From Thiomicrorhabdus xiamenensis (GTDB lineage Bacteria > Pseudomonadota > Gammaproteobacteria > Thiomicrospirales > Thiomicrospiraceae), in the NCBI RefSeq assembly GCF_013282625.1, contig NZ_CP054020.1, positions 868,001 through 932,000 of the forward strand: a DNA stretch of 64,000 nucleotides, in the 5' to 3' direction. Positions 1-64,000 of the stretch are shown piece after piece (position 1 is the first letter of the stretch; every line of letters starts with the position of its first letter). Made by a program: the position numbers and the translations under genes. Under the pieces are notes generated by a model. That model worked only from the letters and a program-made list of their open reading frames with translations. It made no database searches and had not been told where the DNA came from.

Positions 1-1
1 T

Positions 2-508
2 ATGCCAGATGAGTTAAATGAAATTAATAGATTGGCTTCTATTTCTTTTCAGCTCATAGGTGGACTCATTGTCTTATGGAGCATAGATAGCAATTTAGGT
101 GTAATTAAAAATAGTTCTTTAATTAAAATGCTTACTTCCTATCTGAAAGGCTTTTTTGAACTAGGCAAGACACAGGTTATAAAAGTTGATTTTTTACAGA
201 ATGAGAGTCATTTTGGAAAAGCGCAGATTAGACACACAAAAAAAATTGAGAGTATTGAAGATAAGATTGACTACATTCAAGAGCAGTTAGACTTTGTTGA
301 GAATCAGTCAAAAGAGTTGGTTGAAGAGCTAAGAAGCGATTTTCAGAATGAGTTGCTAGTTTTAAAGCAAGAAATTAGATCTTGTAAAAAAACGTTGAAA
401 TTAATTGACCGTAATTTATCTGATATTTCAATTGGAGGAATTCCCCAGCAGGTCTTTGGTGTTTTTCTTGTCATTTATGGTTCTGTGATAAGTTACTTTG
501 TAACGTGA
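2..508 (+). CDS. hypothetical membrane-anchored coiled-coil protein (possibly 5'-partial)
   Basis: Unrecognised protein of 168 residues as readable. A hydrophobic segment lies near the N-terminus (about residues 15-30). The middle (about 60-135) is rich in Glu, Lys and Gln and is predicted by eye to form a long coiled coil. A second hydrophobic segment closes the C-terminus (about 150-167). The layout suggests a membrane protein with a helical coiled-coil domain between two spans. Only one base precedes the ATG, so the true start may lie outside the window. The gene is clearly more AT-rich than genes further right, which could reflect recent acquisition. No family is claimed. Confidence 0.55.
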   Translation: MPDELNEINRLASISFQLIGGLIVLWSIDSNLGVIKNSSLIKMLTSYLKGFFELGKTQVIKVDFLQNESHFGKAQIRHTKKIESIEDKIDYIQEQLDFVENQSKELVEELRSDFQNELLVLKQEIRSCKKTLKLIDRNLSDISIGGIPQQVFGVFLVIYGSVISYFVT

Positions 509-591
509 TGAATACACTACTAATAATTAGGTAAAGCAGAACACTTTTTAGTCCTTTATCCTTCACCGTGCGTGTGAATACATACATAACT

Positions 592-612
592 AGCCAGCTA
601 AATGCTGGTTTT
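592..612 (+). terminator. weak hairpin after the first gene
   Basis: CCAGC and GCTGG pair around a 5-nt loop (594-608), followed by TTTT. It is short and about 85 bp past the stop codon of the first gene, so it is only a possible intrinsic terminator. Confidence 0.35.
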
Positions 613-618
613 CGTGAT

Positions 619-945
619 TCAGTGACAGGTGAGTTCAATTTGATTGAGTGCCATGAGCGGTTCGTGGTCTTTGGTTTTAACCACTTTTATGTCATCGCTT
701 TCCAAGCGGCTTTGCAGTTCTTTTTCGATGCTTTGTGTAATAAAGGCATTGATATCCGTAAGCGGGTGATCCGGAATATCTGAAATGGGGGTGGTAAGAT
801 TTTTCAGTATTTGTTCGCGTGAAAGCTCGATGTACGTTTGATGAATTGTCTGGTTGGTGCTGATTTCATAGATTAAAAAGCCCTGACAGCTTCCTGCGTC
901 GCCACAGATAGTCTTGCCGTCGATACTGCTTATCGCTATTTTCAT
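619..945 (-). CDS. NifX/NifB-like dinitrogenase iron-molybdenum cofactor family protein
   Basis: The 108-residue protein opens with MKIAISSIDGKTICGDAG, followed by C, Q, G and FLIYEI. This resembles the start of the small alpha/beta domain shared by NifX, NifY and the C-terminus of NifB, which binds iron-sulfur or FeMo-cofactor precursors. Members occur widely in organisms without nitrogenase, with unclear roles. No nif gene is visible in the window, so nitrogen fixation should not be inferred. A ribosome-binding site (AGGGA) lies just upstream of the ATG. It is transcribed alone on the minus strand. Assignment rests on the N-terminal motif, since the C-terminal half is less typical. Confidence 0.6.
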   Translation of the reverse strand: MKIAISSIDGKTICGDAGSCQGFLIYEISTNQTIHQTYIELSREQILKNLTTPISDIPDHPLTDINAFITQSIEKELQSRLESDDIKVVKTKDHEPLMALNQIELTCH

Positions 946-1676
946 ATTTTTCCCTAAAAAGAATACTTTGCTGCAGTAAATTGTAAGAGTATTTGTATTG
1001 CTTAGGTATAAATAAATATATTTAATAGGTATAAAGGGATTTAAAGTGAAAAAGACAGTATTTGTTAGCGGATTCTATTGTGCCGTCATTTACGGAAATT
1101 GGACGATTGGTTGTTGTAGGTGGGCTTGGTTATCGGCAGGAGCAGACTCTGCGGAGGACCTTGTGCATGATCTCTCTCAGGCTGGCTGCGAAGTGATGTC
1201 GCAAAAATGTAACGCTCTACTGAAACAGAAGACGTTATTGTAAAGGGTAAGGGTGTATAGAGGATTCGGAGAAAGGAGGATTCCAATCTCCGAAAAGTGT
1301 GAATCAGGCAAGGCCTACTGGGACAGACAGTGTAATCAGTACTTTTAGTGAAGCTGGAATGCTTGAAACAATTGCTGCAGAAATACCTAAAAAACGGTGT
1401 CCTGTTTTACTTTTGGATTTTAGATCGGCTCGGTTCATATTTGATTCTCCATGTGTTTATTAACTGAGTTGATCTTATTATAAGTTATATTTATCTGTAA
1501 ATATGAAAAACTTATGAAGAGTGTATTAAGCAAATCTGAACCTGTGTTCGGTATTGTTCTTTCCTGTCTTCGATAGACGCTTCCAAAGCCGCTAAGTTCA
1601 GCGGCTTTTTTATTGTTATCTTGCCGGTTTGAATTTCGGTAAACTGGTCCGGCTTCTTGTCTGAATTCCTAGGATC
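946..1676. other. 731-bp stretch without a confident gene
   Basis: Only short open frames occur here. One at 1046-1243 starts with GTG and has odd composition. Another at 1299-1463 would start with GTG and encode 54 residues ending at a TAA, but its purine-rich stretch (1271-1279) is too far away to serve as a ribosome-binding site. The plus-strand terminator at 1586-1612 suggests that a plus-strand gene once ended here. The stretch may be a decayed gene, but I cannot identify a parent. Confidence 0.4.
1586..1612 (+). terminator. intrinsic terminator
   Basis: GCCGCT (1588-1593) pairs with AGCGGC (1600-1605), followed by a run of six T. It is a clear Rho-independent terminator on the plus strand, although no convincing gene lies directly upstream. 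Confidence 0.65.
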
Positions 1677-1688
1677 TTGCTACATAAG

Positions 1689-2567
1689 ATGATTTCAATT
1701 CGAGTGCTACTACTGGCGGCTTTAGCCATGATCGCTTTTGCCGCGAATTCGCTTTTGTGTCGTATTGCCTTGACGGAAACGACGATTGATGCCGCGTCTT
1801 TTACAACCATTCGTCTGGTGTCCGGTGCGGTGATGCTATTTATTTTGTGGAAGTTGCTGAATTATCGACAGCAACCCCGTCTTGCTGCTGAGAAGAGAAG
1901 ATTTGGCGGGAATACTTGGTCGGCTCTGGCGTTGTTTGTCTATGCTGCCGGTTTCTCGTTTGCTTATATCGAATTATCTGCCGCGACGGGAGCGTTGTTA
2001 TTGTTCGGAGCCGTGCAGCTGACGATGATCGGTTACGGTTTGTATAAGGGCGAGCGGTTGAATGTTGTGCAGCTGATTGCGCTTGCTCTGGCGGTAATCG
2101 GTATGCTGGTTTTGCTTTTGCCGGGCGCGTCGTCACCGTCTCTTTCGGGCGCCGTGCTGATGACGGTTGCTGGTATTGCCTGGGGCGTTTATTCCCTGCG
2201 CGGAAGAAGTGCGCAAAATGCCCATTACGATACCAGTGGTAATTTTATTCGTGCACTGCCCTTGGCTGTGCTGTTGAGTTTACTCTGGATTGACAGTAGT
2301 CGTCTTGATCAAACCGGTGTCGTTCTGGCGATTGCCTCAGGTGCTTTAGCCTCGGGGATCGGTTATGCCGTTTGGTATGCGGTAGTGCCTTTTTTAAGCG
2401 CTGCCAGTGCGGCGATTCTTCAATTGAGCGTGCCGCCTTTGACTGCGTTGGGTGCGGTAGTGTTTCTGGATGAATCAATTACGCTGCGCTTTACGCTGGC
2501 TTCGGTCACGATTCTTGGCGGGGTTGCTTTGTTTATTGTCAGTAAAAATCGGTTTGCAGCACGATAG
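1689..2567 (+). CDS. EamA/DMT-family inner-membrane transporter
   Basis: A 292-residue polytopic protein with about ten hydrophobic segments arranged as two similar halves, the standard architecture of the EamA (drug/metabolite transporter) superfamily. The first helix contains AANSLLCRIAL, typical of the family start. These proteins export or import small metabolites such as amino acids, but the substrate cannot be read from sequence. I chose the ATG at 1689. A TTG at 1677 in the same frame is only 2 nt from the AGGA at 1671-1674, so the downstream ATG fits better. It stands alone between terminators at 1586-1612 and 2601-2626. Confidence 0.85.
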   Translation: MISIRVLLLAALAMIAFAANSLLCRIALTETTIDAASFTTIRLVSGAVMLFILWKLLNYRQQPRLAAEKRRFGGNTWSALALFVYAAGFSFAYIELSAATGALLLFGAVQLTMIGYGLYKGERLNVVQLIALALAVIGMLVLLLPGASSPSLSGAVLMTVAGIAWGVYSLRGRSAQNAHYDTSGNFIRALPLAVLLSLLWIDSSRLDQTGVVLAIASGALASGIGYAVWYAVVPFLSAASAAILQLSVPPLTALGAVVFLDESITLRFTLASVTILGGVALFIVSKNRFAAR

Positions 2568-2600
2568 ACAGGCGTTGTATGTACCTGAAGAGTGGATAGA

Positions 2601-2626
2601 AAAAAACCAGCGTTTAGCTGGCTTTT
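2601..2626. terminator. probable bidirectional terminator
   Basis: A run of A is followed by CCAGC (2607-2611), a 5-nt loop, GCTGG (2617-2621) and CTTTT. It sits between convergent genes (the DMT transporter and the H1-like gene) and could serve both. Confidence 0.5.
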
Positions 2627-2647
2627 GTCATTTTGACAAGCAGAGGA

Positions 2648-2848
2648 TCAGGCGGCTTTTTTAACGGCTTTCTTGACTGCGGTTTTCATTTTCTTTTTGC
2701 TTGTCAGGCCTTTTTTGGCGACTTTCTTAGTTGCTTTCTTAATGACTCCGGCTGCTTTTTTCTTTTTAAGGTCGTTTTTCTTAACAAGTTTCATAGCGGC
2801 TTTGGTTGAGGCTTTCTTGATCGCTTTTTTCTTGATTTCTTTCGCCAT
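2648..2848 (-). CDS. histone H1-like lysine/alanine-rich DNA-binding protein
   Basis: A 66-residue protein made almost entirely of Lys, Ala, Val and Thr, with repeated KKA, KKAVKKA and KKVAKK units. It resembles bacterial histone H1-like nucleoid proteins (AlgP/Hc1-like C-terminal tails), which bind DNA non-specifically through charge. AGGAA sits about 8 nt upstream of the ATG, supporting translation on the minus strand. The opposite-strand open frame is a Phe/Leu-rich mirror and is not real. Low complexity makes the family name approximate, since any Lys/Ala-rich tail protein would look similar. Confidence 0.7.
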   Translation of the reverse strand: MAKEIKKKAIKKASTKAAMKLVKKNDLKKKKAAGVIKKATKKVAKKGLTSKKKMKTAVKKAVKKAA

Positions 2849-3048
2849 TTTTAGCTTCCTTAAATTGCTTTTGAAAAGGATTTATCGCCCGAGATGGCAA
2901 TAAACCACTTCCAATAGTAATGACTTGAATTCAATTCTGCAAACCGCGTTAAGAGATAAGCGGCAGTAAAGATTACTCGGTCACCGTTTTTTCAGGCTTG
3001 TTTGTGAGTAAAGAAAACGGGCGCGTGAGAAGCGCCAACCGCGATGTT

Positions 3049-5823
3049 TCACGGTTTGTTTGGCGACTCCTCCGCTGGGTTTTTTATGGGCGGTTTGCTT
3101 TGCGGCGGAATCGGAAAAAAGTAGCCGACGGTGATCAGGATTCCGCCGACACCGATAAAGCTGATAATTCTGGCAATGGTACCGGAGTTGGAGAGATCGA
3201 AAATAAACAGTTTAATGACCACCAGCGCCAAAAGCGCCGATCCGGCCAGCCACAGCGTGCGCTTGGCGGATTTTTGCGCCCATTTCATAATCGCGACACC
3301 GAGTAGACTCCAGAAGATCGCAAGGGTGGTTTGCGTAGTCGAAGAATTCAGCCAGATATGCAGCGAGTAGTAGATATCGTACCAGTGATAAAGCAGACGC
3401 AGAATGACCGCATTGGCAAAGGCAAACAGCGCAATCCCGAAGAGATACCACGCGCCTCTGTCGATTATCGATCGCGCGTTTTGCGTGTCGCTCTTGAGCC
3501 ATTGGTACAGTACGCTGAAACCGGTCAGTGCAAGCAGATCGAGAGTGTTGAGCAGCGGTAAATAAAACGTTCCCAAGGCTTCTCCGGCAGAGGCGAGATT
3601 AAAGCTGATCAGCCATACAAATATTATCAATAACAGCGGTAGTGCAAGGGTATTGAGATACAACTCGGCGTGCGCATTGAAAGGCCAGAATCTGCGTTGA
3701 TTGATTAGACTTTGTCCGAGAATGACCGGCAGCATAAACAGCAACAGGCTGGCCGCAACCCAGTCCAGATAGTGGTGAGTGGCATAGTGCTGTCCTTCCA
3801 GAGCCAGAATTCCTATAAACAGATACAGACTTAGAGCATGTAGCTGTTTGCCGAAGAGGATACTCTCCGGCGAATGGTTTTCCAGCCATTTGAGGATGGC
3901 GTAAAAAGCGGCGCCGTTGAACAGCCACACAATCCAGGCATGATGGGCAAACGGATGGCTGTTATGGTCAAAAAGGTAAAGCGCATACAAAAGCAGGAAG
4001 ACAAGCCAAAGCGGGCGGTAATAACGCAGGTCCTGCCAGTTGAAGCGCACTTCGATGGCAGTTATGAGCAAAGAGGTGATCAGTAAATGTGTAAGGATGC
4101 CGAAGGTCTGCCAGTCGAAGGATGCAAAGCGTTCGATTTCGAGCCAGTGGATGCTGAACCACCATAGGGTACCGATGATCAGCAGGAGAATTGACGCTGC
4201 GCGAATCTCCATTGATTGCAGGCTCCGGCTTTTATAAAGCATGAAAGCGCTGAGTAGATTGGCTACACCGACCAACAGGCCGCCCAGATAAAAAGCGTTG
4301 AAAATGGCGGTTTCGGCTGAACTGATAAGGGCAAATTGCGCGATATAAAAGAACTGCGAGGCGAGAAGTTGCAGCAGGATACCGAAGTAAAGCCCTAAGC
4401 TCTGCCGTTGGCGTAGGGCAAGCCAGATGATGCCGCAGGCTTCAATCGACCAGATTGCCGAGACGACATGATCGTCGAAGAATAACGGCACGGTAATGGT
4501 CAGAAAGATAACGCCGAGCGCAGAAAATGCCTGATACAGCAGTTTGAGATCGCTGCCGGCCTTTTTCATTAGGCCGAATCCGAGCGCCAGATAAAACAGG
4601 CCGAGGATAAGACTGCTGGTTGCCAGACCGTCTTCAAACGGGCGCATTAAATCCGTCTGGATTACAAAGCTGATGATCGGGGTTCCGAATACGATGGTTC
4701 CGTCCACCATGCCTTTCAGATTAGGAGGCTGTTTGAACGCAAAGAGCACGGCAATCGCCGTATACAGCAGGAAAAAAGCGATCAGGAAAAGTTGCACACT
4801 GAGGTAATTTTCCGGCGTATAGCGGAACCAGCCCCAAAAGATGGCAATCCAGAAGGTCATGACAAAACCGAGCAGATTGAGACGACGCCAGGCTTTGAAC
4901 CAGGCGATGGCGAAAATACTCAGATTTAAAACGATGTAATAGCTGAACAGGATGATGTGGCTGCCTTGTCCGGTCGAGGCCAGTATAGGAGCAAGGAAGC
5001 CGCCCAGGGCGCCCATAAAGGCCAGAGGTTGGGCATCCTGTTTTACCGCCAGATAGATGGAGCTTGCCATAACCAGCAGGAGAATGAAAAAGCCGGCGCT
5101 CACCGGAATGACGTCGTAAAACTTAAAGGCGAAATAGGTAGTCAGATAAAGGATGCCTATGCCGCCGCCCTGTAGAAGCAAGGCGAAGTTTTGTTGCTTT
5201 TGTTTAGTGAATAGTTTGAGACCGATAAGCAACAGTATAAGGCCAAGTATCGCGATGGCCAGAAGACGCAGTTCAATTGGCAGCAGTCCTTGGTCGGCAG
5301 CGTATTTGAGCAGAAAGCCAAGTCCGAAGAAGAGTACAAACAATCCGATTTTAGTGGTGACGTTACTCTCGATAAACCAGTTTAGCCAAGGCGGTAAGCT
5401 GCCGGAACGCAAGTATTGCTGAACGGAGGCGATAAGCGGTTTTGCGTTGTCTGTCTGGTCGTCCTTGGAATCCTTGTTCCACGGCGAGACACTTTTCCAT
5501 TTGGCCTTTGGTACAGGAGACGTTTGTCGGGCACCTTGTGGTGTTTCGTTTGAAGGTATTGTGGCGGAATGGGGTGACTGGGTGGAGGCGAGAGTTTCGC
5601 CTGATTCTTGGGGCGGCGAATGCTTTTTGGCGGACGGTTCTGGACGATTGGTGGATTGCTTAAAAGTTTCGAATTCGGCTAGCAATTTATTCAACTGATT
5701 CTGTAGCTGGTTATTTTTCTGCAACAGTATCCATATGACGATTCCGGCCAGCAGGGTTGCGAAAAACTCCTCTGAGTAGAGTCCGAAAACGATGAGGGTG
5801 AGAAACAGAATCAGCTCCGCCAT
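3049..5823 (-). CDS. DUF2339 large polytopic membrane protein
   Basis: A 924-residue protein. It starts with a hydrophobic helix (about 1-35), then a short coiled coil (about 36-60) and a Pro/Ser/Lys-rich linker (about 60-140). A long series of more than twenty hydrophobic segments runs to the C-terminus. This is the architecture of DUF2339 (PF10101), a bacterial family of unknown function often annotated only as predicted membrane protein. The C-terminal KPPIKNP tail is cytoplasmic by charge. It is a single-gene unit, divergent from the MFS gene at 6113. Function is unknown, and the length is normal for the family. Confidence 0.8.
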   Translation of the reverse strand: MAELILFLTLIVFGLYSEEFFATLLAGIVIWILLQKNNQLQNQLNKLLAEFETFKQSTNRPEPSAKKHSPPQESGETLASTQSPHSATIPSNETPQGARQTSPVPKAKWKSVSPWNKDSKDDQTDNAKPLIASVQQYLRSGSLPPWLNWFIESNVTTKIGLFVLFFGLGFLLKYAADQGLLPIELRLLAIAILGLILLLIGLKLFTKQKQQNFALLLQGGGIGILYLTTYFAFKFYDVIPVSAGFFILLLVMASSIYLAVKQDAQPLAFMGALGGFLAPILASTGQGSHIILFSYYIVLNLSIFAIAWFKAWRRLNLLGFVMTFWIAIFWGWFRYTPENYLSVQLFLIAFFLLYTAIAVLFAFKQPPNLKGMVDGTIVFGTPIISFVIQTDLMRPFEDGLATSSLILGLFYLALGFGLMKKAGSDLKLLYQAFSALGVIFLTITVPLFFDDHVVSAIWSIEACGIIWLALRQRQSLGLYFGILLQLLASQFFYIAQFALISSAETAIFNAFYLGGLLVGVANLLSAFMLYKSRSLQSMEIRAASILLLIIGTLWWFSIHWLEIERFASFDWQTFGILTHLLITSLLITAIEVRFNWQDLRYYRPLWLVFLLLYALYLFDHNSHPFAHHAWIVWLFNGAAFYAILKWLENHSPESILFGKQLHALSLYLFIGILALEGQHYATHHYLDWVAASLLLFMLPVILGQSLINQRRFWPFNAHAELYLNTLALPLLLIIFVWLISFNLASAGEALGTFYLPLLNTLDLLALTGFSVLYQWLKSDTQNARSIIDRGAWYLFGIALFAFANAVILRLLYHWYDIYYSLHIWLNSSTTQTTLAIFWSLLGVAIMKWAQKSAKRTLWLAGSALLALVVIKLFIFDLSNSGTIARIISFIGVGGILITVGYFFPIPPQSKPPIKNPAEESPNKP

Positions 5824-6112
5824 AGGTATTCCTCGAATCTTAGTCGTATTGCGTATTCAAGATCATACCTCCATCTTCGTATGCTGTTTAGTGTTTTATT
5901 TTGGTGCCTGTCCGGGGCTTCGGGTTCGGATTAATAAAACACCACATCGGGGTCAGGTATACGGAACCCTAGGGTTGCTTCTTATGAGGGTGTAAGAATT
6001 ACTGGTTCGAAATGTCACTCCGCTCTATGGACAGAGGACACGTTTTCTACGATATTGTGTCTCGGTAACTTCTTTACAATTTCAGACAATTTCATAGGAC
6101 GAAGGACTCTAT

Positions 6113-6727
6113 ATGGGAAAAAATAGATGGCTGATGGCCTTGGCGGCCGTAGGCGTTCATATCTGTATCGGTTCGGTTTACGCTTGGAGCGTCTACGTTA
6201 ATCCGATCAAAGAAACAATGAATTGGACTTTGACGGATGTCACTATCGCGTTCAGTATTGCGATTTTCTTCCTGGGGCTCTCGGCGGCTCTGATGGGGAA
6301 ATTTGTCGAGCGTAACGGCCCGAAAGTTTCGGCGATTATCGCGGCGGTTCTTTTCGGATTGGGTACGGCAGGTTCCGGTTTGGCGATTATGATAGAATCC
6401 AAGCTATTGCTGTATTTTTTCTACGGTGTTTTGGGCGGTTGCGGTCTGGGGATTGGTTATATTTCGCCGGTATCGACACTGGTGCAATGGTTCCCGGACA
6501 AACGCGGTATGGCGACTGGTCTGGCGATTATGGGATTCGGTTTCGCTTCGGCCATCTGGGGGCCGACGATCAAAGTCCTGATCTCCGAAGTCGGTGTGGC
6601 GTCAACCTTTATGATTTTAGGAGCTACCTATTTTGTCATTATGTTCTCCTCGGCGCTGTATCTGGAGAAACCCGAAGAAGGTTACCTTCCTGAAGGCTTT
6701 AAGAAAAAAGTCGAAGCCCGGGCATAA
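6113..6727 (+). CDS. OFA-type MFS transporter, N-terminal part (frameshifted)
   Basis: These 204 residues match the first half of an oxalate/formate-antiporter-like (OFA) major facilitator. There are six hydrophobic segments, including AVGVHICIGSVYAWSVY at the start and the loop FPDKRGMATGLAIMGFG, a family hallmark. The frame ends at 6727 inside the central cytoplasmic loop. The second half of the same transporter continues in the +1 frame from about 6708. The loop holds A6 (6704-6709) and CCCGGG (6717-6722), and removing one base from either would rejoin the halves. It may be a real inactivating indel, a sequencing error or a slippage site. An intact transporter would have about 415 residues and probably move a small carboxylate. 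Confidence 0.8.
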   Translation: MGKNRWLMALAAVGVHICIGSVYAWSVYVNPIKETMNWTLTDVTIAFSIAIFFLGLSAALMGKFVERNGPKVSAIIAAVLFGLGTAGSGLAIMIESKLLLYFFYGVLGGCGLGIGYISPVSTLVQWFPDKRGMATGLAIMGFGFASAIWGPTIKVLISEVGVASTFMILGATYFVIMFSSALYLEKPEEGYLPEGFKKKVEARA

Positions 6728-7361
6728 GAAAATCAAACCGGATTTGGCCATGCTGGGCGTGCATGAAGCGGTCAAAACTCCGCGTTTCTATGGTTTGTGG
6801 CTGATGCTGTTCATCAATGTGACCTGCGGGATTGCGATAATCGGTGTTGCATCGCCGTTATTGCAAGAGGTCTTGGGCTTGTCTGCGATTGCGGCGGCGG
6901 CGGCCGTGGGCTTGATGGGGATTTTCAATGGCGCAGGGCGTATTTTCTGGGCTTCGTTGTCGGACTACATGACTCGTCCGATCGTGTATATCACCTTCTT
7001 CGCGACACAGGCGGTCGCTTTTTATATGCTGCCGTCAATCACTGAAATCATCATTTTCCAGATTATTTTGTATTTCATTATGTCGTGCTACGGCGGTGGC
7101 TTTTCGTCGATTCCGGCCTATATCGGCGATATCTTCGGCACCAAAGAACTGGGGGCGATTCACGGTTATATTCTGACCGCATGGGCCGCGGCCGGCTTGG
7201 TTGGACCGCTGATTATTTCGATGGTCAAAGATGCAACCGGTTCTTATGCTGAAACCCTGTATGTTTTTTCCGGCTTCTTTATAGTGGCGCTGGTGATTTC
7301 GATTGCTATGCTGGCGAATATTAAAACCATTCAGAAAAAACAGCTCGCAACGGAGTCATGA
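6708..7361 (+). CDS. OFA-type MFS transporter, C-terminal part (frameshifted)
   Basis: This frame continues the transporter after the shift. The loop reads KSKPGHKKIKPDLAM, then the hallmark FYGLWLMLFINVTCGIAI and six further hydrophobic segments, ending near AMLANIKTIQKKQ. If translated separately, the first suitable ATG is at 6750, but no good ribosome-binding site is seen there and half an MFS protein is unlikely to work. A strong terminator follows at 7432-7467. I treat this and the 6113-6727 frame as one broken gene, with pseudogene status undecided. Confidence 0.75.
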   Translation, partial: KSKPGHKKIKPDLAMLGVHEAVKTPRFYGLWLMLFINVTCGIAIIGVASPLLQEVLGLSAIAAAAAVGLMGIFNGAGRIFWASLSDYMTRPIVYITFFATQAVAFYMLPSITEIIIFQIILYFIMSCYGGGFSSIPAYIGDIFGTKELGAIHGYILTAWAAAGLVGPLIISMVKDATGSYAETLYVFSGFFIVALVISIAMLANIKTIQKKQLATES

Positions 7362-7431
7362 AGTGCAGCATGCGAGGACCGAAAGTGCGTTAAATTAACG
7401 TAGCTTGAGAGGGTGCCCTTGTGTGAGGGAT

Positions 7432-7467
7432 GAAGAGGCGGTGAAAGATTTCATCGCCTCTTTTTTT
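7432..7467 (+). terminator. strong intrinsic terminator
   Basis: AGAGGCG (7434-7440) pairs with CGCCTCT (7455-7461), extended by TGAAA/TTTCA, followed by seven T. It ends the MFS transcript and lies between convergent genes. Confidence 0.85.
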
Positions 7468-7494
7468 GGTTTCTTTTACAGTTATTGCACGCGA

Positions 7495-10140
7495 TTAGCC
7501 GTAGGCGAGCAGGTACGGCGAGTCGTCCGCTTTGCCCGAAGAGTTCTGCTCGAACAGCGCCAGATCGAGTGATCTTAAGGATTCATCAAGTTGATCGGAA
7601 ATGACCACAAGCTGATCCATTAAGTAGTCTTTATCTTTCAAGTGTTCCAGGTCTTCGGAAGAGCCGTGCATCAGTTCAAGTACATTTTTGACCAGCTGGT
7701 GTTGCTGCTGGTGTAAGTGTTGAGTGCGGGTGAACTCTTTCAAATGTTGAATCTGCGGATTGTGCTGCTGCATTTGTGTCAGAGCCTGCCCCAGATCGGA
7801 TCTTGCAGAATCCGTCAGTTTATCCTGCTCAATCGGCACATTGACGCCGTTAAGGAACGATTGCGCATTGGCACGCCAGATACGCATTGATTGGCGCAGG
7901 TCATTCATGCGAATGCCGCCGATTTCACTGAAATTTTGCACCAGCTGTTCGGTTTTGCGTTCATCGATACTGAATTTGTTGGTTTCTCGTGCCAGAAGTT
8001 CGGCCTGTTCTTTCAAGGATTGTGCGGCGGCGGATGTCTGTTCAACCAGAGTGGCATTGCTCTGAATGTTTTGGTCCAGGTGACCAATCGCGGAAGCAGT
8101 ATTGGAGATCGCTTCCTGTTGATCCTGAATAGAGTGTTCGATGTGCTTTAAGGCTTTACCGATCTTAACCACACTGTGGTTAACGGTTTCAAAAGCCTGA
8201 TCCGTTTGCTGTACCTGTTCGACACCCTCATGTACCTTTTGTACAGATTCATCAATCAGATCCTTAATCTCTTTGGCGGCTTCCGCTGATTTCTGCGCCA
8301 GGCTGCGAACTTCTCCGGCAACGACGGCAAAGCCGCGTCCGTGTTCTCCGGCACGAGCGGCCTCAACGGCGGCATTAAGCGCCAGTAAGTTGGTCTGGAA
8401 TGAGATGCCGTCGATCAGGGAGATAATGCTGGCGATTTTTTCCGAGGTGCTACGAATTTCATCAATCGCGGTGACGGTTTTATCCAAAGACGATTTCGCG
8501 CGACGGTTTTCGGTAATGGTTTGCTCAGAGAGCTGACTGATTTCGATCAGCTCGTGAGTGTTCTGGGTTTGCTGCGAGTGAACTTCCTGCATGGTTGCGT
8601 TGATTTGCTGTAGGGTTGCTGCCGCCTGTTGAGTCCGTTCCGAGAGATCGTGAGAAGCTTTGGCTGATTCATTGACCGAGGTGTTGACCGAATCTACGGC
8701 CTGCTTGATATAGAAAACAATCGTGCATAAGTTATCCAGAGAAACATTGGTCGAGCCTTTCATGGCAGCCAAGGCTCCCTGCAAGTCCTGATCGATGCGT
8801 CCTTTCAAGTCGCCGGTAGCCAGTCTTGTCATCACCAGAACCATGCTTTCGATAATCTGGTTAATTTCGGTCAACAGGGCATTGATGTTTTGCGAGGTGT
8901 CCAGATAGAAGCCGCTTAATTCTCGGGTTTCAATTTTCAATGCGGTATGACCTTGCGCTGCCATGGCCAGAGTCGCCTTAAGATTGTTCTCGATTTTATG
9001 TTCCTGGGTGATGTCGTTCCATTCAATGACGGTACCGATGCGTTGTTGATGCTGGTTCAGAACCGGTTTGATTTTGAATACGATATGCAGATTGGCAATG
9101 TTCTCTTGGGTTGTCGTTGCTTCGTTAAGATTCTCGAAACTGGCAAGCGGGAAAATTTCGTGCAGAGGCTGCTGAATCAGATTGTGCATGTCGAACAGCG
9201 GACAACTCTGAACTAAAGCGGCTTGATGGGATTCAAAAAACGCTTTAAGTTCGTCGTTGCAATACAGAATTGATCCTTTTGGGTCGATCATCATTACTTT
9301 GGCCGAAGCGCTATCCAATGCGGATTTCAAGCGCGTGCTGCGGTTCAGGTCAGCAATCGACTTCTCCACTTCGGCACCAAGCTGAACCTGCATCATTTTT
9401 ACCGCCGAGACCAGACGGCTGAGTGAGTGATTGCCATAAAAGGGCAGGTTGCCGGTAAAATCGGATTGGCGCATTTTATCGATCAGTACTTTAGCTTTCC
9501 CTAAACGATTGAAGGCATATTTACGGCCGGCAAGTGCATACAGAAACAGTGCGGCTGCCAGTAATCCTGCAACGGGAACAGGCAGAGTAAGAATCTGTGC
9601 TTGAATAAGCGTCATTAAAACGCCCAGCAAGGCAATTGTGCTGACCATAAGATTGATCGGGTGGATGCGATGGAAAACGCAAAAACGCTCCCGGAAATTC
9701 ATTACGATCCCGTTTTTTAACGAACGCTTGCGGTTACGAATTTGCTGGTAGAGCAGAGCCGCGTGCTGTTTCTGCTCGTTGGAAATCGGGCGGCGAACGG
9801 AAAGAAAGCCGACAATCTGATTTTTTTGCAGGATCGGCGTGACGTGCGACTCCACCCAGTAGTACTGTCCGTTTTTGCGCCGATTTTTTACGGTCTGAAC
9901 CCAGGGATTTCCCTGTTGCAGGGTATGCCACATATCGGCAAATACTTCTTTGGGTACATCCGGGTGGCGAATGATGTTATGCGGCTGTCCGATGAGCTCT
10001 TCCCGAGAATAGCCGCTTGCCGCGACAAAGGCGTCGTTGGCTTCCAGAATTGTGCCTTGCAGGTCTGTTTTTGAAACCAGGGTGCTCAGGTTTGAAATAT
10101 CAAATTCATTCGATTCTTGTATTGATGAAGAGTCATTCAT
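7495..10140 (-). CDS. methyl-accepting chemotaxis protein with two PAS domains (Aer-like)
   Basis: An 881-residue chemoreceptor. Residues about 20-125 form an Aer-type PAS domain ([20 protein letters not shown] and [14 protein letters not shown]). Two membrane spans follow (about 163-205), then a HAMP-like stretch and a second PAS (about 275-385). A second helical linker leads to the methyl-accepting domain, whose conserved hairpin tip reads [20 protein letters not shown] with [15 protein letters not shown] following. The C-terminal 120 residues are helical and His-rich (QHLHQQQHQ). They resemble a degenerate CZB zinc-binding domain, but this is uncertain. It probably senses redox state or oxygen through the first PAS and signals to CheA/CheW, none of which are in the window. 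It is a single gene. Confidence 0.9.
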
Positions 10141-10505
10141 TCTTTTGTGTCCCCGAAACTAAGTTATGAACCATAATTTTTGAAATGTGGGGTATTTAAC
10201 AATTTTGATTCCGCATCAAATAAATTTATTCATATGAATAAGTTATGTATTTATTGTCTTTTGAGCGTGGGCAATAGATTCCCGTTTTTCGCCAAAATGG
10301 TGCAAGGAATGGTGCAAGGAATGGTGCAAGGGCTTCCGCCTGAAGTAACCTGTACTCAGGCCGCTGTAGCAAAATAATGCCGGATCGGAAACTGAGTTGA
10401 ACCCTTTTCCGTTTCTATTGGCTTGTCTTTTTCGTTTGCTATCTGGATTGGCCTGTGGCTACAATAAAAAACACGGTGTTTTCAACTAACAATGAGGTGT
10501 CAATA
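10141..10505. other. 365-bp intergenic region with a short tandem repeat
   Basis: The region separates the divergent chemoreceptor and PA2779-like genes and must hold both promoters. Three 12-bp tandem copies lie at 10297-10331. A TACAAT box at 10460-10465 is a possible -10 for the plus-strand genes, but no good -35 was seen. Nothing else is recognisable. Confidence 0.45.
10297..10331 (+). repeat. three tandem copies of a 12-bp unit
   Basis: ATGGTGCAAGGA occurs at 10297-10308 and 10309-10320, then once more nearly complete (last base differs) at 10321-10332. The unit is a multiple of three, but the surrounding frame (10180-10377) does not look like a real gene. It probably reflects simple slippage expansion. 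Confidence 0.8.
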
Positions 10506-10904
10506 ATGAGACTATCGCACAGGTTTGCCAAACTGATTTCTTTTCTATCCCTGTTTGCTTTTTTAAACGGTTATGTTGGTTATGCTTATGCAGGGATGGT
10601 AACCAATGATCAATTGGTCGCCGAAGTGAGTCATGATCTGACGGTGCAGGAAATCCTCGCCGGACTGGATCGTAGTGATGTACAGGCGCAGCTGGTTGCT
10701 ATGGGCGTTGACCCGGAAGATGCCAAGTCGCGCGTCAGCCAAATGACCGATCAGGAACTGGTCGCTCTGAATCAGAAACTGGATGAGTTGCCTGCCGGAA
10801 GCGGTATTGTGAGCGCACTGTTATTTGTTTTTGTGGTATTGGTGATTACCGATATGCTGGGCGCTACCGATGTCTTCCCGTTTGTGAATAACATTAACAA
10901 ATAA
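10506..10904 (+). CDS. PA2779-family exported protein
   Basis: A 132-residue protein with an N-terminal signal or anchor segment (about 8-30, ending near GYAYAG). A helical acidic middle region contains VQEILAGLDRSDVQAQLVAMGVD, and a C-terminal hydrophobic helix runs from about 100 to 120. It matches PA2779-family proteins, usually encoded directly before a PA2778-type cysteine peptidase, as here. Function is unknown, but the pairing suggests the small protein is a substrate or partner of the peptidase. I chose the ATG at 10506 because GAGGTG lies about 7 nt upstream; the longer frame from 10455 lacks this. Confidence 0.75.
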   Translation: MRLSHRFAKLISFLSLFAFLNGYVGYAYAGMVTNDQLVAEVSHDLTVQEILAGLDRSDVQAQLVAMGVDPEDAKSRVSQMTDQELVALNQKLDELPAGSGIVSALLFVFVVLVITDMLGATDVFPFVNNINK

Positions 10905-10918
10905 ACATCTCTTAACAA

Positions 10919-11929
10919 ATGTTCAATCGAATCTGCGCCAGGCTTTTGTCTGGCGTTGTTTTTTGCCTGTCTCTCAGCGGCTGTTCCAGCACGCCGCAAA
11001 CCAACGCCTTGTCGCAACTGGCGGATCCTTCGATTGCCCGTCATATGGAATTGTCGGAAGTGCCGTTTTTTCCTCAACAGGAATACCAATGCGGTCCGGC
11101 AGCCTTAGCCACCATCTTGTCTTATCGGGATATTGACGTTTCGGATAAAGCTCTGGCAAAGCAGGTTTATTTACCGCATCGTCGAGGGAGTCTGCAGATT
11201 GAAATGCTGGCCGCCGCACGTAGCTACGGTATGTTGAGCTATCCGCTCGAAGCGGATCTTAAAAATATTCTTCTGGAACTCAACCGGGGTAATCCGGTAT
11301 TGGTGTTCCAGAATCTTTCACTCGCCGCCTGGCCGCAATGGCATTACGCAGTGGTTGTCGGTTACGACCTCGATCAAAAGCATTTGATTTTGCGCTCTGG
11401 AGAGATCAAACGCCATCTGGTCAGTATGGCAACTTTCGAGAGAACTTGGCAGCGAGCAAAATATTGGGCTTATGTTATTGTGAAGCCGGGGGAAATTCCG
11501 GTAACGGCCGATCCTGCGTCCTACGTATTGGCAAACCATGCGCTTGAAGAGATCGGTTTCTCAAGTAAGGCTCTTCAGGGGTATCGTTCCGCGGTAAAGC
11601 GCTGGCCAGAAAACTCCATTGTTCTGATGGCGTTGGCCAACAGCGAATATGCCGCCAATCATTTTCAGGCGGCGGAAAGGTTTTATAAACGCGAAATTGA
11701 ACTCAGGCCGGAGAATGCCGATGCTTGGAATAATCTGGCCTATAACTTTGTGGCTAGAAAGTGCGTTGCTCAGGCACGACAGGCTGTCCAGTGCGCTTTA
11801 AAGTTAAATCCGGACAGCGAGAATATCCGTCAGAGTTTTGAGGAAATATCTAAGCTGGGGCTGGAAAGCGCAATCGCTTGCCAGGTTCCATATTGCCCGC
11901 AGGCGAATGGCCTTCTGCCGCAACGATAA
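10919..11929 (+). CDS. PA2778-family C39-like cysteine peptidase lipoprotein with TPR repeats
   Basis: A 336-residue protein. The N-terminus is a lipoprotein signal with lipobox LSGC (Cys about residue 22). A papain-like C39-type domain follows, with catalytic Cys in YQCGPAALATIL (about 58) and His in QWHYAVVVGYD (about 141). The C-terminal third contains TPR-like helices (ALEEIGFSSKALQGYRSAVK and NADAWNNLAYNF). The family is usually paired with PA2779, and the two genes here are 14 bp apart. It is probably a periplasmic, membrane-anchored peptidase, although the substrate is unknown. C39 domains elsewhere cleave double-glycine leaders, but nothing here proves that activity. Confidence 0.8.
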   Translation: MFNRICARLLSGVVFCLSLSGCSSTPQTNALSQLADPSIARHMELSEVPFFPQQEYQCGPAALATILSYRDIDVSDKALAKQVYLPHRRGSLQIEMLAAARSYGMLSYPLEADLKNILLELNRGNPVLVFQNLSLAAWPQWHYAVVVGYDLDQKHLILRSGEIKRHLVSMATFERTWQRAKYWAYVIVKPGEIPVTADPASYVLANHALEEIGFSSKALQGYRSAVKRWPENSIVLMALANSEYAANHFQAAERFYKREIELRPENADAWNNLAYNFVARKCVAQARQAVQCALKLNPDSENIRQSFEEISKLGLESAIACQVPYCPQANGLLPQR

Positions 11930-12033
11930 GCGCTAAAAAGACTTTCGCGTGGATCGTGGACGATAAAAGCGCTTCCGTATTTGATCGTCCTTTGTACAAA
12001 ACAGTCGTTGCCGTTTTACGGGGCTGAATACAG

Positions 12034-12069
12034 AAAAACCCCAGGCCGGTTTCCCGACCTGGGGTTTTT
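12034..12069. terminator. bidirectional terminator at the tRNA-Leu 3' side
   Basis: CCCCAGG (12039-12045) pairs with CCTGGGG (12058-12064), extended by A5 upstream and T5 downstream. It lies just past the 3' end of the minus-strand tRNA-Leu and also downstream of the plus-strand peptidase gene. Confidence 0.8.
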
Positions 12070-12074
12070 GAATA

Positions 12075-12158
<84 letters not shown>

Positions 12159-12342
12159 TTGGTGCGGTGAATTTTAGACATTTCTACGCCGGCGTCAATA
12201 GCTGATAATAAATTTTTTTCACTCTTTTGGGAAAAAAGTTTGGGTAGCGCGCGTTGATGGCGGTTTTCGGTATTTTTTAGCAGACTGTTGAAGCATAAAA
12301 AACTTTCATAAAGCGTTTCGCTTTTTACGGATTCGAGCAGTT

Positions 12343-12348
12343 TATAAT
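12343..12348 (+). promoter_or_regulatory. candidate -10 box of the SYLF lipoprotein gene
   Basis: A perfect TATAAT lies 37 bp upstream of the ATG at 12385. The -35 region about 17 bp upstream is poor (GCTTTT), so the assignment is tentative. Confidence 0.4.
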
Positions 12349-12384
12349 TTGATCGATGCCATTGAATTCAAAGTGAGGTGAATC

Positions 12385-12948
12385 ATGCTGTTTTTAAGAT
12401 TGTTTTCGGTGTTGTTTTTGAGTTTTACCCTGGCTTCTTGCGCCTCTATGGGCAGCGGGTCCAAAGCTGATAAACAGCAGGCGATCCTTAAAATGAAAAG
12501 CGAGACGCTGACACAACTCTATTCGATCAAGCCGCATGCCCGGACGCAAATCAATGCGTCACCCGGCTACGCCGTCTTCTCCAATGCGAATGTAAATCTG
12601 TTTCTGTTGGCGGCTGGAACCGGTTACGGCGTTGTGACGGATCGTCAGAACGGTCAAAGAACCTATATGAATATGGCTGAAGGCGGTGTCGGTTTAGGGT
12701 TAGGAGTGAAGGATTATCGGATTGTGATGGTCTTCCATACCCGGGAAGCGATGAACCGCTTTATCGACAGCGGATGGACATTTGGAGGCAATGCAGATGC
12801 GGCGGCCAAAGTGACCGATAAAGGTGCTTCGGTGGAAGGCGAAGCCTATTTCGGCGATGTAACCGTGTATACCTTTACCAAAAGCGGGTTAGCTTTACAG
12901 GCGACGGTCAAGGGCACCAAGTTCTGGAAAGATGACGAGCTCAATTGA
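12385..12948 (+). CDS. SYLF (YSC84-related) domain lipoprotein
   Basis: A 187-residue protein with a lipoprotein signal and lipobox LASC (Cys about residue 19). The rest is a SYLF/YSC84 domain with the typical features PGYAVFSNANVN, GTGYGVVTD, GVGLGLGVKDYRIV and the later WTFGGNADAAAK. SYLF domains bind phospholipids; bacterial members are envelope lipoproteins of unclear function. It starts 5' of a GNAT gene with an 18-bp gap and probably shares a transcript. GAGGTG about 7 nt upstream of the ATG supports the start. Confidence 0.85.
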   Translation: MLFLRLFSVLFLSFTLASCASMGSGSKADKQQAILKMKSETLTQLYSIKPHARTQINASPGYAVFSNANVNLFLLAAGTGYGVVTDRQNGQRTYMNMAEGGVGLGLGVKDYRIVMVFHTREAMNRFIDSGWTFGGNADAAAKVTDKGASVEGEAYFGDVTVYTFTKSGLALQATVKGTKFWKDDELN

Positions 12949-12966
12949 GTTTGCAGGACGTGGGGG

Positions 12967-13497
12967 ATGAATTCGGATATCACGATCAGGGATGAGAGGA
13001 CGGACGATATTCCTTTCATCACTAAGGTTACGCTTACTGCATTTTCGACGCTTGAGATCAGCGATCATACGGAGCACTGGGTTATCGACGCGTTGCGTGA
13101 TGCCGGGGCTTTGACGCTTTCTTTAGTGGCCGTTTCGGATGGGCAGGTGGTCGGGCATATCGCTTTTTCTCCGGTAAGCGTTTCCGACGGTACGCAAGGC
13201 TGGTACGGGCTGGGGCCGGTATCGGTTTTGCCTGATTTCCAATCCCAGGGGATTGGTTCGGCACTGATCAACGAAGGGATGTCGCGTCTTAAAGCGCTTA
13301 AGGCCAAAGGCTGCTGTCTGGTCGGACACCCGAGCTACTACCCCCGATTCGGTTTTAAAAATATCGCTCAATTGAGCGTCGACGGGATTCCGCAAGAAGC
13401 GTTTTTCGTCTATTCGTTTGACGGCACCTATCCGAGCGGAAAAGTACAGTTCCATCCGGCGTTTTTTGCGCCGAAAGAAGGGCTGCCAAAGGTGTGA
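12967..13497 (+). CDS. GNAT-family N-acetyltransferase (YhbS-like)
   Basis: A 176-residue protein with the GNAT fold order. The N-terminal strand ITIRDERTDDIPFITKVT is followed by a central beta strand GHIAFSPVSV. The acetyl-CoA pyrophosphate loop is LPDFQSQGIGSALINEGM (Q/R-x-x-G-x-G/A type), and the C-terminal VGHPSYYPRFGF is typical of the YhbS subgroup. The substrate is unknown. It is convergent with the DUF3095 gene, separated by 5 bp. Confidence 0.85.
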   Translation: MNSDITIRDERTDDIPFITKVTLTAFSTLEISDHTEHWVIDALRDAGALTLSLVAVSDGQVVGHIAFSPVSVSDGTQGWYGLGPVSVLPDFQSQGIGSALINEGMSRLKALKAKGCCLVGHPSYYPRFGFKNIAQLSVDGIPQEAFFVYSFDGTYPSGKVQFHPAFFAPKEGLPKV

Positions 13498-13502
13498 GGG
13501 GA

Positions 13503-14663
13503 TTATGGTTTCTCGTCTTGCCGAATCTGTTTTTTCAGTTGTCTGGCCGCCAGGGCGTAACCGCCTTTTGAACTGTCGATAAAGTGAATATGTTTGCTGT
13601 GCTTTTGCGAGACAAGGCAGGTCACAATTGCGGCATCGCTTTGATGCAAACCATAATAAAGTATTCCTTGCCGGCGAGCACTCTCAAGCCATTCGATTAA
13701 CTGTTCCAGTTCTTTTTTGTCCGCGCTCATCACGCAGCGATAAATGTCGTCCAGTTTTTCGTAGTCGGCGTTTTCAATTAACTCTTTGCGGTAATTTCCC
13801 CAATTATAGCCGTCAATGCTGACATGTTTTCGCATCCAGTATTCGCCGATCATATTTTCCAAACGGATTTTTATTCCGATCCAGAAACGCTTCAGACGTG
13901 AAGCATGCAGTCCTTTAGCGGCGACTTCGGCACGAAGCTTGTCTGTTTGGTAAGACATGGAGAGTTTTCCGCTTGCGAGCGGGTGGTGTCCGGATTCGGT
14001 GCCGATCAGTTCATCCAGCTTGCCGGTCAATGTTCTAAACAGAGCCAGAGCCTCGGGTTGTTCCGGCAGACGTGCTTGGACCAACAGACTGAATGTGATT
14101 TCCTTGGCGGACGGAACCAGATTCCAGCGGCACTCAAAGCCGCTAAAATCGGCATTGGCTTGAATATTCTCCGGTAAAAGATAGCGTTGATCCTGTTTGG
14201 TTTTTTGTTCGGCCTCCTGTAAACCGTTGCCGATAAAGAAAAACTGTGTCAAATGCTCGGCTCGCTGCAGGCGACAGACACGAACCGGCAAGCTCAGGTC
14301 TGAGCAGGGAACCAGTCCCGCTCGCAGCTGCAGTTGAAGGTTTTCTTCGGCCAGTTCCTGACATCCTTTCAACGCCTGTTTCACTTGATCCAGCATCTGC
14401 GGAGGAACGCAGAAGCTGGCACCGTCTCCGCCGAATACAAAAGGAATCGGTCTCGGTTTGGCGGCGTTTAAAACGGCGGCAATAATACTGCCGCCAAGAG
14501 CGTTGATGTCACGGTAGCGTCCTTCCTGAATAGCCCGCGTCGAATTGATTACGTCGGCAATCACAATTGTCCAGTCTGTCGGGATATCGACATAGGATTG
14601 CGCGGACAATGTCTCTTCAAGGCGTTTGAAAACAGGAATTCGTTCTTCGAAAAAAGTCGCCAT
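13503..14663 (-). CDS. DUF3095 protein with nucleotide-cyclase-like motifs
   Basis: A 386-residue protein matching DUF3095 (PF11294). The N-terminal part has two acidic motifs spaced as in class III nucleotide cyclases: VIADVINSTRAI (Asp about 37) and FVFGGDGASFCVPP (Asp about 80). In true cyclases these positions bind the two catalytic metals. The middle and C-terminal parts are unassigned, and the end has Lys-rich helices. It lies 12 bp downstream of the MBL-GAF-HD-GYP gene on the same strand, so the two are very probably co-transcribed. The cyclase link is my inference from motifs; the family is formally of unknown function. Confidence 0.8.
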   Translation of the reverse strand: MATFFEERIPVFKRLEETLSAQSYVDIPTDWTIVIADVINSTRAIQEGRYRDINALGGSIIAAVLNAAKPRPIPFVFGGDGASFCVPPQMLDQVKQALKGCQELAEENLQLQLRAGLVPCSDLSLPVRVCRLQRAEHLTQFFFIGNGLQEAEQKTKQDQRYLLPENIQANADFSGFECRWNLVPSAKEITFSLLVQARLPEQPEALALFRTLTGKLDELIGTESGHHPLASGKLSMSYQTDKLRAEVAAKGLHASRLKRFWIGIKIRLENMIGEYWMRKHVSIDGYNWGNYRKELIENADYEKLDDIYRCVMSADKKELEQLIEWLESARRQGILYYGLHQSDAAIVTCLVSQKHSKHIHFIDSSKGGYALAARQLKKQIRQDEKP

Positions 14664-14675
14664 CGAAAGGTGCTC

Positions 14676-17063
14676 TCAGTTCAGTTTCAATTCGAAATCG
14701 GTCAGCTGCTCCGGATTCAGTTCCGTGTTGTAGTTCTGATAGGCGCCGCTTTCGAAGAAAAAGCGCAGTAGCGTTTTGTCGATCTCTCCGTGATTAGCCA
14801 TAGAGCAGAGGATATTCGCCACCTGCTGCAGCGACAGCGGCTGCTTATAGGGGCGTTCCGGTGACGAAAGCGCCTCATACAGATCCGCCAGAATCATAAT
14901 GTGATCTTCCAGAGTAAGTTCACTGGCGGTCAGTCCGCGCGGATAACCGCTGCCGTCGAGTTTTTCATGATGGTTCGCGGCAATATCGACAATTCGTTCG
15001 TACTGTTCGGGAAACGGCAGTGTTTGCAGAATCTCAAGCGAGATGCGGGCGTGGTCCATAATCGTCTCGCGTTCGGCGTCATTCAAGGTTCCTCGCTGAA
15101 TACTCAGGTTGACCACTTCGTCTCCACTCAGCAGAGGATGCTGCTTGCCATCCAGCTCGAAAGAGATCTGGGCCAGTTTTTGGATTTTTTGCAGATGCGT
15201 CTGTTCAACAAATTCCCGGCCGGTATTCATGCTCTTGAGAAATTCGAACTGGTCATACAGTTCCTGAATTTCGGAGTGCAGTTCCCGATCATCGTTGGCA
15301 TTGACTGGGCTCGGAGCCTGTCCGAGATTTTCAATTCGCTTTTGTAAGGCTTGCAGACGTAGATCGCGCTCCAGGATGGCAAAACGCAGACGAACGCTTT
15401 CGATACGGTCGTAAATCGCTTCCAGTTTTGTCGCCTTTTGAAGGATTGATTCCGGTGTCGCGATTTTACCGACGTCATGCACCAGCGCGGCGATTTTGAT
15501 GGTGTGATGCATCTCCGGCGTATAGTTGACGTCTTTATAGACGGTCTCGTCTTCGTCAATTGCCTTGGCAATCAGAGTGGCGAGTTTCGCAACCTGGCGG
15601 ATATGGATACCGGTGAAACTGCTTTTTTCGTCAAACGCTTTGGTAATGGCGTGGGCGAAGGCTTCGAACAGCTCTTCCATTCGTTTGATCAGCAAACTAT
15701 TGTTCAGCGAAATCGCCGCTTGTGATGCCAGCGCCATAGTGTTTTGCTGGTCCTGCTGATTAAAGGGCTGCACCTGTCCGGATTTGTCTTGTTTATTAAT
15801 TAATTGCAGAACGCCGAGCAGTCGCTGATCCCTGTCCAGTAGAGGAATCACCAACATCGATTGCGAGCGGTAGCCGGTTTTGTCGTCAAACGCCCGGGTT
15901 CCGCTGAAATCAAAATCGGTATCGGAATAGGCGTCGGGGATATTGATTGCCTCCTTGCTCAAGGCGCACAGAACAGCGGCCATTTTGCCGTTCGGCGTGC
16001 CATCGCGATGATATAACGATAGTGGCTCCCAGCTTATGGGGTTTTGCGTACCGCCCATTTTGATCTTCAGGGAACGGTTTTGCACGACGGTAAACTGCAG
16101 TTTCTGTTTGTCTTCTGACAGGGTGTAAAGGGTTCCGGCATCGGCGCCCGATAAGTCCATCGCCTCTTTGAGAATTGACTCGATCAATCGGTCGGTATTG
16201 GTTTGCGCCGACAGGGATTGTGCGATATGCAGCAGCGAGCGCAGTTGTTTCTTTTCACTGCTCTCTGAGAAGATACGTTCGCGGAAAGTGCCGTATTGTG
16301 CAAATGGGCTGAAGCTGTCCCCGGTCGCGAGAATCTTACTGATTGGCAAACCTTGGTTTTGCAGTTCCTGACGGATCTCGGTTTCGTGGGCGGGCTTGAG
16401 GTGGTACAGGTATATGGCCAAAGGGCGGTTCAGGTCGTTGAGTTGCTGCTTAAGCAGCTCGGGTGTCAGGTGTTGACTTCTTTCGGCAATCGTATTCAGA
16501 CTGGAAGGGAAAGAGGTTTCGATAATCAGGCTGTTTATTTCCGGGTCACGGTTGATACGCTGCGTCAGTTCCGGGTTTACATAGGTGTCGCCACTGATCA
16601 GGCAGCTCCGTTTGCCTTTTTTGACGAGGAATCCGAAAGTCGGTACTGTGTGTTTGGCCGCAACAGGCGTGAATTGATACGCGCCTATACGAAAGGGGAC
16701 CTCCTCCTCGACTTCCACGAATTCGAGCATGGGAATTTTATGCTTGGGATGTTCGATGGTTTGAAACTCGGGCCAGATAACGCCATTGAAAAGATGTTCC
16801 TTAACCGCGAGCAGGGTGGCGCGGGAAGCGTACAGTTTTACCGGTCGGCGACGTTCTGCAAAATGCGTTTCGATCAGGAAAGGAAGATCCGCAATATGAT
16901 CGAAATGAGAGTGGGTCAGCAGAACATGTTCGATGCGCAGGCTCTTTTTGCCCAAGGGCTGCATCACGCTGCCGGCATCAATCAGAATATGTTCTCCCAC
17001 AAGGAAAGAGGTACAGTTTCGGCCCTGATCCAGACTGCCGGAAGCACCTAGTACGGTTAGCAT
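14676..17063 (-). CDS. class II phosphodiesterase-like MBL domain fused to GAF and HD-GYP domains
   Basis: A 795-residue cytoplasmic signalling protein. Residues about 1-255 form a metallo-beta-lactamase fold with metal motif THSHFDHIADLPF (His51, His53, Asp55, His56), close to class II cAMP phosphodiesterases. Residues about 275-455 are a GAF domain ending LGVLQLINK and AISLNN. Residues about 465-760 form an HD-GYP domain, with HD at 529-530 (LVHDVGKIATPESIL) and the motif NHHEKLDGSGYPRGL (GYP 706-708). About 100 extra helical residues lie between the HD and GYP halves. HD-GYP domains hydrolyse c-di-GMP. I chose the ATG at 17063 because AAGGAG lies 7 nt upstream; the frame could extend to 17096. 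It is operonic with DUF3095. Confidence 0.85.
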   Translation of the reverse strand: MLTVLGASGSLDQGRNCTSFLVGEHILIDAGSVMQPLGKKSLRIEHVLLTHSHFDHIADLPFLIETHFAERRRPVKLYASRATLLAVKEHLFNGVIWPEFQTIEHPKHKIPMLEFVEVEEEVPFRIGAYQFTPVAAKHTVPTFGFLVKKGKRSCLISGDTYVNPELTQRINRDPEINSLIIETSFPSSLNTIAERSQHLTPELLKQQLNDLNRPLAIYLYHLKPAHETEIRQELQNQGLPISKILATGDSFSPFAQYGTFRERIFSESSEKKQLRSLLHIAQSLSAQTNTDRLIESILKEAMDLSGADAGTLYTLSEDKQKLQFTVVQNRSLKIKMGGTQNPISWEPLSLYHRDGTPNGKMAAVLCALSKEAINIPDAYSDTDFDFSGTRAFDDKTGYRSQSMLVIPLLDRDQRLLGVLQLINKQDKSGQVQPFNQQDQQNTMALASQAAISLNNSLLIKRMEELFEAFAHAITKAFDEKSSFTGIHIRQVAKLATLIAKAIDEDETVYKDVNYTPEMHHTIKIAALVHDVGKIATPESILQKATKLEAIYDRIESVRLRFAILERDLRLQALQKRIENLGQAPSPVNANDDRELHSEIQELYDQFEFLKSMNTGREFVEQTHLQKIQKLAQISFELDGKQHPLLSGDEVVNLSIQRGTLNDAERETIMDHARISLEILQTLPFPEQYERIVDIAANHHEKLDGSGYPRGLTASELTLEDHIMILADLYEALSSPERPYKQPLSLQQVANILCSMANHGEIDKTLLRFFFESGAYQNYNTELNPEQLTDFELKLN

Positions 17064-17413
17064 AATGGTCTCCTTGCACATCGATAATGACCGCATTCAC
17101 GAAAAAAGTGAGTAGGGGCGTATTTGGAACATCGATAGGATTACTATACAGAAATTTACGCAATAAACTGTTTTGATTCGTACTGCGTTTTCAGGTCGCC
17201 CATGGCCGAAAAAGGCGAGGGCGCAGGTTGGTTGTTAAGTGACCGGTGAAACGGCGAGTACTTTTCAAGAGAGTGATGGAAAGCGTAATAATTTCGATAT
17301 TGTTCAGTGGTTATATATACATAACAGCGTGTTTTTGATTGAAATATCGGTTAAGACTGATACTATTGGTTGCATATTCAGTAACACTGACAACTCCGAA
17401 GGTTATTCGATCA
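17064..17413. other. 350-bp intergenic region, nothing recognised
   Basis: Divergent promoter region between the HD-GYP gene and a small exported protein gene. No convincing -35/-10 pair, hairpin or short gene was found by eye. Confidence 0.4.
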
Positions 17414-17707
17414 ATGATTTTTCCTGTAAAAAAAGCCCTGCTGGCGGTACTTGCTTTTTCGATTGGCGCGGCACCTGCCTTTGCAGCCAATGTTAATGCC
17501 CCTAAACATTCGTGTGTCAAACCGACGAAGCCGGCGAAGTTTGATTCCGTGACGGAATGGGGGGAATTCAATTATGCCAAGCAGAAATATCACAAATGCA
17601 TCAGTGATTATGTCAAAGCGCAAAATGCCGCTATTGATGTACATCAGCAGGCTGCTGCCAGTGCCATCAGAGAATGGAACAGTTTCGTACAGAACGAGTT
17701 GAACTGA
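17414..17707 (+). CDS. small exported protein of unknown function
   Basis: A 97-residue protein with a clear Sec signal peptide (MIFPVKKALLAVLAFSIGAA, cleavage near AFA/A at about 24). The mature part has two Cys (HSCVKP and YHKCISDY), which could form a disulfide, and a helical Ala/Gln-rich C-terminus. I do not recognise the family. The ATG at 17414 is preferred because the signal peptide starts there; the frame opens earlier at 17339. A terminator follows at 17771-17796, so it is a single-gene unit. Confidence 0.65.
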   Translation: MIFPVKKALLAVLAFSIGAAPAFAANVNAPKHSCVKPTKPAKFDSVTEWGEFNYAKQKYHKCISDYVKAQNAAIDVHQQAAASAIREWNSFVQNELN

Positions 17708-17770
17708 TTTTGGTGGTGTAGACTGCCATTCGTGTTGCATTGTTGAGTCATGGATGATGTGATTGAGTTG

Positions 17771-17796
17771 AAAAGCCGGCCTTGAGCCGGCTTTTT
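17771..17796 (+). terminator. intrinsic terminator
   Basis: GCCGGC (17775-17780), a 5-nt loop, GCCGGC (17786-17791), preceded by A4 and followed by T5. It ends the small exported protein gene. Confidence 0.8.
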
Positions 17797-17950
17797 GGTT
17801 TGAGAAGAAAGTGCCGGTGTGTCTCAATAATCCGGTTATAAAAGACAAATTTGAAAGGTGTAACAAAAAACTTCATGGTAGACTTACCCGTTACTAAGCG
17901 GGCTATTCTTTTTAACAACACTAAGTTGGATTTTAATTAGAGGTAAAAAC

Positions 17951-18271
17951 ATGAAGAAAAAGTTAATTCTGGCAGCCTTTTTGTCAGCAGCGACCCTGGC
18001 GGGTTCGGCACAGGCTGACGCTACTTTTATGGTCGGAGTTTCTTATACGTTTAGTGGAGAGTTAGGCTTTACCGGGAAAATTCTTTCGAATGATAAAGAA
18101 GAAGAGGTCGTAGCGACTATAGGTGCGACCTATTATCCTTACTCTTATGGGCAGCAGGTTGGGATTGATTTGGGTGGTGCTTTTACCTTTGATAATGCGG
18201 CCATTGGTGCCAGCTATGATTTGATTAAAGCGACGCCTCAGTTGAGTGCCGGTTTCGCGGATATTGATTAA
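17951..18271 (+). CDS. small exported glycine-rich protein, possibly beta-structured
   Basis: A 106-residue protein with a signal peptide (MKKKLILAAFLSAATLAGSA, cleavage near AQA/D). The mature 83 residues alternate hydrophobic and polar residues with many Gly and Tyr (GVSYTFSGELGFTGKIL, ATIGATYYPYSYGQQ, IGASYDLI), as in beta-rich outer membrane or periplasmic proteins. It is too short for a complete barrel. The family is not recognised. AGAGGT lies about 8 nt before the ATG. A terminator follows at 18291-18316. Confidence 0.65.
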   Translation: MKKKLILAAFLSAATLAGSAQADATFMVGVSYTFSGELGFTGKILSNDKEEEVVATIGATYYPYSYGQQVGIDLGGAFTFDNAAIGASYDLIKATPQLSAGFADID

Positions 18272-18288
18272 AATCCTTTCATACTGAA

Positions 18289-19209
18289 TTAAGCCGGCGT
18301 TTTGCCGGCTTTTTTATTTCCCAGACGCTCTTGCAGGAAGTCGAGAAAGGCGCGGGTTTTTGCCGGTACGTATTCGCGGTTAGGGTAGGTGCACCAGATC
18401 TGATTGCCGGCTTGCAGATAGAGGACATCGTGTTCCGGAAAGACTTCAAGCAAACGTTTGTTTTGCAGCTCCTCCTGCACCAGCCAGTCGGGAAGCAGTG
18501 CGATTCCTTCTCCGGCCAGGCAGAGACTTTTAGCCGCTTGTTCATGGGTTGCCAGAAGCACTTGATTGATCCAAATCGTTTCGGTTTTTCCGCTGCGACG
18601 GTGGTGAAAGCGCCATTGTTTGGCTTCGGCTTTCGCAATGAAATTCAAGCAGGGCAGCTGCTCGAGCGCACCGGGTTCAGGAAACGGATGTTTCTGTAAA
18701 AAAAGGGGGCTGGCACAGGCCACGAAACGTAGCGTTTTTAATGGTCTGGCGACCCAGTTTTCTTCGGAGACTTTTCCGATGCGCACGCCCATATCGATTT
18801 TTTCCTGAACCAGATCGAGACATTCGTCGGTAATCAGAAGTTCGAGTTTCAGTTCCGGATGATCTCGGCGAAACTCCGGGATAAGTGGAACGACCTGCGC
18901 TTCGGCGAAGCCCAGCGGCAAGGTGACCCGTAAGGTTCCTTTGAGTTCCTGCTTAATATCCAGGGCTTTATACTTGGCCTGATCGAGGTGATCCAGAATG
19001 GGAAGTATCTGCTGATAATAGGTTTCGCCTGCTTCGGTAAGATCCAGTTTGCGGGTACTGCGCTGTAACAGTTTGACGCCAAGCTCCGTTTCCAATGCTT
19101 GAATACTGCGGGAAATTGATGTGGCGTTGAGCTGGCGTTTTTCGGCAACGGCCGCAAAACTGCCGAGACGGACAACTTCGGTGAAGATTTCCAGTTGCTC
19201 AATTTGCAT
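18289..19209 (-). CDS. LysR-family transcriptional regulator
   Basis: A 306-residue LysR regulator. The N-terminal winged helix-turn-helix reads FAAVAEKRQLNATSISRSIQ, followed by LETELGVKLLQRSTRK. The C-terminal two-lobed effector domain includes LRVTLPLGFAEAQVVPLIPE. The ATG at 19209 is preferred (GAAGG 6 nt upstream); it lies 1 nt past the stop of the methyltransferase gene, implying co-translation. It is divergent from azoR-pirin and likely regulates them, given the palindrome at 19882-19900. Its last residues (KKAGKTPA) are encoded by the hairpin that terminates the opposite-strand gene. Confidence 0.88.
   Translation of the reverse strand: MQIEQLEIFTEVVRLGSFAAVAEKRQLNATSISRSIQALETELGVKLLQRSTRKLDLTEAGETYYQQILPILDHLDQAKYKALDIKQELKGTLRVTLPLGFAEAQVVPLIPEFRRDHPELKLELLITDECLDLVQEKIDMGVRIGKVSEENWVARPLKTLRFVACASPLFLQKHPFPEPGALEQLPCLNFIAKAEAKQWRFHHRRSGKTETIWINQVLLATHEQAAKSLCLAGEGIALLPDWLVQEELQNKRLLEVFPEHDVLYLQAGNQIWCTYPNREYVPAKTRAFLDFLQERLGNKKAGKTPA
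18291..18316 (+). terminator. intrinsic terminator overlapping the LysR coding end
   Basis: GCCGGC (18293-18298), a loop, GCCGGC (18304-18309), then T6. It ends the plus-strand exported protein gene and at the same time encodes the C-terminal residues of the minus-strand LysR gene. Confidence 0.8.
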
Positions 19210-19210
19210 T

Positions 19211-19819
19211 TCAGCCTTCTTTGGTTGCAATCATCTGTACAACCGCGGCCATACCGTTGTGCAGGACGCCTTCCTTCACCTCGCGTTCCAGCTCACACAG
19301 ATGGCGGTGTTCCAAGTCGGCCAGTTCATTTTTAAGGCCTTCAAGCGTCATCATCAGTTCGACCTGAGGCGGCCCGCCGGTAGCAAATTGCAGCTGTTCG
19401 GGGCGGTAGGCTTCCAGAATAAAAACGCCTTGCGGTCTAAGCGCCTGAGCGACTTTCTGATGCAGATTCAGGCGCAAGGCTTCGGGAAGATGGCAGAAAA
19501 TCGAGATAATGCCATCCCAGAGGTTTGTTCCCAAATCATAATCCGCCAAGTCGGCAACCTGAGTTGTAATGCTAACACCTCGGGAGTTTGCCAGCGTCTG
19601 AGCTTTCTGCAAACCGACTTCGGAAGCGTCTATAGCGGTGACATCAAACCCCTGTTCGGCAAGAAAGACCGCATTGCGACCTTCTCCTTCGCCTAAGCAA
19701 AGGATTTTGCGCGCACCGGTTTGCGGTAGATGATGTACGCTTTGCTGAAGGAAGTCGTTTGCTTCGGTTCCGTACTGATACTCTTCGCTTGAATACCTTT
19801 CGTCCCATATTGTGGCCAC
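19211..19819 (-). CDS. class I SAM-dependent methyltransferase (TehB-like)
   Basis: A 202-residue Rossmann-fold methyltransferase. Motif I is ILCLGEGEGRNAVFLAEQGF with the acidic strand end VTAIDAS, and the later strand GIISIFCHLP fits motif IV. The opening ATIWDERYSSEEYQYGTEAN matches the TehB/thiopurine-methyltransferase-like group, whose members often detoxify oxyanions or small electrophiles. It is the first gene of a two-gene unit with LysR, transcribed away from azoR. The substrate is unknown. The redox-stress neighbours (azoreductase, pirin) suggest a detoxification role, as inference only. Confidence 0.82.
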   Translation of the reverse strand: MATIWDERYSSEEYQYGTEANDFLQQSVHHLPQTGARKILCLGEGEGRNAVFLAEQGFDVTAIDASEVGLQKAQTLANSRGVSITTQVADLADYDLGTNLWDGIISIFCHLPEALRLNLHQKVAQALRPQGVFILEAYRPEQLQFATGGPPQVELMMTLEGLKNELADLEHRHLCELEREVKEGVLHNGMAAVVQMIATKEG

Positions 19820-19881
19820 TGTATCAACTCCGCTAGGGTTATTTTGTTTGAGATAATTTTACGCGATTATAAATTGATTAT

Positions 19882-19900
19882 TACTGCAAATTATGCAGTA
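19882..19900. promoter_or_regulatory. 19-bp palindrome, candidate LysR operator
   Basis: TACTGCA, 5 nt, TGCAGTA: a perfect inverted repeat with 7-bp arms, containing a T-N11-A type core as bound by LysR proteins. It lies midway between the divergent methyltransferase-LysR and azoR-pirin units, 63 bp and 83 bp from their starts. Confidence 0.6.
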
Positions 19901-19982
19901 TTTAGATGCGCCTAACCTGCTTTTTATTCATCTTAGGCCTGTTTAGACTGAAATTGTCACCGAATTAAACAGGAGAGTGAAA

Positions 19983-20597
19983 ATGAACAATATTATGCGC
20001 ATCGATGCCAGTCTACAGCCGGTAGAACAGTCCAGCTCCAAGCAGTTGGGGGATTTTCTGACGACTTATCTCGCCCCACAGGAGCTTAATCATCTGGATT
20101 TGGCGCAATCGTCCATTCGTCCTATTGATGCCGAGTATCTCGCGGCGGCATTCAATCCCGAGCCGACCTCTGAACAACAGGAGATTTTACGTGATTCGGA
20201 CAGTTTGATTGAACAGCTCAAGGCGGCGGATGCCGTGATCATTACAGCGCCTATGTATAATTTCGGGGTGCCCGCCAATTTAAAAAGCTTTTTTGATCAG
20301 GTGCTTAGAGCAGGGAAGACCTTTCGTTATACTGAACAGGGACCGCAGGGACTGGTCGAGGATAAACCGGTCTTTATTATTCTGAGCTCCGGCGGTGATT
20401 ATCGAGAGGGCGCAGCACAGGCGATGAATTATCTTGACGGGCATTTGAAAACCATGCTGAATTTTATCGGTTTGAAAGAACTGTATTTTATTCATGCCGC
20501 TGGTCTGGCCCAGGGCGATGCGGATCAAATCGTCCAAAAGGCGAAAGACGATATCCTGACAGTTTTGCCGCAATTAAAGAGGGAACAGCATGCTTAG
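19983..20597 (+). CDS. azoR: FMN-dependent NADH-azoreductase
   Basis: A 204-residue flavodoxin-like oxidoreductase. Features are the N-terminal IMRIDASLQPVEQSSSKQL (phosphate-binding start), APMYNFGVPANLKSFFDQVL with the conserved P-M-Y/W-N-F, and ILSSGGDYREG. AzoR dimers bind FMN and reduce azo dyes and quinones by two-electron transfer from NADH, and commonly act in quinone or thiol stress. The start at 19983 follows AGGAG by 7 nt. The gene overlaps the pirin gene by 8 nt. It is likely controlled by the divergent LysR. Confidence 0.92.
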   Translation: MNNIMRIDASLQPVEQSSSKQLGDFLTTYLAPQELNHLDLAQSSIRPIDAEYLAAAFNPEPTSEQQEILRDSDSLIEQLKAADAVIITAPMYNFGVPANLKSFFDQVLRAGKTFRYTEQGPQGLVEDKPVFIILSSGGDYREGAAQAMNYLDGHLKTMLNFIGLKELYFIHAAGLAQGDADQIVQKAKDDILTVLPQLKREQHA

Positions 20598-21435
20598 AAA
20601 AATTCGACAAGTGACTCTTGCTCGGCCGGCGATGGATGGCGAAGGCGTCGCTTTGCAGCGCAATGCCTTATTCGACGGCCGTCTGGATCCGTTTTTAATG
20701 TTAGACGAATTGAAGGCTTCTCCGCAGGATGATGTGGGCGCTTTTCCGGTGCATCCGCATAGAGGGATTCAGACGCTGAGTTATCTGATTGATGGCGGTA
20801 TGGCTCACAAAGATTCGATGGGTAATGCCTCTGAGGTCCTGTCCGGAGGTTTGCAGTGGATGCATACCGGACAGGGGATCGAACATGCGGAAATCCCGAA
20901 AGTCGATGCGAACGGACTCTGGGGCTTTCAGTTCTGGTTGAATGTGCCGCGTGACGAGAAATATCAGGCGCCGCAATATCAGGATATGGATGCGTCACAT
21001 CTACCATGGTTGCAACTTGACGATCTTGCGCTCAAGGTCGTTGCTGGTAACTGGCAGTTCAACGGTCAGGAATACCGCTCAGATTTTCAAAAACTGAGTG
21101 GCAACGCTGCTTTGGCGGATTTGAATTGGCAGGGGCAGGCAACGCTTTCGGTCGCGGCACATGAAGCCAGTCTGGCCTTGTATGTGATCAGCGGTAAAGT
21201 TTTGGTTAACGGTGACAGTGAAGTGCCGGCGGGACAGTTAGTGCAGTTTTCCGATGCTGTTTCCGGGAGCGGCGAGATAAGCCTTGCGGGAGATGCTTCC
21301 AGTCGGGCATTGATTTTTAAAGGCGAGCCGATCGGTGAGCCGATTGTTCATCGCGGGCCTTTCGTCATGACCAGCAATCGGGAAATCGAAGAAACTTTAC
21401 AGGCTTACCGGGATGGAACCCTGGTTAAATCCTGA
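20590..21435 (+). CDS. pirin-family bicupin protein
   Basis: A 281-residue pirin. The N-terminal cupin carries the signature FPVHPHRGIQTLSYLIDG, with metal-binding His in HPHRG, and later MHTGQGIEHAE. The C-terminal cupin contains LALYVISGKVLVNGD. Some bacterial pirins have quercetin dioxygenase activity and others regulate metabolic enzymes. Next to azoR and LysR a role in redox or quinone metabolism is likely. It is translationally coupled to azoR (ATG inside the azoR end). A terminator at 21457-21496 follows. Confidence 0.9.
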   Translation: MLRKIRQVTLARPAMDGEGVALQRNALFDGRLDPFLMLDELKASPQDDVGAFPVHPHRGIQTLSYLIDGGMAHKDSMGNASEVLSGGLQWMHTGQGIEHAEIPKVDANGLWGFQFWLNVPRDEKYQAPQYQDMDASHLPWLQLDDLALKVVAGNWQFNGQEYRSDFQKLSGNAALADLNWQGQATLSVAAHEASLALYVISGKVLVNGDSEVPAGQLVQFSDAVSGSGEISLAGDASSRALIFKGEPIGEPIVHRGPFVMTSNREIEETLQAYRDGTLVKS

Positions 21436-21456
21436 TAAATATCGTTGTCCAGAAAT

Positions 21457-21496
21457 AAAAAAAGCACCTGAGGAAAGATTCCAAAGGTGCTTTTTT
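21457..21496. terminator. bidirectional terminator
   Basis: AAGCACCT (21462-21469) pairs with AGGTGCTT (21485-21492), flanked by A7 on one side and T6 on the other. It lies between the convergent azoR-pirin and bd-like/sulfide operons and can end both. Confidence 0.85.
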
Positions 21497-21514
21497 GCAG
21501 GTTACAGTGGCTGG

Positions 21515-21610
21515 TTAGTTAACCACGGTAATGGTGCTTAATAACCACATGAGTGCGACGGAGCCAAAAGTCAGGATCAGCCCCCAAATAATTGCTGTTT
21601 TACCATTCAT
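21515..21610 (-). CDS. 31-residue single-span membrane protein, last gene of the sulfide/bd-like operon
   Basis: A small open frame read directly from the minus strand: MNGKTAIIWGLILTFG, then a continuous hydrophobic stretch through VALMWLLST, ending VVN and TAA. It has one transmembrane helix (about residues 6-27). Its ATG overlaps the stop of the diheme cytochrome gene by one base (TAATG), the same junction type used elsewhere in this operon. The purine-rich AGAGGAGTGGAA upstream can serve as ribosome-binding site, and the operon terminator follows at once. Size, topology and position recall CydX-type subunits of cytochrome bd, but I see no clear sequence match. Confidence 0.7.
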   Translation of the reverse strand: MNGKTAIIWGLILTFGSVALMWLLSTITVVN

Positions 21611-22326
21611 TATTCCACTCCTCTTGGTTTAAGCTGCGCATAGTAGTCAGCCAGACCCTGAATCTCTTCATCTGTCAGGTCTTTGGCAAACTGTGCCATG
21701 CCGGAGACCACGTCGTTATTACGTGAACCGTCACGGTATGCTTCCATATAACGGACAAACATGCGTGGACTCAGGTTGGTCAGAGCAGGAGTCTCATTTA
21801 AACCGCCTTCACCGTGAGCACCGTGACATGATGCGCATGGAACGATCATTCGAGAGTTATCCCCTTTGTTCGCAAGACGAACAATGCCCGGATCCACTTC
21901 AGTGTCTTTGGCAACATATTGTGCATAAGGCAGAGGCTGAGCCGCATAGTAAGCCGCCATGTCCGCCATCTGCTGATCGCTGTAGATCTGCATCAGGTGA
22001 ACCATAATGTCCGACTTGTGATCGACATTGAAACGGCCTGATTTATAGTCTTTCAGCATTTTGTAGGTATAAACCGGATTTTGTCCCGCAAGACTAGGCG
22101 TTGCCTGCGTCATGTTTTTACCTTCAACACCGTGACAGGTATAGCAGTAACCCTGTTCGACCAGCTTTTGACCGGCGTCAACACTGCCTTGCGGCATCTG
22201 ATTTTTAGTATCCAACCACTCTTTCATTGTCCAAGGTTCTGACTGTGGAGCATGTCCACTCGCAAATGCCGTACTGACACTTAGAACACTTAATCCAGTG
22301 GCGATTAATAAAGCTTTAATTTTCAT
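21610..22326 (-). CDS. diheme c-type cytochrome (FccA / cytochrome c4-like)
   Basis: A 238-residue periplasmic cytochrome. The signal peptide (MKIKALLIATGLSVLSVS, cleavage near AFA/S) is followed by two heme sites, CYTCH (about 61-65) and CASCH (about 164-168). Each sits in a class I cytochrome c domain with candidate distal Met residues. Two-domain cytochromes of this type are the electron-accepting subunit of flavocytochrome c sulfide dehydrogenase (FccA). The gene directly follows the FccB-like flavoprotein, so it is the likely partner. The start at 22326 follows AGGAGA by about 7 nt. One-base overlap with the next small gene. Confidence 0.88.
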   Translation of the reverse strand: MKIKALLIATGLSVLSVSTAFASGHAPQSEPWTMKEWLDTKNQMPQGSVDAGQKLVEQGYCYTCHGVEGKNMTQATPSLAGQNPVYTYKMLKDYKSGRFNVDHKSDIMVHLMQIYSDQQMADMAAYYAAQPLPYAQYVAKDTEVDPGIVRLANKGDNSRMIVPCASCHGAHGEGGLNETPALTNLSPRMFVRYMEAYRDGSRNNDVVSGMAQFAKDLTDEEIQGLADYYAQLKPRGVE

Positions 22327-22345
22327 GAATCGTCTCCTGTACCAA

Positions 22346-23644
22346 TTATTCAAAGATGTCGCGACGGAAAGCGCGCTGCCAGTTCATTGCCAGAGAGGCA
22401 CGAATATGATGCAGGGCTTCGTTATCCAACTCAGTGGACTGATGTCCATACTGTTTGACGATCTTGCCATCTTTAACACGGAAGGTATCGGTAATGGTCA
22501 TACCGTAGTCTTCACCTGTCAGAGCGACACAGTTATTGGTATACAGAGGCTGAACAGGCGGCTTGCCTGCAAGCTCGTTAACAATCGACTGTGCTACCGC
22601 TTTAGAGTGGTTCGATGCCAGATAACCGGTTTTAACCATTGGCGAGGATTCAGTCGCATCACCGACAACAAAGACATCTTTATCAAGGGTGGAGCGATAA
22701 TCCATAGGATCAATCGGAACCCACTCGTTGCCTTGAGTCAGACCGGTAGCATGCGCGAATTTACCTGCAGTATGTGCCGGGATAATGTTGATAACATCGG
22801 CTTTGATGCGCTCACCGTCTGCGGTAACAAGCGTATTGTTCGCGGCATCCAGTTGAGTTACTTTGCCGCCTTTTTCCATCGGAATCCATTCGATCATGGC
22901 ATCTTTGGTTCCGTATCCACGTGCTTTGGTCCAGTAGTCCAGATAGTGCTTACGGAAGGTAAAGCTGTTTTTGGAATCCAAAATCAGGATTTTTGCCGTC
23001 GGGTTATGACGTGTCAGCCACTCAGAGATAAAGCTGGCGCGCTCATAAGGTGCCGGCGGACAACGATACGGCATCGGAGGCGAGGAGATTGCGACCACGC
23101 CACCTTGCGGCATAGAGTGGATCTGCTCACGCAGTTTTAGAGTCTGCGGGCCGGCTTTCCACGCATGTGGGAAATCGCCTTCCGCCAGCTCTTTGCTGTA
23201 ACCTTCGATGTCGCTGAACTTATAGTCAGGACCTGGAGCAACAATCAGCTTGTCATAAGCGATTGCGCCGGAGTTCTTGGTCTTGACCTTTTTCGCACTG
23301 TAATCGATGTCAGTTGCCAGATCTTCGATAACATTGACCGCGTAACGGGACTTGATGTTTTCGTAGTTCACCGTTAACTCTTCGATTGACGTGAAGTCGT
23401 TCAAAACTTCATTTGAACCCGGACAGAAAATATATTCTTTATTCGGTTCGATAATGGTGATCTTGACGTTCTTATCCAAGATACGAAGATATTTAGCGGC
23501 CGAAACCCCACCGATACCGCCACCAACGATGACGATATGCGGAGCCGATTTTGACCAGGCTTCTTTTGATGCCCCGAACAGTCCTAAGCTCAGACCTGCA
23601 GCACCAAAACGCTTCATTAATTCACGGCGTGTTAGGTTATTCAT
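22346..23644 (-). CDS. fccB: flavocytochrome c sulfide dehydrogenase flavoprotein subunit
   Basis: A 432-residue FAD enzyme. A twin-arginine signal (TRRELMKRFGAAGLSLGLFG) exports it folded. The Rossmann motif is IVIVGGGIGGVSAAKYL. Three cysteines fall where FccB needs them: Cys74 in FCPGSNEVL (covalent 8-alpha-S-cysteinyl FAD site) and the redox-active pair Cys195 (PYRCPPAPYERA) and Cys372 (NNCVALTGEDYG). VFVVGDATE is the second FAD motif. FccB oxidises sulfide to sulfur in the periplasm and hands electrons to cytochrome c. Its ATG overlaps the stop of the preceding cytochrome gene by one base. SoxF is a close relative and cannot be excluded, but no sox genes are near. Confidence 0.88.
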   Translation of the reverse strand: MNNLTRRELMKRFGAAGLSLGLFGASKEAWSKSAPHIVIVGGGIGGVSAAKYLRILDKNVKITIIEPNKEYIFCPGSNEVLNDFTSIEELTVNYENIKSRYAVNVIEDLATDIDYSAKKVKTKNSGAIAYDKLIVAPGPDYKFSDIEGYSKELAEGDFPHAWKAGPQTLKLREQIHSMPQGGVVAISSPPMPYRCPPAPYERASFISEWLTRHNPTAKILILDSKNSFTFRKHYLDYWTKARGYGTKDAMIEWIPMEKGGKVTQLDAANNTLVTADGERIKADVINIIPAHTAGKFAHATGLTQGNEWVPIDPMDYRSTLDKDVFVVGDATESSPMVKTGYLASNHSKAVAQSIVNELAGKPPVQPLYTNNCVALTGEDYGMTITDTFRVKDGKIVKQYGHQSTELDNEALHHIRASLAMNWQRAFRRDIFE

Positions 23645-24030
23645 TACTGGCCTCCTTTAAGGACATCTTCTTCTTTCCATGGACGATCTGTTTGCGCGGC
23701 GAAGTAATCCGCCATGCGCTCGATTTCAGCGTCCGTAAAGACTTTAGCTACGTGGTTCATAACAATGGATGGACGAACTTCGTTTTTGAAGTCCTGCATC
23801 AACTTGATAAAAACATCACGTGGAATCCCTGCTAGAGGTGGCATGGATTCATCGTAGAAACGTCCAAGCGTACCGTGACAGGCTGAACAGTTGTCGCCCA
23901 GCATTTTCCCAGGAATCTGCGGATCACTTGCAAATTCTTCCGGTGGAATCAGTGCTCCAGAAGCCTGGGCAGATGTCACACCGAAGAATGCTGAAGCAGT
24001 GATGAGTCCGATCATTAGCGATTTTTTCAT
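23644..24030 (-). CDS. periplasmic monoheme cytochrome c
   Basis: A 128-residue class I cytochrome c. The signal peptide (MKKSLMIGLITASAFFGV, cleavage near AQA/S) precedes one heme site, CSACH (about 48-52). A likely distal Met is in the ESMPPLAG segment, and the terminal helix reads DAEIERMADYFAAQ. It lies between the CydA-like membrane subunits and fccB, so it may shuttle electrons between the flavoprotein/diheme unit and the membrane. It overlaps fccB by one base and starts 12 bp after the upstream gene. Confidence 0.88.
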   Translation of the reverse strand: MKKSLMIGLITASAFFGVTSAQASGALIPPEEFASDPQIPGKMLGDNCSACHGTLGRFYDESMPPLAGIPRDVFIKLMQDFKNEVRPSIVMNHVAKVFTDAEIERMADYFAAQTDRPWKEEDVLKGGQ

Positions 24031-24042
24031 TTATTTGCTCCT

Positions 24043-25290
24043 TTATTGTGCCCAGACGTAGAAACCGACTACGAAGAACTGAACGATCCATAGTGCTACG
24101 ATCCAGATAGAAAGGGTACCCAGTTTGTTAACTGTTGCACCTGGAGTGTAAACACCGACGGTCTGTCCTGATTTCCAAGCGATGGTCAGGAAGTAGCTCA
24201 GTACAACACCACCAACGATTGCGAAAGTCAGGAAGAACAGGCCGGTAGAGTACCAGTCCATAACAATCTTGTAGTCCATGAAGTTGTAGTTAAAGAAGCC
24301 GTTAAGAATATCGTAACGAAGCATCTCGCGGGAGATTGCGACAACAAGGCCGATAACCAGCGCCATAGGTAGAGCCATGTAGCTGCAGAATCGCGCTTCG
24401 CCTTTCAGACGCAGTTGAGCCCATAGTGCGTAACCGATTACGGCAACGCCACCCAGGATGCCCCATACAGAAGTTGCGAAGTTACCTGCTGTTTCCGGCA
24501 GTGTCGCCATCCATGCAACATACAGAACGGTAGAGATAACAGAACCGACTTTGATCCATTTTTTACCGACTTCAGCAGCCCAGTTCAGGTAGTCGTGATC
24601 GGCATCTTCACGAACCGACTTAAAGCGACGGTAAGTAACCAGCATTGCTCCTGTTACCGGAATTGCCATGCTGATGAAGAACGCATAACGCCAGATGTTG
24701 TAGGCATGCAGCTGAGTACCGGAATAGTCCAGTTTGCCGTTTTGCATGTACCACTCTTTCCACAGTTCAGGGTGCAGGATCTGTGACGTCAGGCTGTGCA
24801 TAATGAAACCGACGACCAGCATCAGAATCAGGCTGGTAATCATCGACCAGCGAGATTTAGGCTGAACGGTTTTATCCTGGTTTTTACCATTCTGGAAATA
24901 GTAGTAGTACATCGCCCAGTAGGCCAAAATCAGAATAACGATAAAGGCGATAACCCAGTCAGCAGACAGTACGTTTGAGGTGTACCAGTGCGGATCGTAG
25001 ACAACCTGAACAAACAGCAGCGGTGCAACACCGACTACGATGGCTACGGAAACCGATACTTTAGCGATCTCCAGCATGGCAGCACCCAGGCGACGCCAGT
25101 ATGCATTGTTGTTGAAAGCGCCATATAGAGTAATGGCGGAAGTACCCAGCATTAACTGCACGAACAGAATATGCAGGGCAAAGGTTAGAACACCTAGACC
25201 GATAAAAATAATCGGAAAGGTCGGGATCCCTGCAGGGTTGCGCAGGGCATACATCATCTCAGTAACTTGAGCGACTTGTTGAGCATCCAT
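24043..25290 (-). CDS. second CydA-like membrane subunit (CydA'-type) of a bd-like oxidoreductase
   Basis: A 415-residue protein with about ten membrane spans. The first span, FALHILFVQLMLGT, matches the heme-binding first helix of CydA (E. coli AMYHFLFVPLTLG), including its His (His40). The next helices (VAIVVGVAPLLFVQVVYD and ADWVIAFIVILILAYWA) align with CydA helices II-III but lack the acidic residues near heme d/b595. It is thus a divergent CydA-like subunit, as in paired CydA/CydA' systems, not a CydB. No quinol-binding Q-loop is visible. It overlaps the upstream gene by one base and is very probably its partner. Function is inferred. Confidence 0.72.
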   Translation of the reverse strand: MDAQQVAQVTEMMYALRNPAGIPTFPIIFIGLGVLTFALHILFVQLMLGTSAITLYGAFNNNAYWRRLGAAMLEIAKVSVSVAIVVGVAPLLFVQVVYDPHWYTSNVLSADWVIAFIVILILAYWAMYYYYFQNGKNQDKTVQPKSRWSMITSLILMLVVGFIMHSLTSQILHPELWKEWYMQNGKLDYSGTQLHAYNIWRYAFFISMAIPVTGAMLVTYRRFKSVREDADHDYLNWAAEVGKKWIKVGSVISTVLYVAWMATLPETAGNFATSVWGILGGVAVIGYALWAQLRLKGEARFCSYMALPMALVIGLVVAISREMLRYDILNGFFNYNFMDYKIVMDWYSTGLFFLTFAIVGGVVLSYFLTIAWKSGQTVGVYTPGATVNKLGTLSIWIVALWIVQFFVVGFYVWAQ

Positions 25291-26744
25291 TATTTGCCCT
25301 CCTGTAGATCAACGGCAGCAACTGTGTCTTGAGCTTTTTGCTCGGCCAGAGCGCGTTCGCGTTGTTCAATTTCAGTATCGATAGCTGCGGTTACCGCCGC
25401 TTGACCACCGTCATTGTTCAGCACCAGATAGGCGGCCAAAGCTTCCGCTTCGGAATCCAGCATCGGCATTTTCGGCATATAGGCGATATTACCGGTTGTC
25501 AGAACCCCTTTAACGTATTGAGCAACACGTTCCTGAGAGACGCCTTCAGGGAAGTAGCGGTGCAACGGACGAATACCGGTTTCACTCGGAGAGTGACAGT
25601 TCGAGCAGTAGGTCATTGCGATGAATTCACCTGCCTGAATCTTATTGCCATCGTTTACTTCTTTCAGGTGGTCAGGAGTAAATGGATGTGCTTGCAGAAT
25701 ACCGACTTTTTCGATTGTCGGAAGCTGGGATTTGATATCCATACCTGGAACGTCTTTACCGATTACCTGGTTAGAGTACACATATTGACCGGCAACCCAA
25801 GGCTTACGCATGGATTCACGAGCCGTCTCTTCAGGCCATAGACCTGCGACCAGGATAATGATTGTCATCGCACCGGCAAAACCTTGAACGATCATTTGCG
25901 GACGAAGCATGGTGATAATGAAGTAAGCCAGAGTACCGGCAAGTACAATCATAATACTAGACTGGAAGTAGTCTGGAAGACGGTTTTCCATAACCAGTAG
26001 TGCTTGATCCGGAACCGAAGTCAGGTACCACTGGAACATCGACGCACCGATCAGGGTTGAGATAATCCCCAGCCAACCCAGTTTACGAGCCATCTCTTTT
26101 TTGAAGGCAGGGTCTTTGATTCCGGCAATGACGATACCACCTACTACAGCGGTCATGGTGAACATGAATGCCATACGCATACCCAGTTGCGCGAAAGTGT
26201 TGGTTCCGTAGAAACCGTTCAGGTAACCACCGTCTGCGAACCATTGTTCTTTACCAGGTACCATCATGAATGACAGGATACCGACGATAATCAACATAGT
26301 GGCCAGTGACGCCATACCGAAAATTACCGAAATTTTCATGTGCGTACGTTTATCGACGCGGCCAACCAGGTAAACAATCATGTAAACCCCGACAACCTCG
26401 ATCACGAAGAAGACCCACTCAGTCGCCCATTTCCATACAAATGAGTGAATTAGGGCGCCGATTCCGTTCGGGCTAGCGACGGTTGTGGAGTACCAGATCC
26501 CCGGACCGGTAATGGAACCGGCAACATAGGTGAAGACCAGTAAGAAAAGACCGTACTTCTTAACGAAGTCTAGAAGGTCTTCACGGTCTTCGCGGTAGGC
26601 TTTATGTGAAAGATAAGCGAAGAGCATGGCTGCACCAACAGAAGTGTGGGAGGCCAGTACGTGGAAAGTTGCAATCAATGCAACAACCCAACCGGATCCC
26701 ACTGTTGGTTCATACCAAGTCGGATAGAGGCTAATCAAGTCCAT
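25290..26744 (-). CDS. CydA-like bd-type oxidoreductase subunit fused to a C-terminal cytochrome c domain
   Basis: A 484-residue membrane protein, first gene of the operon. About nine spans include ATFHVLASHTSVGAAML (His28, His33), then WATEWVFFVIEVVGV (Glu109, Glu116) aligned with the acidic residues of CydA helix III. The segment ESMRKPWVAGQ corresponds to the CydA motif GRQPW. The usual CydA His in the helix V region appears replaced (GMRMAFMFTM), and the quinol-binding Q-loop is absent. Residues about 365-450 form a cytochrome c domain with CSNCH (380-384) and a Met-rich MPKMPM distal segment. The design suggests electron entry from cytochrome c, not from quinol. It may reduce oxygen or, in reverse, feed quinone. 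Confidence 0.75.
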   Translation of the reverse strand: MDLISLYPTWYEPTVGSGWVVALIATFHVLASHTSVGAAMLFAYLSHKAYREDREDLLDFVKKYGLFLLVFTYVAGSITGPGIWYSTTVASPNGIGALIHSFVWKWATEWVFFVIEVVGVYMIVYLVGRVDKRTHMKISVIFGMASLATMLIIVGILSFMMVPGKEQWFADGGYLNGFYGTNTFAQLGMRMAFMFTMTAVVGGIVIAGIKDPAFKKEMARKLGWLGIISTLIGASMFQWYLTSVPDQALLVMENRLPDYFQSSIMIVLAGTLAYFIITMLRPQMIVQGFAGAMTIIILVAGLWPEETARESMRKPWVAGQYVYSNQVIGKDVPGMDIKSQLPTIEKVGILQAHPFTPDHLKEVNDGNKIQAGEFIAMTYCSNCHSPSETGIRPLHRYFPEGVSQERVAQYVKGVLTTGNIAYMPKMPMLDSEAEALAAYLVLNNDGGQAAVTAAIDTEIEQRERALAEQKAQDTVAAVDLQEGK

Positions 26745-26830
26745 GATATTTATCCTTGAGTCAAAGTTTACAATTTAGTGCAAAGCGCACTATTGAGGAG
26801 GCTATTGTAAAAGTGCCATGGTTGTTTTTT

Positions 26831-26846
26831 AAAACTAAAAAGTTTT
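26831..26846. promoter_or_regulatory. palindrome upstream of the operon
   Basis: AAAACT, AAAA, AGTTTT: 6-bp arms with a 4-nt centre, about 87 bp upstream of the operon start codon. Could be an operator; low complexity lowers confidence. Confidence 0.35.
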
Positions 26847-26856
26847 ATTGATGAGT

Positions 26857-26874
26857 ATATAAGTAAACTTATAT
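26857..26874. promoter_or_regulatory. 18-bp palindrome, candidate operator
   Basis: ATATAAGT, AA, ACTTATAT: 8-bp arms, about 113 bp upstream of the first start codon of the bd-like/sulfide operon. Position and symmetry fit a dimeric regulator site; the regulator is unknown. Confidence 0.45.
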
Positions 26875-27070
26875 GGCAGGCATTACTTACGTAAATGCGT
26901 AAAATTACGACACTTTTATGAACCGAGTTTAGACAAAAGTATCTGATATATGCAATACAGAAAGAGAGAGTAATTGAGTTGTTACGAATAAATCGGAGAG
27001 AAACCTGTGTCAGGTCAAAAAAAAGGGTGTTTTTTAAGAGGTTTTACCAAGTAAATTTTAATTACTCAGT

Positions 27071-27098
27071 GAAAGACCCTTGTAAATCAGGGTCTTTC
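27071..27098. terminator. hairpin downstream of pcm
   Basis: GAAAGACCCT (27071-27080) pairs with AGGGTCTTTC (27089-27098) around an 8-nt loop. It lies 16 bp past the pcm stop. The T tract is short on both strands, so termination strength is uncertain. Confidence 0.6.
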
Positions 27099-27113
27099 TG
27101 CTTGGAAGGAAGC

Positions 27114-27761
27114 TTAGAAATTAAAGATTTTTTTCGGTTGGTTGTTGCTTAAATATTGCATATCCGTCTCGAAAAGCGATTCTGTGCTGAACTGGTTATC
27201 GCTGACACGGGTAATGACTTCGGCTTCCATTGCAGGAGATTCACCGCAGATAACAGCCAGACGACCACCGATATTCAGTTTCTGTTTGAATGTTTCCGGA
27301 ATTTCAGCAACAGCACCAGTCAGAACGATGACATCGTATTGTTTGTTGTCGGCCCAGTCCTGACTGGCATCACCGATATGGAAGTTGATGTTGTCGAATT
27401 CTTTAAGACGGGTCTTAGCGGTTTCCTGCAATGATTTATGCAGTTCAACGGTGGTCACTTCGCGGCCCAGAGAGGCCAGAAGAGCGGTCAGATAGCCGCT
27501 ACCGGTACCGATTTCCAGAATGCTGTCGTCTTCATTGATTTCAAGGGCTTGAAGAATTTTTCCTTCCACTTTAGGCGCCATCATGAATTCGCCTTCGCCG
27601 ATCGGAAGTTCGATGTCGCTATAAGCCAAAGCTTGCTGCGACTCGCTGACAAAATGGTGGCGAGGAGTGTCCATCAACAGATCAAGAACTTTAGGGTCTA
27701 AGACGTCCCATGGACGGATTTGCTGTTCAACCATAAAAAAACGGGCTTGATCTAAATTCAT
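27114..27761 (-). CDS. pcm: protein-L-isoaspartate O-methyltransferase family protein
   Basis: A 215-residue protein with the Pcm order. The N-terminal part reads VEQQIRPWDVLDPKVLDLL, then PRHHFV (family P-R-x-x-F), the loop LPIGEGEFMMAPKVEGKIL, and SAM motif I LEIGTGSGYLTALLASLG. Pcm enzymes methylate isoaspartyl residues in damaged proteins to start their repair. The usual S-x-P-x-(I/V/T) active loop is modified (MMAPKV), as in a subgroup of gammaproteobacterial homologues, so the exact substrate is less certain. Single gene, terminator hairpin behind it. Confidence 0.82.
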   Translation of the reverse strand: MNLDQARFFMVEQQIRPWDVLDPKVLDLLMDTPRHHFVSESQQALAYSDIELPIGEGEFMMAPKVEGKILQALEINEDDSILEIGTGSGYLTALLASLGREVTTVELHKSLQETAKTRLKEFDNINFHIGDASQDWADNKQYDVIVLTGAVAEIPETFKQKLNIGGRLAVICGESPAMEAEVITRVSDNQFSTESLFETDMQYLSNNQPKKIFNF

Positions 27762-28008
27762 AAGAAAGTCCTTTAAGTTACGTCGTTAGCGCTGGCTTTC
27801 AAGCGAACCCAGATCCACTACGACCGAAAAATTTAACTGCAAGATTATAGCGAATTATTTGGGTTTAATAAAAAGATTTTGTCTGAGTCGATGTCTGGCT
27901 TATTGGCGGAACAGCGAAGTTTGCATCTGTGCGGTGTGTCTAATCGAATTGACGTTGAAAAAAACGCTACACTATATCTCTTGTTGAAATTACACCTAAT
28001 AAAGTGTC

Positions 28009-28989
28009 ATGCCGCCTAATCAAAGTAATCCATGTTCCTCTGTCGATAAAAACGCTTTGCCTTGTCTGCGTTCGCAGTTGATCAATGCCGACGATAGCTG
28101 TCTGCAGGGCGCGGTTTCGGCGACACTGATGCCGGCGCTTTTTGAAGACAGTACGCATCAGATCTGGTCGATTGCTTATAGGGATCAGAACTTGAAAGTG
28201 CTGAAGTTGTGTCAGTGTGACGAAGTGGAAAATGCCGGTTTCTGGAATGCGATGCGGGCTTTATTTGATGTCTCCTTGATCAAGGATTATTCGGCTTTGG
28301 CGGGGGCGTATCATTATTTTCGTCATTTTTCCGTTTTTGAGGTACCGGCTCTTGAGGCGATCAGTGCTTCGCAGGAGAATTCTGTGCGCTGGATACTGAC
28401 GCAGACCGTTCATGGCAAAGACCTGTGTACTGCGGCGGTTACCCGTGACATCTGCTGTCAGTTAGCCGCACATTTGGGTTCGATGCACGCCGAGACAGGA
28501 GAGGGCGTGTCTTTTTTAGCTGGAAGGCTTTACGAGAGTGAACTTCCGACGGGGCGACAACTCGATGTTTCTCAATTTAGGCACAAGATCGATGCATTTT
28601 TAAATCGGCATCCACGCATTCAACAGCTTCGCGAATGTTATTCGCAAGACTTTCAACAGATTCGGCAGCAATTGAAGTGTCTCGAGTGGCACAAAATTGT
28701 CCCGATGCTGATCGACTTCCGTTGGGATCAGTTAAGGATTGGCGAAGATGGAAAGCTGTATTTGTTGGATCTGGATGCGGCTCTGTTTGCGCCGATTGAA
28801 ATGGATTGGTTAATGCTAGAACTGGTACTTACGCCCCAACAACTGGAGTGGGTCATGGACGCTTACCAGGGGGTAATACCGCAAGTCTCGCAGTGCCGAG
28901 AATTATATCGTGCACTGTTTTATGCCATGGAGTTGCTGGGCGATCAGCCGTGGTCCTGGTGGAAAGCACAGCCGATTCTCCTTCCTTAG
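28009..28989 (+). CDS. aminoglycoside/choline-kinase-fold protein, possible thiamine-related kinase
   Basis: A 326-residue protein with hints of the APH/choline kinase fold. A Lys-bearing strand NLKVLKLCQC lies near residue 65, LAAHLGSMHAETG fits the helix before the catalytic loop, and MLIDFRWDQLRI with KLYLLDLDAALF (Asp254/256) stands where HxDxxxxN and the metal-binding Asp should be. The catalytic motif is degenerate (no HGD). It is convergent with a PnuT-type permease gene, 8 bp away, at the end of a thiamine-uptake operon. A thiamine or precursor kinase (ThiK-like) is a reasonable guess. Fold assignment is tentative and function is unproven. Confidence 0.55.
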   Translation: MPPNQSNPCSSVDKNALPCLRSQLINADDSCLQGAVSATLMPALFEDSTHQIWSIAYRDQNLKVLKLCQCDEVENAGFWNAMRALFDVSLIKDYSALAGAYHYFRHFSVFEVPALEAISASQENSVRWILTQTVHGKDLCTAAVTRDICCQLAAHLGSMHAETGEGVSFLAGRLYESELPTGRQLDVSQFRHKIDAFLNRHPRIQQLRECYSQDFQQIRQQLKCLEWHKIVPMLIDFRWDQLRIGEDGKLYLLDLDAALFAPIEMDWLMLELVLTPQQLEWVMDAYQGVIPQVSQCRELYRALFYAMELLGDQPWSWWKAQPILLP

Positions 28990-28997
28990 TGGCGAGG

Positions 28998-29633
28998 TTA
29001 TTTATTCGATAGAAGCTTCCACTCGCGATAGCCGTACAGTGCCAGTATCAGATAGAGGCCGAACATAAGAATCGTGACGTAAAAACCGCTCTCCCAGTAG
29101 AGGTAGATGGCCAGAGAGTCGATAACAATCCAGTACAGCCAATTTTCAATGACTTTGCGCGCCATCAAAACGGTGTTCATGACCGAAAATACGGTGACAA
29201 ATGCATCCAGATAAGGAAGCTGGCTGTAGTTATTGGTTTGCAGGTAGATACCGGCCAGTGCGCTTAAGGTGATGCCGATCGCGATAAACGAGAGATGAAA
29301 AAACAGCGATTTACGATGAATGCTGACGCTGTCCGCTGTTTGTTTGCTCGAAGGGTGCTTTTCCGAATGGTTCCAGAGCCAGAAGCCATACACGGCCATT
29401 AACAGGTAGTAAGCGTTGAGCAAGGCCTGCATCGGCAGTTGGCCGTCCCAGAACAGAAACGTATAAATTAATGTACTGAAGAAGGCACTTGGCCAGGCCC
29501 ATTTGCTGTTGTTAGCCGCCAGTATTACATAGCCTATGCCCAAAACGACGGCAAGCCATTCCCATCCGGACTGAGCCAGAAGCGCATAAAAGGCCTGTTC
29601 AAGCCAATGGGGTTCAAGTGAATCAGCAGGCAT
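28998..29633 (-). CDS. pnuT: PnuC-family transporter, likely thiamine permease (PnuT type)
   Basis: A 211-residue membrane protein with seven to eight hydrophobic segments and PnuC-family hallmarks: NAYYLLMAVYGFWLW and later the run from TVFSVMNTVLMARKVIENW into LYWIVIDSLAIYLYW. PnuC proteins are facilitators that trap nicotinamide riboside or, in the PnuT group, thiamine by downstream phosphorylation. The thiamine assignment comes from context: two thiamine-binding YkoF-like genes, a TonB-dependent receptor and a TPP riboswitch upstream. The start overlaps the preceding gene by 11 nt. Last gene of the unit. Confidence 0.8.
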   Translation of the reverse strand: MPADSLEPHWLEQAFYALLAQSGWEWLAVVLGIGYVILAANNSKWAWPSAFFSTLIYTFLFWDGQLPMQALLNAYYLLMAVYGFWLWNHSEKHPSSKQTADSVSIHRKSLFFHLSFIAIGITLSALAGIYLQTNNYSQLPYLDAFVTVFSVMNTVLMARKVIENWLYWIVIDSLAIYLYWESGFYVTILMFGLYLILALYGYREWKLLSNK

Positions 29634-29889
29634 GGATATTGGCTTTCTCGCGGTCGGTACCGATCAATTTGATCACAAAAACAGTTTCCGGCAGCTTTTG
29701 CAGAACCTGTTCGACTTCGGAATTCATCGCACTCATAACCTCGGCATATTGGCCATAAATTTGTGTGCTCATACTGTTGCGTTGAATGGAGACCGAGTCG
29801 ATCTTGTCCAGTGCCTCAATAAAATCGATAATCGGTTGGCAATACTCCTCGTTAAGGGGGTACATGCTGATATCAACGGAAATTTTCAT
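29623..29889 (-). CDS. YkoF-like (MTH1187-type) thiamine-binding protein, copy 1
   Basis: An 88-residue ferredoxin-like protein starting MKISVDISMYPLNEEYCQPI, typical of the MTH1187/YkoF family, which binds thiamine or hydroxymethylpyrimidine. The middle keeps NSMSTQIYGQYAEVMSAM and the end ETVFVIKLIG. It is a paralogue of the gene at 30549-30797 (shared pattern MK-SVDIS-YPL, MST-YG-YAE-MS, LP-FIKL-G). No signal peptide, so it acts in the cytoplasm. It overlaps pnuT by 11 nt. Confidence 0.8.
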   Translation of the reverse strand: MKISVDISMYPLNEEYCQPIIDFIEALDKIDSVSIQRNSMSTQIYGQYAEVMSAMNSEVEQVLQKLPETVFVIKLIGTDREKANIHAC

Positions 29890-29903
29890 GGTTTCTCCTG
29901 AGG

Positions 29904-30536
29904 TTACAGTGACTTATCGGCCTTGATGACAATAAATGTGCCTTTGTCATGTCCGGGAAGAATGTCATTGGTGTCATGGCCGGAGGTTTCCGGAAGAACT
30001 GTTTGCACACTTTGAATATTCGCGAAACCAGCCTGATTCAGCATGGTTTCGATTTCATCGAAAGTATAAAAGGTGGCATCGCAGTAGAAAGGGCTTTCGT
30101 GCTTGTGTTTTTCGTACATTTGCCCAAGTTCGGAGTTGCGTTCCAAATAGGCGACGACAATGGCGCCATTTTCTTTTGTGACTCGTGCCGCTTCCCGATA
30201 GGCTTGAGCCGGATCGTCCAAAAAGCAGGTCGAGGTAATAAAGGCTGCAAAATCAAACAGACCGTCTGAAAATGGGAGCGCTTCGGCAACGCCTTCGGTC
30301 ATCTCCAGGCCGCGTTCCTGTCTGGCGCGTTCGCGCATCGCCTTGGCTGGCTCGACACCCGTGTCGATCGCTAAAGGCTTGGTGAAGCGACCGCTACCGG
30401 CACCGATTTCGATCCCTTTGCCATGCGGCAGCAGTTGCTTGATTGCGGCGATTTCCGCCTGATAGGTCTCCGGGTTTTCGTCAAACCACTGGTCGTAGGT
30501 ATCCGCGTGGGATTCGTATCCTTGTGTTTTAGGCAT
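29904..30536 (-). CDS. class I SAM-dependent methyltransferase in the thiamine operon
   Basis: A 210-residue methyltransferase (UbiE/Methyltransf_11 type). The N-terminus is YESHADTYDQWFDENPETYQ, motif I is GKGIEIGAGSGRFTKPLAID, then AEALPFSDGLFDFAAFI (motif IV) and AYREAARVTKENGAIVVAYL. It is sandwiched between two YkoF-like genes with gaps of 12 and 14 bp, so it is co-transcribed with them. Its substrate is unknown. The position suggests a thiamine-related compound, but a metal or tRNA-type substrate cannot be excluded. Confidence 0.82.
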   Translation of the reverse strand: MPKTQGYESHADTYDQWFDENPETYQAEIAAIKQLLPHGKGIEIGAGSGRFTKPLAIDTGVEPAKAMRERARQERGLEMTEGVAEALPFSDGLFDFAAFITSTCFLDDPAQAYREAARVTKENGAIVVAYLERNSELGQMYEKHKHESPFYCDATFYTFDEIETMLNQAGFANIQSVQTVLPETSGHDTNDILPGHDKGTFIVIKADKSL

Positions 30537-30548
30537 GCTGCGTATCCT

Positions 30549-30797
30549 TTACTGTTCGCGACAACCGCCGGAAAGTTTGATAATAAAGATGCTTTTCGGC
30601 AATGTCTCAAGCGTGGTCTCGATCTCTTTTTCCAGCATGGACATAATTTCGGCATAGTCACCGTAAACGACCGTGCTCATGCTGCCGTAAGAGATTTCCA
30701 AGTTGGTATAGGCACTCAGGCGGCCGATAAACTCTTTAATCGGTTCTCGGTAAGCGCTTTTAAGAGGGTAGAGGCTGATATCGACGGAAACTTTCAT
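30549..30797 (-). CDS. YkoF-like (MTH1187-type) thiamine-binding protein, copy 2
   Basis: An 82-residue protein starting MKVSVDISLYPLKSAYREPI and containing YGSMSTVVYGDYAEIMSML and SIFIIKLSGG, the same family as the 88-residue paralogue downstream. It is presumably a cytoplasmic thiamine-binding protein. It follows the TonB-dependent receptor gene, with a strong minus-strand terminator between them (30811-30846). Expression of the downstream genes therefore needs read-through or an internal promoter. Confidence 0.8.
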   Translation of the reverse strand: MKVSVDISLYPLKSAYREPIKEFIGRLSAYTNLEISYGSMSTVVYGDYAEIMSMLEKEIETTLETLPKSIFIIKLSGGCREQ

Positions 30798-30810
30798 GGT
30801 TTTAACTCCA

Positions 30811-30846
30811 TAAATAAAAAGGCTCCAGAATTCATTCTGGAGCCTT
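30811..30846 (-). terminator. strong terminator after the TonB receptor gene
   Basis: AAGGCTCCAGAA (30819-30830) pairs perfectly with TTCTGGAGCCTT (30835-30846). On the minus strand the stem is followed by TTTTTATTT. It separates the receptor from the downstream YkoF-methyltransferase-YkoF-PnuT genes. Confidence 0.85.
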
Positions 30847-30859
30847 GTGATTTTACACC

Positions 30860-32881
30860 TTAGAAATAGACTCTGGCAGTCACACCGATTTGACGAGGGT
30901 TGCCTAAACCGTAGAATTTATCATAGGTTTCGTCGTAATCCATGTCGAAATAGAAGCCACGTACTGCGTAGGTTTTATCGGTCAGGTTTTTGCCCCATAG
31001 ATAGATTTCATATTCATCCGTTTCGTAACCGAGACGGGCATTAACCAGTTCGTAAGCATCCGACTGGAAGTTGTGAACATTGTCGAAATAGAAGCTGTCG
31101 ACGGCGGTCACATCGGCTTGTGCGTAGAAACCGGTCGGGTTGCGATACTTAAAGCCAAGATTTAGCTGATAACTCGGTGCATGCGCCTGTTCACGGCCGG
31201 AAACGACATAGTAGTTGGTGCTGGTGCCTTCGACATCGGTTTTAATCAGACCCAGAGAACCATACAGTTTCCAGTTTGCTGCAGCTTGCCAATCAAAACT
31301 TCCCTCCAAACCATAGTTTTGCGCACGGTCAAAGTTCTCGGTGTAGAAAAGCCAAGGGTCAAGATCCGTGTCCGGTGCGGTGTAACCGTCGAACTGGGCA
31401 TCATAGCGATCCATATAGAAGGCGACCAGAGCTGTTTTCAGACCGAACTGTCGGTAGTTGGATTTCAATCCGATCTCATAGTTATACAGCGTTTCTGAAT
31501 CATACTGCTCATTCGCTTCGCCGGCAAAGTCCGCATTGAATCCGCCGGCTTTAAATCCGCGGGTGACGCCTGTATAGGCGGTATGCGTCTCGTTGTAGCG
31601 ATAGCTGTAAGTCAGGTGTGCGCCCCAAAGCGTTTCATTCGGGGTGAAGTTATTGACCTGATTGTCGTAATCCAGCTTGTTGTGTTCCACGCGCAAACCG
31701 GTAGAAATTGTAGTTTTCGGGGTGCTGTGGAAATCCAGCTGTGCGAATCCGGCCAGTTTATTATGAGTAAAATCGCTACGCGTTCCGTAAGAGGTATTCT
31801 CATTCGACTCGTTTAGCGAGGATGCATAAAGCCCAGACAGCCAGTCGGTCGAGTCGTTGAAAAGACGACTGTTTTCGGTCGATGTCCAGCGAATTTCCTG
31901 ATCCAAAGTCTGGCGCTCTTTGAAGTTCTGGTAAAACCAGTCCCATGCTCCAGAATCATTCCAGTCGCCATCGTAGCTTTTTTCCATTTTGCTGATGGCC
32001 AAGCTGGTTTTGGACATAAAGGTGAAGTTAGGGTTGGCTTGTGAAGCGACTTTCAGGGATAGGCCATCTGTTTTCAGCGTATCTTTACCCGGCTGGTTGC
32101 TATAAACATCATAGCCGTTGTCAGTAGCCCACATGTCGTAGCCGTTGTTGTAATTCGCGTGCAGTAGTTTCAGATCGACTGTTGTTTTATCATCCGGGAA
32201 AAGGCGAAGGGCGGCTTTTGCTGTAAACTCGTCTTTGCCGTTGGTGTCGTTACGCTCAAGGGTCCGGTTTTTTCGGAATCCGTCGCTGGAATGTTTGAAA
32301 AGGGAAAAGCGATATTGCGGTGCCAAAGGTTCTGAGCCGAGAGGTCCGCTCTGAACCAGGCCGACTTCGGTCAGGTTATCGGAAGCGCGGGACGCTTCTA
32401 CCATGCCTTCTCTGTATGCAGTCGGGTCATTGCTCTCTACCAAAATCAAACCGCCAATGGCGCTCTGCCCGTAACGTACGTTCTGCGGGCCTTTCAATAC
32501 TTCGACTTGCTTCACGTCAAACAAACTGGACGCCATGCCGATTCCGCTATAGTCGATGCCGTCGATTGCAAAACCGACACTGGCATTCGGAGCGCCGGTA
32601 TATTCTTCGCGTTCACCCAGACCGCGAATCTGAATATGGCGTGGACGGGAGGTTTCGCCAGAAAAATTGACGTTTGGCGTTTTTAATAGGATGTCGTCAA
32701 AATGCGTGGCGCCCTGATCCTGTAGTTCGCTTTGTGTCTGAATGGCGACGCTGGCGGCAAGATCCTGAACTTCGGTTTTACGAAGGTCGGCATTAACGGT
32801 AACGGTTTCCAGTTCTTCGGCAGCCATTGTGCTGGTAGCCAGTGAAGAGAGCAGAGCGCTGATAAGGAGTTTCTTTTGCAT
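30860..32881 (-). CDS. TonB-dependent outer-membrane receptor, likely thiamine uptake
   Basis: A 673-residue TonB-dependent receptor. The signal peptide (MQKKLLISALLSSLATS, cleavage near MAA/E) is followed by a TonB-box-like segment ELETVTVNA and the plug domain (RPRHIQIRGLGE, VEVLKGPQNVRYGQSAIGGL). The 22-strand barrel ends in the aromatic terminal strand RQIGVTARVYF. Energy from TonB-ExbBD drives import across the outer membrane. The TPP riboswitch in its leader and the downstream thiamine genes point to thiamine or a thiamine precursor as the substrate. The barrel alone does not reveal this. Confidence 0.9.
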   Translation of the reverse strand: MQKKLLISALLSSLATSTMAAEELETVTVNADLRKTEVQDLAASVAIQTQSELQDQGATHFDDILLKTPNVNFSGETSRPRHIQIRGLGEREEYTGAPNASVGFAIDGIDYSGIGMASSLFDVKQVEVLKGPQNVRYGQSAIGGLILVESNDPTAYREGMVEASRASDNLTEVGLVQSGPLGSEPLAPQYRFSLFKHSSDGFRKNRTLERNDTNGKDEFTAKAALRLFPDDKTTVDLKLLHANYNNGYDMWATDNGYDVYSNQPGKDTLKTDGLSLKVASQANPNFTFMSKTSLAISKMEKSYDGDWNDSGAWDWFYQNFKERQTLDQEIRWTSTENSRLFNDSTDWLSGLYASSLNESNENTSYGTRSDFTHNKLAGFAQLDFHSTPKTTISTGLRVEHNKLDYDNQVNNFTPNETLWGAHLTYSYRYNETHTAYTGVTRGFKAGGFNADFAGEANEQYDSETLYNYEIGLKSNYRQFGLKTALVAFYMDRYDAQFDGYTAPDTDLDPWLFYTENFDRAQNYGLEGSFDWQAAANWKLYGSLGLIKTDVEGTSTNYYVVSGREQAHAPSYQLNLGFKYRNPTGFYAQADVTAVDSFYFDNVHNFQSDAYELVNARLGYETDEYEIYLWGKNLTDKTYAVRGFYFDMDYDETYDKFYGLGNPRQIGVTARVYF

Positions 32882-32933
32882 CTTGTCTTTCCCAAATTAT
32901 CAAGGTCGATCGGGAGACGTGTGAATGCAATTT

Positions 32934-32962
32934 AAAAAGACGGGGAGGTTAAAGTCCCGTGA
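32934..32962 (-). terminator. intrinsic terminator, expression platform of the TPP riboswitch
   Basis: On the minus strand ACGGG, a loop and CCCGT (32956-32960 with 32940-32944) are followed by CTTTTT. It lies between the riboswitch and the receptor start codon, consistent with transcription attenuation when TPP is bound. Confidence 0.6.
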
Positions 32963-32971
32963 ACAATTTCG

Positions 32972-33070
32972 ATTGCCATCCCTACGCCAGTATTACCCGG
33001 ATCAGGTGCAAAGGGTTTATCTTGATATCTCAAGAAATCTCAGGCCGAAATAAATGGCCACCCCTAGGCA
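32972..33070 (-). ncRNA. TPP riboswitch (THI element)
   Basis: The minus strand contains the conserved TPP aptamer blocks in order: AGGGGTG, a GGCC/GGCC stem, CTGAGA, an extra stem CTTGA/ATCAAG, ACCC, then ACCTGATC, GGGTAATACTGG and CGTAGGGA. It lies 91 bp upstream of the TonB-receptor start codon. Thiamine pyrophosphate binding normally lowers expression of thiamine synthesis or uptake genes. Confidence 0.95.
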
Positions 33071-33251
33071 TGATTTGAATTAATTAAATGTTAAACTGTT
33101 AAAAATCTGCGGTGATTTTACTCTGATTTATGACAAAATTAAAATTTGTCTGGCAAGTGTGCATTAAAGTCATGTAATGCATTATGAATTGTATCTTATG
33201 CCCCTCGCTACTTAAGCAGTCGGGGCTCATTGAGAAAGTAAAGGTCTGGTT

Positions 33252-34130
33252 TTGTCTGAGGCGAGTGTAACGAAAGAAATTGTTGAGCGTTTAGCGGAAC
33301 TTGGTGATCTTCCCCATGTTCCGGATGCGTTGATTAAGTTGGAAAAGCTTCTGGCGGATGACTCGCAGGCCGAGATTACCGATATCGTTAATTTGATCGC
33401 GATGGATTCCCGTCTGACGGCGGGGATTATCTTTATGGCTAATTCGGCTAAATATTCGCTGGGTTCAAAAGTAACTGATCTGTTTGAAGCGGTTATTCGT
33501 ATTGGTCTACATGATGTCAGAATGCTCGCTTATGCGATCAGTTACCAGCAGACATTTAATCGTAAACCTCCGTTCAGTGAAGAGCGTTTCATGCAGCAAG
33601 CGATGCTCAGTGCGCTTATCGGTCATAATATTGCCTCGGCCTGCGGTCTTCGCGTAGGGGAAGGCTTTCTGTGCGGCTTGCTGAGAGATATCGGGATCTA
33701 CCTGCTGGCGCTTGAAAGTCGGGAGAAGTATCAAGAAGTTTTAACGAAAGTCGATTTCAATATCCTGAAACTGGCCGTAATGGAAAATAAACATTTCGGC
33801 ACCTATCACGCTTTGATGAGCGCACGTCTTCTGCAACTGTGGAACTTTTCGCAAGAGGTTATTATGGGGGTGGCCTATCACCACATCCCGGACAAGATGA
33901 AAGGCGAGTTTAAAGGCTATGCCTATCTGACGTATTTAAGTGAAGTAGGGGCATTTAAGCTTGGGTTGGATAATGGAATCGGCGAAATTCCGCCGGATAA
34001 ATGGCCGCTTGTCGATCAGAAAATCAGCGAGTCTCTGGCTGAATTGAAGATCGCTCAGGGCGAATTTGACGAGATTTTGGAAAAATCTCTGACCGAATAT
34101 ACGCATCTGACAAGCGGGCCATCCACTTAA
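33252..34130 (+). CDS. HDOD-domain signalling protein
   Basis: A 292-residue single-domain HDOD protein, a degenerate HD-fold helical domain without metal-binding residues. The typical order includes LPHVPDALIKLEKLLADD, VNLIAMDSRLTAGIIFMANS and HNIASACG, then VAYHHIP. HDOD proteins act as scaffolds in bacterial signal transduction. It starts with TTG (33252), with AAAGG 7 nt upstream. It precedes thrS but is separated by about 200 bp and is probably its own unit. A second HDOD protein lies at 49082. Confidence 0.85.
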   Translation: MSEASVTKEIVERLAELGDLPHVPDALIKLEKLLADDSQAEITDIVNLIAMDSRLTAGIIFMANSAKYSLGSKVTDLFEAVIRIGLHDVRMLAYAISYQQTFNRKPPFSEERFMQQAMLSALIGHNIASACGLRVGEGFLCGLLRDIGIYLLALESREKYQEVLTKVDFNILKLAVMENKHFGTYHALMSARLLQLWNFSQEVIMGVAYHHIPDKMKGEFKGYAYLTYLSEVGAFKLGLDNGIGEIPPDKWPLVDQKISESLAELKIAQGEFDEILEKSLTEYTHLTSGPST

Positions 34131-34336
34131 GGCTTGCAAGGCTGATTTCTATTGTTAGCCTGAATATCGCTTCTTGATTCGATTGCAAGGGGCAGAGAAT
34201 CCTGTCAATTCTGTTCTTCGTGATAGACAAATCCTATCGATTCAATATGAAATATCTTTTTCCTTAAGGTAAGAAAATGCTAATATTATGTGTTTTCCAA
34301 TTTTAAACGCATAGTTTTATAAAGAGATTACCTTTT

Positions 34337-36283
34337 ATGCCAATCATTACTTTACCTGACGGGTCTAAGAAAGAGTTTGATCAAGCGGTTTCGGTGATGC
34401 AGGTTGCCGAAAGCATCGGTGCCGGCCTTGCCAAAGCGACGGTAGCGGGTCGTGTTAACGGTAAGCTGAAAGACGCCAGTGATTTAATCACGGAAGATGC
34501 GACGCTTGAGATCGTGACCATGAAGGATGAAGACGGCATTCACATTATGCGCCACTCCTGTGCGCACCTGTTGGGGCATGCCTTAAAACAGTTGTATCCG
34601 GATGTCAAAATGGCTATCGGTCCGGTTATCGATAACGGTTTTTACTACGATATCGATATGGAATACAAAATTACGCCGGAAGATCTGAAAAAGATCGAAA
34701 AGCGCATGCAGGAGTTGGCTAAGACCAAATATCCAGTCATCAAAAAAATGCTTCCGCGCGACGAAGCGGTCAAGACGTTTGAAGAGCGCGGCGAAGACTA
34801 TAAGCTGGAGTTAATTCGCGATCTTCCGGACGAAACGCAATTCGGCTTCTATTTCCATGAAGAGTATGTCGATATGTGCGTTGGACCGCACGTTCCGAAT
34901 ATGTCTTTCACCAAGGCCTTCAAGCTGACCCATGTTGCCGGTGCTTACTGGCGCGGGAATTCAGATAACAAAATGCTACAGCGTATTTACGGTGTAGCTT
35001 TTGCCAATAAAGATGACTTGAAAGCCTATCTGAAAATGATGGAAGAGGCCGAAAAGCGTGATCATCGTAAGCTCGGTAAGATGCTGGACCTGTTCCATGT
35101 CGACGAAGTCGCTCCGGGGATGGCTTTCTGGCATCCGAAAGGGACCACTCTATACCGCGTGGTAGAAGAGTATATGCGCAGTCAGTTGGTTGCCAACGAC
35201 TACGACGAGATTCGTACGCCGTTTATTATGGACCGTTCTTTGTGGGAGAAATCGGGGCACTGGGACAAGTTCAAAGAGAACATGTTTACTACCGCAACCG
35301 ATAATCGCGATTATGCCGTTAAGCCAATGAACTGCCCGGGGCATATTCAGGTTTATAACCAGCACCTGCGTTCGTATCGTGATCTTCCGGCGCGTATCGC
35401 CGAATTCGGTACCGTACACCGTAACGAACCGTCCGGAACTTTGCACGGTTTGATGCGTGTGCGCTCTTTCACTCAGGATGATGCGCATATCTTCTGTACA
35501 CCTGAGCAGATTAAAGCGGAAGTACAAGGTTGTATCGACCTGGTTTATGAAACCTACAACGATTTCGGTTTCGATAATATCGCCGTTAAATTCTCGACCC
35601 GTCCGGAAATGCGCGTCGGTTCCGATGACGTATGGGATCTCGCCGAAGCGGCTTTGGAAGAAACTTTGAAAGACGCCGGACTTGAGTATGCATTGCAGCC
35701 GGGTGAGGGTGCGTTCTACGGTCCTAAGATCGAATTCCAGTTGAAAGACTGTATCGGTCGTGTCTGGCAGTGCGGAACCATTCAGCTGGACTTCTCAATG
35801 ACTCAGGAAGAGCGTTTGAATGCGGTTTACGTCGATTCGGATAACGAGAAAAAGCACCCAGTGATGATTCACCGCGCGATTCTTGGATCCCTGGAACGTT
35901 TTGTCGGTATTCTGGTCGAACATTACGAAGGCAAATTCCCGACTTGGCTGGCGCCGACCCAGGCGGTAATCGCATCGATTTCCGAAGTTCACAACGAATA
36001 TGTGACTGATTTTGCGAAAAAATTGAAAAAACATGGGTTTAGAGTCGAAACAGACTTGAGAAATGAAAAGGTTGGGTTTAAAATTCGCGAGCATACTATG
36101 CAGCGTGTTCCATATATTCTGGTTGTTGGTGACCAGGAGATGGAACAGGGCACGATTAACGTGCGCGCTCGTGGAGGTAATAACTTAGGGTCATTTGACA
36201 TGGATCAAATGGTGAAATTGCTACAAGATGACGTAGCAAACCTTGGTCGAGTTGTTGAATCACCTGATGTACAAAATAATTAA
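34337..36283 (+). CDS. thrS: threonyl-tRNA synthetase
   Basis: A 648-residue class II synthetase charging tRNA-Thr. Domains in order are an N-terminal TGS domain ([20 protein letters not shown]), the editing domain with [18 protein letters not shown], and the catalytic core ([31 protein letters not shown]). The anticodon-binding domain lies at the end. It is first in the conserved thrS-infC-rpmI-rplT order. The infC ribosome-binding site begins right after its stop. Confidence 0.97.
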
Positions 36284-36298
36284 CTGGAGGAATTTGCT

Positions 36299-36856
36299 AT
36301 CGCAATTCGTAGAGGTCGAGGCAGACCACAACAACCTGAAGCACCTAAAGATCGTATTAACAAAGCAATCACAGGAACACCTGAAGTAAGATTAATTGAT
36401 GCCGAAGGTGAGCAAGCTGGTGTTGTATCTATTCAAGATGCTTTAGCACAGGCAGCCGATGCGGGGTTAGATTTGGTTGAAATCACTGCCAAAGCAAATC
36501 CTCCGGTTTGTAAAATCATGGACTACGGCAAGTATCTGTACCAACAACAGAAAAAGCAGCATGAAGCGAAGAAAAAGCAGAAGCAAGTCCAGCTAAAAGA
36601 AGTTAAGTTTCGCCCAGGAACTGAGGAAGGAGATTATCAGGTCAAACTACGCAACCTGGTGAAATTCTTGGAAAAAGGGGATCGCGTCAAGGTAACCATC
36701 TGGTTCCGTGGTCGTGAGATTACCCATAAGGAACTGGGATTGAAAGTATTGGAGCGCGTGCGCGACGATATCCAGGAATTCGGTACTGTTGAACAGATGC
36801 CGAAAATGGAAGGTCGTCAAATGCAGATGATGGTCGCTCCAATCAAAAAGAAATAA
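36299..36856 (+). CDS. infC: translation initiation factor IF-3, ATC start codon
   Basis: IF-3 of 185 residues. The frame continues upstream of the first ATG (36473) to an ATC at 36299, placed 8 nt after GGAGG. It then encodes [11 protein letters not shown] and [16 protein letters not shown], the expected N-terminal domain. The C-terminal domain includes [16 protein letters not shown] and [19 protein letters not shown]-3 binds the 30S subunit and rejects non-canonical starts, so a rare start codon gives autoregulation, as known for the AUU start of E. coli infC. Starting at the internal ATG would delete most of the N-terminal domain. Confidence 0.95.
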
Positions 36857-37029
36857 GCCTTAAAGGACTTATTTCAAACACAACAGCTGGGGCGTTCGTG
36901 TAAGCGGCGCTTCCGGTGCAGCTCCCTCAGTGCTGTTCGTTGTTTCCCGGTGGCCCCCTGATTTCAGGGGGCTGATAGAGAAATCAAGTGATGCATTAAA
37001 GCAATCACTTAAATGCGGAGTTTTATTTC
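36857..37029 (+). promoter_or_regulatory. leader before rpmI with a stable hairpin
   Basis: The infC-rpmI gap of 173 bp holds a perfect hairpin GCCCCCTG (36953-36960) / CAGGGGGC (36965-36972) without a T tract. In other bacteria this leader is bound by L20 to repress rpmI-rplT translation. The same role here is inferred from position only. Confidence 0.4.
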
Positions 37030-37227
37030 ATGCCAAAGATGAAATCTAACAGCAGCGCTCTTAAGCGCTTCAAGAAAACCGGTTCAGGCCGTTTTAAGTG
37101 CAAACAGTCTCACCTTCGTCACATTCTGACCAAGAAAACGACTAAGCGTAAACGTCAGCTACGTTCTGGTAGCATGATTCACGATAACGATGTGGCAATG
37201 GTTCGCCGCATGTTGCCTTACGCTTAA
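37030..37227 (+). CDS. rpmI: 50S ribosomal protein L35
   Basis: A 65-residue basic protein, [20 protein letters not shown], with the family end [15 protein letters not shown]. It is a component of the large ribosomal subunit. It lies between infC and rplT, 17 bp before rplT, in the standard order. Confidence 0.97.
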
Positions 37228-37244
37228 TTAGGAGAGATTGAAAG

Positions 37245-37601
37245 ATGGCAAGAGTTAAAAGAGGCGTAATCGCGCGTCGTCGTCATAACAAAGTACTTAA
37301 ACAAGCGAAAGGTTACTACGGTGCTCGTCGCAAGATCTTCCGCGTTGCTCGTCAAGCGGTGATCAAAGCTGGTCAATATGCATACCGTGACCGTCGTCAA
37401 CGTAAACGTCAATTCCGTCGTCTATGGATCGCTCGTATCAACGCAGCGGCTCGTATGAACGGTATGACTTACAGCCGTTTCATCAACGGTGTGAGCAAAG
37501 CAGGTATCGAAGTAGACCGTAAGGTTCTTGCGGATATCGCGGTTCACGACGCAGCAGCATTTGCGGCGATTGCTGAAAAAGCAAAAGCGGCACTAGCGTA
37601 A
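37245..37601 (+). CDS. rplT: 50S ribosomal protein L20
   Basis: A 118-residue basic protein, [20 protein letters not shown], with [17 protein letters not shown] and the C-terminal globular part ending [11 protein letters not shown]. It is essential for early 50S assembly and often represses its own operon. AGGAG precedes the start. A terminator at 37630-37662 follows. Confidence 0.97.
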
Positions 37602-37629
37602 GCGTATTCTTAACTGCGCAAGCAGTTAT

Positions 37630-37662
37630 CTAAATAGGGGGCTTAGGTCCCCTATTTTTTTC
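37630..37662 (+). terminator. intrinsic terminator of the thrS-rplT operon
   Basis: AAATAGGGG (37632-37640), an 8-nt loop, CCCCTATTT (37649-37657) and further T. Confidence 0.85.
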
Positions 37663-37697
37663 GTCTTATTTCTTTCCGAACCAATCCGTTATAAAAG

Positions 37698-37713
37698 AAC
37701 AGATTAATCTGTT
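37698..37713. promoter_or_regulatory. 16-bp perfect palindrome upstream of pheS
   Basis: AACAGATT followed directly by its complement AATCTGTT, then TTTTG. It lies 30 bp upstream of a TATAAT box (37743-37748). It could be an operator or a weak second terminator. Confidence 0.4.
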
Positions 37714-37742
37714 TTTGTAAGATTATCGCCGAGGATGTGCGA

Positions 37743-37748
37743 TATAAT
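37743..37748 (+). promoter_or_regulatory. candidate pheS -10 box
   Basis: A perfect TATAAT 47 bp before the pheS ATG. The -35 at the standard distance is poor; TTGTAA (37715-37720) is too far (22 bp). Confidence 0.45.
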
Positions 37749-37762
37749 CTGTTGTTTTATAA

Positions 37763-38794
<1,032 letters not shown>

Positions 38795-38832
38795 TCTCTG
38801 CTCCGAGCGACTAAGAAAAAGGCACTGAAAAG

Positions 38833-41220
38833 ATGAAATTTAGTGAAAATTGGTTACGCCAATGGACCAACCCTGAATGGAACACCAATGAATTGGCCGA
38901 GGCATTGAGTCTGGCCGGTCTGGAAGTTGACGATGTCGAGCCGGTAGCAGGGGAATTTAATAATGTTGTTGTCGGTAAAGTGATCTCGGTGGAAAAACAC
39001 CCGGATGCTGACAAGTTGAATGTTACTCAGGTGGATGTCGGCGAAATTGAGCCGCTGCAGATTGTCTGCGGTGCGAAAAACGTTGTTGAGGGCATGAAAG
39101 CCTGCTGCGCCAAAGTCGGTGCGGTGCTTCCGGGCGACTTCAAAATCAAAAAAGCCAAGCTGCGTGGCGTTCCATCCAACGGTATGTTGTGTGGCGCAAC
39201 TGAAATCGGCCTGCCGGATGACGGAGTGGACGGTCTGCACGTTCTTCCGGAAGATGCACCGATTGGTATGGACGTCCGCGAATATCTGCAACTGAACGAT
39301 ATGTCGATTGATGTCGACTTGACGCCTAATCGCGCGGACTGTTTCAGCGTAATGGGGATTGCCCGTGATGTGCATGCGATCAGCGGCGCGGATCTTAAAG
39401 TTCCGTTTGCTGAACAGGATATGGCCGGAACCGAGCCTTGTTCGGTTCAGATCGAGATCACCGAACCACAGGCGTGCCCTAAATATCTTGGATGTGTAGT
39501 GAGCGGTTTCAACGCCAAAGCGGAAACACCGCTATGGATGAAACAGCGTCTTGAGCGCTCCGGTTTACGTCCGTTGAGTTTGACGGTCGACATCACCAAC
39601 TATGTTTTGTTGGAAATGGGCCAGCCGATGCATGCGTTTGATCTGGATAAGCTTCAGGGCGGAATTCAGGTGCGTATGGCTAAAGACGGCGAGAAACTGA
39701 CTACTTTGGACGAGAAAGAAGTATCCCTTAAAGAGGGGACGTTGGTTATCGCGGATGATTCCGGAGCGATTGCTTTGGCCGGTGTCATGGGCGGGCTTTC
39801 GACGTCTGTTACCGATGAAACAACTTCTATCTTCTTCGAGTGTGCGCATTTTGCGCCGCTGGCGATTACCGGTAAAGCACGCCAATACGGTTTGCACACC
39901 GATTCTTCGATGCGTTTTGAACGCGGTGTGGACCCGCAGCTTCCGGAACGTGCGCTGAATCGTGCTTTGAGTTTGCTGGTCGAAATCGCCGGCGGTGAGG
40001 TTAGCGCGATCGAAGCGAAAGTTAGCGCGCAGCATATGCCGGAGAGCGCGCAAATCGAATTAAGTGCAAAAACCGTAAGCGACAAGTTGGGTGTTGCTGT
40101 TGAAAATGCGCAGATTGAAGACATTTTCTCGCGTCTTGGCTTTGCCGTTGAAGCAAACGCTTCTGGTTGGGTAATGAGTGCGCCTCCCTACCGTTTCGAC
40201 ATGGAAATCGAAATGGATCTGGTCGAAGAAGTCGGTCGTATCTACGGCTATAACAATCTTCCGGAAGATCCGGTTATGGCGCCGATCACTTTGCGTGAAT
40301 TGCCTGAATCCGAACAGGAGTTGATGGCACTTAAAAATGCTTTGGTGCAACGTGGTTATAACGAAGTAGTGACCTATTCGTTTGTCGAAGAGAAAAAACA
40401 GAATGCTTTGGCACCGGATCTGCCGTATGTTTTATTGCAGAATCCTATCTCGGAAGATATGAAAGCGATGCGCACGACCTTGTTCCCGGGCTTGTTGCAA
40501 GCGATCGCCTATAACCAGAATCGCCAGCAGTCACGCGTTCGACTGTTTGAATCCGGGTTGGTGTTCTATAAAAACGAACAGGATCCGACCGGTGCAACTC
40601 AGGTTCCGATGTTGGCCGGTGCGATTGTCGGACCGGTCGCGGCGTCCGGATGGGATGAAGAGAGCCGTAATGCCGATTTCTTCGATCTTAAAGGTGATAT
40701 CGAAACTTTGCTGCGCATGAGTCATCAGTTGGGCAAGATCCGCTTTGAAGCGAGCAGCAACCCGGCGTTGCACCCTGGTCAGGCGGCGTCTTTAATCAAA
40801 GACGGTAAAGAAGTCGGAATTATGGGACAACTGCACCCGCAACTGGTTAAAACGCTTGGTGTTTCCGGAAGCATCTTCATGTTCCAGATTCGTCAGGATG
40901 CAATTTTAACGATGGAGATTCCAGCGGCGCAGGCAATTTCGAAATTCCCTGAAGTACAGCGTGACTTGGCGTTTGTTGTTGATCAGGCGTTACCTGTCCA
41001 GAAGTTATTGGATGCGATTGATGTCGAGTCCGACATTTTACAGTCGATTGAGATTTTTGATATTTATCGCGGTCAAGGAATTGAACCCGATCAGAAGAGT
41101 ATCGCTCTAACGCTGAAAATTCAGCATCAGGCGCGTACTTTGGAAGACGCTGAAGTCGACGCTCTGGTCGAACAGATTCTTGAATCCGCGAAAACTGCAG
41201 TGAATGCTGTTTTACGTTAA
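38833..41220 (+). CDS. pheT: phenylalanyl-tRNA synthetase beta subunit
   Basis: A 795-residue subunit of normal length. The tRNA-binding domain ([20 protein letters not shown]) is followed by the B3/4 editing domain, B5 ([20 protein letters not shown]) and the C-terminal FDX-ACB domain ([20 protein letters not shown]). The beta subunit recognises tRNA-Phe and edits mischarged Tyr. It is followed 33 bp later by ihfA, as in many gammaproteobacteria. Confidence 0.97.
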
Positions 41221-41253
41221 AACAAAAAAATTAAAATAGGGTAGGAAGTAACT

Positions 41254-41574
41254 ATGTCTGTGGATGCAGCTGAGGGCAATACCTTAACAAAAGCGCATAT
41301 TGCGCAGCAACTTTCAGATACATTCGGGTTTAACAAGCGCGAGTCTAAAGAGCTGGTCGAACAGTTCTATGACGAGATTAGCGATGTATTGGTGTCAGGG
41401 GAGCAGATTAAACTTTCCGGTTTCGGGAATTTTGAGTTGCGTGACAAGGCTTCCCGTCCAGGGCGTAATCCGCGTACCGGAGAAGATGTTCCCATTTCTG
41501 CGCGAAGAGTGGTAACATTTAAGCCTGGTCAAAAATTACGCGCACAGATAGACAGCTTCGATGGTGACAACTAA
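41254..41574 (+). CDS. ihfA: integration host factor alpha subunit
   Basis: A 106-residue DNA-bending protein. Hallmarks are [40 protein letters not shown] with the PRTG-type loop [20 protein letters not shown]. It pairs with IhfB (not in the window). Seven or so extra residues at the N-terminus are not unusual. The next gene starts within its 3' end. Confidence 0.95.
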
Positions 41575-42001
41575 AAACAAAGTTATCGATGTCGATTCGA
41601 TTCCGGCAAAAAAATACCTCACCATCGGTGAGGTGTCTCGTTGCACCGGAATCAAAGACCATGTATTGCGTTACTGGGAACAGCATTTTGATCAGCTGAC
41701 GCCGAGTAAACGCAGTGGTCGCCGTTACTATCAGCGGGAAGACGTGCTACTAATTATCGAAATCAACCGTCTGCTCAACGAAGAAGGGCTGACGATCCCC
41801 GGCGCGCAGAACCGTCTGGCCAAGAAATCCAAAAGCAAATCGGAATCTTCTTCCGATTCGCTTCAACAGACTTTGCAACTCGATAAAGTTGAGGAGCCTG
41901 TCGACATCCCTGTCCAAGAACTTCAGCAAGCTCTGCAGATCGCCGATGTCATCTGCCATCAGCTTGACGCTTTCCAGAAGCATCTTAAAGACAACTATTA
42001 A
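41561..42001 (+). CDS. MerR-family transcriptional regulator
   Basis: A 146-residue protein with an N-terminal MerR winged helix ([40 protein letters not shown]) and a helical C-terminus rich in Ser and Gln. It lacks the Cys residues of metal sensors. A MerR-like gene after ihfA is common in gammaproteobacteria; its target is unknown. The start overlaps ihfA by 14 nt, indicating translational coupling. Confidence 0.9.
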
Positions 42002-42083
42002 GTAGCGGTCATTTATCCCGTCAGCAAATTGTTTTTCTTCTTGTGAAGCGGTAAATCGCTGTTCTCAAGTGATGATTTTTTCT

Positions 42084-42089
42084 TATAAT
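42084..42089 (+). promoter_or_regulatory. -10 box of the tRNA-Pro gene
   Basis: A perfect TATAAT 17 bp before the tRNA 5' end. The -35 is weak. Confidence 0.55.
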
Positions 42090-42106
42090 AGTCACTCTTC
42101 CGAATT

Positions 42107-42183
42107 CGGGGTGTAGCGCAGTCTGGTAGCGCACCACACTGGGGGTGTGGTGGTCGCAGGTTCAAATCCTGTCACTCCGACCA
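42107..42183 (+). tRNA. tRNA-Pro (anticodon GGG)
   Basis: Acceptor CGGGGTG pairs with CACTCCG (one G-U), followed by A and an encoded CCA. The anticodon arm CCACA-CTGGGGG-TGTGG gives anticodon GGG, and the T-loop GTTCAAATC is present. Length is 77 nt. Confidence 0.95.
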
Positions 42184-42489
42184 ATTCCTTTTTGTATTTC
42201 CTTTCGACGTCTTCTATCCAGAAGCCAGCGGTTCTGATTTAGACCTGTTATTTAATCGTAACCGGTGAAGTAAGGCCGTGCTTATTGTCGGTGTTTGAGG
42301 TTCTGTTTCCGTTTATTGTGTTACGTTGCTTGAAAGCAAGTTAAATACAACTCTTTTAGTCTTGGTCTGATGCAATGGATAGTCAGCGGAAACAGAAAAC
42401 AGGTTTTGGCCAATTGACCGAAACCTGTTTTGAGTTTGATGGGCTTGTTGCGAGTTGAAACTTATTCATTACATCAAACAGGATGCATT
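42184..42489. other. 306-bp region after tRNA-Pro, no gene seen
   Basis: No open frame of note and no sign of an integrase or attachment-site duplication. The only structure is the hairpin at 42396-42431. Confidence 0.45.
42396..42431. terminator. long hairpin between tRNA-Pro and the secreted protein gene
   Basis: AAAACAGGTTT (42396-42406) pairs with AAACCTGTTTT (42421-42431) around a 14-nt loop. It may end the minus-strand gene (stop at 42490) and the plus-strand tRNA transcript. Confidence 0.6.
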
Positions 42490-43392
42490 CTAATAATCAT
42501 AGCAGCCCGGTCCGTAAGGGTGCGCCGTTTCATAATACTGCCCGTCGGGACAACCGGTCGGTACTCTTGTGTCCAAAAGCTCCAGAGTACAGGCGTTGTA
42601 TTCTTCCTGACTGAGATTGCTAACTTCGCGATACAGGTTGGTAATCGGTGAATTGGATATCGCTCTGTCAAGGTAATAGTGATACCAGACGGCACTTAAC
42701 TGTCCGCCGTCATCCTGAACTTGCGCCCAGCGTGTAAGGTTATAGACTGCGGCGGTTCCTTCGCTGTTTTTAGTGACGCGCTGTTCATAGTCTTGAATAC
42801 GATAAGGGTTCTGGCGATAGGTATTGTCTCTTAGCGTTATCCGATCTGTTTGCCGCGAGCCGGTTCCAATCGAGGCCAGTTCTTCCTGCGTCCATGCCGG
42901 ACAGCTTAGGGAGCTGACTGTTTCACAACTAGCCGATCCTTGAGGATGATTCTGGCTCTTTCCTGGCGGGTTGAGACCTTTGACTTTTAAGGAACAGGAT
43001 TTTTTTACAGCTTCCGCTGCGTAGCCGCCCAAGTCTATTTGCCCTGAATCAATGAGTTGACTGATCGTGAGATCAATGACCCCTTCGGGAATCACTTTGG
43101 AACAGGTTGCGTCGCATTGTGAGGCTTTTAGCGCTTCTGAAGTGATTTCAAATGAGGCCAGCTTAAGTGTTTCGTTGTTGTCATCGACAACGATGTCGCA
43201 GTTTAGTTCATAGGCGTATTTTTTGACGCTGTCATCAATGGTTGACCAAGTGAGGTTGAAGTTATCATTCGCAATGGTGCAGAAAACACCTTGAGGTTCC
43301 GGATACAGGTCTTCACTGGCGATAGGATCGGCATAAGCCAGAAAGGGGGTGGTAAAGATGATTGCCGCAATGGCTAAGTTTGTCGATTTCAT
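42490..43392 (-). CDS. exported cysteine-containing protein of unknown function
   Basis: A 300-residue protein with a signal peptide (MKSTNLAIAAIIFTTPFLAY, cleavage near AYA/D). The mature part has about twelve cysteines, including QCDATCSK and the C-terminal TGCPDGQYYETAHPYGPGCY, which suggests a disulfide-rich periplasmic or secreted protein. The middle is Asn/Gln/Ser-rich. I do not recognise the family. It is alone on its transcript, with 338 bp of empty upstream sequence. Confidence 0.65.
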   Translation of the reverse strand: MKSTNLAIAAIIFTTPFLAYADPIASEDLYPEPQGVFCTIANDNFNLTWSTIDDSVKKYAYELNCDIVVDDNNETLKLASFEITSEALKASQCDATCSKVIPEGVIDLTISQLIDSGQIDLGGYAAEAVKKSCSLKVKGLNPPGKSQNHPQGSASCETVSSLSCPAWTQEELASIGTGSRQTDRITLRDNTYRQNPYRIQDYEQRVTKNSEGTAAVYNLTRWAQVQDDGGQLSAVWYHYYLDRAISNSPITNLYREVSNLSQEEYNACTLELLDTRVPTGCPDGQYYETAHPYGPGCYDY

Positions 43393-43730
43393 TTTAAGAC
43401 CTCCGCTGGGGCTGGGAAAAGTCGGTTTGTGAAATTTGTACCGTTTTTATTGATAGGCGTTAAGCCGTGTAATTGACTGTAATGAAAAGAGTGAGGAATG
43501 CTGAAAAAGCATGAATAATCAAAAAACAATATAAAAAGAATAGCATAATCAATGCGTTAATAAGATTGAACTCGTATCAGGATTAATTATCGGTCTATAG
43601 ATAAAGTACGTAAATATACGTGGTCTACTGTGTTGAAGAGGACTTTTTGTAAACCAGTCTGCGTTGGTGAAGCGCTAGGACACTAGAGCTTGGATGACTT
43701 TCCGAAAGTCTGAACCTTATCGCCCGTATG
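43393..43730. other. 338-bp intergenic region, nothing recognised
   Basis: AT-rich, must contain the promoter of the 42490-43392 gene. No convincing motif, hairpin or small gene was found. Confidence 0.45.
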
Positions 43731-44141
43731 TTATTTCCAGTATTTGCGGATGAGTTCGCCGGCATGATAGGCAAAAAACTGTTTGCTTGAGGGGCAGAGT
43801 TGTTCGCGTGATGGATTCGGCATTTCCGGAAAAAGCGTGTAAAGCACTTGGGCAGGGATCATATAGTAAAGATCGGCGATATCATCATAACGTCTGAAAC
43901 GGGCGTGCATCAAGGATTGCTCGAGTTCACTTGGGATATCTGTGAGTGCGTAGTTGGCTTCTTCACCGTGCATTTCGAAGAGACGGCATCCTGAGTAGAA
44001 CAGGTCAATCTGCTGCGGAATTTCGGGCAAGGCTTCGAGCACAAAAAAATGCAGGTACTGCTTTTCTTCTTCGAGATAAAGACCGAGAAACTTTTCTTCG
44101 GTTTCCTGTTTCAGGTTTTCTTTGGCTTCTCGAAAATTCAT
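43731..44141 (-). CDS. hypothetical acidic cytoplasmic protein
   Basis: A 136-residue protein without signal peptide or membrane span. It starts MNFREAKENLKQETEEKFLG and has mixed alpha/beta character with several aromatic stretches (KQYLHFFVLEALPEIP and YYMIPAQVLYTLFPEMP). Unrecognised. Codon use matches its neighbours and a frame of this length without stops supports a real gene. Confidence 0.5.
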   Translation of the reverse strand: MNFREAKENLKQETEEKFLGLYLEEEKQYLHFFVLEALPEIPQQIDLFYSGCRLFEMHGEEANYALTDIPSELEQSLMHARFRRYDDIADLYYMIPAQVLYTLFPEMPNPSREQLCPSSKQFFAYHAGELIRKYWK

Positions 44142-44227
44142 AAGATCTATCCGCTGTTTGCTCTGACAAGGTGCTTGGTCCTATAAAGCAATTCTACATG
44201 AGCGGAAAGAGAAGAGAGGCGTTGGAA

Positions 44228-44254
44228 GACAGAAAAAGCGGGACTTTTTCTGTC
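44228..44254 (-). terminator. hairpin after the 72-residue protein gene
   Basis: GACAGAAAAAG (44228-44238) pairs with CTTTTTCTGTC (44244-44254) around a 5-nt loop, 10 bp past the stop of the minus-strand gene. Confidence 0.6.
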
Positions 44255-44263
44255 TGGACTAGT

Positions 44264-44482
44264 TTAAGCAGAGATCGAGTAGGTGTTACCCGAACGTTTG
44301 CATTTTAAAACCAGTTGCTTCTGCATGTCTGCTTTGATGAGGTTGACCGGTTTTAAACTCAGTTCACCACCTGCTTTTTCGACCGCCTGCACCAGTTTTG
44401 CAGAGCTTGGGCGTTCAATAAAACCGGCATGGATTTCATCAATGACTGAAAAGTTTTCAATATTTTGTTTTGTTACTTTCAT
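44264..44482 (-). CDS. small hypothetical protein
   Basis: A 72-residue basic protein, MKVTKQNIENFSVIDEIHAG, with no membrane segment; the C-terminal half reads MQKQLVLKCKRSGNTYSI. Unrecognised. A terminator-like hairpin directly follows it. Confidence 0.5.
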   Translation of the reverse strand: MKVTKQNIENFSVIDEIHAGFIERPSSAKLVQAVEKAGGELSLKPVNLIKADMQKQLVLKCKRSGNTYSISA

Positions 44483-44686
44483 TTGTTTATTCCCAATTTG
44501 TAGCCGAGAAATTTAAAAACCTAGTAAAGCTGTATGTTTTTTAGGATTTTCACGATTATAGCGAGAGCGAAATTAAAATTCACTTAGTGATTTTACTTAG
44601 GTGACATAAGTAGCGTTTTTAATAGGAGGAGAGTTTCCGGGTCTGATTGCGTCGGAAGCTTGATATGAGAAGTCTCAAAGAATAAG

Positions 44687-44717
44687 CCGAAGTTCCCGTT
44701 CATCAAGGGAACTTCGG
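44687..44717 (-). terminator. hairpin after the two-span membrane protein gene
   Basis: CCGAAGTTCCC (44687-44697) pairs perfectly with GGGAACTTCGG (44707-44717), 11 bp past the stop at 44728. The following minus-strand sequence is T-rich (CTTATTCTTT). Confidence 0.65.
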
Positions 44718-44727
44718 AACCTTGTCT

Positions 44728-44955
44728 CTAATCACTCAATAACTGGTAGCGATAGGTTTCTGCCGCTAAACGACAACCTCCTGCAAGTAAGGAAACCGAC
44801 CAGGCACTGATGGCGCTCAAAGCAATCAGTGCGATACCTTGCATTAAGTCCTGCGTAATCAAGGTATGAACACCAAACAAAAACAGCCCTAGTACACTCA
44901 AACTGCCGAAATATTTGATAAAACGCCCAAGCTTAAAAAAGAACGATGCGGTCAT
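44728..44955 (-). CDS. small two-span membrane protein
   Basis: A 75-residue protein with two hydrophobic segments (about 15-32 and 36-58, the latter GIALIALSAISAWSVSLL). Unrecognised. It is followed by a strong hairpin, so it is a separate transcript from the permease gene upstream. Inner-membrane location is likely. Confidence 0.55.
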   Translation of the reverse strand: MTASFFFKLGRFIKYFGSLSVLGLFLFGVHTLITQDLMQGIALIALSAISAWSVSLLAGGCRLAAETYRYQLLSD

Positions 44956-45059
44956 GACGTTTCTCCTCAGTTATTCTGTAAAGTAAATTTACTATACCAG
45001 ACTCATTTAATTGAGTAATAACGATCTGCAATTTGAGCCATTTGCCGTGTTTACGGTTT

Positions 45060-47540
45060 TTAAGAGGTTAGGTGACGCTTTAACTGATTGGCGGACATTT
45101 TCAGATACGGCTTTTGCGAAAACCAACCGACTGCAAACAAAATGCCGATACTGAGAATAAAAGTTCCCAGCCAGAGCGGCCACGAGAATTGCGGGGAGGT
45201 TTCCAGAAGCTGATAGCCGACCAGAAAACTGACCAGCTGGGCAAAGCTGGCGGCGAGTATCCCCGAAAGCAGGCCGAGCAGAATAAATTCCGTTAATCCG
45301 ATCAGTCGTATCTGACGGTTAGTCGCCCCGATTGTACGCAGCAGCAGCCAGGTTTGGATTCGAGCCTCCTGACTGGCGAGCGTTGCACTGAAAAGTACGG
45401 CAATACTGGCGATCAGGGTAAACAGGAACAGGGCGCTGACGCCGCTGGCAGCCTGCTGCATAATTTGCCGGATCTGCTGAATGATTTGTTCGACGTCAAT
45501 CAACAAAGCGCCGGAAGCCTGTTGCGCCATCTGTTGCGTAAGCGTGCCGGTTATCTGCTTGTTGTCGATATACAGACTGCTGATATAACTGATATTGAGA
45601 GGCACCGATGGATCGGGCTCGACAATAAAGAAGAAGTTCAGGCGGAAGCTCTGCCAGTTTACTTTTCTGAGGGAGCGAACCTGATAGGTTTTGGTTGTAC
45701 CGGCAAAATTGAAAGTCAGTTGGTCGCCGATCTGAATCCCGAAAAGTTGAGCGATTTCCTCTTCGACCGAAACGCCGAGTCCCTGATGTTTTTCTTTTTC
45801 CAGCTGCCGAGTGATCTGGTTGTAAGGTGGCAGTTGATCGGTAACGGCGATATTCGCTTCCCTCTGCAGTAAGCGTTTGGCTCTTTGAGTCGCCATTGTA
45901 GATGGATCCAGATCAACGGAATTACGCTGCAACAGACGACCGCGAGCCATAGGTACGAAATCCGGCTGTAGTGCCTGTTCATCGAAAAGAGATGCGACGG
46001 TGTCCAGCTGATATGGTTGAACATTAACAACAAAAGTATTCGGGGTTTGCTCTGGCAGGCTTTGTTGCCAGGCATTAAGCAGGTCCTGGCGGACAAAGGT
46101 CATCAGCATCAGGACAAACAGAACCAGACCGATTGAAATCAGTTGAATTTTGATCAGTTCAGGCTGTTTCAGAATACCGGCAATACTGATGCGCAGCCAG
46201 CCGCGGGTTTGTGCATGACTTTTTTTCAAAACCGACAGCAGAAGAGTGGCGCTCAGATAGAAGGTCACACTTAAAGCGATGCCGACCAGGCAGACCCACA
46301 GAAGAAATTCCAGTTGCACAATCATGCCGATCAGCACCAGAATCAGGATAAAAGAGACAAACCAGTGGGCGACCGAGGTTTTTTGACTGACGCTCTTGAA
46401 GACCTGTAACGGAGACGTGCCCATCGCTTCCTGAAAGGCTTGCCAGGCGAAACTCCAAAGCACCAGTATGCCGCTGATAAACCCTAGCGCCAGCGGCGAG
46501 AATAGCGGAGCGGAAACATAGGGGGTAAACAGAGATTCAAGCCATGGAATAATCAGTTGAATCAGCACTAAGCCCAGGATGAGGCCGAGCAAACTGCTGC
46601 TGATGCCGATCCATAGAAATTGCCAGGCAAACAGGCGTCTGAGTTGACGATCTTCGCCACCGAAAGCGCGCAGTAGAGCCAGACTGCTGCGCCAGCGGCT
46701 CAAATAGAAACGACTGGCGATCAGAATGCTAAGACCGGCGACAAAGACGGCCGAGAGCGCTGCCAGATCGAGAAACAGCCAGGCGCGGTCGAGGGTTTTT
46801 TCAAGATCCTCGGAAGGCGCTTTGGCGGAAATCAATTCAATAAAGGATGGATCACGATCGCGGAAATAAGCGGCGAAAGCTTCGATATTTTTCTGACTTC
46901 CGGCCAGAGCCAATTCATAAGTGACGCGGCTTCCGGGGCCGATCAGTCGAGTATCTTGCAGATCTTCCAGTAGCATTGTCACTTGAGGGGCAAATTGCGT
47001 CATCGGATTAATCAGGCTGCTTGACTGGACGCTTCCGCTGAGTCTGAAATGACGTTCTCCAAGCAGCAATTCACTTTGCTCGTTTAGCGACATCAAATCA
47101 ATCAGTTTAGGTTCGATCCAGACGGTGCCTTTCTGCAAAGCCGCAAAGGAGAGTTCGTTGCCTTGGGTAATCTGTCCGCGGAGCGGCTGTGCTTTTTCGA
47201 CCGCTCTGAGGTTGATCAGTTGGAAAACTTCCTTGGGGTTTTCGCTCAAGGCCATGGTCACCAGATTTAAACTGCGGTTGCTCTGTAAATCGAATGCTTT
47301 GGCTTGATCTTCCCATTCCTGCTCAATCGGCCGACTCGAGCGCAGAACCAGGTCGGCGCCAAGGTTATCCGCTGCTTTCTGTAGCATGCTTTGTTTAATG
47401 CTGTCGCCGAGATAGGTGATGGTGGTGACGCTGGCGCTGGCAATGGTGATCGCGATAAACAGCCATAACCAGTCGCCGTTCCGGAAACTGCGTATGAACC
47501 AGTGCCAGGCGGCCAGGCTTTCAAGCAAACGTTTTTTCAT
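45060..47540 (-). CDS. ybbP: FtsX-like ABC transporter permease (YbbP family)
   Basis: An 826-residue permease with two FtsX-type halves. There is one N-terminal span (about 20-40), a large periplasmic domain, spans around 270-420, a second periplasmic domain, and three to four spans at the C-terminus (FLFTLIASIAVLFSATLASQ, FILLGLLSGILAASFAQL). With the ATPase at 47558 and TesA it forms the conserved ybbA-ybbP-tesA group, thought to act in envelope lipid or lipoprotein handling. The start at 47540 follows GGAG by about 8 nt; the frame can extend into the upstream gene but the extension lacks support. Confidence 0.85.
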   Translation of the reverse strand: MKKRLLESLAAWHWFIRSFRNGDWLWLFIAITIASASVTTITYLGDSIKQSMLQKAADNLGADLVLRSSRPIEQEWEDQAKAFDLQSNRSLNLVTMALSENPKEVFQLINLRAVEKAQPLRGQITQGNELSFAALQKGTVWIEPKLIDLMSLNEQSELLLGERHFRLSGSVQSSSLINPMTQFAPQVTMLLEDLQDTRLIGPGSRVTYELALAGSQKNIEAFAAYFRDRDPSFIELISAKAPSEDLEKTLDRAWLFLDLAALSAVFVAGLSILIASRFYLSRWRSSLALLRAFGGEDRQLRRLFAWQFLWIGISSSLLGLILGLVLIQLIIPWLESLFTPYVSAPLFSPLALGFISGILVLWSFAWQAFQEAMGTSPLQVFKSVSQKTSVAHWFVSFILILVLIGMIVQLEFLLWVCLVGIALSVTFYLSATLLLSVLKKSHAQTRGWLRISIAGILKQPELIKIQLISIGLVLFVLMLMTFVRQDLLNAWQQSLPEQTPNTFVVNVQPYQLDTVASLFDEQALQPDFVPMARGRLLQRNSVDLDPSTMATQRAKRLLQREANIAVTDQLPPYNQITRQLEKEKHQGLGVSVEEEIAQLFGIQIGDQLTFNFAGTTKTYQVRSLRKVNWQSFRLNFFFIVEPDPSVPLNISYISSLYIDNKQITGTLTQQMAQQASGALLIDVEQIIQQIRQIMQQAASGVSALFLFTLIASIAVLFSATLASQEARIQTWLLLRTIGATNRQIRLIGLTEFILLGLLSGILAASFAQLVSFLVGYQLLETSPQFSWPLWLGTFILSIGILFAVGWFSQKPYLKMSANQLKRHLTS

Positions 47541-47557
47541 ACTCGATACTCCACCGA

Positions 47558-48256
47558 TCACTCTGCTTGCCAAGGGATTAGTGTGCCGTGCTGCAGATGC
47601 CAAAGTTGATCGCAGGATTTGGCGTAGTTCATGTCATGAGTGACCAGTATCAGGCTGGTGTCGTGCGTCTGTTTCAGATCAAACAGCAGGTTTTGTATTT
47701 GCATGGCGGTTGTCTCATCCAGGTTGCCGGTTGGTTCGTCGGCAAACAGAATCTTCGGCGTGGTTACGAAAGCGCGCGCGATGGCCACGCGTTGCTGCTC
47801 GCCGCCGGAAAGCTGAGAAGGCAGGTGGTCAGCGCGGTTGCTTAAGCCGACTTTATCGAGGGCGTCGAGTGCTTTTTCGCGGGCGAACTCAATTTGGAAG
47901 AGTTCCAGCGGCATTAAAATGTTCTCCAATGCATTCATACTCGGCAGTAACTGGAAATTCTGGAAGACAAAGCCGACTTGGCGGGCGCGGATTCGAGCGC
48001 ATTCATCTTCGGAGAGCCGGGAGATCTCTTCGCCTAGCAGGCGGATAGAACCCGAGGTCGGTTTTTCCAGTCCGGCCATAATGGAGAGCAGCGTGGATTT
48101 TCCGGAACCGGATCGCCCGACGATGGCGATGCTTTGCTGTTGTTGAACGCTGAGATTGCAGCCGTTCAGAATAGACAGGTTCTGTCCATCATTCGGGACT
48201 TGATAATGAATGTCCTGTAATTCGATAATGGGGGATGAAAAATTTTCTTGCGGCAT
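47558..48256 (-). CDS. ybbA: ABC transporter ATP-binding protein (YbbA/LolD-type)
   Basis: A 232-residue ATPase. Walker A is [20 protein letters not shown], the Q-loop lies in [16 protein letters not shown], the signature is [20 protein letters not shown] and Walker B is [14 protein letters not shown]. This is the MacB/LolD-type subfamily partnering FtsX-like permeases. It is 17 bp upstream of its permease gene and divergent from tesA. Confidence 0.92.
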
Positions 48257-48272
48257 GGAAAACCTTGATTAA

Positions 48273-48986
48273 ATGACGAATAATTCCAATAAGTTACCTG
48301 TAAAAGCAAAGAGATTTTATTATCTGCTTTTCTGCCTATGGCTAGGCTTTCATCCTAATTTACTCTGGGCGCAACAGCAAGCGCCGATCGTCGGAGAGGT
48401 CAAGCTGATTTCGCCACCGGCGACTATTCTTGTTCTCGGCGATAGCTTGAGCGCCGCCTACGGTATTGATGCCGAGTCAGGGTGGGTGAATCTGCTACGC
48501 CGAAGATTGCAAACTTCCTTTCCGGATAAAGCGCTCTCGGTGGTGAACGCCAGTATCAGCGGAGAGACCACTTCCGGCGGATTGCAGCGCCTTCCTAAAT
48601 TACTGCAGGAACACCGTCCGAGCTTGCTGATTCTTGAGTTGGGGGCGAACGATGCCTTGCGCGGACAGAATCTGCTGCAGAGTAAAGCCAATCTGGAACG
48701 AATGATTCATCTCTGTGACGCGGCGCCATCCGGTTGTCAGACGATGCTGTTGGGGATTCGTCTGCCGACCAATTACGGCCCGGCCTACGAGCGACTTCTG
48801 ATGAAGGTGTACCGTGATCTGGCGCAGCAGTATAAGCTTAATTTTGACCCTTTCTTTCTGCAAGGGGTGGCTTTGGATCCGGACTTGATGCAGGACGATG
48901 CGTTACATCCCAACGAACAGGGGCAGTCTCCGATTCTAGAACGTCTCTGGCCGCTGGTGGAGCGCTATTTTTCAACTACATCGTAA
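48273..48986 (+). CDS. tesA: arylesterase / acyl-CoA thioesterase I (TesA, SGNH hydrolase)
   Basis: A 237-residue periplasmic hydrolase. An N-terminal signal segment (YYLLFCLWLGFHPNLLWA) precedes the SGNH blocks: ILVLGDSLSAAYGI (Ser58), ASISGETTSGG, LILELGANDALRG and DDALHPNEQGQ (Asp-x-x-His). TesA-type enzymes hydrolyse acyl-CoA and aryl esters and lysophospholipids. Divergent from the ABC genes with 16 bp between start codons. Confidence 0.93.
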   Translation: MTNNSNKLPVKAKRFYYLLFCLWLGFHPNLLWAQQQAPIVGEVKLISPPATILVLGDSLSAAYGIDAESGWVNLLRRRLQTSFPDKALSVVNASISGETTSGGLQRLPKLLQEHRPSLLILELGANDALRGQNLLQSKANLERMIHLCDAAPSGCQTMLLGIRLPTNYGPAYERLLMKVYRDLAQQYKLNFDPFFLQGVALDPDLMQDDALHPNEQGQSPILERLWPLVERYFSTTS

Positions 48987-49081
48987 ATTTATAACGATAC
49001 CAGTCAATTTTATGGCCTTTTTACGCACTCTTTACAGGGGTTCTGCTATATTCTCTGCATTGTTGAGTTGAGGGCCCCTTC

Positions 49082-49915
49082 ATGCAAGAGCAGTTACGTG
49101 CCGCTTTGAATGCTATCCGCGGTATAAAAATTCCGGAATTTCCACAGGAAGTGATTGAGCTGGAACGAGAGATCAACAGTGCGCTGTCGAATACGCAAAG
49201 AATTGTTGAGATTCTTGAGCAGAACGTCACACTCTCTGGAGAGGTCATGCGTCTGGTAAACTCGCCGGTGATCAAACTCAGAGAACCGGTGAACGGCATT
49301 CGCGAAGCGGTGTTTGCAATGGGGTTGGATAACCTCTACAACCTGGTCGTGGCCGCCGCGTTCCAACGTCTTTTTAGCAGTCGGGGACTGCATCGCGATA
49401 TTCTTGATCACAGTGTCGATGTCGCTTTCTGTATGGCGTATCTGACCGAATTTGTGCATGGTGTGACTCGTGATCAGGCGTATATGCTGGGACTGTTTCA
49501 TAATGCCGGTTCTCTGATGCTGACGGCCAAGGATGAAGAGGCTTATGACGCGCTGTTTCGTGCCAGTCTGGCCAACCCTTTTTCAGTTATGCTCAAAGAG
49601 CGTGAAATTATGGGGGCGGATCATTGTATGGTTGGTGTGCTGGTCGCCAAAAAATGGCAGCTTCCGACGGCAATGATCAACGCTATTATGTTGCATCACA
49701 CGCAACGTCCGGGAAATATCAGTAATGAAGAAGTGCGTCTGATGGTCGCCATGTTGCAGCTGTCAAATGCCGTTGTGGCGGAAATTTCATTGGGGGCCTA
49801 TCGCGGCGAAGAGATGCGTCTGATGGAAAAAACGGCCATGGAAGAATTGATGCTGGATGAAGACGTCGTTGCTGAATTGAGAGCCAATCTGATTACTTAC
49901 AACCAGAAACTGTAG
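49082..49915 (+). CDS. HDOD-domain signalling protein, second copy
   Basis: A 277-residue single-domain HDOD protein. Typical elements are IPEFPQEVIELEREINSA, EQNVTLSGEVMRLVNSPVIK, the helix MAYLTEFVHGVTRDQAYMLG with GLFHNAG, and MLHHTQRP. It lacks a metal-binding HD pair, so it is probably non-catalytic. A terminator at 49944-49973 follows. The ligand or partner is unknown. Confidence 0.83.
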   Translation: MQEQLRAALNAIRGIKIPEFPQEVIELEREINSALSNTQRIVEILEQNVTLSGEVMRLVNSPVIKLREPVNGIREAVFAMGLDNLYNLVVAAAFQRLFSSRGLHRDILDHSVDVAFCMAYLTEFVHGVTRDQAYMLGLFHNAGSLMLTAKDEEAYDALFRASLANPFSVMLKEREIMGADHCMVGVLVAKKWQLPTAMINAIMLHHTQRPGNISNEEVRLMVAMLQLSNAVVAEISLGAYRGEEMRLMEKTAMEELMLDEDVVAELRANLITYNQKL

Positions 49916-49943
49916 ACGGTCTGTTTTGGTAAGAGACCGGAAA

Positions 49944-49973
49944 AAAGAAAAGCCGCATAATGCGGCTTTTTTG
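49944..49973. terminator. bidirectional terminator
   Basis: AGCCGCA (49951-49957), loop TAA, TGCGGCT (49961-49967), with A-rich upstream and T6 downstream. It ends the HDOD gene and also lies 12 bp past the lon stop. Confidence 0.85.
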
Positions 49974-49984
49974 TTGTCATGGAA

Positions 49985-52663
49985 TCAGTGGTGGGTACTG
50001 AGCTCGATTTCCGACTCTTTTTGCGCCAGGTAGGTTTTCAGCGCATTGGATTTCGAGCGGATATTGAAGGTCAGACGGGCCACCTCGTCGAACTGCTTGG
50101 CAAAGTGGACATTCATCCCTTCACGCAGATAGTCCGGCAGTTCCAGATAGTCTTTACGGTTGTCCTCCGGCAGAATCAGTTCTTTTATACCGAGGCGCCG
50201 CGCCGCGATGACTTTTTCGCGAATGCCGCCGACCGGCAAAACCTGACCGGTCAGACTCAGTTCACCGGTCATGGCGAGCGGCGTTTTGACCGATTCGTTA
50301 CGTGCCAGAGACAGCAGGGCAGTTGCCATGGTAATCCCGGCACTCGGTCCGTCTTTCGGCGTCGCACCGTCCGGAACATGCAGGTGGACAAAGGCCTTGT
50401 CGAAGAATTCCGGATCGGCTTTGTATTTTTCCAAATTGGAGCTGATAAAGCTGTAGGCGATTCCGGCGGACTCCTGCATGACATCACCCAGCTGTCCGGA
50501 CAGTTTGAAACCGCGATTATGGGTGTGTACCCGACTGGCCTCAATCGTCAGGGTTGCTCCGCCCATCGATGTCCAGGCCAAGCCGGTGACCGTACCGATC
50601 TGCTGATTGATTTTTTCCGGATGAAAGCGCGGCTGACCAAGCATCTGCTCCAGTTCATTGACATGGATTTTGGTTTCCTGCAATTCCCCGGTCACGAACT
50701 TGATTGCCAGTTTGCGTACCAGTTTCGCCAGCTGTTTTTTCAGATTACGAACTCCGGATTCACGCGCATAGCCTTCGATCACATGACGGATCGCCGGCGC
50801 GGTAATCTGCACCTGATCTTTATTCAGTCCGGATTCTTCCAGCAGTTGCGGCCATAAGTGATGTTTGGCGATCTGCATTTTCTCTTCGGTGATGTATCCC
50901 GATAGGCGGATTACCTCCATTCGATCAAGTAAAGGCCCCGGAATGGAATCCAGAGTATTGGCGGTACAGACAAACAGCGCTTTGGATAGGTCGAAACGCA
51001 GATCCATAAAGTGATCCATGAACTCCTGATTCTGCTCCGGATCCAATACCTCAAGCAGGGCGGAAGCCGGATCGCCGTGATAGGACGCGCCGATCTTGTC
51101 GATTTCATCGAGCATAATCACCGGATTGGCGGTTTCGCAGTCTTTCAACGCCTGAATGAATTTCCCCGGCATGGCACCGATGTAGGTACGTCTGTGTCCT
51201 TTGATTTCGGCTTCGTCGCGCATTCCGCCGACCGAAAAACGATAAAACTTGCGATCCAGTGCCTCGGCAATGGATTTACCGATTGACGTTTTACCGACGC
51301 CCGGAGGCCCGACCAGACAGATAATCGAACCGGAAACCTCGCCTTTCAGTGCACCGACGGCCAGAAATTCGAGGATGCGGTCTTTAACGTCTTCCAAACC
51401 GTCATGTTTTTTATCGAGGATCTTGCGCGCCCGTTTCAGGTCGAGATTGTCATCGCTGTATTGACCCCAAGGCAATTGGGTAAGCCAATCCAGCCAGTTG
51501 CGGGCGACATTGTATTCCGGCGACTGCGGGTCCAGACTGCTTAATTTATTGAGTTCCTCTTCGGCTTTTTTCATCGCCTCTTCGGAAAGCGCCAATTTCT
51601 CGATACGGTCTTCAAAGCGGTCACGATCCATTGTCTGGTCGTCTTTGACGATGCCCAGTTCTTTCTGAATTTCCTTGAGCTGTTGGCGTAGGAAGAAGTC
51701 CCGCTGATGTTCGGAAAGGGTTTCCTCGACGCGTTCACGAATATTGAACTGCAGTTTGGTGACTTCCTGTTCGTGCTTTAGCAGGGCCAGCACTTGCTCC
51801 AGACGCTGTTCGAGGTCGAAGGTCTCCAAAACTTCCTGAAGCTTATCGTTTTCGGCCGTCGTCAAACTGGCCGCAAAGTCGGCCAACCGGGACGGTTCGG
51901 TAGCACTGTAACGATTAAGGAAATACTTCAATTCTTCACTGTACAGCGGATTCAGAGGAAGCAGGTCGCGGAAGGCGTTCATAATCGCCATGCCGTGCGC
52001 TTTCAGAACATCGTCGGAACAGGTGATAATGTCCTGAGGATAACTGACAACGGCTCGATAAGGCGCTTTTCCGGATACCCAGAAGTCGACCTGGAAACGG
52101 CAGATCCCTTCGGCCACCAGCTGGATATAGTCTTCGCGGATTTTCGGGTTGCGGATTCGCACCAGAGTTCCGACTGAACTGAAATCGTCGGTCGGTGTTT
52201 TATCATGCTCTTCGTGATCGACATAGATCAGGCCGATGTACTGACATTTACGTTCCTGAATGGCTTCGAAAGTCTCTTCCCACATTTCGCGCGACAGCAG
52301 AACCGGAAGCTGCTGGCCAGGAAAAAACGGGCGTTCTTTCACCGGCAGCAGGTAAATTTCATTCGGAAAAGTCAGATCCGGTTTGGCAAGCTGTCCGAAA
52401 ATAGGCTTGTCGGAACCGCCTTCGGCATTTTCTTTAGCCTGAGTCAGAATGTCGATCAGGTTTTCGGCAAGCTCCGGGCCTGCAGAAGCTGAATTATCGT
52501 TTTCCACTTCGATAATGACCGGTTCGCGATTCGGCGTGTTTTCCTGCGAGGCGCTGTGTTCATGCGTCTGTAACGATTCATCGGAGATCGCCTCCGATAT
52601 CGGCTCGTTCTTTTGAACGCTTTCGTTGTCAGTGGTTTCCAGTAAATCTTGCTTATCGCTCAT
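49985..52663 (-). CDS. lon: ATP-dependent Lon protease
   Basis: An 892-residue LonA-type protease. An acidic Asn/Glu/Ser-rich N-terminal extension of about 90 residues precedes the substrate-binding domain (LPVKERPFFPGQQLPVLL) and a long coiled coil. The AAA+ module has Walker A VGPPGVGKTSIGKSIA and Walker B VIMLDEIDKI. The protease domain has catalytic Ser in KDGPSAGITMATALL and Lys in GGIREKVIAARR. It degrades damaged and regulatory proteins. I start it at 52663 (MSDKQDLL); the frame could extend to 52726, but that would overlap the divergent mogA region more. About 100 residues longer than E. coli Lon. Confidence 0.93.
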   Translation of the reverse strand: MSDKQDLLETTDNESVQKNEPISEAISDESLQTHEHSASQENTPNREPVIIEVENDNSASAGPELAENLIDILTQAKENAEGGSDKPIFGQLAKPDLTFPNEIYLLPVKERPFFPGQQLPVLLSREMWEETFEAIQERKCQYIGLIYVDHEEHDKTPTDDFSSVGTLVRIRNPKIREDYIQLVAEGICRFQVDFWVSGKAPYRAVVSYPQDIITCSDDVLKAHGMAIMNAFRDLLPLNPLYSEELKYFLNRYSATEPSRLADFAASLTTAENDKLQEVLETFDLEQRLEQVLALLKHEQEVTKLQFNIRERVEETLSEHQRDFFLRQQLKEIQKELGIVKDDQTMDRDRFEDRIEKLALSEEAMKKAEEELNKLSSLDPQSPEYNVARNWLDWLTQLPWGQYSDDNLDLKRARKILDKKHDGLEDVKDRILEFLAVGALKGEVSGSIICLVGPPGVGKTSIGKSIAEALDRKFYRFSVGGMRDEAEIKGHRRTYIGAMPGKFIQALKDCETANPVIMLDEIDKIGASYHGDPASALLEVLDPEQNQEFMDHFMDLRFDLSKALFVCTANTLDSIPGPLLDRMEVIRLSGYITEEKMQIAKHHLWPQLLEESGLNKDQVQITAPAIRHVIEGYARESGVRNLKKQLAKLVRKLAIKFVTGELQETKIHVNELEQMLGQPRFHPEKINQQIGTVTGLAWTSMGGATLTIEASRVHTHNRGFKLSGQLGDVMQESAGIAYSFISSNLEKYKADPEFFDKAFVHLHVPDGATPKDGPSAGITMATALLSLARNESVKTPLAMTGELSLTGQVLPVGGIREKVIAARRLGIKELILPEDNRKDYLELPDYLREGMNVHFAKQFDEVARLTFNIRSKSNALKTYLAQKESEIELSTHH

Positions 52664-52786
52664 AGCTTTTGATTTTGCCTTGTATATTTGCCTGCTCAAG
52701 ATGCAAGCTGTTTTCAGGTAATTCATAGAATACGGTATGATATGGGGCTGAAATTTTGGAATTCAAGAGAAGTTCAAAGGAAATTG

Positions 52787-53338
52787 ATGGAAAATTCAGC
52801 AATTAAAATCGGATTTATTACCGTATCGGATCGCGCCTCTCGCGGCGAGTATGAAGATCTCGGCGGACCAGCCATGCAGGAATGGATTGCGAAGGCGTTG
52901 ACCAGCGAATGGCAGCCGGTTGCACGGGTGATTGAGGACGAACAGACTTTAATCGAAAGTACGCTCAAAGAGCTGGCGGATCAAGAAGGCTGCTGTCTGA
53001 TTCTGACCACCGGCGGAACCGGTCCGGCAAAGCGCGATGTTACGCCGGAAGCGACCGAAGCGGTGTGCGATAAAATTTTGGATGGCTTTGCCGAACAGAT
53101 GCGGGCGGTTTCACTGCAGTATGTGCCAACGGCGATTCTGTCGCGCCAGATTGCCGGTATCCGCGGCGAGAGTCTGATTATCAATCTGCCGGGCAAGCCT
53201 TCGGCGATCGGTGAATGTCTGGAAGCGGTTTTCCCGGCTGTGCCGTATTGCGTCGACCTGATTGACGGACCTTATTTGGAAACCGACGAAAGTTTTGTTA
53301 AAGCTTTCCGTCCGAAACACGCCAAGAAAAAAGCATAA
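52787..53338 (+). CDS. mog: molybdopterin adenylyltransferase (MogA/MoaB-like)
   Basis: A 183-residue MoCF-fold enzyme. It begins IKIGFITVSDRASRGEYEDL, with LILTTGGTGPAKRDVTPEAT (the GGTG motif), then LPGKPSAIGECLEAVFPAVP. MogA adenylylates molybdopterin before molybdate insertion in molybdenum cofactor synthesis. The start at 52787 follows AAGGA by 6 nt. It is 7 bp from prmB and may share its transcript. The MoaB assignment cannot be excluded by sequence alone. Confidence 0.9.
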   Translation: MENSAIKIGFITVSDRASRGEYEDLGGPAMQEWIAKALTSEWQPVARVIEDEQTLIESTLKELADQEGCCLILTTGGTGPAKRDVTPEATEAVCDKILDGFAEQMRAVSLQYVPTAILSRQIAGIRGESLIINLPGKPSAIGECLEAVFPAVPYCVDLIDGPYLETDESFVKAFRPKHAKKKA

Positions 53339-53345
53339 GTAGGGG

Positions 53346-54287
53346 ATGACCGTGACCAATTTTAACTATCAGTATGACGGCCTGGAAAATGTGATCGATT
53401 TCGTGCGCTGGGGCGGTAGCCTGTTCCGCAAGAATGATCTGTTTTTTGGTCACGGTACCGATAACGCTTTCGATGAAGCCAAAGTTCTGGTGTTTTATGT
53501 CCTGCAGCTTCCGCAACATATTCCGGATAATTACTGGACTGCCCGTCTGACACATGCCGAAAAAGAAGACGTCGTCGAGCTTTTCCGTCGCCGTATCGAG
53601 ACCCGTCAGCCGGCTGCCTATCTGACCGGCGAAGCGTGGTTTGCCGGTTTGCGTTTTATTGTTTCCGATGCGACTCTGGTGCCGCGTTCCCCGATCGCCG
53701 AACTGATCGAAAACCGCTATGCGCCGTGGGTGGATGCGGATTCGGTAACGAATGTTCTGGATATGTGTACCGGAAGCGGCTGTATCGGGATCGCATCGCT
53801 AAAAGCTTTCCCGAATGCAGAGGTCGATCTGGTAGACATCTCCTCCGAGGCTTTGCAGATCGCGCAACAGAATGTCGAACTGTATCACCTTGAAGGGGTG
53901 GCGCATCCGATTCAGTCGGATCTTTTCAGTGCTTTGCAAGGAAAGCAGTATGATCTGATCGTTTCCAATCCGCCGTATGTTGATGAGATTGAAATGGATC
54001 ACCTGCCGGAAGAGTTTCAAAGAGAGCCGGCATTAGGTCTGGCTGCCGGTAAGGACGGTCTGGATCTGGTCCGGAAAATCCTTCTTGAGGCGCCGAAGTA
54101 TCTTAAAGATGATGGCGTGCTGATTGTTGAAGTCGGGGTTTCGCAATATTATCTGCAACAGGAGTACCCGGAACTGCCGTTCTACTGGTTTGAGTTCGAG
54201 AACGGTGGCGAAGGAGTGTTTGCGATTCAGAAATCGGAGTTGGAACTGTTTGCCGACGAGATTGCCGCACGCGTCAACCCTGCCTGA
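53346..54287 (+). CDS. prmB: ribosomal protein L3 N5-glutamine methyltransferase
   Basis: A 313-residue class I methyltransferase. The N-terminal helical domain has RRRIETRQPAAYLTGEAWF, motif I is VLDMCTGSGCIGIASLKAF, and the catalytic NPPY lies in LIVSNPPYVDEIEMDHLPEE, then EFQREPALGLAAGKDGLDLV. PrmB methylates Gln150 of L3. The downstream P-x-x-E-[FY] pattern distinguishes it from PrmC by the phrase EIEMDHLPEEFQ, which is PrmB-like. Confidence 0.92.
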   Translation: MTVTNFNYQYDGLENVIDFVRWGGSLFRKNDLFFGHGTDNAFDEAKVLVFYVLQLPQHIPDNYWTARLTHAEKEDVVELFRRRIETRQPAAYLTGEAWFAGLRFIVSDATLVPRSPIAELIENRYAPWVDADSVTNVLDMCTGSGCIGIASLKAFPNAEVDLVDISSEALQIAQQNVELYHLEGVAHPIQSDLFSALQGKQYDLIVSNPPYVDEIEMDHLPEEFQREPALGLAAGKDGLDLVRKILLEAPKYLKDDGVLIVEVGVSQYYLQQEYPELPFYWFEFENGGEGVFAIQKSELELFADEIAARVNPA

Positions 54288-54440
54288 TTGAGTAGTCAGG
54301 TGTTTGATCATCGGCGATTGAGCGCGATTTATTGGCATGTTTATCGCTTGTTTCTTCAGGGCGGCGGGTCGGTGAATTGATAAATTGCCGCAATTGCCGG
54401 TCTTTTGACATTTTTATTCATGATGGTTTACGAGCGTTCT

Positions 54441-55448
54441 ATGCAGTCATTCAAAATTAAGCAGTCATTCAGAGTTTCTTTGCAAGCTCTCTCTCTGGCA
54501 GTGTTATGCAGTGCTTCTTTTCAGTCGCTGGCGCAGGATGCACCACTGATTGATCTCGGCGCGGAACTGGAGCAGTTGAAGGAGACGGAACAACCGATGA
54601 CTCCAGCCGCACCGGCTCAATCCAGTCCACGACCGGCGGTTCAGGCTCCCGTAGTCAAACATGAGCGCCCGCAAGCGATACAGAAAGCGGCAGCAGAACC
54701 TCAAAAAGAACCAGCTGATAAGGTTCCGCACTGGGGGTATGCCGGAGCTGAAGGACCTGCACACTGGGGGGATTTGTCGCAGGCTTATGCGACCTGTAAA
54801 AACGGCAAGAATCAATCGCCGATTGATCTGCGTGATGGCCGTGCAGTCGGAACCCAGGGGTTAGGCAGTCTGGATATTTTCTATCGCGATGTTCCGTTGA
54901 AAGTTATCAATAACGGGCATAGCGTTCAGGTGAATTATCCGCTGGGCAGTTATATCAAAGTCGGCGGCAAGCGCTACGAACTGATGCAGTTCCATTTCCA
55001 TACTCCGAGCGAGCATAAAAAAGAGGGTTTCAATTACCCGATGGAAGTGCATCTGGTACATAAAGACGGCGATGGCAATCTGGCGGTAATCGCGGTGATT
55101 TTTCAGGAAGGGGAAGAGAACGATTACCTGAATACACTGCTACAGGTGCTGCCAAAGCAAGCCGGTACAGAGAAACTATACAAGGGCTTAAGCCTGAACC
55201 CGGCCTATTTCATTCCGGGTAATACCGAATTTTACAAATACAGCGGTTCACTGACCACGCCGCCATGCAGCGAAGGCGTTTACTGGATGGTCTTTAAACA
55301 TCCGGTCGAAGCTTCGGCAGAGCAGATTCAGATGATGCATCAGGTGATGGGGGATAACGCCCGTCCGGTTCAGGGATTGAACGCGCGCAACGTGTTGAAA
55401 TCCTGGTCGGAAGAGCTTGGCGAACAGCCGATGTATGAATTTTATTGA
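54441..55448 (+). CDS. periplasmic alpha-type carbonic anhydrase
   Basis: A 335-residue protein. Signal peptide (LQALSLAVLCSASFQSLA, cleavage near AQA), then a Pro/Ala/Glu-rich linker of about 65 residues. The catalytic domain starts at HWGYAGAEGPAHWGDL. Zinc ligands are His185, His187 (QFHFHTPSEH) and His204 (MEVHLVHKDG); SLTTPPCSEGVYWMVF is the conserved late block. The enzyme interconverts CO2 and bicarbonate in the periplasm, which suits an autotroph. The frame opens at 54405 (TTG); I prefer the ATG at 54441, which fits the signal peptide. Single gene. Confidence 0.92.
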   Translation: MQSFKIKQSFRVSLQALSLAVLCSASFQSLAQDAPLIDLGAELEQLKETEQPMTPAAPAQSSPRPAVQAPVVKHERPQAIQKAAAEPQKEPADKVPHWGYAGAEGPAHWGDLSQAYATCKNGKNQSPIDLRDGRAVGTQGLGSLDIFYRDVPLKVINNGHSVQVNYPLGSYIKVGGKRYELMQFHFHTPSEHKKEGFNYPMEVHLVHKDGDGNLAVIAVIFQEGEENDYLNTLLQVLPKQAGTEKLYKGLSLNPAYFIPGNTEFYKYSGSLTTPPCSEGVYWMVFKHPVEASAEQIQMMHQVMGDNARPVQGLNARNVLKSWSEELGEQPMYEFY

Positions 55449-55451
55449 CGG

Positions 55452-55871
55452 TCAGATTTCGGCTTGATTCTGAAAATAAGGATCGATAAATTCCTGGGGA
55501 ATTTTTTTCGGTCGATGGCTGTCTAAGGTAATGCAGACATAAATGCTGTTGGCCTCAAATACGGTTTTGTTATCACTTAAGCGCACAAATTCGAAAAAGC
55601 GCTCGCGCTGGCAGCAGCCGATGCGCTTGCCTACCCAGGTTTTCAAAGCGATTCTGTCGCCTTCATAGCTGCTGGCCAGATAGCGCATCTGGTGTTCGTA
55701 GATCGCCAGAATCCGGTTGAGTTTTCTCTGCAGCGGCTTATCGATGCCGACCGAAACGGCATGCGACCAGGCCAGCTTCTCCATCCAGTCCAGATAACTT
55801 TTGTTGTTCACATGTCCTAGAAAATCCAGATCGGACTTTTGCACCGTGTAAATTTCGGAATAGGTATTCAT
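55452..55871 (-). CDS. acyl-CoA thioesterase, 4HBT hot-dog fold (YbgC-like)
   Basis: A 139-residue hot-dog-fold protein. The catalytic-type start is SDLDFLGHVNNKSYLDWMEK (Asp in D-x-x-G-H-V-N), then YEHQMRYLASSYEGDRIALK. Members hydrolyse acyl-CoA thioesters. The substrate chain length cannot be read. It stands alone between convergent carbonic anhydrase and divergent aroC. Confidence 0.85.
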   Translation of the reverse strand: MNTYSEIYTVQKSDLDFLGHVNNKSYLDWMEKLAWSHAVSVGIDKPLQRKLNRILAIYEHQMRYLASSYEGDRIALKTWVGKRIGCCQRERFFEFVRLSDNKTVFEANSIYVCITLDSHRPKKIPQEFIDPYFQNQAEI

Positions 55872-56050
55872 AGTGGGTTCGACTTTGAGGTTTGAAGAAG
55901 CGAAGAGGGCTGCCGGGTTCGGTGTGAATACGGGCCGACAGCAGCGACATTATCGGCTATCGTTTAAAACCTTCGCGCTCTTCGTGTCTTCGGGGTTTAA
56001 ATACAGTAAAATAGCGCGCAATCAGAGCATTTTAAAAAAGAAGTTAGCGT

Positions 56051-57151
56051 ATGTCAGGAAATACTTTAGGTCAAAATTTTCGCGTCACCACGTTCGGGGA
56101 AAGTCATGGTTTAGCCCTTGGGTGTATTGTTGACGGCTGTCCTCCGGGATTGGAACTGTCGGAAGCGGATATCCAGAAAGAGTTGGATCGTCGCAAACCG
56201 GGGACTTCCAAGCACGCGACGGCGCGTCGTGAAGATGACGAAGTACAGATTCTGTCCGGTGTTTTCGAAGGGAAAACGACTGGAACGCCGATCGGGATGA
56301 TTATTCACAATAAAGATCAGCGTTCAAAAGACTACTCCAAGGTAGCAGAAACCTTCCGTCCGGCACACGCCGACTATACCTATACTCAGAAATACGGTTT
56401 GCGCGATTATCGCGGCGGCGGACGTTCGTCGGCTCGCGAAACGGCGATGCGTGTTGCCGCCGGTGCAATTGCCAAAAAATACCTCAAAGAGCGCCTTGGC
56501 GTCGAAGTCAAAGGCTATCTGTCGCAACTGGGGCCGATCAAGGTCGAAAACGTTTCTTGGCCGTTCGATAACGACAACATTTATTTCTGTCCGGATGAAC
56601 AGAAACGCGAAGAAATTCGTCTATACATGGACGAGCTTTTGAAGAAGAAAGATTCGGTCGGCGCAAAAATTACGGTGATTGCCAAAAACGTCCCGGTTGG
56701 TCTGGGCGAGCCGATTTTCGACCGTCTGGATGCCGATCTGGCACATGCGCTGATGAGTATCAATGCGGTTAAAGGCGTGGAAATCGGCGACGGTTTTGCC
56801 GTTGCCGGTCAGTTGGGAACCGAGCATCGTGACGAGATGACCTCCGACGGTTTTCAATCCAATCATGCCGGCGGTATTCTGGGAGGGATCTCCACCGGGC
56901 AGGAAATTATCGCGCATCTCGCTTTGAAACCGACGTCAAGTATTATGACGCCGGGCCGTTCGATCAATACCGCCGGCGAAAATATCGAAATGGTGACTAA
57001 AGGGCGCCACGATCCTTGTGTCGGTATCCGTGCCACGCCGATTGCCGAAGCGCAGATGGCGATTGTTCTGCTGGATCATTTTATGCGTAACCGTGCTCAA
57101 AACGGTGACGTAGTACCGCCAATCATGGATCTTGCTAGTAAAGACGCCTAA
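56051..57151 (+). CDS. aroC: chorismate synthase
   Basis: A 366-residue enzyme of the last shikimate step (EPSP to chorismate, FMN-dependent). The conserved start [40 protein letters not shown], and the FMN region [20 protein letters not shown] are all present, with the late [16 protein letters not shown]. Length is normal. Confidence 0.96.
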
Positions 57152-57318
57152 AACCTCCCATTTCTTTGTTGCTGAGTGACTCATTTACCTCTAGTAAACT
57201 TCGTCTCTCAGCGCCGTGAACTGAAAGGTTTTATTTCGTTTTGAGGTTTGCATACTTAAGAGTTCAATGAGCCACGGAGTTTAACCGCTTCGTGGTTTTC
57301 TAGTTTAAGAGAGGGGAA

Positions 57319-58470
57319 ATGGATAAAAGAGGTGTCGATACCTGTAAGTGCTGGCCTTTGTCGCTGCACTATTTTTTCTACTTTTCCTTGCTGGGTACGA
57401 TTCTGCCTTATTTGGGGCTGTATTTTAATTCTCTGGCGTTTACACCGGTCGAAATTGGTGAACTGCTGGCAGTGCTGATGCTGACCAAAGTAGTTGCCCC
57501 GAATATCTGGGGGATTTTTTCCGACCGTAGCGGGAAACCGGTCTTCTGGGTCAGAGTGGCCACTTTTGGGGCTTTAGTGCTTTCCGCCGGGTTGATTCTG
57601 TTTGATTCCTATTGGCCGCTGCTGTTTACCCTGCTGCTGTTCAGCTTTTTCTGGCACTCTTCGTTGCCGCAGTTTGAATCCTATACCTTCAAGCGTCTTG
57701 GCGAAGATAAGCACCGTTACGGGCAGATCCGACTGTGGGGGTCACTTGGCTTTATCGTCGCCGCAGTTTCTCTCGGCTGGTTGTTCGACCGTTTCGGTAT
57801 CGCGATCTTACCTTGGGCGATGAGCCTGTTGCTGTTGGTTGTCTGGCTCTCTACCTATCTGGTCAAGGAACAGCGTTTTACGGAGCATGCCGAACACCAT
57901 TCGCAACACTTTTTGGCGATCGTACGACGTCCGGAAGTACTCAGCCTGTTGATCGTGAGTTTTTTGGTGCAGGCGTCACATGGTGTTTATTACAGTTTTT
58001 TCAGCATTCAGATGAGTGAGTTGGGTATCAGTAAAACGCTGATTTCCTGGTTATGGGCTTTGGGCGTGTTTGCCGAGATTGCGGTCTTCTGGTGGATGGC
58101 GGCGTTGTTTCGTCAATATGCTTTGCGAAGCCTGATTCTGATTGCAATCGTGCTGACGGTTATCCGCTGGGTGATGACCGGGCAGCTGGATCATTATCTG
58201 TACTGGATCCTGGTGGCTCAGCTGTTGCACGCCGCCAGTTTTGGGCTATTCCACGCTTCGGCGATTCATTTGATCGACCGTTATTTTACCGGTGCGCACC
58301 ACGGAAAAGGGCAGGCTTTGTTTGCAGCGTCGAGTCACGGCCTGGGCGGCGCGGTCGGAATGCTGACTGCTGGTTATGCCTGGCAGGCCGGTGGCGCGCC
58401 TTTAAGTTATGCGCTGATGGCGTTATCCGCCACTTTCGCGCTGGTCATTGCCTGGCGCTGGGTGCGCTAG
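57319..58470 (+). CDS. MFS transporter, PPP/HcaT (MFS_1-like) family
   Basis: A 383-residue transporter with 12 hydrophobic segments. LHYFFYFSLLGTILPYLGLY in the first helix and the loop FKRLGEDKHRYGQIRLWGSL (R-x-R-x-x-G-S) are typical of the 3-phenylpropionate/HcaT-like group. The usual substrate is unknown here. GAGGGG directly precedes the ATG. It may head a unit with gloA and ppnP on the same strand. Confidence 0.85.
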   Translation: MDKRGVDTCKCWPLSLHYFFYFSLLGTILPYLGLYFNSLAFTPVEIGELLAVLMLTKVVAPNIWGIFSDRSGKPVFWVRVATFGALVLSAGLILFDSYWPLLFTLLLFSFFWHSSLPQFESYTFKRLGEDKHRYGQIRLWGSLGFIVAAVSLGWLFDRFGIAILPWAMSLLLLVVWLSTYLVKEQRFTEHAEHHSQHFLAIVRRPEVLSLLIVSFLVQASHGVYYSFFSIQMSELGISKTLISWLWALGVFAEIAVFWWMAALFRQYALRSLILIAIVLTVIRWVMTGQLDHYLYWILVAQLLHAASFGLFHASAIHLIDRYFTGAHHGKGQALFAASSHGLGGAVGMLTAGYAWQAGGAPLSYALMALSATFALVIAWRWVR

Positions 58471-58547
58471 GAAATATTCAACTGCCGATATAAGGCTGAT
58501 ACAATGACGCCACTGCTATTTTTTGGATATCGAACTGGAGATTGAAG

Positions 58548-58943
58548 ATGCGTCTATTACACACCATGTTGCGAGTAGGGAACCTGGAACGCTCGATTGA
58601 GTTTTACACCAAAGTATTAGGGATGGAGCTGCTGCGTCAGAAGGATTATCCGCAAGGGGAGTTCACTCTGGCGTTTCTGGGTTACGGCAACGAAGATGAA
58701 AATACCGTGTTGGAACTGACCTATAACTGGGGCGTGGATTCTTATGATCTGGGCGAAGGGTATGGACACATCGCGATTGAAGTGCCGGATGTCTATAAAG
58801 CGGCCGAAGATGTCAAAAACGCCGGCGGCAAGATTATCCGTGAAGCGGGGCCGATGAATGCCGGTTCGACCATTATCGCTTTTGCCGAAGATCCGGACGG
58901 CTATCAGATTGAATTTATCGGTGCGGATCACGTCCGTACTTAA
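58548..58943 (+). CDS. gloA: glyoxalase I (lactoylglutathione lyase)
   Basis: A 131-residue vicinal-oxygen-chelate enzyme that converts the methylglyoxal-glutathione adduct to lactoylglutathione. The four metal ligands are all in place: His5, Glu56 (TVLELTYNW), His74 ([10 protein letters not shown]) and Glu122 (YQIEFI). Length and spacing equal the nickel-dependent E. coli type. The ATG at 58548 follows CTGGAG by 7 nt; the frame also opens at 58542 with TTG. Confidence 0.96.
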
Positions 58944-58970
58944 GCAAACGAAGACAACAAGGAAAAACAG

Positions 58971-59288
58971 ATGTCTGAATTTAATAATGTAACCGTCGTG
59001 CGTGAAGCGAATATCTATTTCGACGGTAAGGTGACCAGCCGTAAAGTGGTTTTCGAAGACGGCTCTTACAAGACTCTGGGTATTATGATGCCAGGTGATT
59101 ACGAGTTCGGTACCGAAGCGGCGGAGATCATGGAATTTATGGCCGGTGAAGTGGAGGTTCTTCTTCCGGGAGAAATCGAGTGGAAAACCATTAAAGCCGG
59201 TGACAGCTTCGAGGTGCCTGCCAACTCCAAGTTCGGCATCAAGGTGAAAGAAGTTTCCGACTACTGCTGCACCTACATTACGGAATAA
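58971..59288 (+). CDS. ppnP: pyrimidine/purine nucleoside phosphorylase (PpnP)
   Basis: A 105-residue single-cupin protein matching PpnP/YaiE (formerly DUF1255): [20 protein letters not shown], then [20 protein letters not shown] and [20 protein letters not shown]. The family phosphorolyses several nucleosides. It is 27 bp after gloA, with an AAGGAA ribosome-binding site. A terminator at 59312-59350 follows. Confidence 0.93.
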
Positions 59289-59311
59289 TTCCGCTTTCCA
59301 GCGACTCCGTA

Positions 59312-59350
59312 CGAACCGCATCCGGATTTGTTCCGAATGCGGTTTTTTTA
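59312..59350 (+). terminator. terminator after ppnP, overlapping a minus-strand stop codon
   Basis: AACCGCAT (59314-59321) pairs with ATGCGGTT (59337-59344), followed by a run of T. The final bases of the T tract form the stop codon of the 42-residue minus-strand gene. Confidence 0.8.
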
Positions 59351-59476
59351 TTGCTTACCTTTACGCTTTTTCTGTTTTTTCTTTTGCGCTTTAAAGAACA
59401 GGTGCAGGGCAAAGTGTGCCGCGACCAGAACGACGACCGCCACCAGACCGATTGTGCCGATATGCTCAATCCACAT
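59348..59476 (-). CDS. 42-residue single-span membrane protein with a basic tail
   Basis: A small open frame read directly from the minus strand. It begins MWIEHIGTIGLVAVVVLVAA, continues through HFALHLFF as one transmembrane helix (about 8-30), and ends in a strongly basic tail KAQKKKQKKRKGKQ. AAAGGAAG lies about 5 nt upstream of the ATG, an excellent ribosome-binding site. The positive-inside rule puts the C-terminus in the cytoplasm. It is divergent from the SulP transporter (110 bp between starts) and may be a small accessory subunit. Family not recognised. Confidence 0.7.
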   Translation of the reverse strand: MWIEHIGTIGLVAVVVLVAAHFALHLFFKAQKKKQKKRKGKQ

Positions 59477-59586
59477 AAAAACTTCCTTTACAATTTACGA
59501 TAAGTTTTTGAATAACCGGTAATTCTAGCGGCTTTTTGTTAGAATTTGCGCCAGTTTATACTAATTAAAAAGTTTGAGGAGTCATT

Positions 59587-61170
59587 ATGAGTTCAGCCCA
59601 GCCATTTGATTGGCGAACCTATAAAAACGATACGTTGTCCGGGATTACCGTTGCATTGGCGCTGGTGCCGGAAGCGGTTGCTTTCGCCTTTGTCGCCGGA
59701 GTGCACCCTTTGGTCGGTTTGTATGCGGCGATTATTGTCGGCATGATTACCGCGATTTTCGGCGGGCGTCCGGGGATGATTACCGCGGCAGCCGGCTCTT
59801 TGGCGGTCGTAATGATGCACCTGGTAATGGAACATGGCGCCTCTTATCTTTTCCTGGCGGTCATTATGATGGGCGCCATGCAGATTTTTATCGGGATTAT
59901 GAAGTGGGGGCGCTTTATCCGTATGGTGCCCAGTTCGGTCATGCTCGGGTTCGTTAACGGTCTGGCATTGATTATTCTGATCGCGCAGTTTACCCAGTTT
60001 AAGGATTCCAGTGGCGAGTGGCTGACCGGCGACAGTCTGAATATCATGGTGGCGATTATTGCCGCGACCATGGCGATTATCTATCTGCTGCCGCGTCTGA
60101 CCAAAGCGATTCCGTCCGCACTGGCGGCGATTATTCTGGTCTCCGTTGTGGTCGTGATGTTCGATATCAATGCTGTGACCGTCGGCGACCGTGCAGCGGT
60201 CTCCGGTACCTTGGAGTCATTGGTTTATGGTGACGGTACTGAAGGCGGTTTTCAGGGCATAAGTTGGTTTACCACGCTTCCGGAAGGCTTCTGGTCTCTG
60301 GAGACTCTGTGGATTGTCCTGCCGTATGCGATTATCCTGACGATTATCGGTTCGGTTGAGTCCTTGCTGACGATGACGCTGATCGACGATATTACCGAAA
60401 CTCGCGGTAAAGCGAACAAAGAGTGTATCGCTCTGGGTGCGGCAAACTGTACCGCCGGTACTTTCGGTACCATGGGGGGCTGTGCTCTGATCGGACAGTC
60501 GATGATTAATGTCAAATCCGGTGGTACCGGTCGTCTTTCAGGAATTACCGCGGCGACCGGTCTGCTGATTATCGTCCTTGTCGCTTCGTCTCTGATCGAA
60601 ATGGTGCCGATCGGTGCCTTAGTCGGACTGATGTTCTTCGTGGTCATTGCCACCTTCAACTGGTCAAGCTGGAACATTATGCGCGGTATGAGCAAAGCGG
60701 ACGCTTTCGTGATGATTCTAGTTACGGCACTGACGGTGATTTTCGATCTGGCGGTGGCGGTTATAGCCGGGATTATCGTAGCGGCACTGGTATTTGCCTG
60801 GCAGCATGCGCAGCGTATCCTGCTGGATACTTCGGAAGAGACTCTTGACGGCAAACTGGTTAAAACCTACAAGGTTCAGGGGCCGCTGTTTTTTGCATCG
60901 GCGAAAAACTTTATTGACCGCTTTGATCCGAAGAACGATCCGGACTGTGTGCAGATCGATTTCATGTATTCGCGCGTTTACGATCATACCGGGATTGAAG
61001 CGATTGATAACCTGACGCAGAAATACAAGGCGGCCGGTAAGAAACTGGTGTTGAAACACCTGAGTCCGGAATGTCAGAAGTTGCTGCATGACGCCAGAGA
61101 TCTGATTGAAATCAACGTCTCTGAAGATCCGCATTACCATGTGTCGATGAGCGGTAAGAAAGAAGCTTAA
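59587..61170 (+). CDS. SulP-family anion transporter with STAS domain
   Basis: A 527-residue transporter. Ten to twelve hydrophobic segments include DTLSGITVALALVPEAVAFA and FVAGVHPLVGLYAAIIVG, the family signature area, and IGSVESLLTMTLIDDITETR. A C-terminal cytoplasmic STAS domain (about 415-520) contains YSRVYDHTGIEAIDNL. SulP proteins carry sulfate, bicarbonate or other anions, often with sodium or protons. Bicarbonate uptake is a reasonable guess in an autotroph with an alpha-carbonic anhydrase nearby, but sulfate cannot be excluded. Single gene, terminator at 61193-61232. Confidence 0.88.
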   Translation: MSSAQPFDWRTYKNDTLSGITVALALVPEAVAFAFVAGVHPLVGLYAAIIVGMITAIFGGRPGMITAAAGSLAVVMMHLVMEHGASYLFLAVIMMGAMQIFIGIMKWGRFIRMVPSSVMLGFVNGLALIILIAQFTQFKDSSGEWLTGDSLNIMVAIIAATMAIIYLLPRLTKAIPSALAAIILVSVVVVMFDINAVTVGDRAAVSGTLESLVYGDGTEGGFQGISWFTTLPEGFWSLETLWIVLPYAIILTIIGSVESLLTMTLIDDITETRGKANKECIALGAANCTAGTFGTMGGCALIGQSMINVKSGGTGRLSGITAATGLLIIVLVASSLIEMVPIGALVGLMFFVVIATFNWSSWNIMRGMSKADAFVMILVTALTVIFDLAVAVIAGIIVAALVFAWQHAQRILLDTSEETLDGKLVKTYKVQGPLFFASAKNFIDRFDPKNDPDCVQIDFMYSRVYDHTGIEAIDNLTQKYKAAGKKLVLKHLSPECQKLLHDARDLIEINVSEDPHYHVSMSGKKEA

Positions 61171-61192
61171 TTTCAATCCGCTATTTTTCTGT

Positions 61193-61232
61193 GAAAACCC
61201 TGCCGAAAGTCTCCAGCGGCGGGGTTTTTTTG
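61193..61232 (+). terminator. intrinsic terminator after the SulP gene
   Basis: AAAACCC-GCCG pairs with CGGC-GGGTTTT (about 61194-61205 and 61217-61228), followed by further T. Confidence 0.8.
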
Positions 61233-61306
61233 TATTAGGATTTGCCTATTTTTTGCGAACTCCTTATGCTGTTTATGCCTTTCAATATTTTTGTGGAATT
61301 TTTTGC

Positions 61307-62356
61307 ATGAAACACTCCTTTACCGTTTCGGCGGGCCTTTTACTGCTGATGATTGTCTGGATGGCGCTAGGCTTTCAGAATCATGACCAAACCGCTGCCG
61401 ATGAGGCGAAAAAGGTTCCGCTTGCTACCGTCGAAACCCGAACGTCGAATGCCGAAGTGGTGACCAGTTTTATCAAGGCGCACGGTGATTTGCTGCCGTT
61501 TCGCGAAACTCAGGTTTTGGCCGAAACCTACGGCAAGGTGGAAAAAATTCTTAAGCTTGAAGGGGATAAGGTCGCAAGCGGTGAATTATTGCTCAAATTG
61601 AGCATTGAGGATCGGGCGGTCAAGCTCAAACGCGCCAAAGCCAAAACCCTGGAAACCAGAAATAAATATCAGGCGACCAAAGATCTCAAGAATCGCGGTT
61701 TCAGTGCTCAGTCGCAGATAGACGAGCTTCTGGCTTCGTATGAAGCAGCCAAGGCGGAAGAGAATATTCTGCGTCAGGAGATCGATCAGCTCGAAGTCCG
61801 TGCGCCTTTTGACGGAATTATTGCCGAACAGAAAGTCGAACTGGGCGATTACATCTTCAAAGGAAATCCTCTGTTTGAAGTGATCGATACCCATTCCATG
61901 GTCGCAGCGGTTTCGGTTGCGCAAACCGAATATCCGTATCTGAAATTGCAATCGCCGGCGCAGGTCAGACTGGCGACCGGAGAAGTTTTGCCGGGCACGG
62001 TGCGTTTTATTTCGCCTAAAGCGGATGAAAATACCAAAACCTTCCGGGTCGAGATTCTTTTGCCGGATACTGCCGATATTCCCAGCGGGATCAGTGTCAC
62101 CGCGGAAATTCCGAAAATGCAGGTGCAGGCGCATTTTATTTCCTCGGCGTTGCTGACCTTGAACGATAAGGGCGTAATGGGGGTGAAAACCGTCAATTCG
62201 ACCCGTGAAGTCGAGTTTTATCCGGTTCAGGTGATTCAGGCGGTCAAAGACGGTATCTATATCACCGGCTTGCCGCCACAGGCACAGTTGATTGTTACCG
62301 GGCAAGGATTTGTACAGGCCGGACAAACGGTCAATATCCACACAGCGGAGCAGTAA
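61307..62356 (+). CDS. RND efflux periplasmic adaptor (membrane fusion protein)
   Basis: A 349-residue HlyD/AcrA-like adaptor. N-terminal membrane anchor (TVSAGLLLLMIVWMALGF), then a lipoyl-type region (VLAETYGKVEKILKLEGDKV), a coiled-coil hairpin (about 100-150) and a second lipoyl half (LEVRAPFDGIIAEQKVELGD), then beta-barrel and membrane-proximal domains. It bridges the inner-membrane pump encoded next (4 bp gap) to an outer-membrane channel. I start it at 61307, where the anchor helix begins; the frame opens at 61253. Confidence 0.88.
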   Translation: MKHSFTVSAGLLLLMIVWMALGFQNHDQTAADEAKKVPLATVETRTSNAEVVTSFIKAHGDLLPFRETQVLAETYGKVEKILKLEGDKVASGELLLKLSIEDRAVKLKRAKAKTLETRNKYQATKDLKNRGFSAQSQIDELLASYEAAKAEENILRQEIDQLEVRAPFDGIIAEQKVELGDYIFKGNPLFEVIDTHSMVAAVSVAQTEYPYLKLQSPAQVRLATGEVLPGTVRFISPKADENTKTFRVEILLPDTADIPSGISVTAEIPKMQVQAHFISSALLTLNDKGVMGVKTVNSTREVEFYPVQVIQAVKDGIYITGLPPQAQLIVTGQGFVQAGQTVNIHTAEQ

Positions 62357-62360
62357 TTCC

Positions 62361-64000
62361 ATGAGTCTGATCGATGCCGTATTCAATCGCAGCCGGGTGA
62401 TTCTGCTGACCTTTATTATGCTCATCGTCGCCGGTGCTTACGCCTACCTGTCGATACCGAAAGAGTCTTCGCCGGATGTCCCTATCCCGATATTCATTGT
62501 TTCGATGGTGCATGACGGAATTTCCCCGGAAGATGCCGAAAGGCTGTTGATTAAACCGATGGAGAAAGAACTTCAGTCTCTGGATGGTTTGAAAGAGATG
62601 ACGGCGACGGCGGCGGAAAATTACGGCTCGATTCTGCTGGAGTTTTCCGCCGGTGCCGATATTGATCAGGCGCTTCTGGATGTGCGTGAAAAAGTCGATC
62701 TGGCCAAAGCTAATCTGCCGCCCGACACGCTTGAACCGACGGTCAACGAGATTAACGTAGCGCTGTTCCCGGTCATTTCGCTTTCCCTGTCCGGACCGCT
62801 TCCGGAAAGAGAAATGGTGCGTCTGGCGCAGGACTTAAAAGACGAACTGGAATCTCTGAGCGGCGTGCTGGAAGTGGAGATTGGCGGCGATCGGGAGGAG
62901 ATGATGGAAGTCATTATCGAACCGGAAACGCTGGAAACCTATCACCTCTCTTTTGATGAAGTGGTGAGTTTCTTGAGCCGAAACAATCAGTTGGTGCCGG
63001 CCGGGGCGATGGATACCGGTTCCGGGCGCATGGTTTTCAAGGTTCCCGGTGTTATCGAAAATATTCAGGATGTGCTGGAGCTGCCGATCAAAACCCATCA
63101 GGGAACAGTCGTCACTTTCAGCGATCTGGCACAGGTGCGACGTACCTATAAAGATCCGGACGGCTTCGCTCGAGTCGGCGGCGAGCCGGCACTGGTACTC
63201 GAAGTGACCAAGCGCGTCGGGGCGAATATCATTGAAACTATCGATCAGGTAAAAGCTGTTGTGGCCGAAAAGAAGAAGGGTTGGCCGGAAGCGTTGAGTG
63301 TGCACTTTATGCAGGATCAGTCTGAGCAGATCAAAACCCTGCTTGGGGATCTGGAAAATAATGTGCTGACGGCTATTTTTCTGGTCATGCTGGTGATAAT
63401 CGCGGCGCTCGGTATCAAGCCCGCGGTCCTGGTAGGGTTGGCAATACCGGGGGCTTTTCTGTCCGGCATACTGGCGTTGCAAAGTATGGATTACACACTG
63501 AATATTATCGTCCTTTTCAGCCTGATTCTCTCGGTCGGGATGCTGGTTGACGGCGCGATTGTTACGGTGGAATTGGCGCAACGAAAAATGGCTGAAGGCA
63601 TGGCTCCGAAAGAGGCTTATGCTTATGGTGCCAAGCGCATGGCCTGGCCGATTATCGCTTCCACGGCAACGACCTTGAGCGTGTTCTTTCCGCTTTTGTT
63701 CTGGCCGGGCGTGGTCGGCGAGTTCATGAAGTTTTTGCCAATCACCGTGATTCTGACACTGCTCGCATCCTTGTTAATGGCGTTGATTTTTATTCCGGTG
63801 CTCGGATCCGTGGTCTCTTCCAAGGCGGATAAAATGCCGGTGAAATCCACCTCTGAAGAGCCTGAGGATGTGGCTAAGGATCTGCAGGTGCAGGGTCATG
63901 CTGTCGGCCGTTGGACCAAGCTGTATGTCAAGGTGATTACACCGTTATTGAGTCATCCGAAAAAGGTGTTGCTGATTGCGACGCTGTTTATGGCGGCATC
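62361..64000 (+). CDS. RND-family efflux pump inner-membrane subunit (partial, runs off the window)
   Basis: The ATG at 62361 opens a frame that stays open to the window end, giving about 546 residues of a protein usually over 1000 long. It starts MSLIDAVFNRSRVILLTFIM (first span), then the porter domain (PDVPIPIFIV, EKELQSLDGLKEMTATAAEN, LDVREKVDLAKANLP). Spans 2-6 include LFSLILSVGMLVDGAIVTVE with the conserved proton-relay Asp area (VGMLVDGAIV). It is an AcrB-superfamily proton antiporter of the HAE-like type. The substrate is unknown. Co-transcribed with the adaptor gene. Confidence 0.9.
   Translation, partial: MSLIDAVFNRSRVILLTFIMLIVAGAYAYLSIPKESSPDVPIPIFIVSMVHDGISPEDAERLLIKPMEKELQSLDGLKEMTATAAENYGSILLEFSAGADIDQALLDVREKVDLAKANLPPDTLEPTVNEINVALFPVISLSLSGPLPEREMVRLAQDLKDELESLSGVLEVEIGGDREEMMEVIIEPETLETYHLSFDEVVSFLSRNNQLVPAGAMDTGSGRMVFKVPGVIENIQDVLELPIKTHQGTVVTFSDLAQVRRTYKDPDGFARVGGEPALVLEVTKRVGANIIETIDQVKAVVAEKKKGWPEALSVHFMQDQSEQIKTLLGDLENNVLTAIFLVMLVIIAALGIKPAVLVGLAIPGAFLSGILALQSMDYTLNIIVLFSLILSVGMLVDGAIVTVELAQRKMAEGMAPKEAYAYGAKRMAWPIIASTATTLSVFFPLLFWPGVVGEFMKFLPITVILTLLASLLMALIFIPVLGSVVSSKADKMPVKSTSEEPEDVAKDLQVQGHAVGRWTKLYVKVITPLLSHPKKVLLIATLFMAA

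Follow-up and report, generated by a model that had tools for sequence, protein, structure and literature searches.

A candidate sulfide-to-oxygen operon joining flavocytochrome c sulfide dehydrogenase genes to a cytochrome bd-like gene pair in Thiomicrorhabdus xiamenensis and other sulfur oxidisers

In a 64,000-nucleotide stretch of the Thiomicrorhabdus xiamenensis genome (assembly GCF_013282625.1, contig NZ_CP054020.1, positions 868,001 to 932,000, forward strand; hereafter the window), the genes of a predicted flavocytochrome c sulfide dehydrogenase (FCSD) share an operon with two membrane protein genes, A and B. We consider it rather probable, judging from homology and gene order, that the A-B pair is a cytochrome c-fed oxygen reductase of the cytochrome bd superfamily which is coupled to the FCSD. 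The combination of FCSD and A-B in one operon occurs in many sulfur oxidisers, including gamma- and betaproteobacterial ones. More tentatively, and with somewhat less than even chances, the FCSD, a diheme cytochrome and the c-fed bd-superfamily oxidase may form one dedicated membrane sulfide:O2 complex in many sulfur oxidisers among the gamma- and betaproteobacteria. In the available excerpts of the literature, schemes of sulfide oxidation usually let FCSD deliver its electrons to cytochrome c (e.g., PMC5733100), and donor and function of the bd families lacking a quinol site are still conjectural (PMC10839748, PMC13189123, PMC3578206). Should A-B prove to reduce O2, common sulfur oxidisers would have a second, private outlet that is probably less sulfide-poisoned, and these bd families would gain an operon-defined donor and cultivated hosts.

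Operon layout and components

The initial annotation had described six closely packed genes on the minus strand, and all six were found at 26744-21515 (Table 1). Neighbouring genes overlap by one base (A/B, C/D and E/F) or are separated by 12 bp (B-C) and 19 bp (D-E). F is followed immediately by the terminator hairpin, which has a folding energy of -19.3 kcal/mol (shuffle z of -4.3) and a T run; a promoter scan scored under the shuffle mean and was uninformative. The length of E increases to 247 aa if a TTG start is assumed instead of ATG, and the transmembrane (TM) counts of A and B were derived from hydropathy. The heme c motifs read earlier in A, C and E (two CXXCH in the latter) were confirmed, as were the diheme cytochrome, the 31-residue single-span protein and the lack of a CydB gene in the operon.

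Table 1. Features of the operon (positions within the window)
Feature	Coordinates	Strand	Description
Gene A	25290-26744	minus	484 aa, CydA-like subunit (predicted), ~8 TM + C-terminal monoheme cytochrome c domain (CSNCH)
Gene B	24043-25290	minus	415 aa, putative A paralogue, CydA'/CydB-position subunit, ~10 TM, without heme c, H40 + E322/R325
Gene C	23644-24030	minus	128 aa, monoheme cytochrome c (CSACH), FccA-like subunit of predicted FCSD
Gene D	22346-23644	minus	432 aa, FccB-like flavoprotein, C195/C372 pair, N-terminal RR
Gene E	21610-22326	minus	238 aa, diheme cytochrome c (CYTCH, CASCH)
Gene F	21515-21610	minus	31-aa single-span protein, possible CydX/CydS-like accessory subunit
Intrinsic terminator hairpin	21458-21496	minus	directly 3' of F

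D contains the domains PF21706 (127.9 bits, cut-off 27) and PF09242 (38.7 bits, cut-off 26) and matches 1fcd at 3e-92. Its residues C195 and C372 align to the redox cysteines of 1fcd and are invariant in 70/70 D sequences, counted after those of <=380 aa had been dropped. All three key cysteines previously assigned to D are present in the window's protein, but the third, C74, which we take to be the FAD-linking position, is Cys in only 23/70 of the D sequences. The monoheme cytochrome C is encoded directly upstream of D, and C-D is identified by homology as an FCSD. It resembles FccAB (1fcd, 3vrd, 5n1t) in having both redox cysteines in D and a monoheme c subunit in C, but differs in that its operon also encodes a bd-like pair of membrane proteins and a diheme cytochrome. 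Stand-alone pairs of a monoheme cytochrome and a flavoprotein occur elsewhere in the same genome.

CydX-type subunits are single-span proteins of 30-40 aa that are encoded with bd genes. Size and position of F are compatible with a small subunit of the CydX/CydS type, and F is possibly such an accessory subunit, although it matched no family. By tblastn, F was matched in 16 of the best 79 of 474 loci, all from Thiomicrospira-type relatives; outside this group, only two chance-looking F-like ORFs were detected, at a hydropathy threshold by which genuine F genes were missed as well.

Relationship of A and B to the cytochrome bd superfamily

Four sequence comparisons identified the membrane part of A as a distant CydA homologue. 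The A profile matched Geobacillus CydA (5doq) with an E of 5e-4 over TM1-TM5 (hmmsearch), and hhalign of A against CydA yielded probabilities of 91.8 to 95.6, as opposed to 17.0, 19.7 and 37.9 for reversed controls. PF01654 was matched by 34/58 A proteins at E<=1 (best 1.2e-5, below the cut-off), and other membrane families were each matched by at most 2/58, except PF02167, the cytochrome c1 family (5/58). The window's A reached only 10.8 bits against PF01654 (cut-off 26.2), which counts against a c-fed oxidase. No Pfam model reached its cut-off in the membrane parts of A and B, no PF01654 match was found in the genome, and searches of A and B as single sequences against PDB sequences gave nothing meaningful. 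By these comparisons A is best placed within the cytochrome bd superfamily, related to CydA directly. The CydA-like protein with a fused cytochrome c proposed in the initial annotation was thus recovered with its heme-ligand positions kept, and an unrelated family without heme ligands was not what we found.

B appears to be a paralogue of A, with its tie to the bd superfamily running only through A: the B profile matched A with a probability of 97.2, whereas its direct match to CydA (8.6) was not significant. The B profile retrieved no match among PDB sequences, and DUF2231 and DUF6341 were each matched weakly by 4/50 B members. Residues H40 and R325 are present in 93/93 B rows and E322 in 90/93 (His in 3), and B has no counterpart of CydA E99 or E107. 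The earlier view of B as a second CydA-like protein is supported through A.

Alignment with E. coli CydA, as the initial annotation had suggested, revealed that the active-site positions are kept in A while the b558 ligands are not conserved and the Q-loop is missing. These alignments comprised 25 of 110 A rows and 25 of 93 B rows, of which five were chosen and twenty random; before counting, A sequences of <=400 aa and B sequences of <=380 aa had been dropped, and both full sets include identical or near copies, so that their rows are not independent. By MAFFT, A residues H28, E116, E310 and R313 fall on CydA H19, E107, E445 and R448 in 25/25 CydA. E109 of A aligns to Geobacillus E101, the counterpart of E. 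coli E99, in the hmmsearch alignment only, and misses CydA E99 in both MAFFT alignments, where it faces a gap in the first case and an Asn in the second. Residues H28, E109 and E310 are invariant in 110/110 A rows from Proteobacteria to Thermus, and the four positions H28/E109/E116/E310 are kept in 109-110 of 110. CydA His19, matched by H28, presumably has an active-site role. Excerpts of PMC6853902 name Glu99 and Glu445 of E. coli CydA as axial ligands to hemes d and b595. The ligands of the low-spin heme b558 are not conserved: the H186 column holds His in 0/25 A and 2/25 B rows, and the M393 column Met in 6/25 A rows. The quinol residues K252 and E257 are gaps in 25/25 A and 25/25 B rows, and the Q-loop is absent, as annotated earlier.

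Compared to canonical CydAB, A is homologous over TM1-TM6 and shares the H19/E107/E445/R448 positions, as well as E99 by the Geobacillus alignment, but the A-B pair lacks CydB, K252/E257 and the Q-loop, H186/M393 are not conserved, and heme c is fused after the last helix of A. A canonical CydAB quinol oxidase was rejected, as CydB, Q-loop and b558 ligands are missing and PF01654 stays under its cut-off. In the reading we favour, A and B would form a membrane heterodimer of the bd superfamily in which A carries, at the positions known from CydA, the heme pair that reduces O2, the fused heme c of A replaces quinol site and heme b558 as electron entry, and B serves as paralogous partner in place of CydB or CydA'. 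We infer that sulfide electrons would enter at the FAD of D and move on through heme c of C and the diheme cytochrome E to A, first to its heme c and then to its active-site hemes. There O2 would be reduced, the protons coming from the cytoplasm. The link between heme c and the active site is only putative, as the b558 ligands are not conserved. The resulting sulfide:O2 path would be self-contained, by-passing both quinone pool and heme-copper oxidase, and might be useful because bd-type enzymes tolerate sulfide.

The loss of the quinol site also bears on an alternative that we regard as unlikely, namely that A-B is a cytochrome c:quinone oxidoreductase that delivers FCSD electrons into the quinone pool, in the manner of an alternative complex III or by reverse entry, and so makes them available for reducing NAD in CO2 fixation. 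Without such a route, electrons from FCSD come in at the level of cytochrome c, and many A-B hosts are, we assume, autotrophs in need of low-potential electrons. Excerpts of PMC3578206 propose a similar role for bd-like proteins of Nitrospina and Nitrospira that lack the Q-loop. However, the canonical K252/E257 and Q-loop are missing in A and B, although another quinone site is possible, the ligand positions of the O2 site, like the glutamates of TM3, are invariant or nearly so, and A-B of Methylosinus, Thermus and Agrobacterium lacks an FCSD match in the stretches read. For the favoured oxygen reductase, a caution comes from the same excerpts: a strictly anaerobic anammox bacterium has a bd-like gene in its nitrite-oxidoreductase cluster, and a bd-like fold therefore need not mean O2 reduction (PMC3578206).

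Quinol-site-less members of the superfamily, possibly fed by cytochrome c, have been published (OR-C, OR-N and CydAA'), and the claim of an undescribed system was too strong for the kind of enzyme; the coupling of such a pair to FCSD was not found in the literature searched. As far as the available excerpts go, the OR-C and OR-N families lie outside the quinol-binding qOR family, and OR-N likely uses cytochrome c and forms CydAA' from two CydA-like proteins (Murali et al., 2021, via PMC10839748 and PMC13189123). A-B resembles these families, compared by description only, in comprising CydA-like proteins without a quinol site, and differs in being tied to FCSD genes; it is quite possible that A and B fall inside OR-C. 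The Nitrospina bd-like protein has 14 TM, with three helices replacing the Q-loop (excerpts of PMC3578206), and was rejected as a model, since hydropathy predicts ~8 TM for A, with its fused heme c, and ~10 for B. The urate oxidase PuuD shares the architecture of A, a TM domain with cytochrome c, but was likewise rejected, as hhalign matched only the cytochrome c domain and nothing in the TM part; PF06181, the PuuD TM domain, had 0 matches in the genome.

Distribution and gene neighbourhood

FCSD adjoins A-B in 70 of the best 79 of 474 loci, with A, B and D together, more often than coincidence would explain; these are nearest relatives only, and the count describes those. In the other 9, the contig ends within 1.8 kb downstream of A. 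The genes thus do co-occur in other genomes, a point on which the initial annotation had made its reading depend, but co-occurrence of all six did not hold, as F was matched in so few loci. The conserved unit is A-B-C-D-E, without F. A class sample of ten genomes carries less bias, although it includes the window's own and two of its family; in it, B lies beside A in 10/10 and FCSD in 7/10. A phylum-wide search with the B alignment matched 3/398 genomes; full-length matches to the A profile came from the same three only, and its other matches at E<=0.01 were nearly all to the cytochrome c domain. In a tree of 57 A rows (40 drawn at random, with a long-branch warning), FCSD-linked A forms one clade with a support of 98/100. 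Cultivated hosts of A-B include Thiomicrorhabdus, Thiothrix, Guyparkeria and Tepidimonas, among others. The named FCSD-bearing hosts are, we presume, mostly aerobic or microaerobic sulfur oxidisers, with Thiocapsa and Thiohalocapsa as phototrophs. The operon suggests a possible dedicated wire from sulfide to oxygen.

The core of the operon is the A-B pair itself: several close relatives have conserved A and B genes but variable C, D and E, and pairs without an FCSD match in the stretches read occur in the same family, Methylosinus, Agrobacterium and Thermus, so that A-B cannot be regarded as a sulfide-specific module. Both observations, together with an invariant His/Glu set that an anchor would not need, argue against a further reading, which we also consider unlikely, that A-B is a non-catalytic membrane anchor and heme wire that docks FCSD and passes its electrons to a heme-copper oxidase. 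The single heme-copper oxidase subunit I gene in the genome supports the anchor and counts against a c-fed oxidase. We take Thiobacillus sp. W5 to belong near Halothiobacillus, whose loci carry A-B. Membrane-bound FCSDs have been reported from this colourless sulfur bacterium (Visser et al., 1997) and from Ectothiorhodospira vacuolata, according to the source excerpts available, and it is a conjecture that A-B is the membrane anchor of the W5 enzyme.

FCSD-less A-B pairs adjoin RegB/RegA-like genes in four loci, and a RegA-like gene lies ~3.6 kb away in a fifth, as expected if A-B is a redox-regulated respiratory enzyme. In 7 of the best 79 of 474 loci, the operon is followed by a same-strand peroxiredoxin-like gene, which is compatible with O2 chemistry, and ORFs resembling catalase and bacterioferritin (named by eye) occur near the distant A-B pair of locus L176. 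The same neighbours, and a di-heme site that could bind other small ligands, would also fit an enzyme that uses electrons from cytochrome c to reduce peroxide, nitric oxide or some other small oxidant. We judge this very unlikely: the neighbours equally fit an O2-reducing enzyme that leaks peroxide, most loci read lack catalase and peroxiredoxin, and the FCSD-bearing hosts, as assumed above and phototrophs aside, mostly live with oxygen. ORF-cluster statistics covered only loci >14 kb (49/79 of the best 79 of 474). In four plasmid records, annotation of the proteins goes no further than 'cytochrome c', 'c-type cytochrome', 'cytochrome C' or 'hypothetical protein'.

Operon and membrane protein A

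The six minus-strand genes proposed in the initial annotation (A to F) are real and follow one another with one-base overlaps or gaps of 12-19 bp, with a strong terminator at the operon end. They reside in a genome of 2.59 Mb (single contig), whose nearest named relatives in the contig scan were Thiomicrorhabdus strains, A being 99% identical in Thiomicrorhabdus sp. 6S3-12. The flavoprotein D matched models of the flavocytochrome c sulfide dehydrogenase (FCSD) flavoprotein in the family scan and also 1fcd (E 3e-92). Of the membrane pair, only the C-terminal cytochrome c domain of A was recognised in family scans (E<=0.001), below the Pfam cut-off; its paralogue B had no family match at this threshold, and single-sequence searches of the PDB gave no meaningful match for either. 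Homologues in four plasmid records are annotated as cytochrome c, c-type cytochrome, cytochrome C and hypothetical protein.

Four concordant sequence comparisons indicate that A is a distant CydA. A profile of 58 A proteins matched CydA of the Geobacillus bd oxidase (5doq) across TM1-TM5 (E 5e-4), and 34 of these proteins, each scanned singly, matched PF01654 at E<=1 (best 1.2e-5), the A of the window remaining below the cut-off with an E of 0.18. Profile-profile comparison of A with 25 gammaproteobacterial CydA resulted in probabilities of 91.8 and 94.8, and of 95.6 (E 1e-8) for the membrane part alone, with reversed alignments at 17.0, 19.7 and 37.9. In an unguided alignment, H28, H135, E116, E310, R313 and P315 of A coincided with H19, H126, E107, E445, R448 and P450 of CydA (E. 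coli numbering) in 25/25 CydA. E109 of A aligned with E101 of Geobacillus, which corresponds to E99 in E. coli. In neither of two MAFFT alignments was E109 opposite E99, perhaps owing to one additional residue in this region of E. coli-type CydA (passages of PMC6853902). H28, H33, E109, R190, E306, R309, E310, R313-K-P, CXXCH and M423 were invariant in all 110 A rows, which take in Methylosinus, Agrobacterium and Thermus, and E116 was kept in 109. Hydropathy indicated about eight helices, one 37-residue stretch being counted as two; if the N-terminus is located outside, as it is in CydA, the cytochrome c domain of A would be periplasmic.

Quinol site and the roles of A and B

The earlier claim that no Q-loop is present was borne out, as by hydropathy fewer than 30 residues lie between hydrophobic segments six and seven of A, and A therefore lacks this loop. 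The columns of K252 and E257 are gaps in 25/25 A and 25/25 B rows, His occupies the H186 column in none of the 25 A and two of the 25 B rows, and Met the M393 column in 6/25 A rows. The missing quinol site in both proteins, together with the invariant O2-site positions, makes the main rival explanation less probable, namely that A-B is a cytochrome c:quinone reductase, a role proposed for bd-like proteins of Nitrospina.

B matched A along its membrane part (profile probability 97.2; reversed controls 0.2-2.1), and direct comparison with CydA yielded no significant match (8.6; reversed 0.3-0.4). H40 and R325 occur in 93/93 B rows and E322 in 90, the other three (Agrobacterium and two f181 genomes) having His here and also at position 204, which falls into the H186 column for the two of them present in the three-way alignment. 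The TM3 glutamates are kept in A but not in B, which retains H40, R325 and, in most rows, E322. A is thus the apparent catalytic subunit, with B as its likely partner in the CydA'/CydB position. A distant type of A-B pair was observed at four loci (see table).

Members of the cytochrome bd superfamily without a quinol site, OR-C and OR-N, have already been described, with cytochrome c as likely donor of OR-N (passages of PMC10839748; PMC13189123). A-B quite possibly belongs within OR-C. Coupling of FCSD to a bd-type module was not described in the titles and abstract openings of the literature matches listed, nor mentioned in passages on FCSD of Guyparkeria/Thiohalobacter, Thioalkalivibrio and Hydrogenovibrio.

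Distribution and association with FCSD

The contig scan identified 474 loci, of which the best 79 were retained. Their hosts comprise Thiomicrorhabdus, Hydrogenovibrio, Thiomicrospira, Halothiobacillus, Guyparkeria, Thiomonas, Thiobacillus, Thiothrix, Thioalkalivibrio, Thiocapsa, Thiohalocapsa, Hydrogenophaga, Rhodoferax, Tepidimonas and others. Among these 79, B adjoins A in 77, the two remaining contigs ending in or at A, and an FCSD gene is located within 6 kb on the same strand in 70, the contigs of the other nine ending <=1.8 kb downstream of A. The gene order is A-B-C-D-E or C-D-A-B-E, and E is a diheme cytochrome in 65/65. FCSD-linked A proteins formed one clade (98/100) separate from FCSD-less pairs in a midpoint-rooted tree with long-branch warnings; for a few clade rows the contig does not extend far enough for FCSD to be seen. 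Among 369 genomes sampled across the class, the source genome of the window and two others of the same family included, A occurred in ten, with B beside it in all ten and FCSD in seven. The other three gave no FCSD match; an E-like cytochrome is present in two of these, and in the third both A and B bear heme c.

At L046-L050 and L058, which are from close relatives, A and B are 82-93% identical to those of the window and C (monoheme cytochrome), D and E 34-59%, so conservation centres on the membrane core. In Thiomicrorhabdus heinhorstiae the operon is present as two tandem copies. Both have A and B with 91-93% identity to the window, but C and D differ strongly (34/46% versus 57/59%), as though a fixed membrane core had received different sulfide dehydrogenase parts. 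Elsewhere in the own genome, two pairs of monoheme cytochrome and FCSD flavoprotein and a fourth FCSD-like gene are present (L183, L184, L185), bringing the FCSD paralogues to four; the operon is thus not the sole sulfide route. The column of D C74, the presumed FAD-linking cysteine, holds Pro in 43 of the 70 D proteins encoded by such operons, many of which may therefore bind FAD without a covalent link.

In five same-family genomes A-B occurs a second time, with a match to cytochrome c beside B and none to FCSD, and gene-by-gene listing revealed a monoheme ORF beside B in three of four second pairs. Flavoprotein-less second pairs were observed at L035, L036, L037, L038 and L039 (Thiomicrospira-type genomes), that of L035 beside putative CobW-like and metal-transport-like genes (named by eye). 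The pairs of L036, L038, Methylosinus and Agrobacterium have RegB/RegA-like two-component genes next to them (best NCBIfam matches NF033792 and NF033791, both below cut-offs), and a RegA-like gene is located ~3.6 kb from the pair of L039. On a Thermus plasmid, A-B had no cytochrome or FCSD match in the stretch read. On a Methylosinus plasmid (see table), A-B, possibly a copper-free oxidase, is next to copper-acquisition genes, which is a suggestive arrangement.

Proposed electron route and neighbouring genes

Beyond gene content, homology and residues, we infer the steps of the mechanism. Most likely, sulfide would reduce the FAD of D, and electrons would pass via C and E to heme c of A and on to a di-heme site in A for reduction of O2, with proton uptake by way of E116. 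Its counterpart, CydA Glu107, is assigned to a proton path in paper titles. A rationale for an A-B oxidase is the better sulfide tolerance of bd-type compared with heme-copper oxidases, in a cell whose genome encodes a single heme-copper oxidase subunit I and lacks a canonical bd oxidase. According to a paper title, a bd oxidase confers sulfide resistance.

A third and weaker explanation, that A-B is a peroxide reductase, draws on peroxiredoxin and catalase neighbours. A peroxiredoxin-like gene occurs after E on the same strand, at ~13.3-14.8 kb, in seven of the best 79 of 474 loci (L067, L068, L083, L091, L092, L105, L106; six Betaproteobacteria by record titles), and beyond L176 no catalase- or bacterioferritin-like match was present in the loci read.

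A sigma-54-activator-like gene with Cys-x10-Cys-x6-Cys was found in 10 stretches of the best 79 of 474, all ten with FCSD, and both of two such genes checked had PAS and sigma-54 domains. The spacing is presumably that of FisR Cys53/64/71. FisR senses reactive sulfur through three conserved cysteines, according to a review.

Location of the operon, its neighbours and related loci (L-numbers: loci outside the window)
Feature	Location	Strand	Remarks
Operon A-F	window 26744-21515	minus	
Putative LysR-like regulator, methyltransferase-like gene	window 18289-21435	minus	downstream; named by eye
Putative FMN-oxidoreductase-like gene, pirin-like gene	window 18289-21435	plus	downstream, ending 79 bp from F; named by eye
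Tandem operons, T. heinhorstiae	L046:3996-13447		
Distant A-B pair	L174		CXXCH on A and B; B E322 to His, His at 204
Distant A-B pair	L176:2120-4858		CXXCH on A and B; B E322 to His, His at 204
Putative catalase-like and bacterioferritin-like ORFs	L176:5741-7751		near distant A-B pair; named by eye
Distant A-B pair	L203:10010-12746		CXXCH on A alone; B E322 to His, His at 204
Distant A-B pair	L211:6761-9531		CXXCH on A and B
A-B, monoheme cytochrome and RegBA-like genes, Methylosinus plasmid	L201:10001-14943		adjoin methanobactin (copper chelator) cluster
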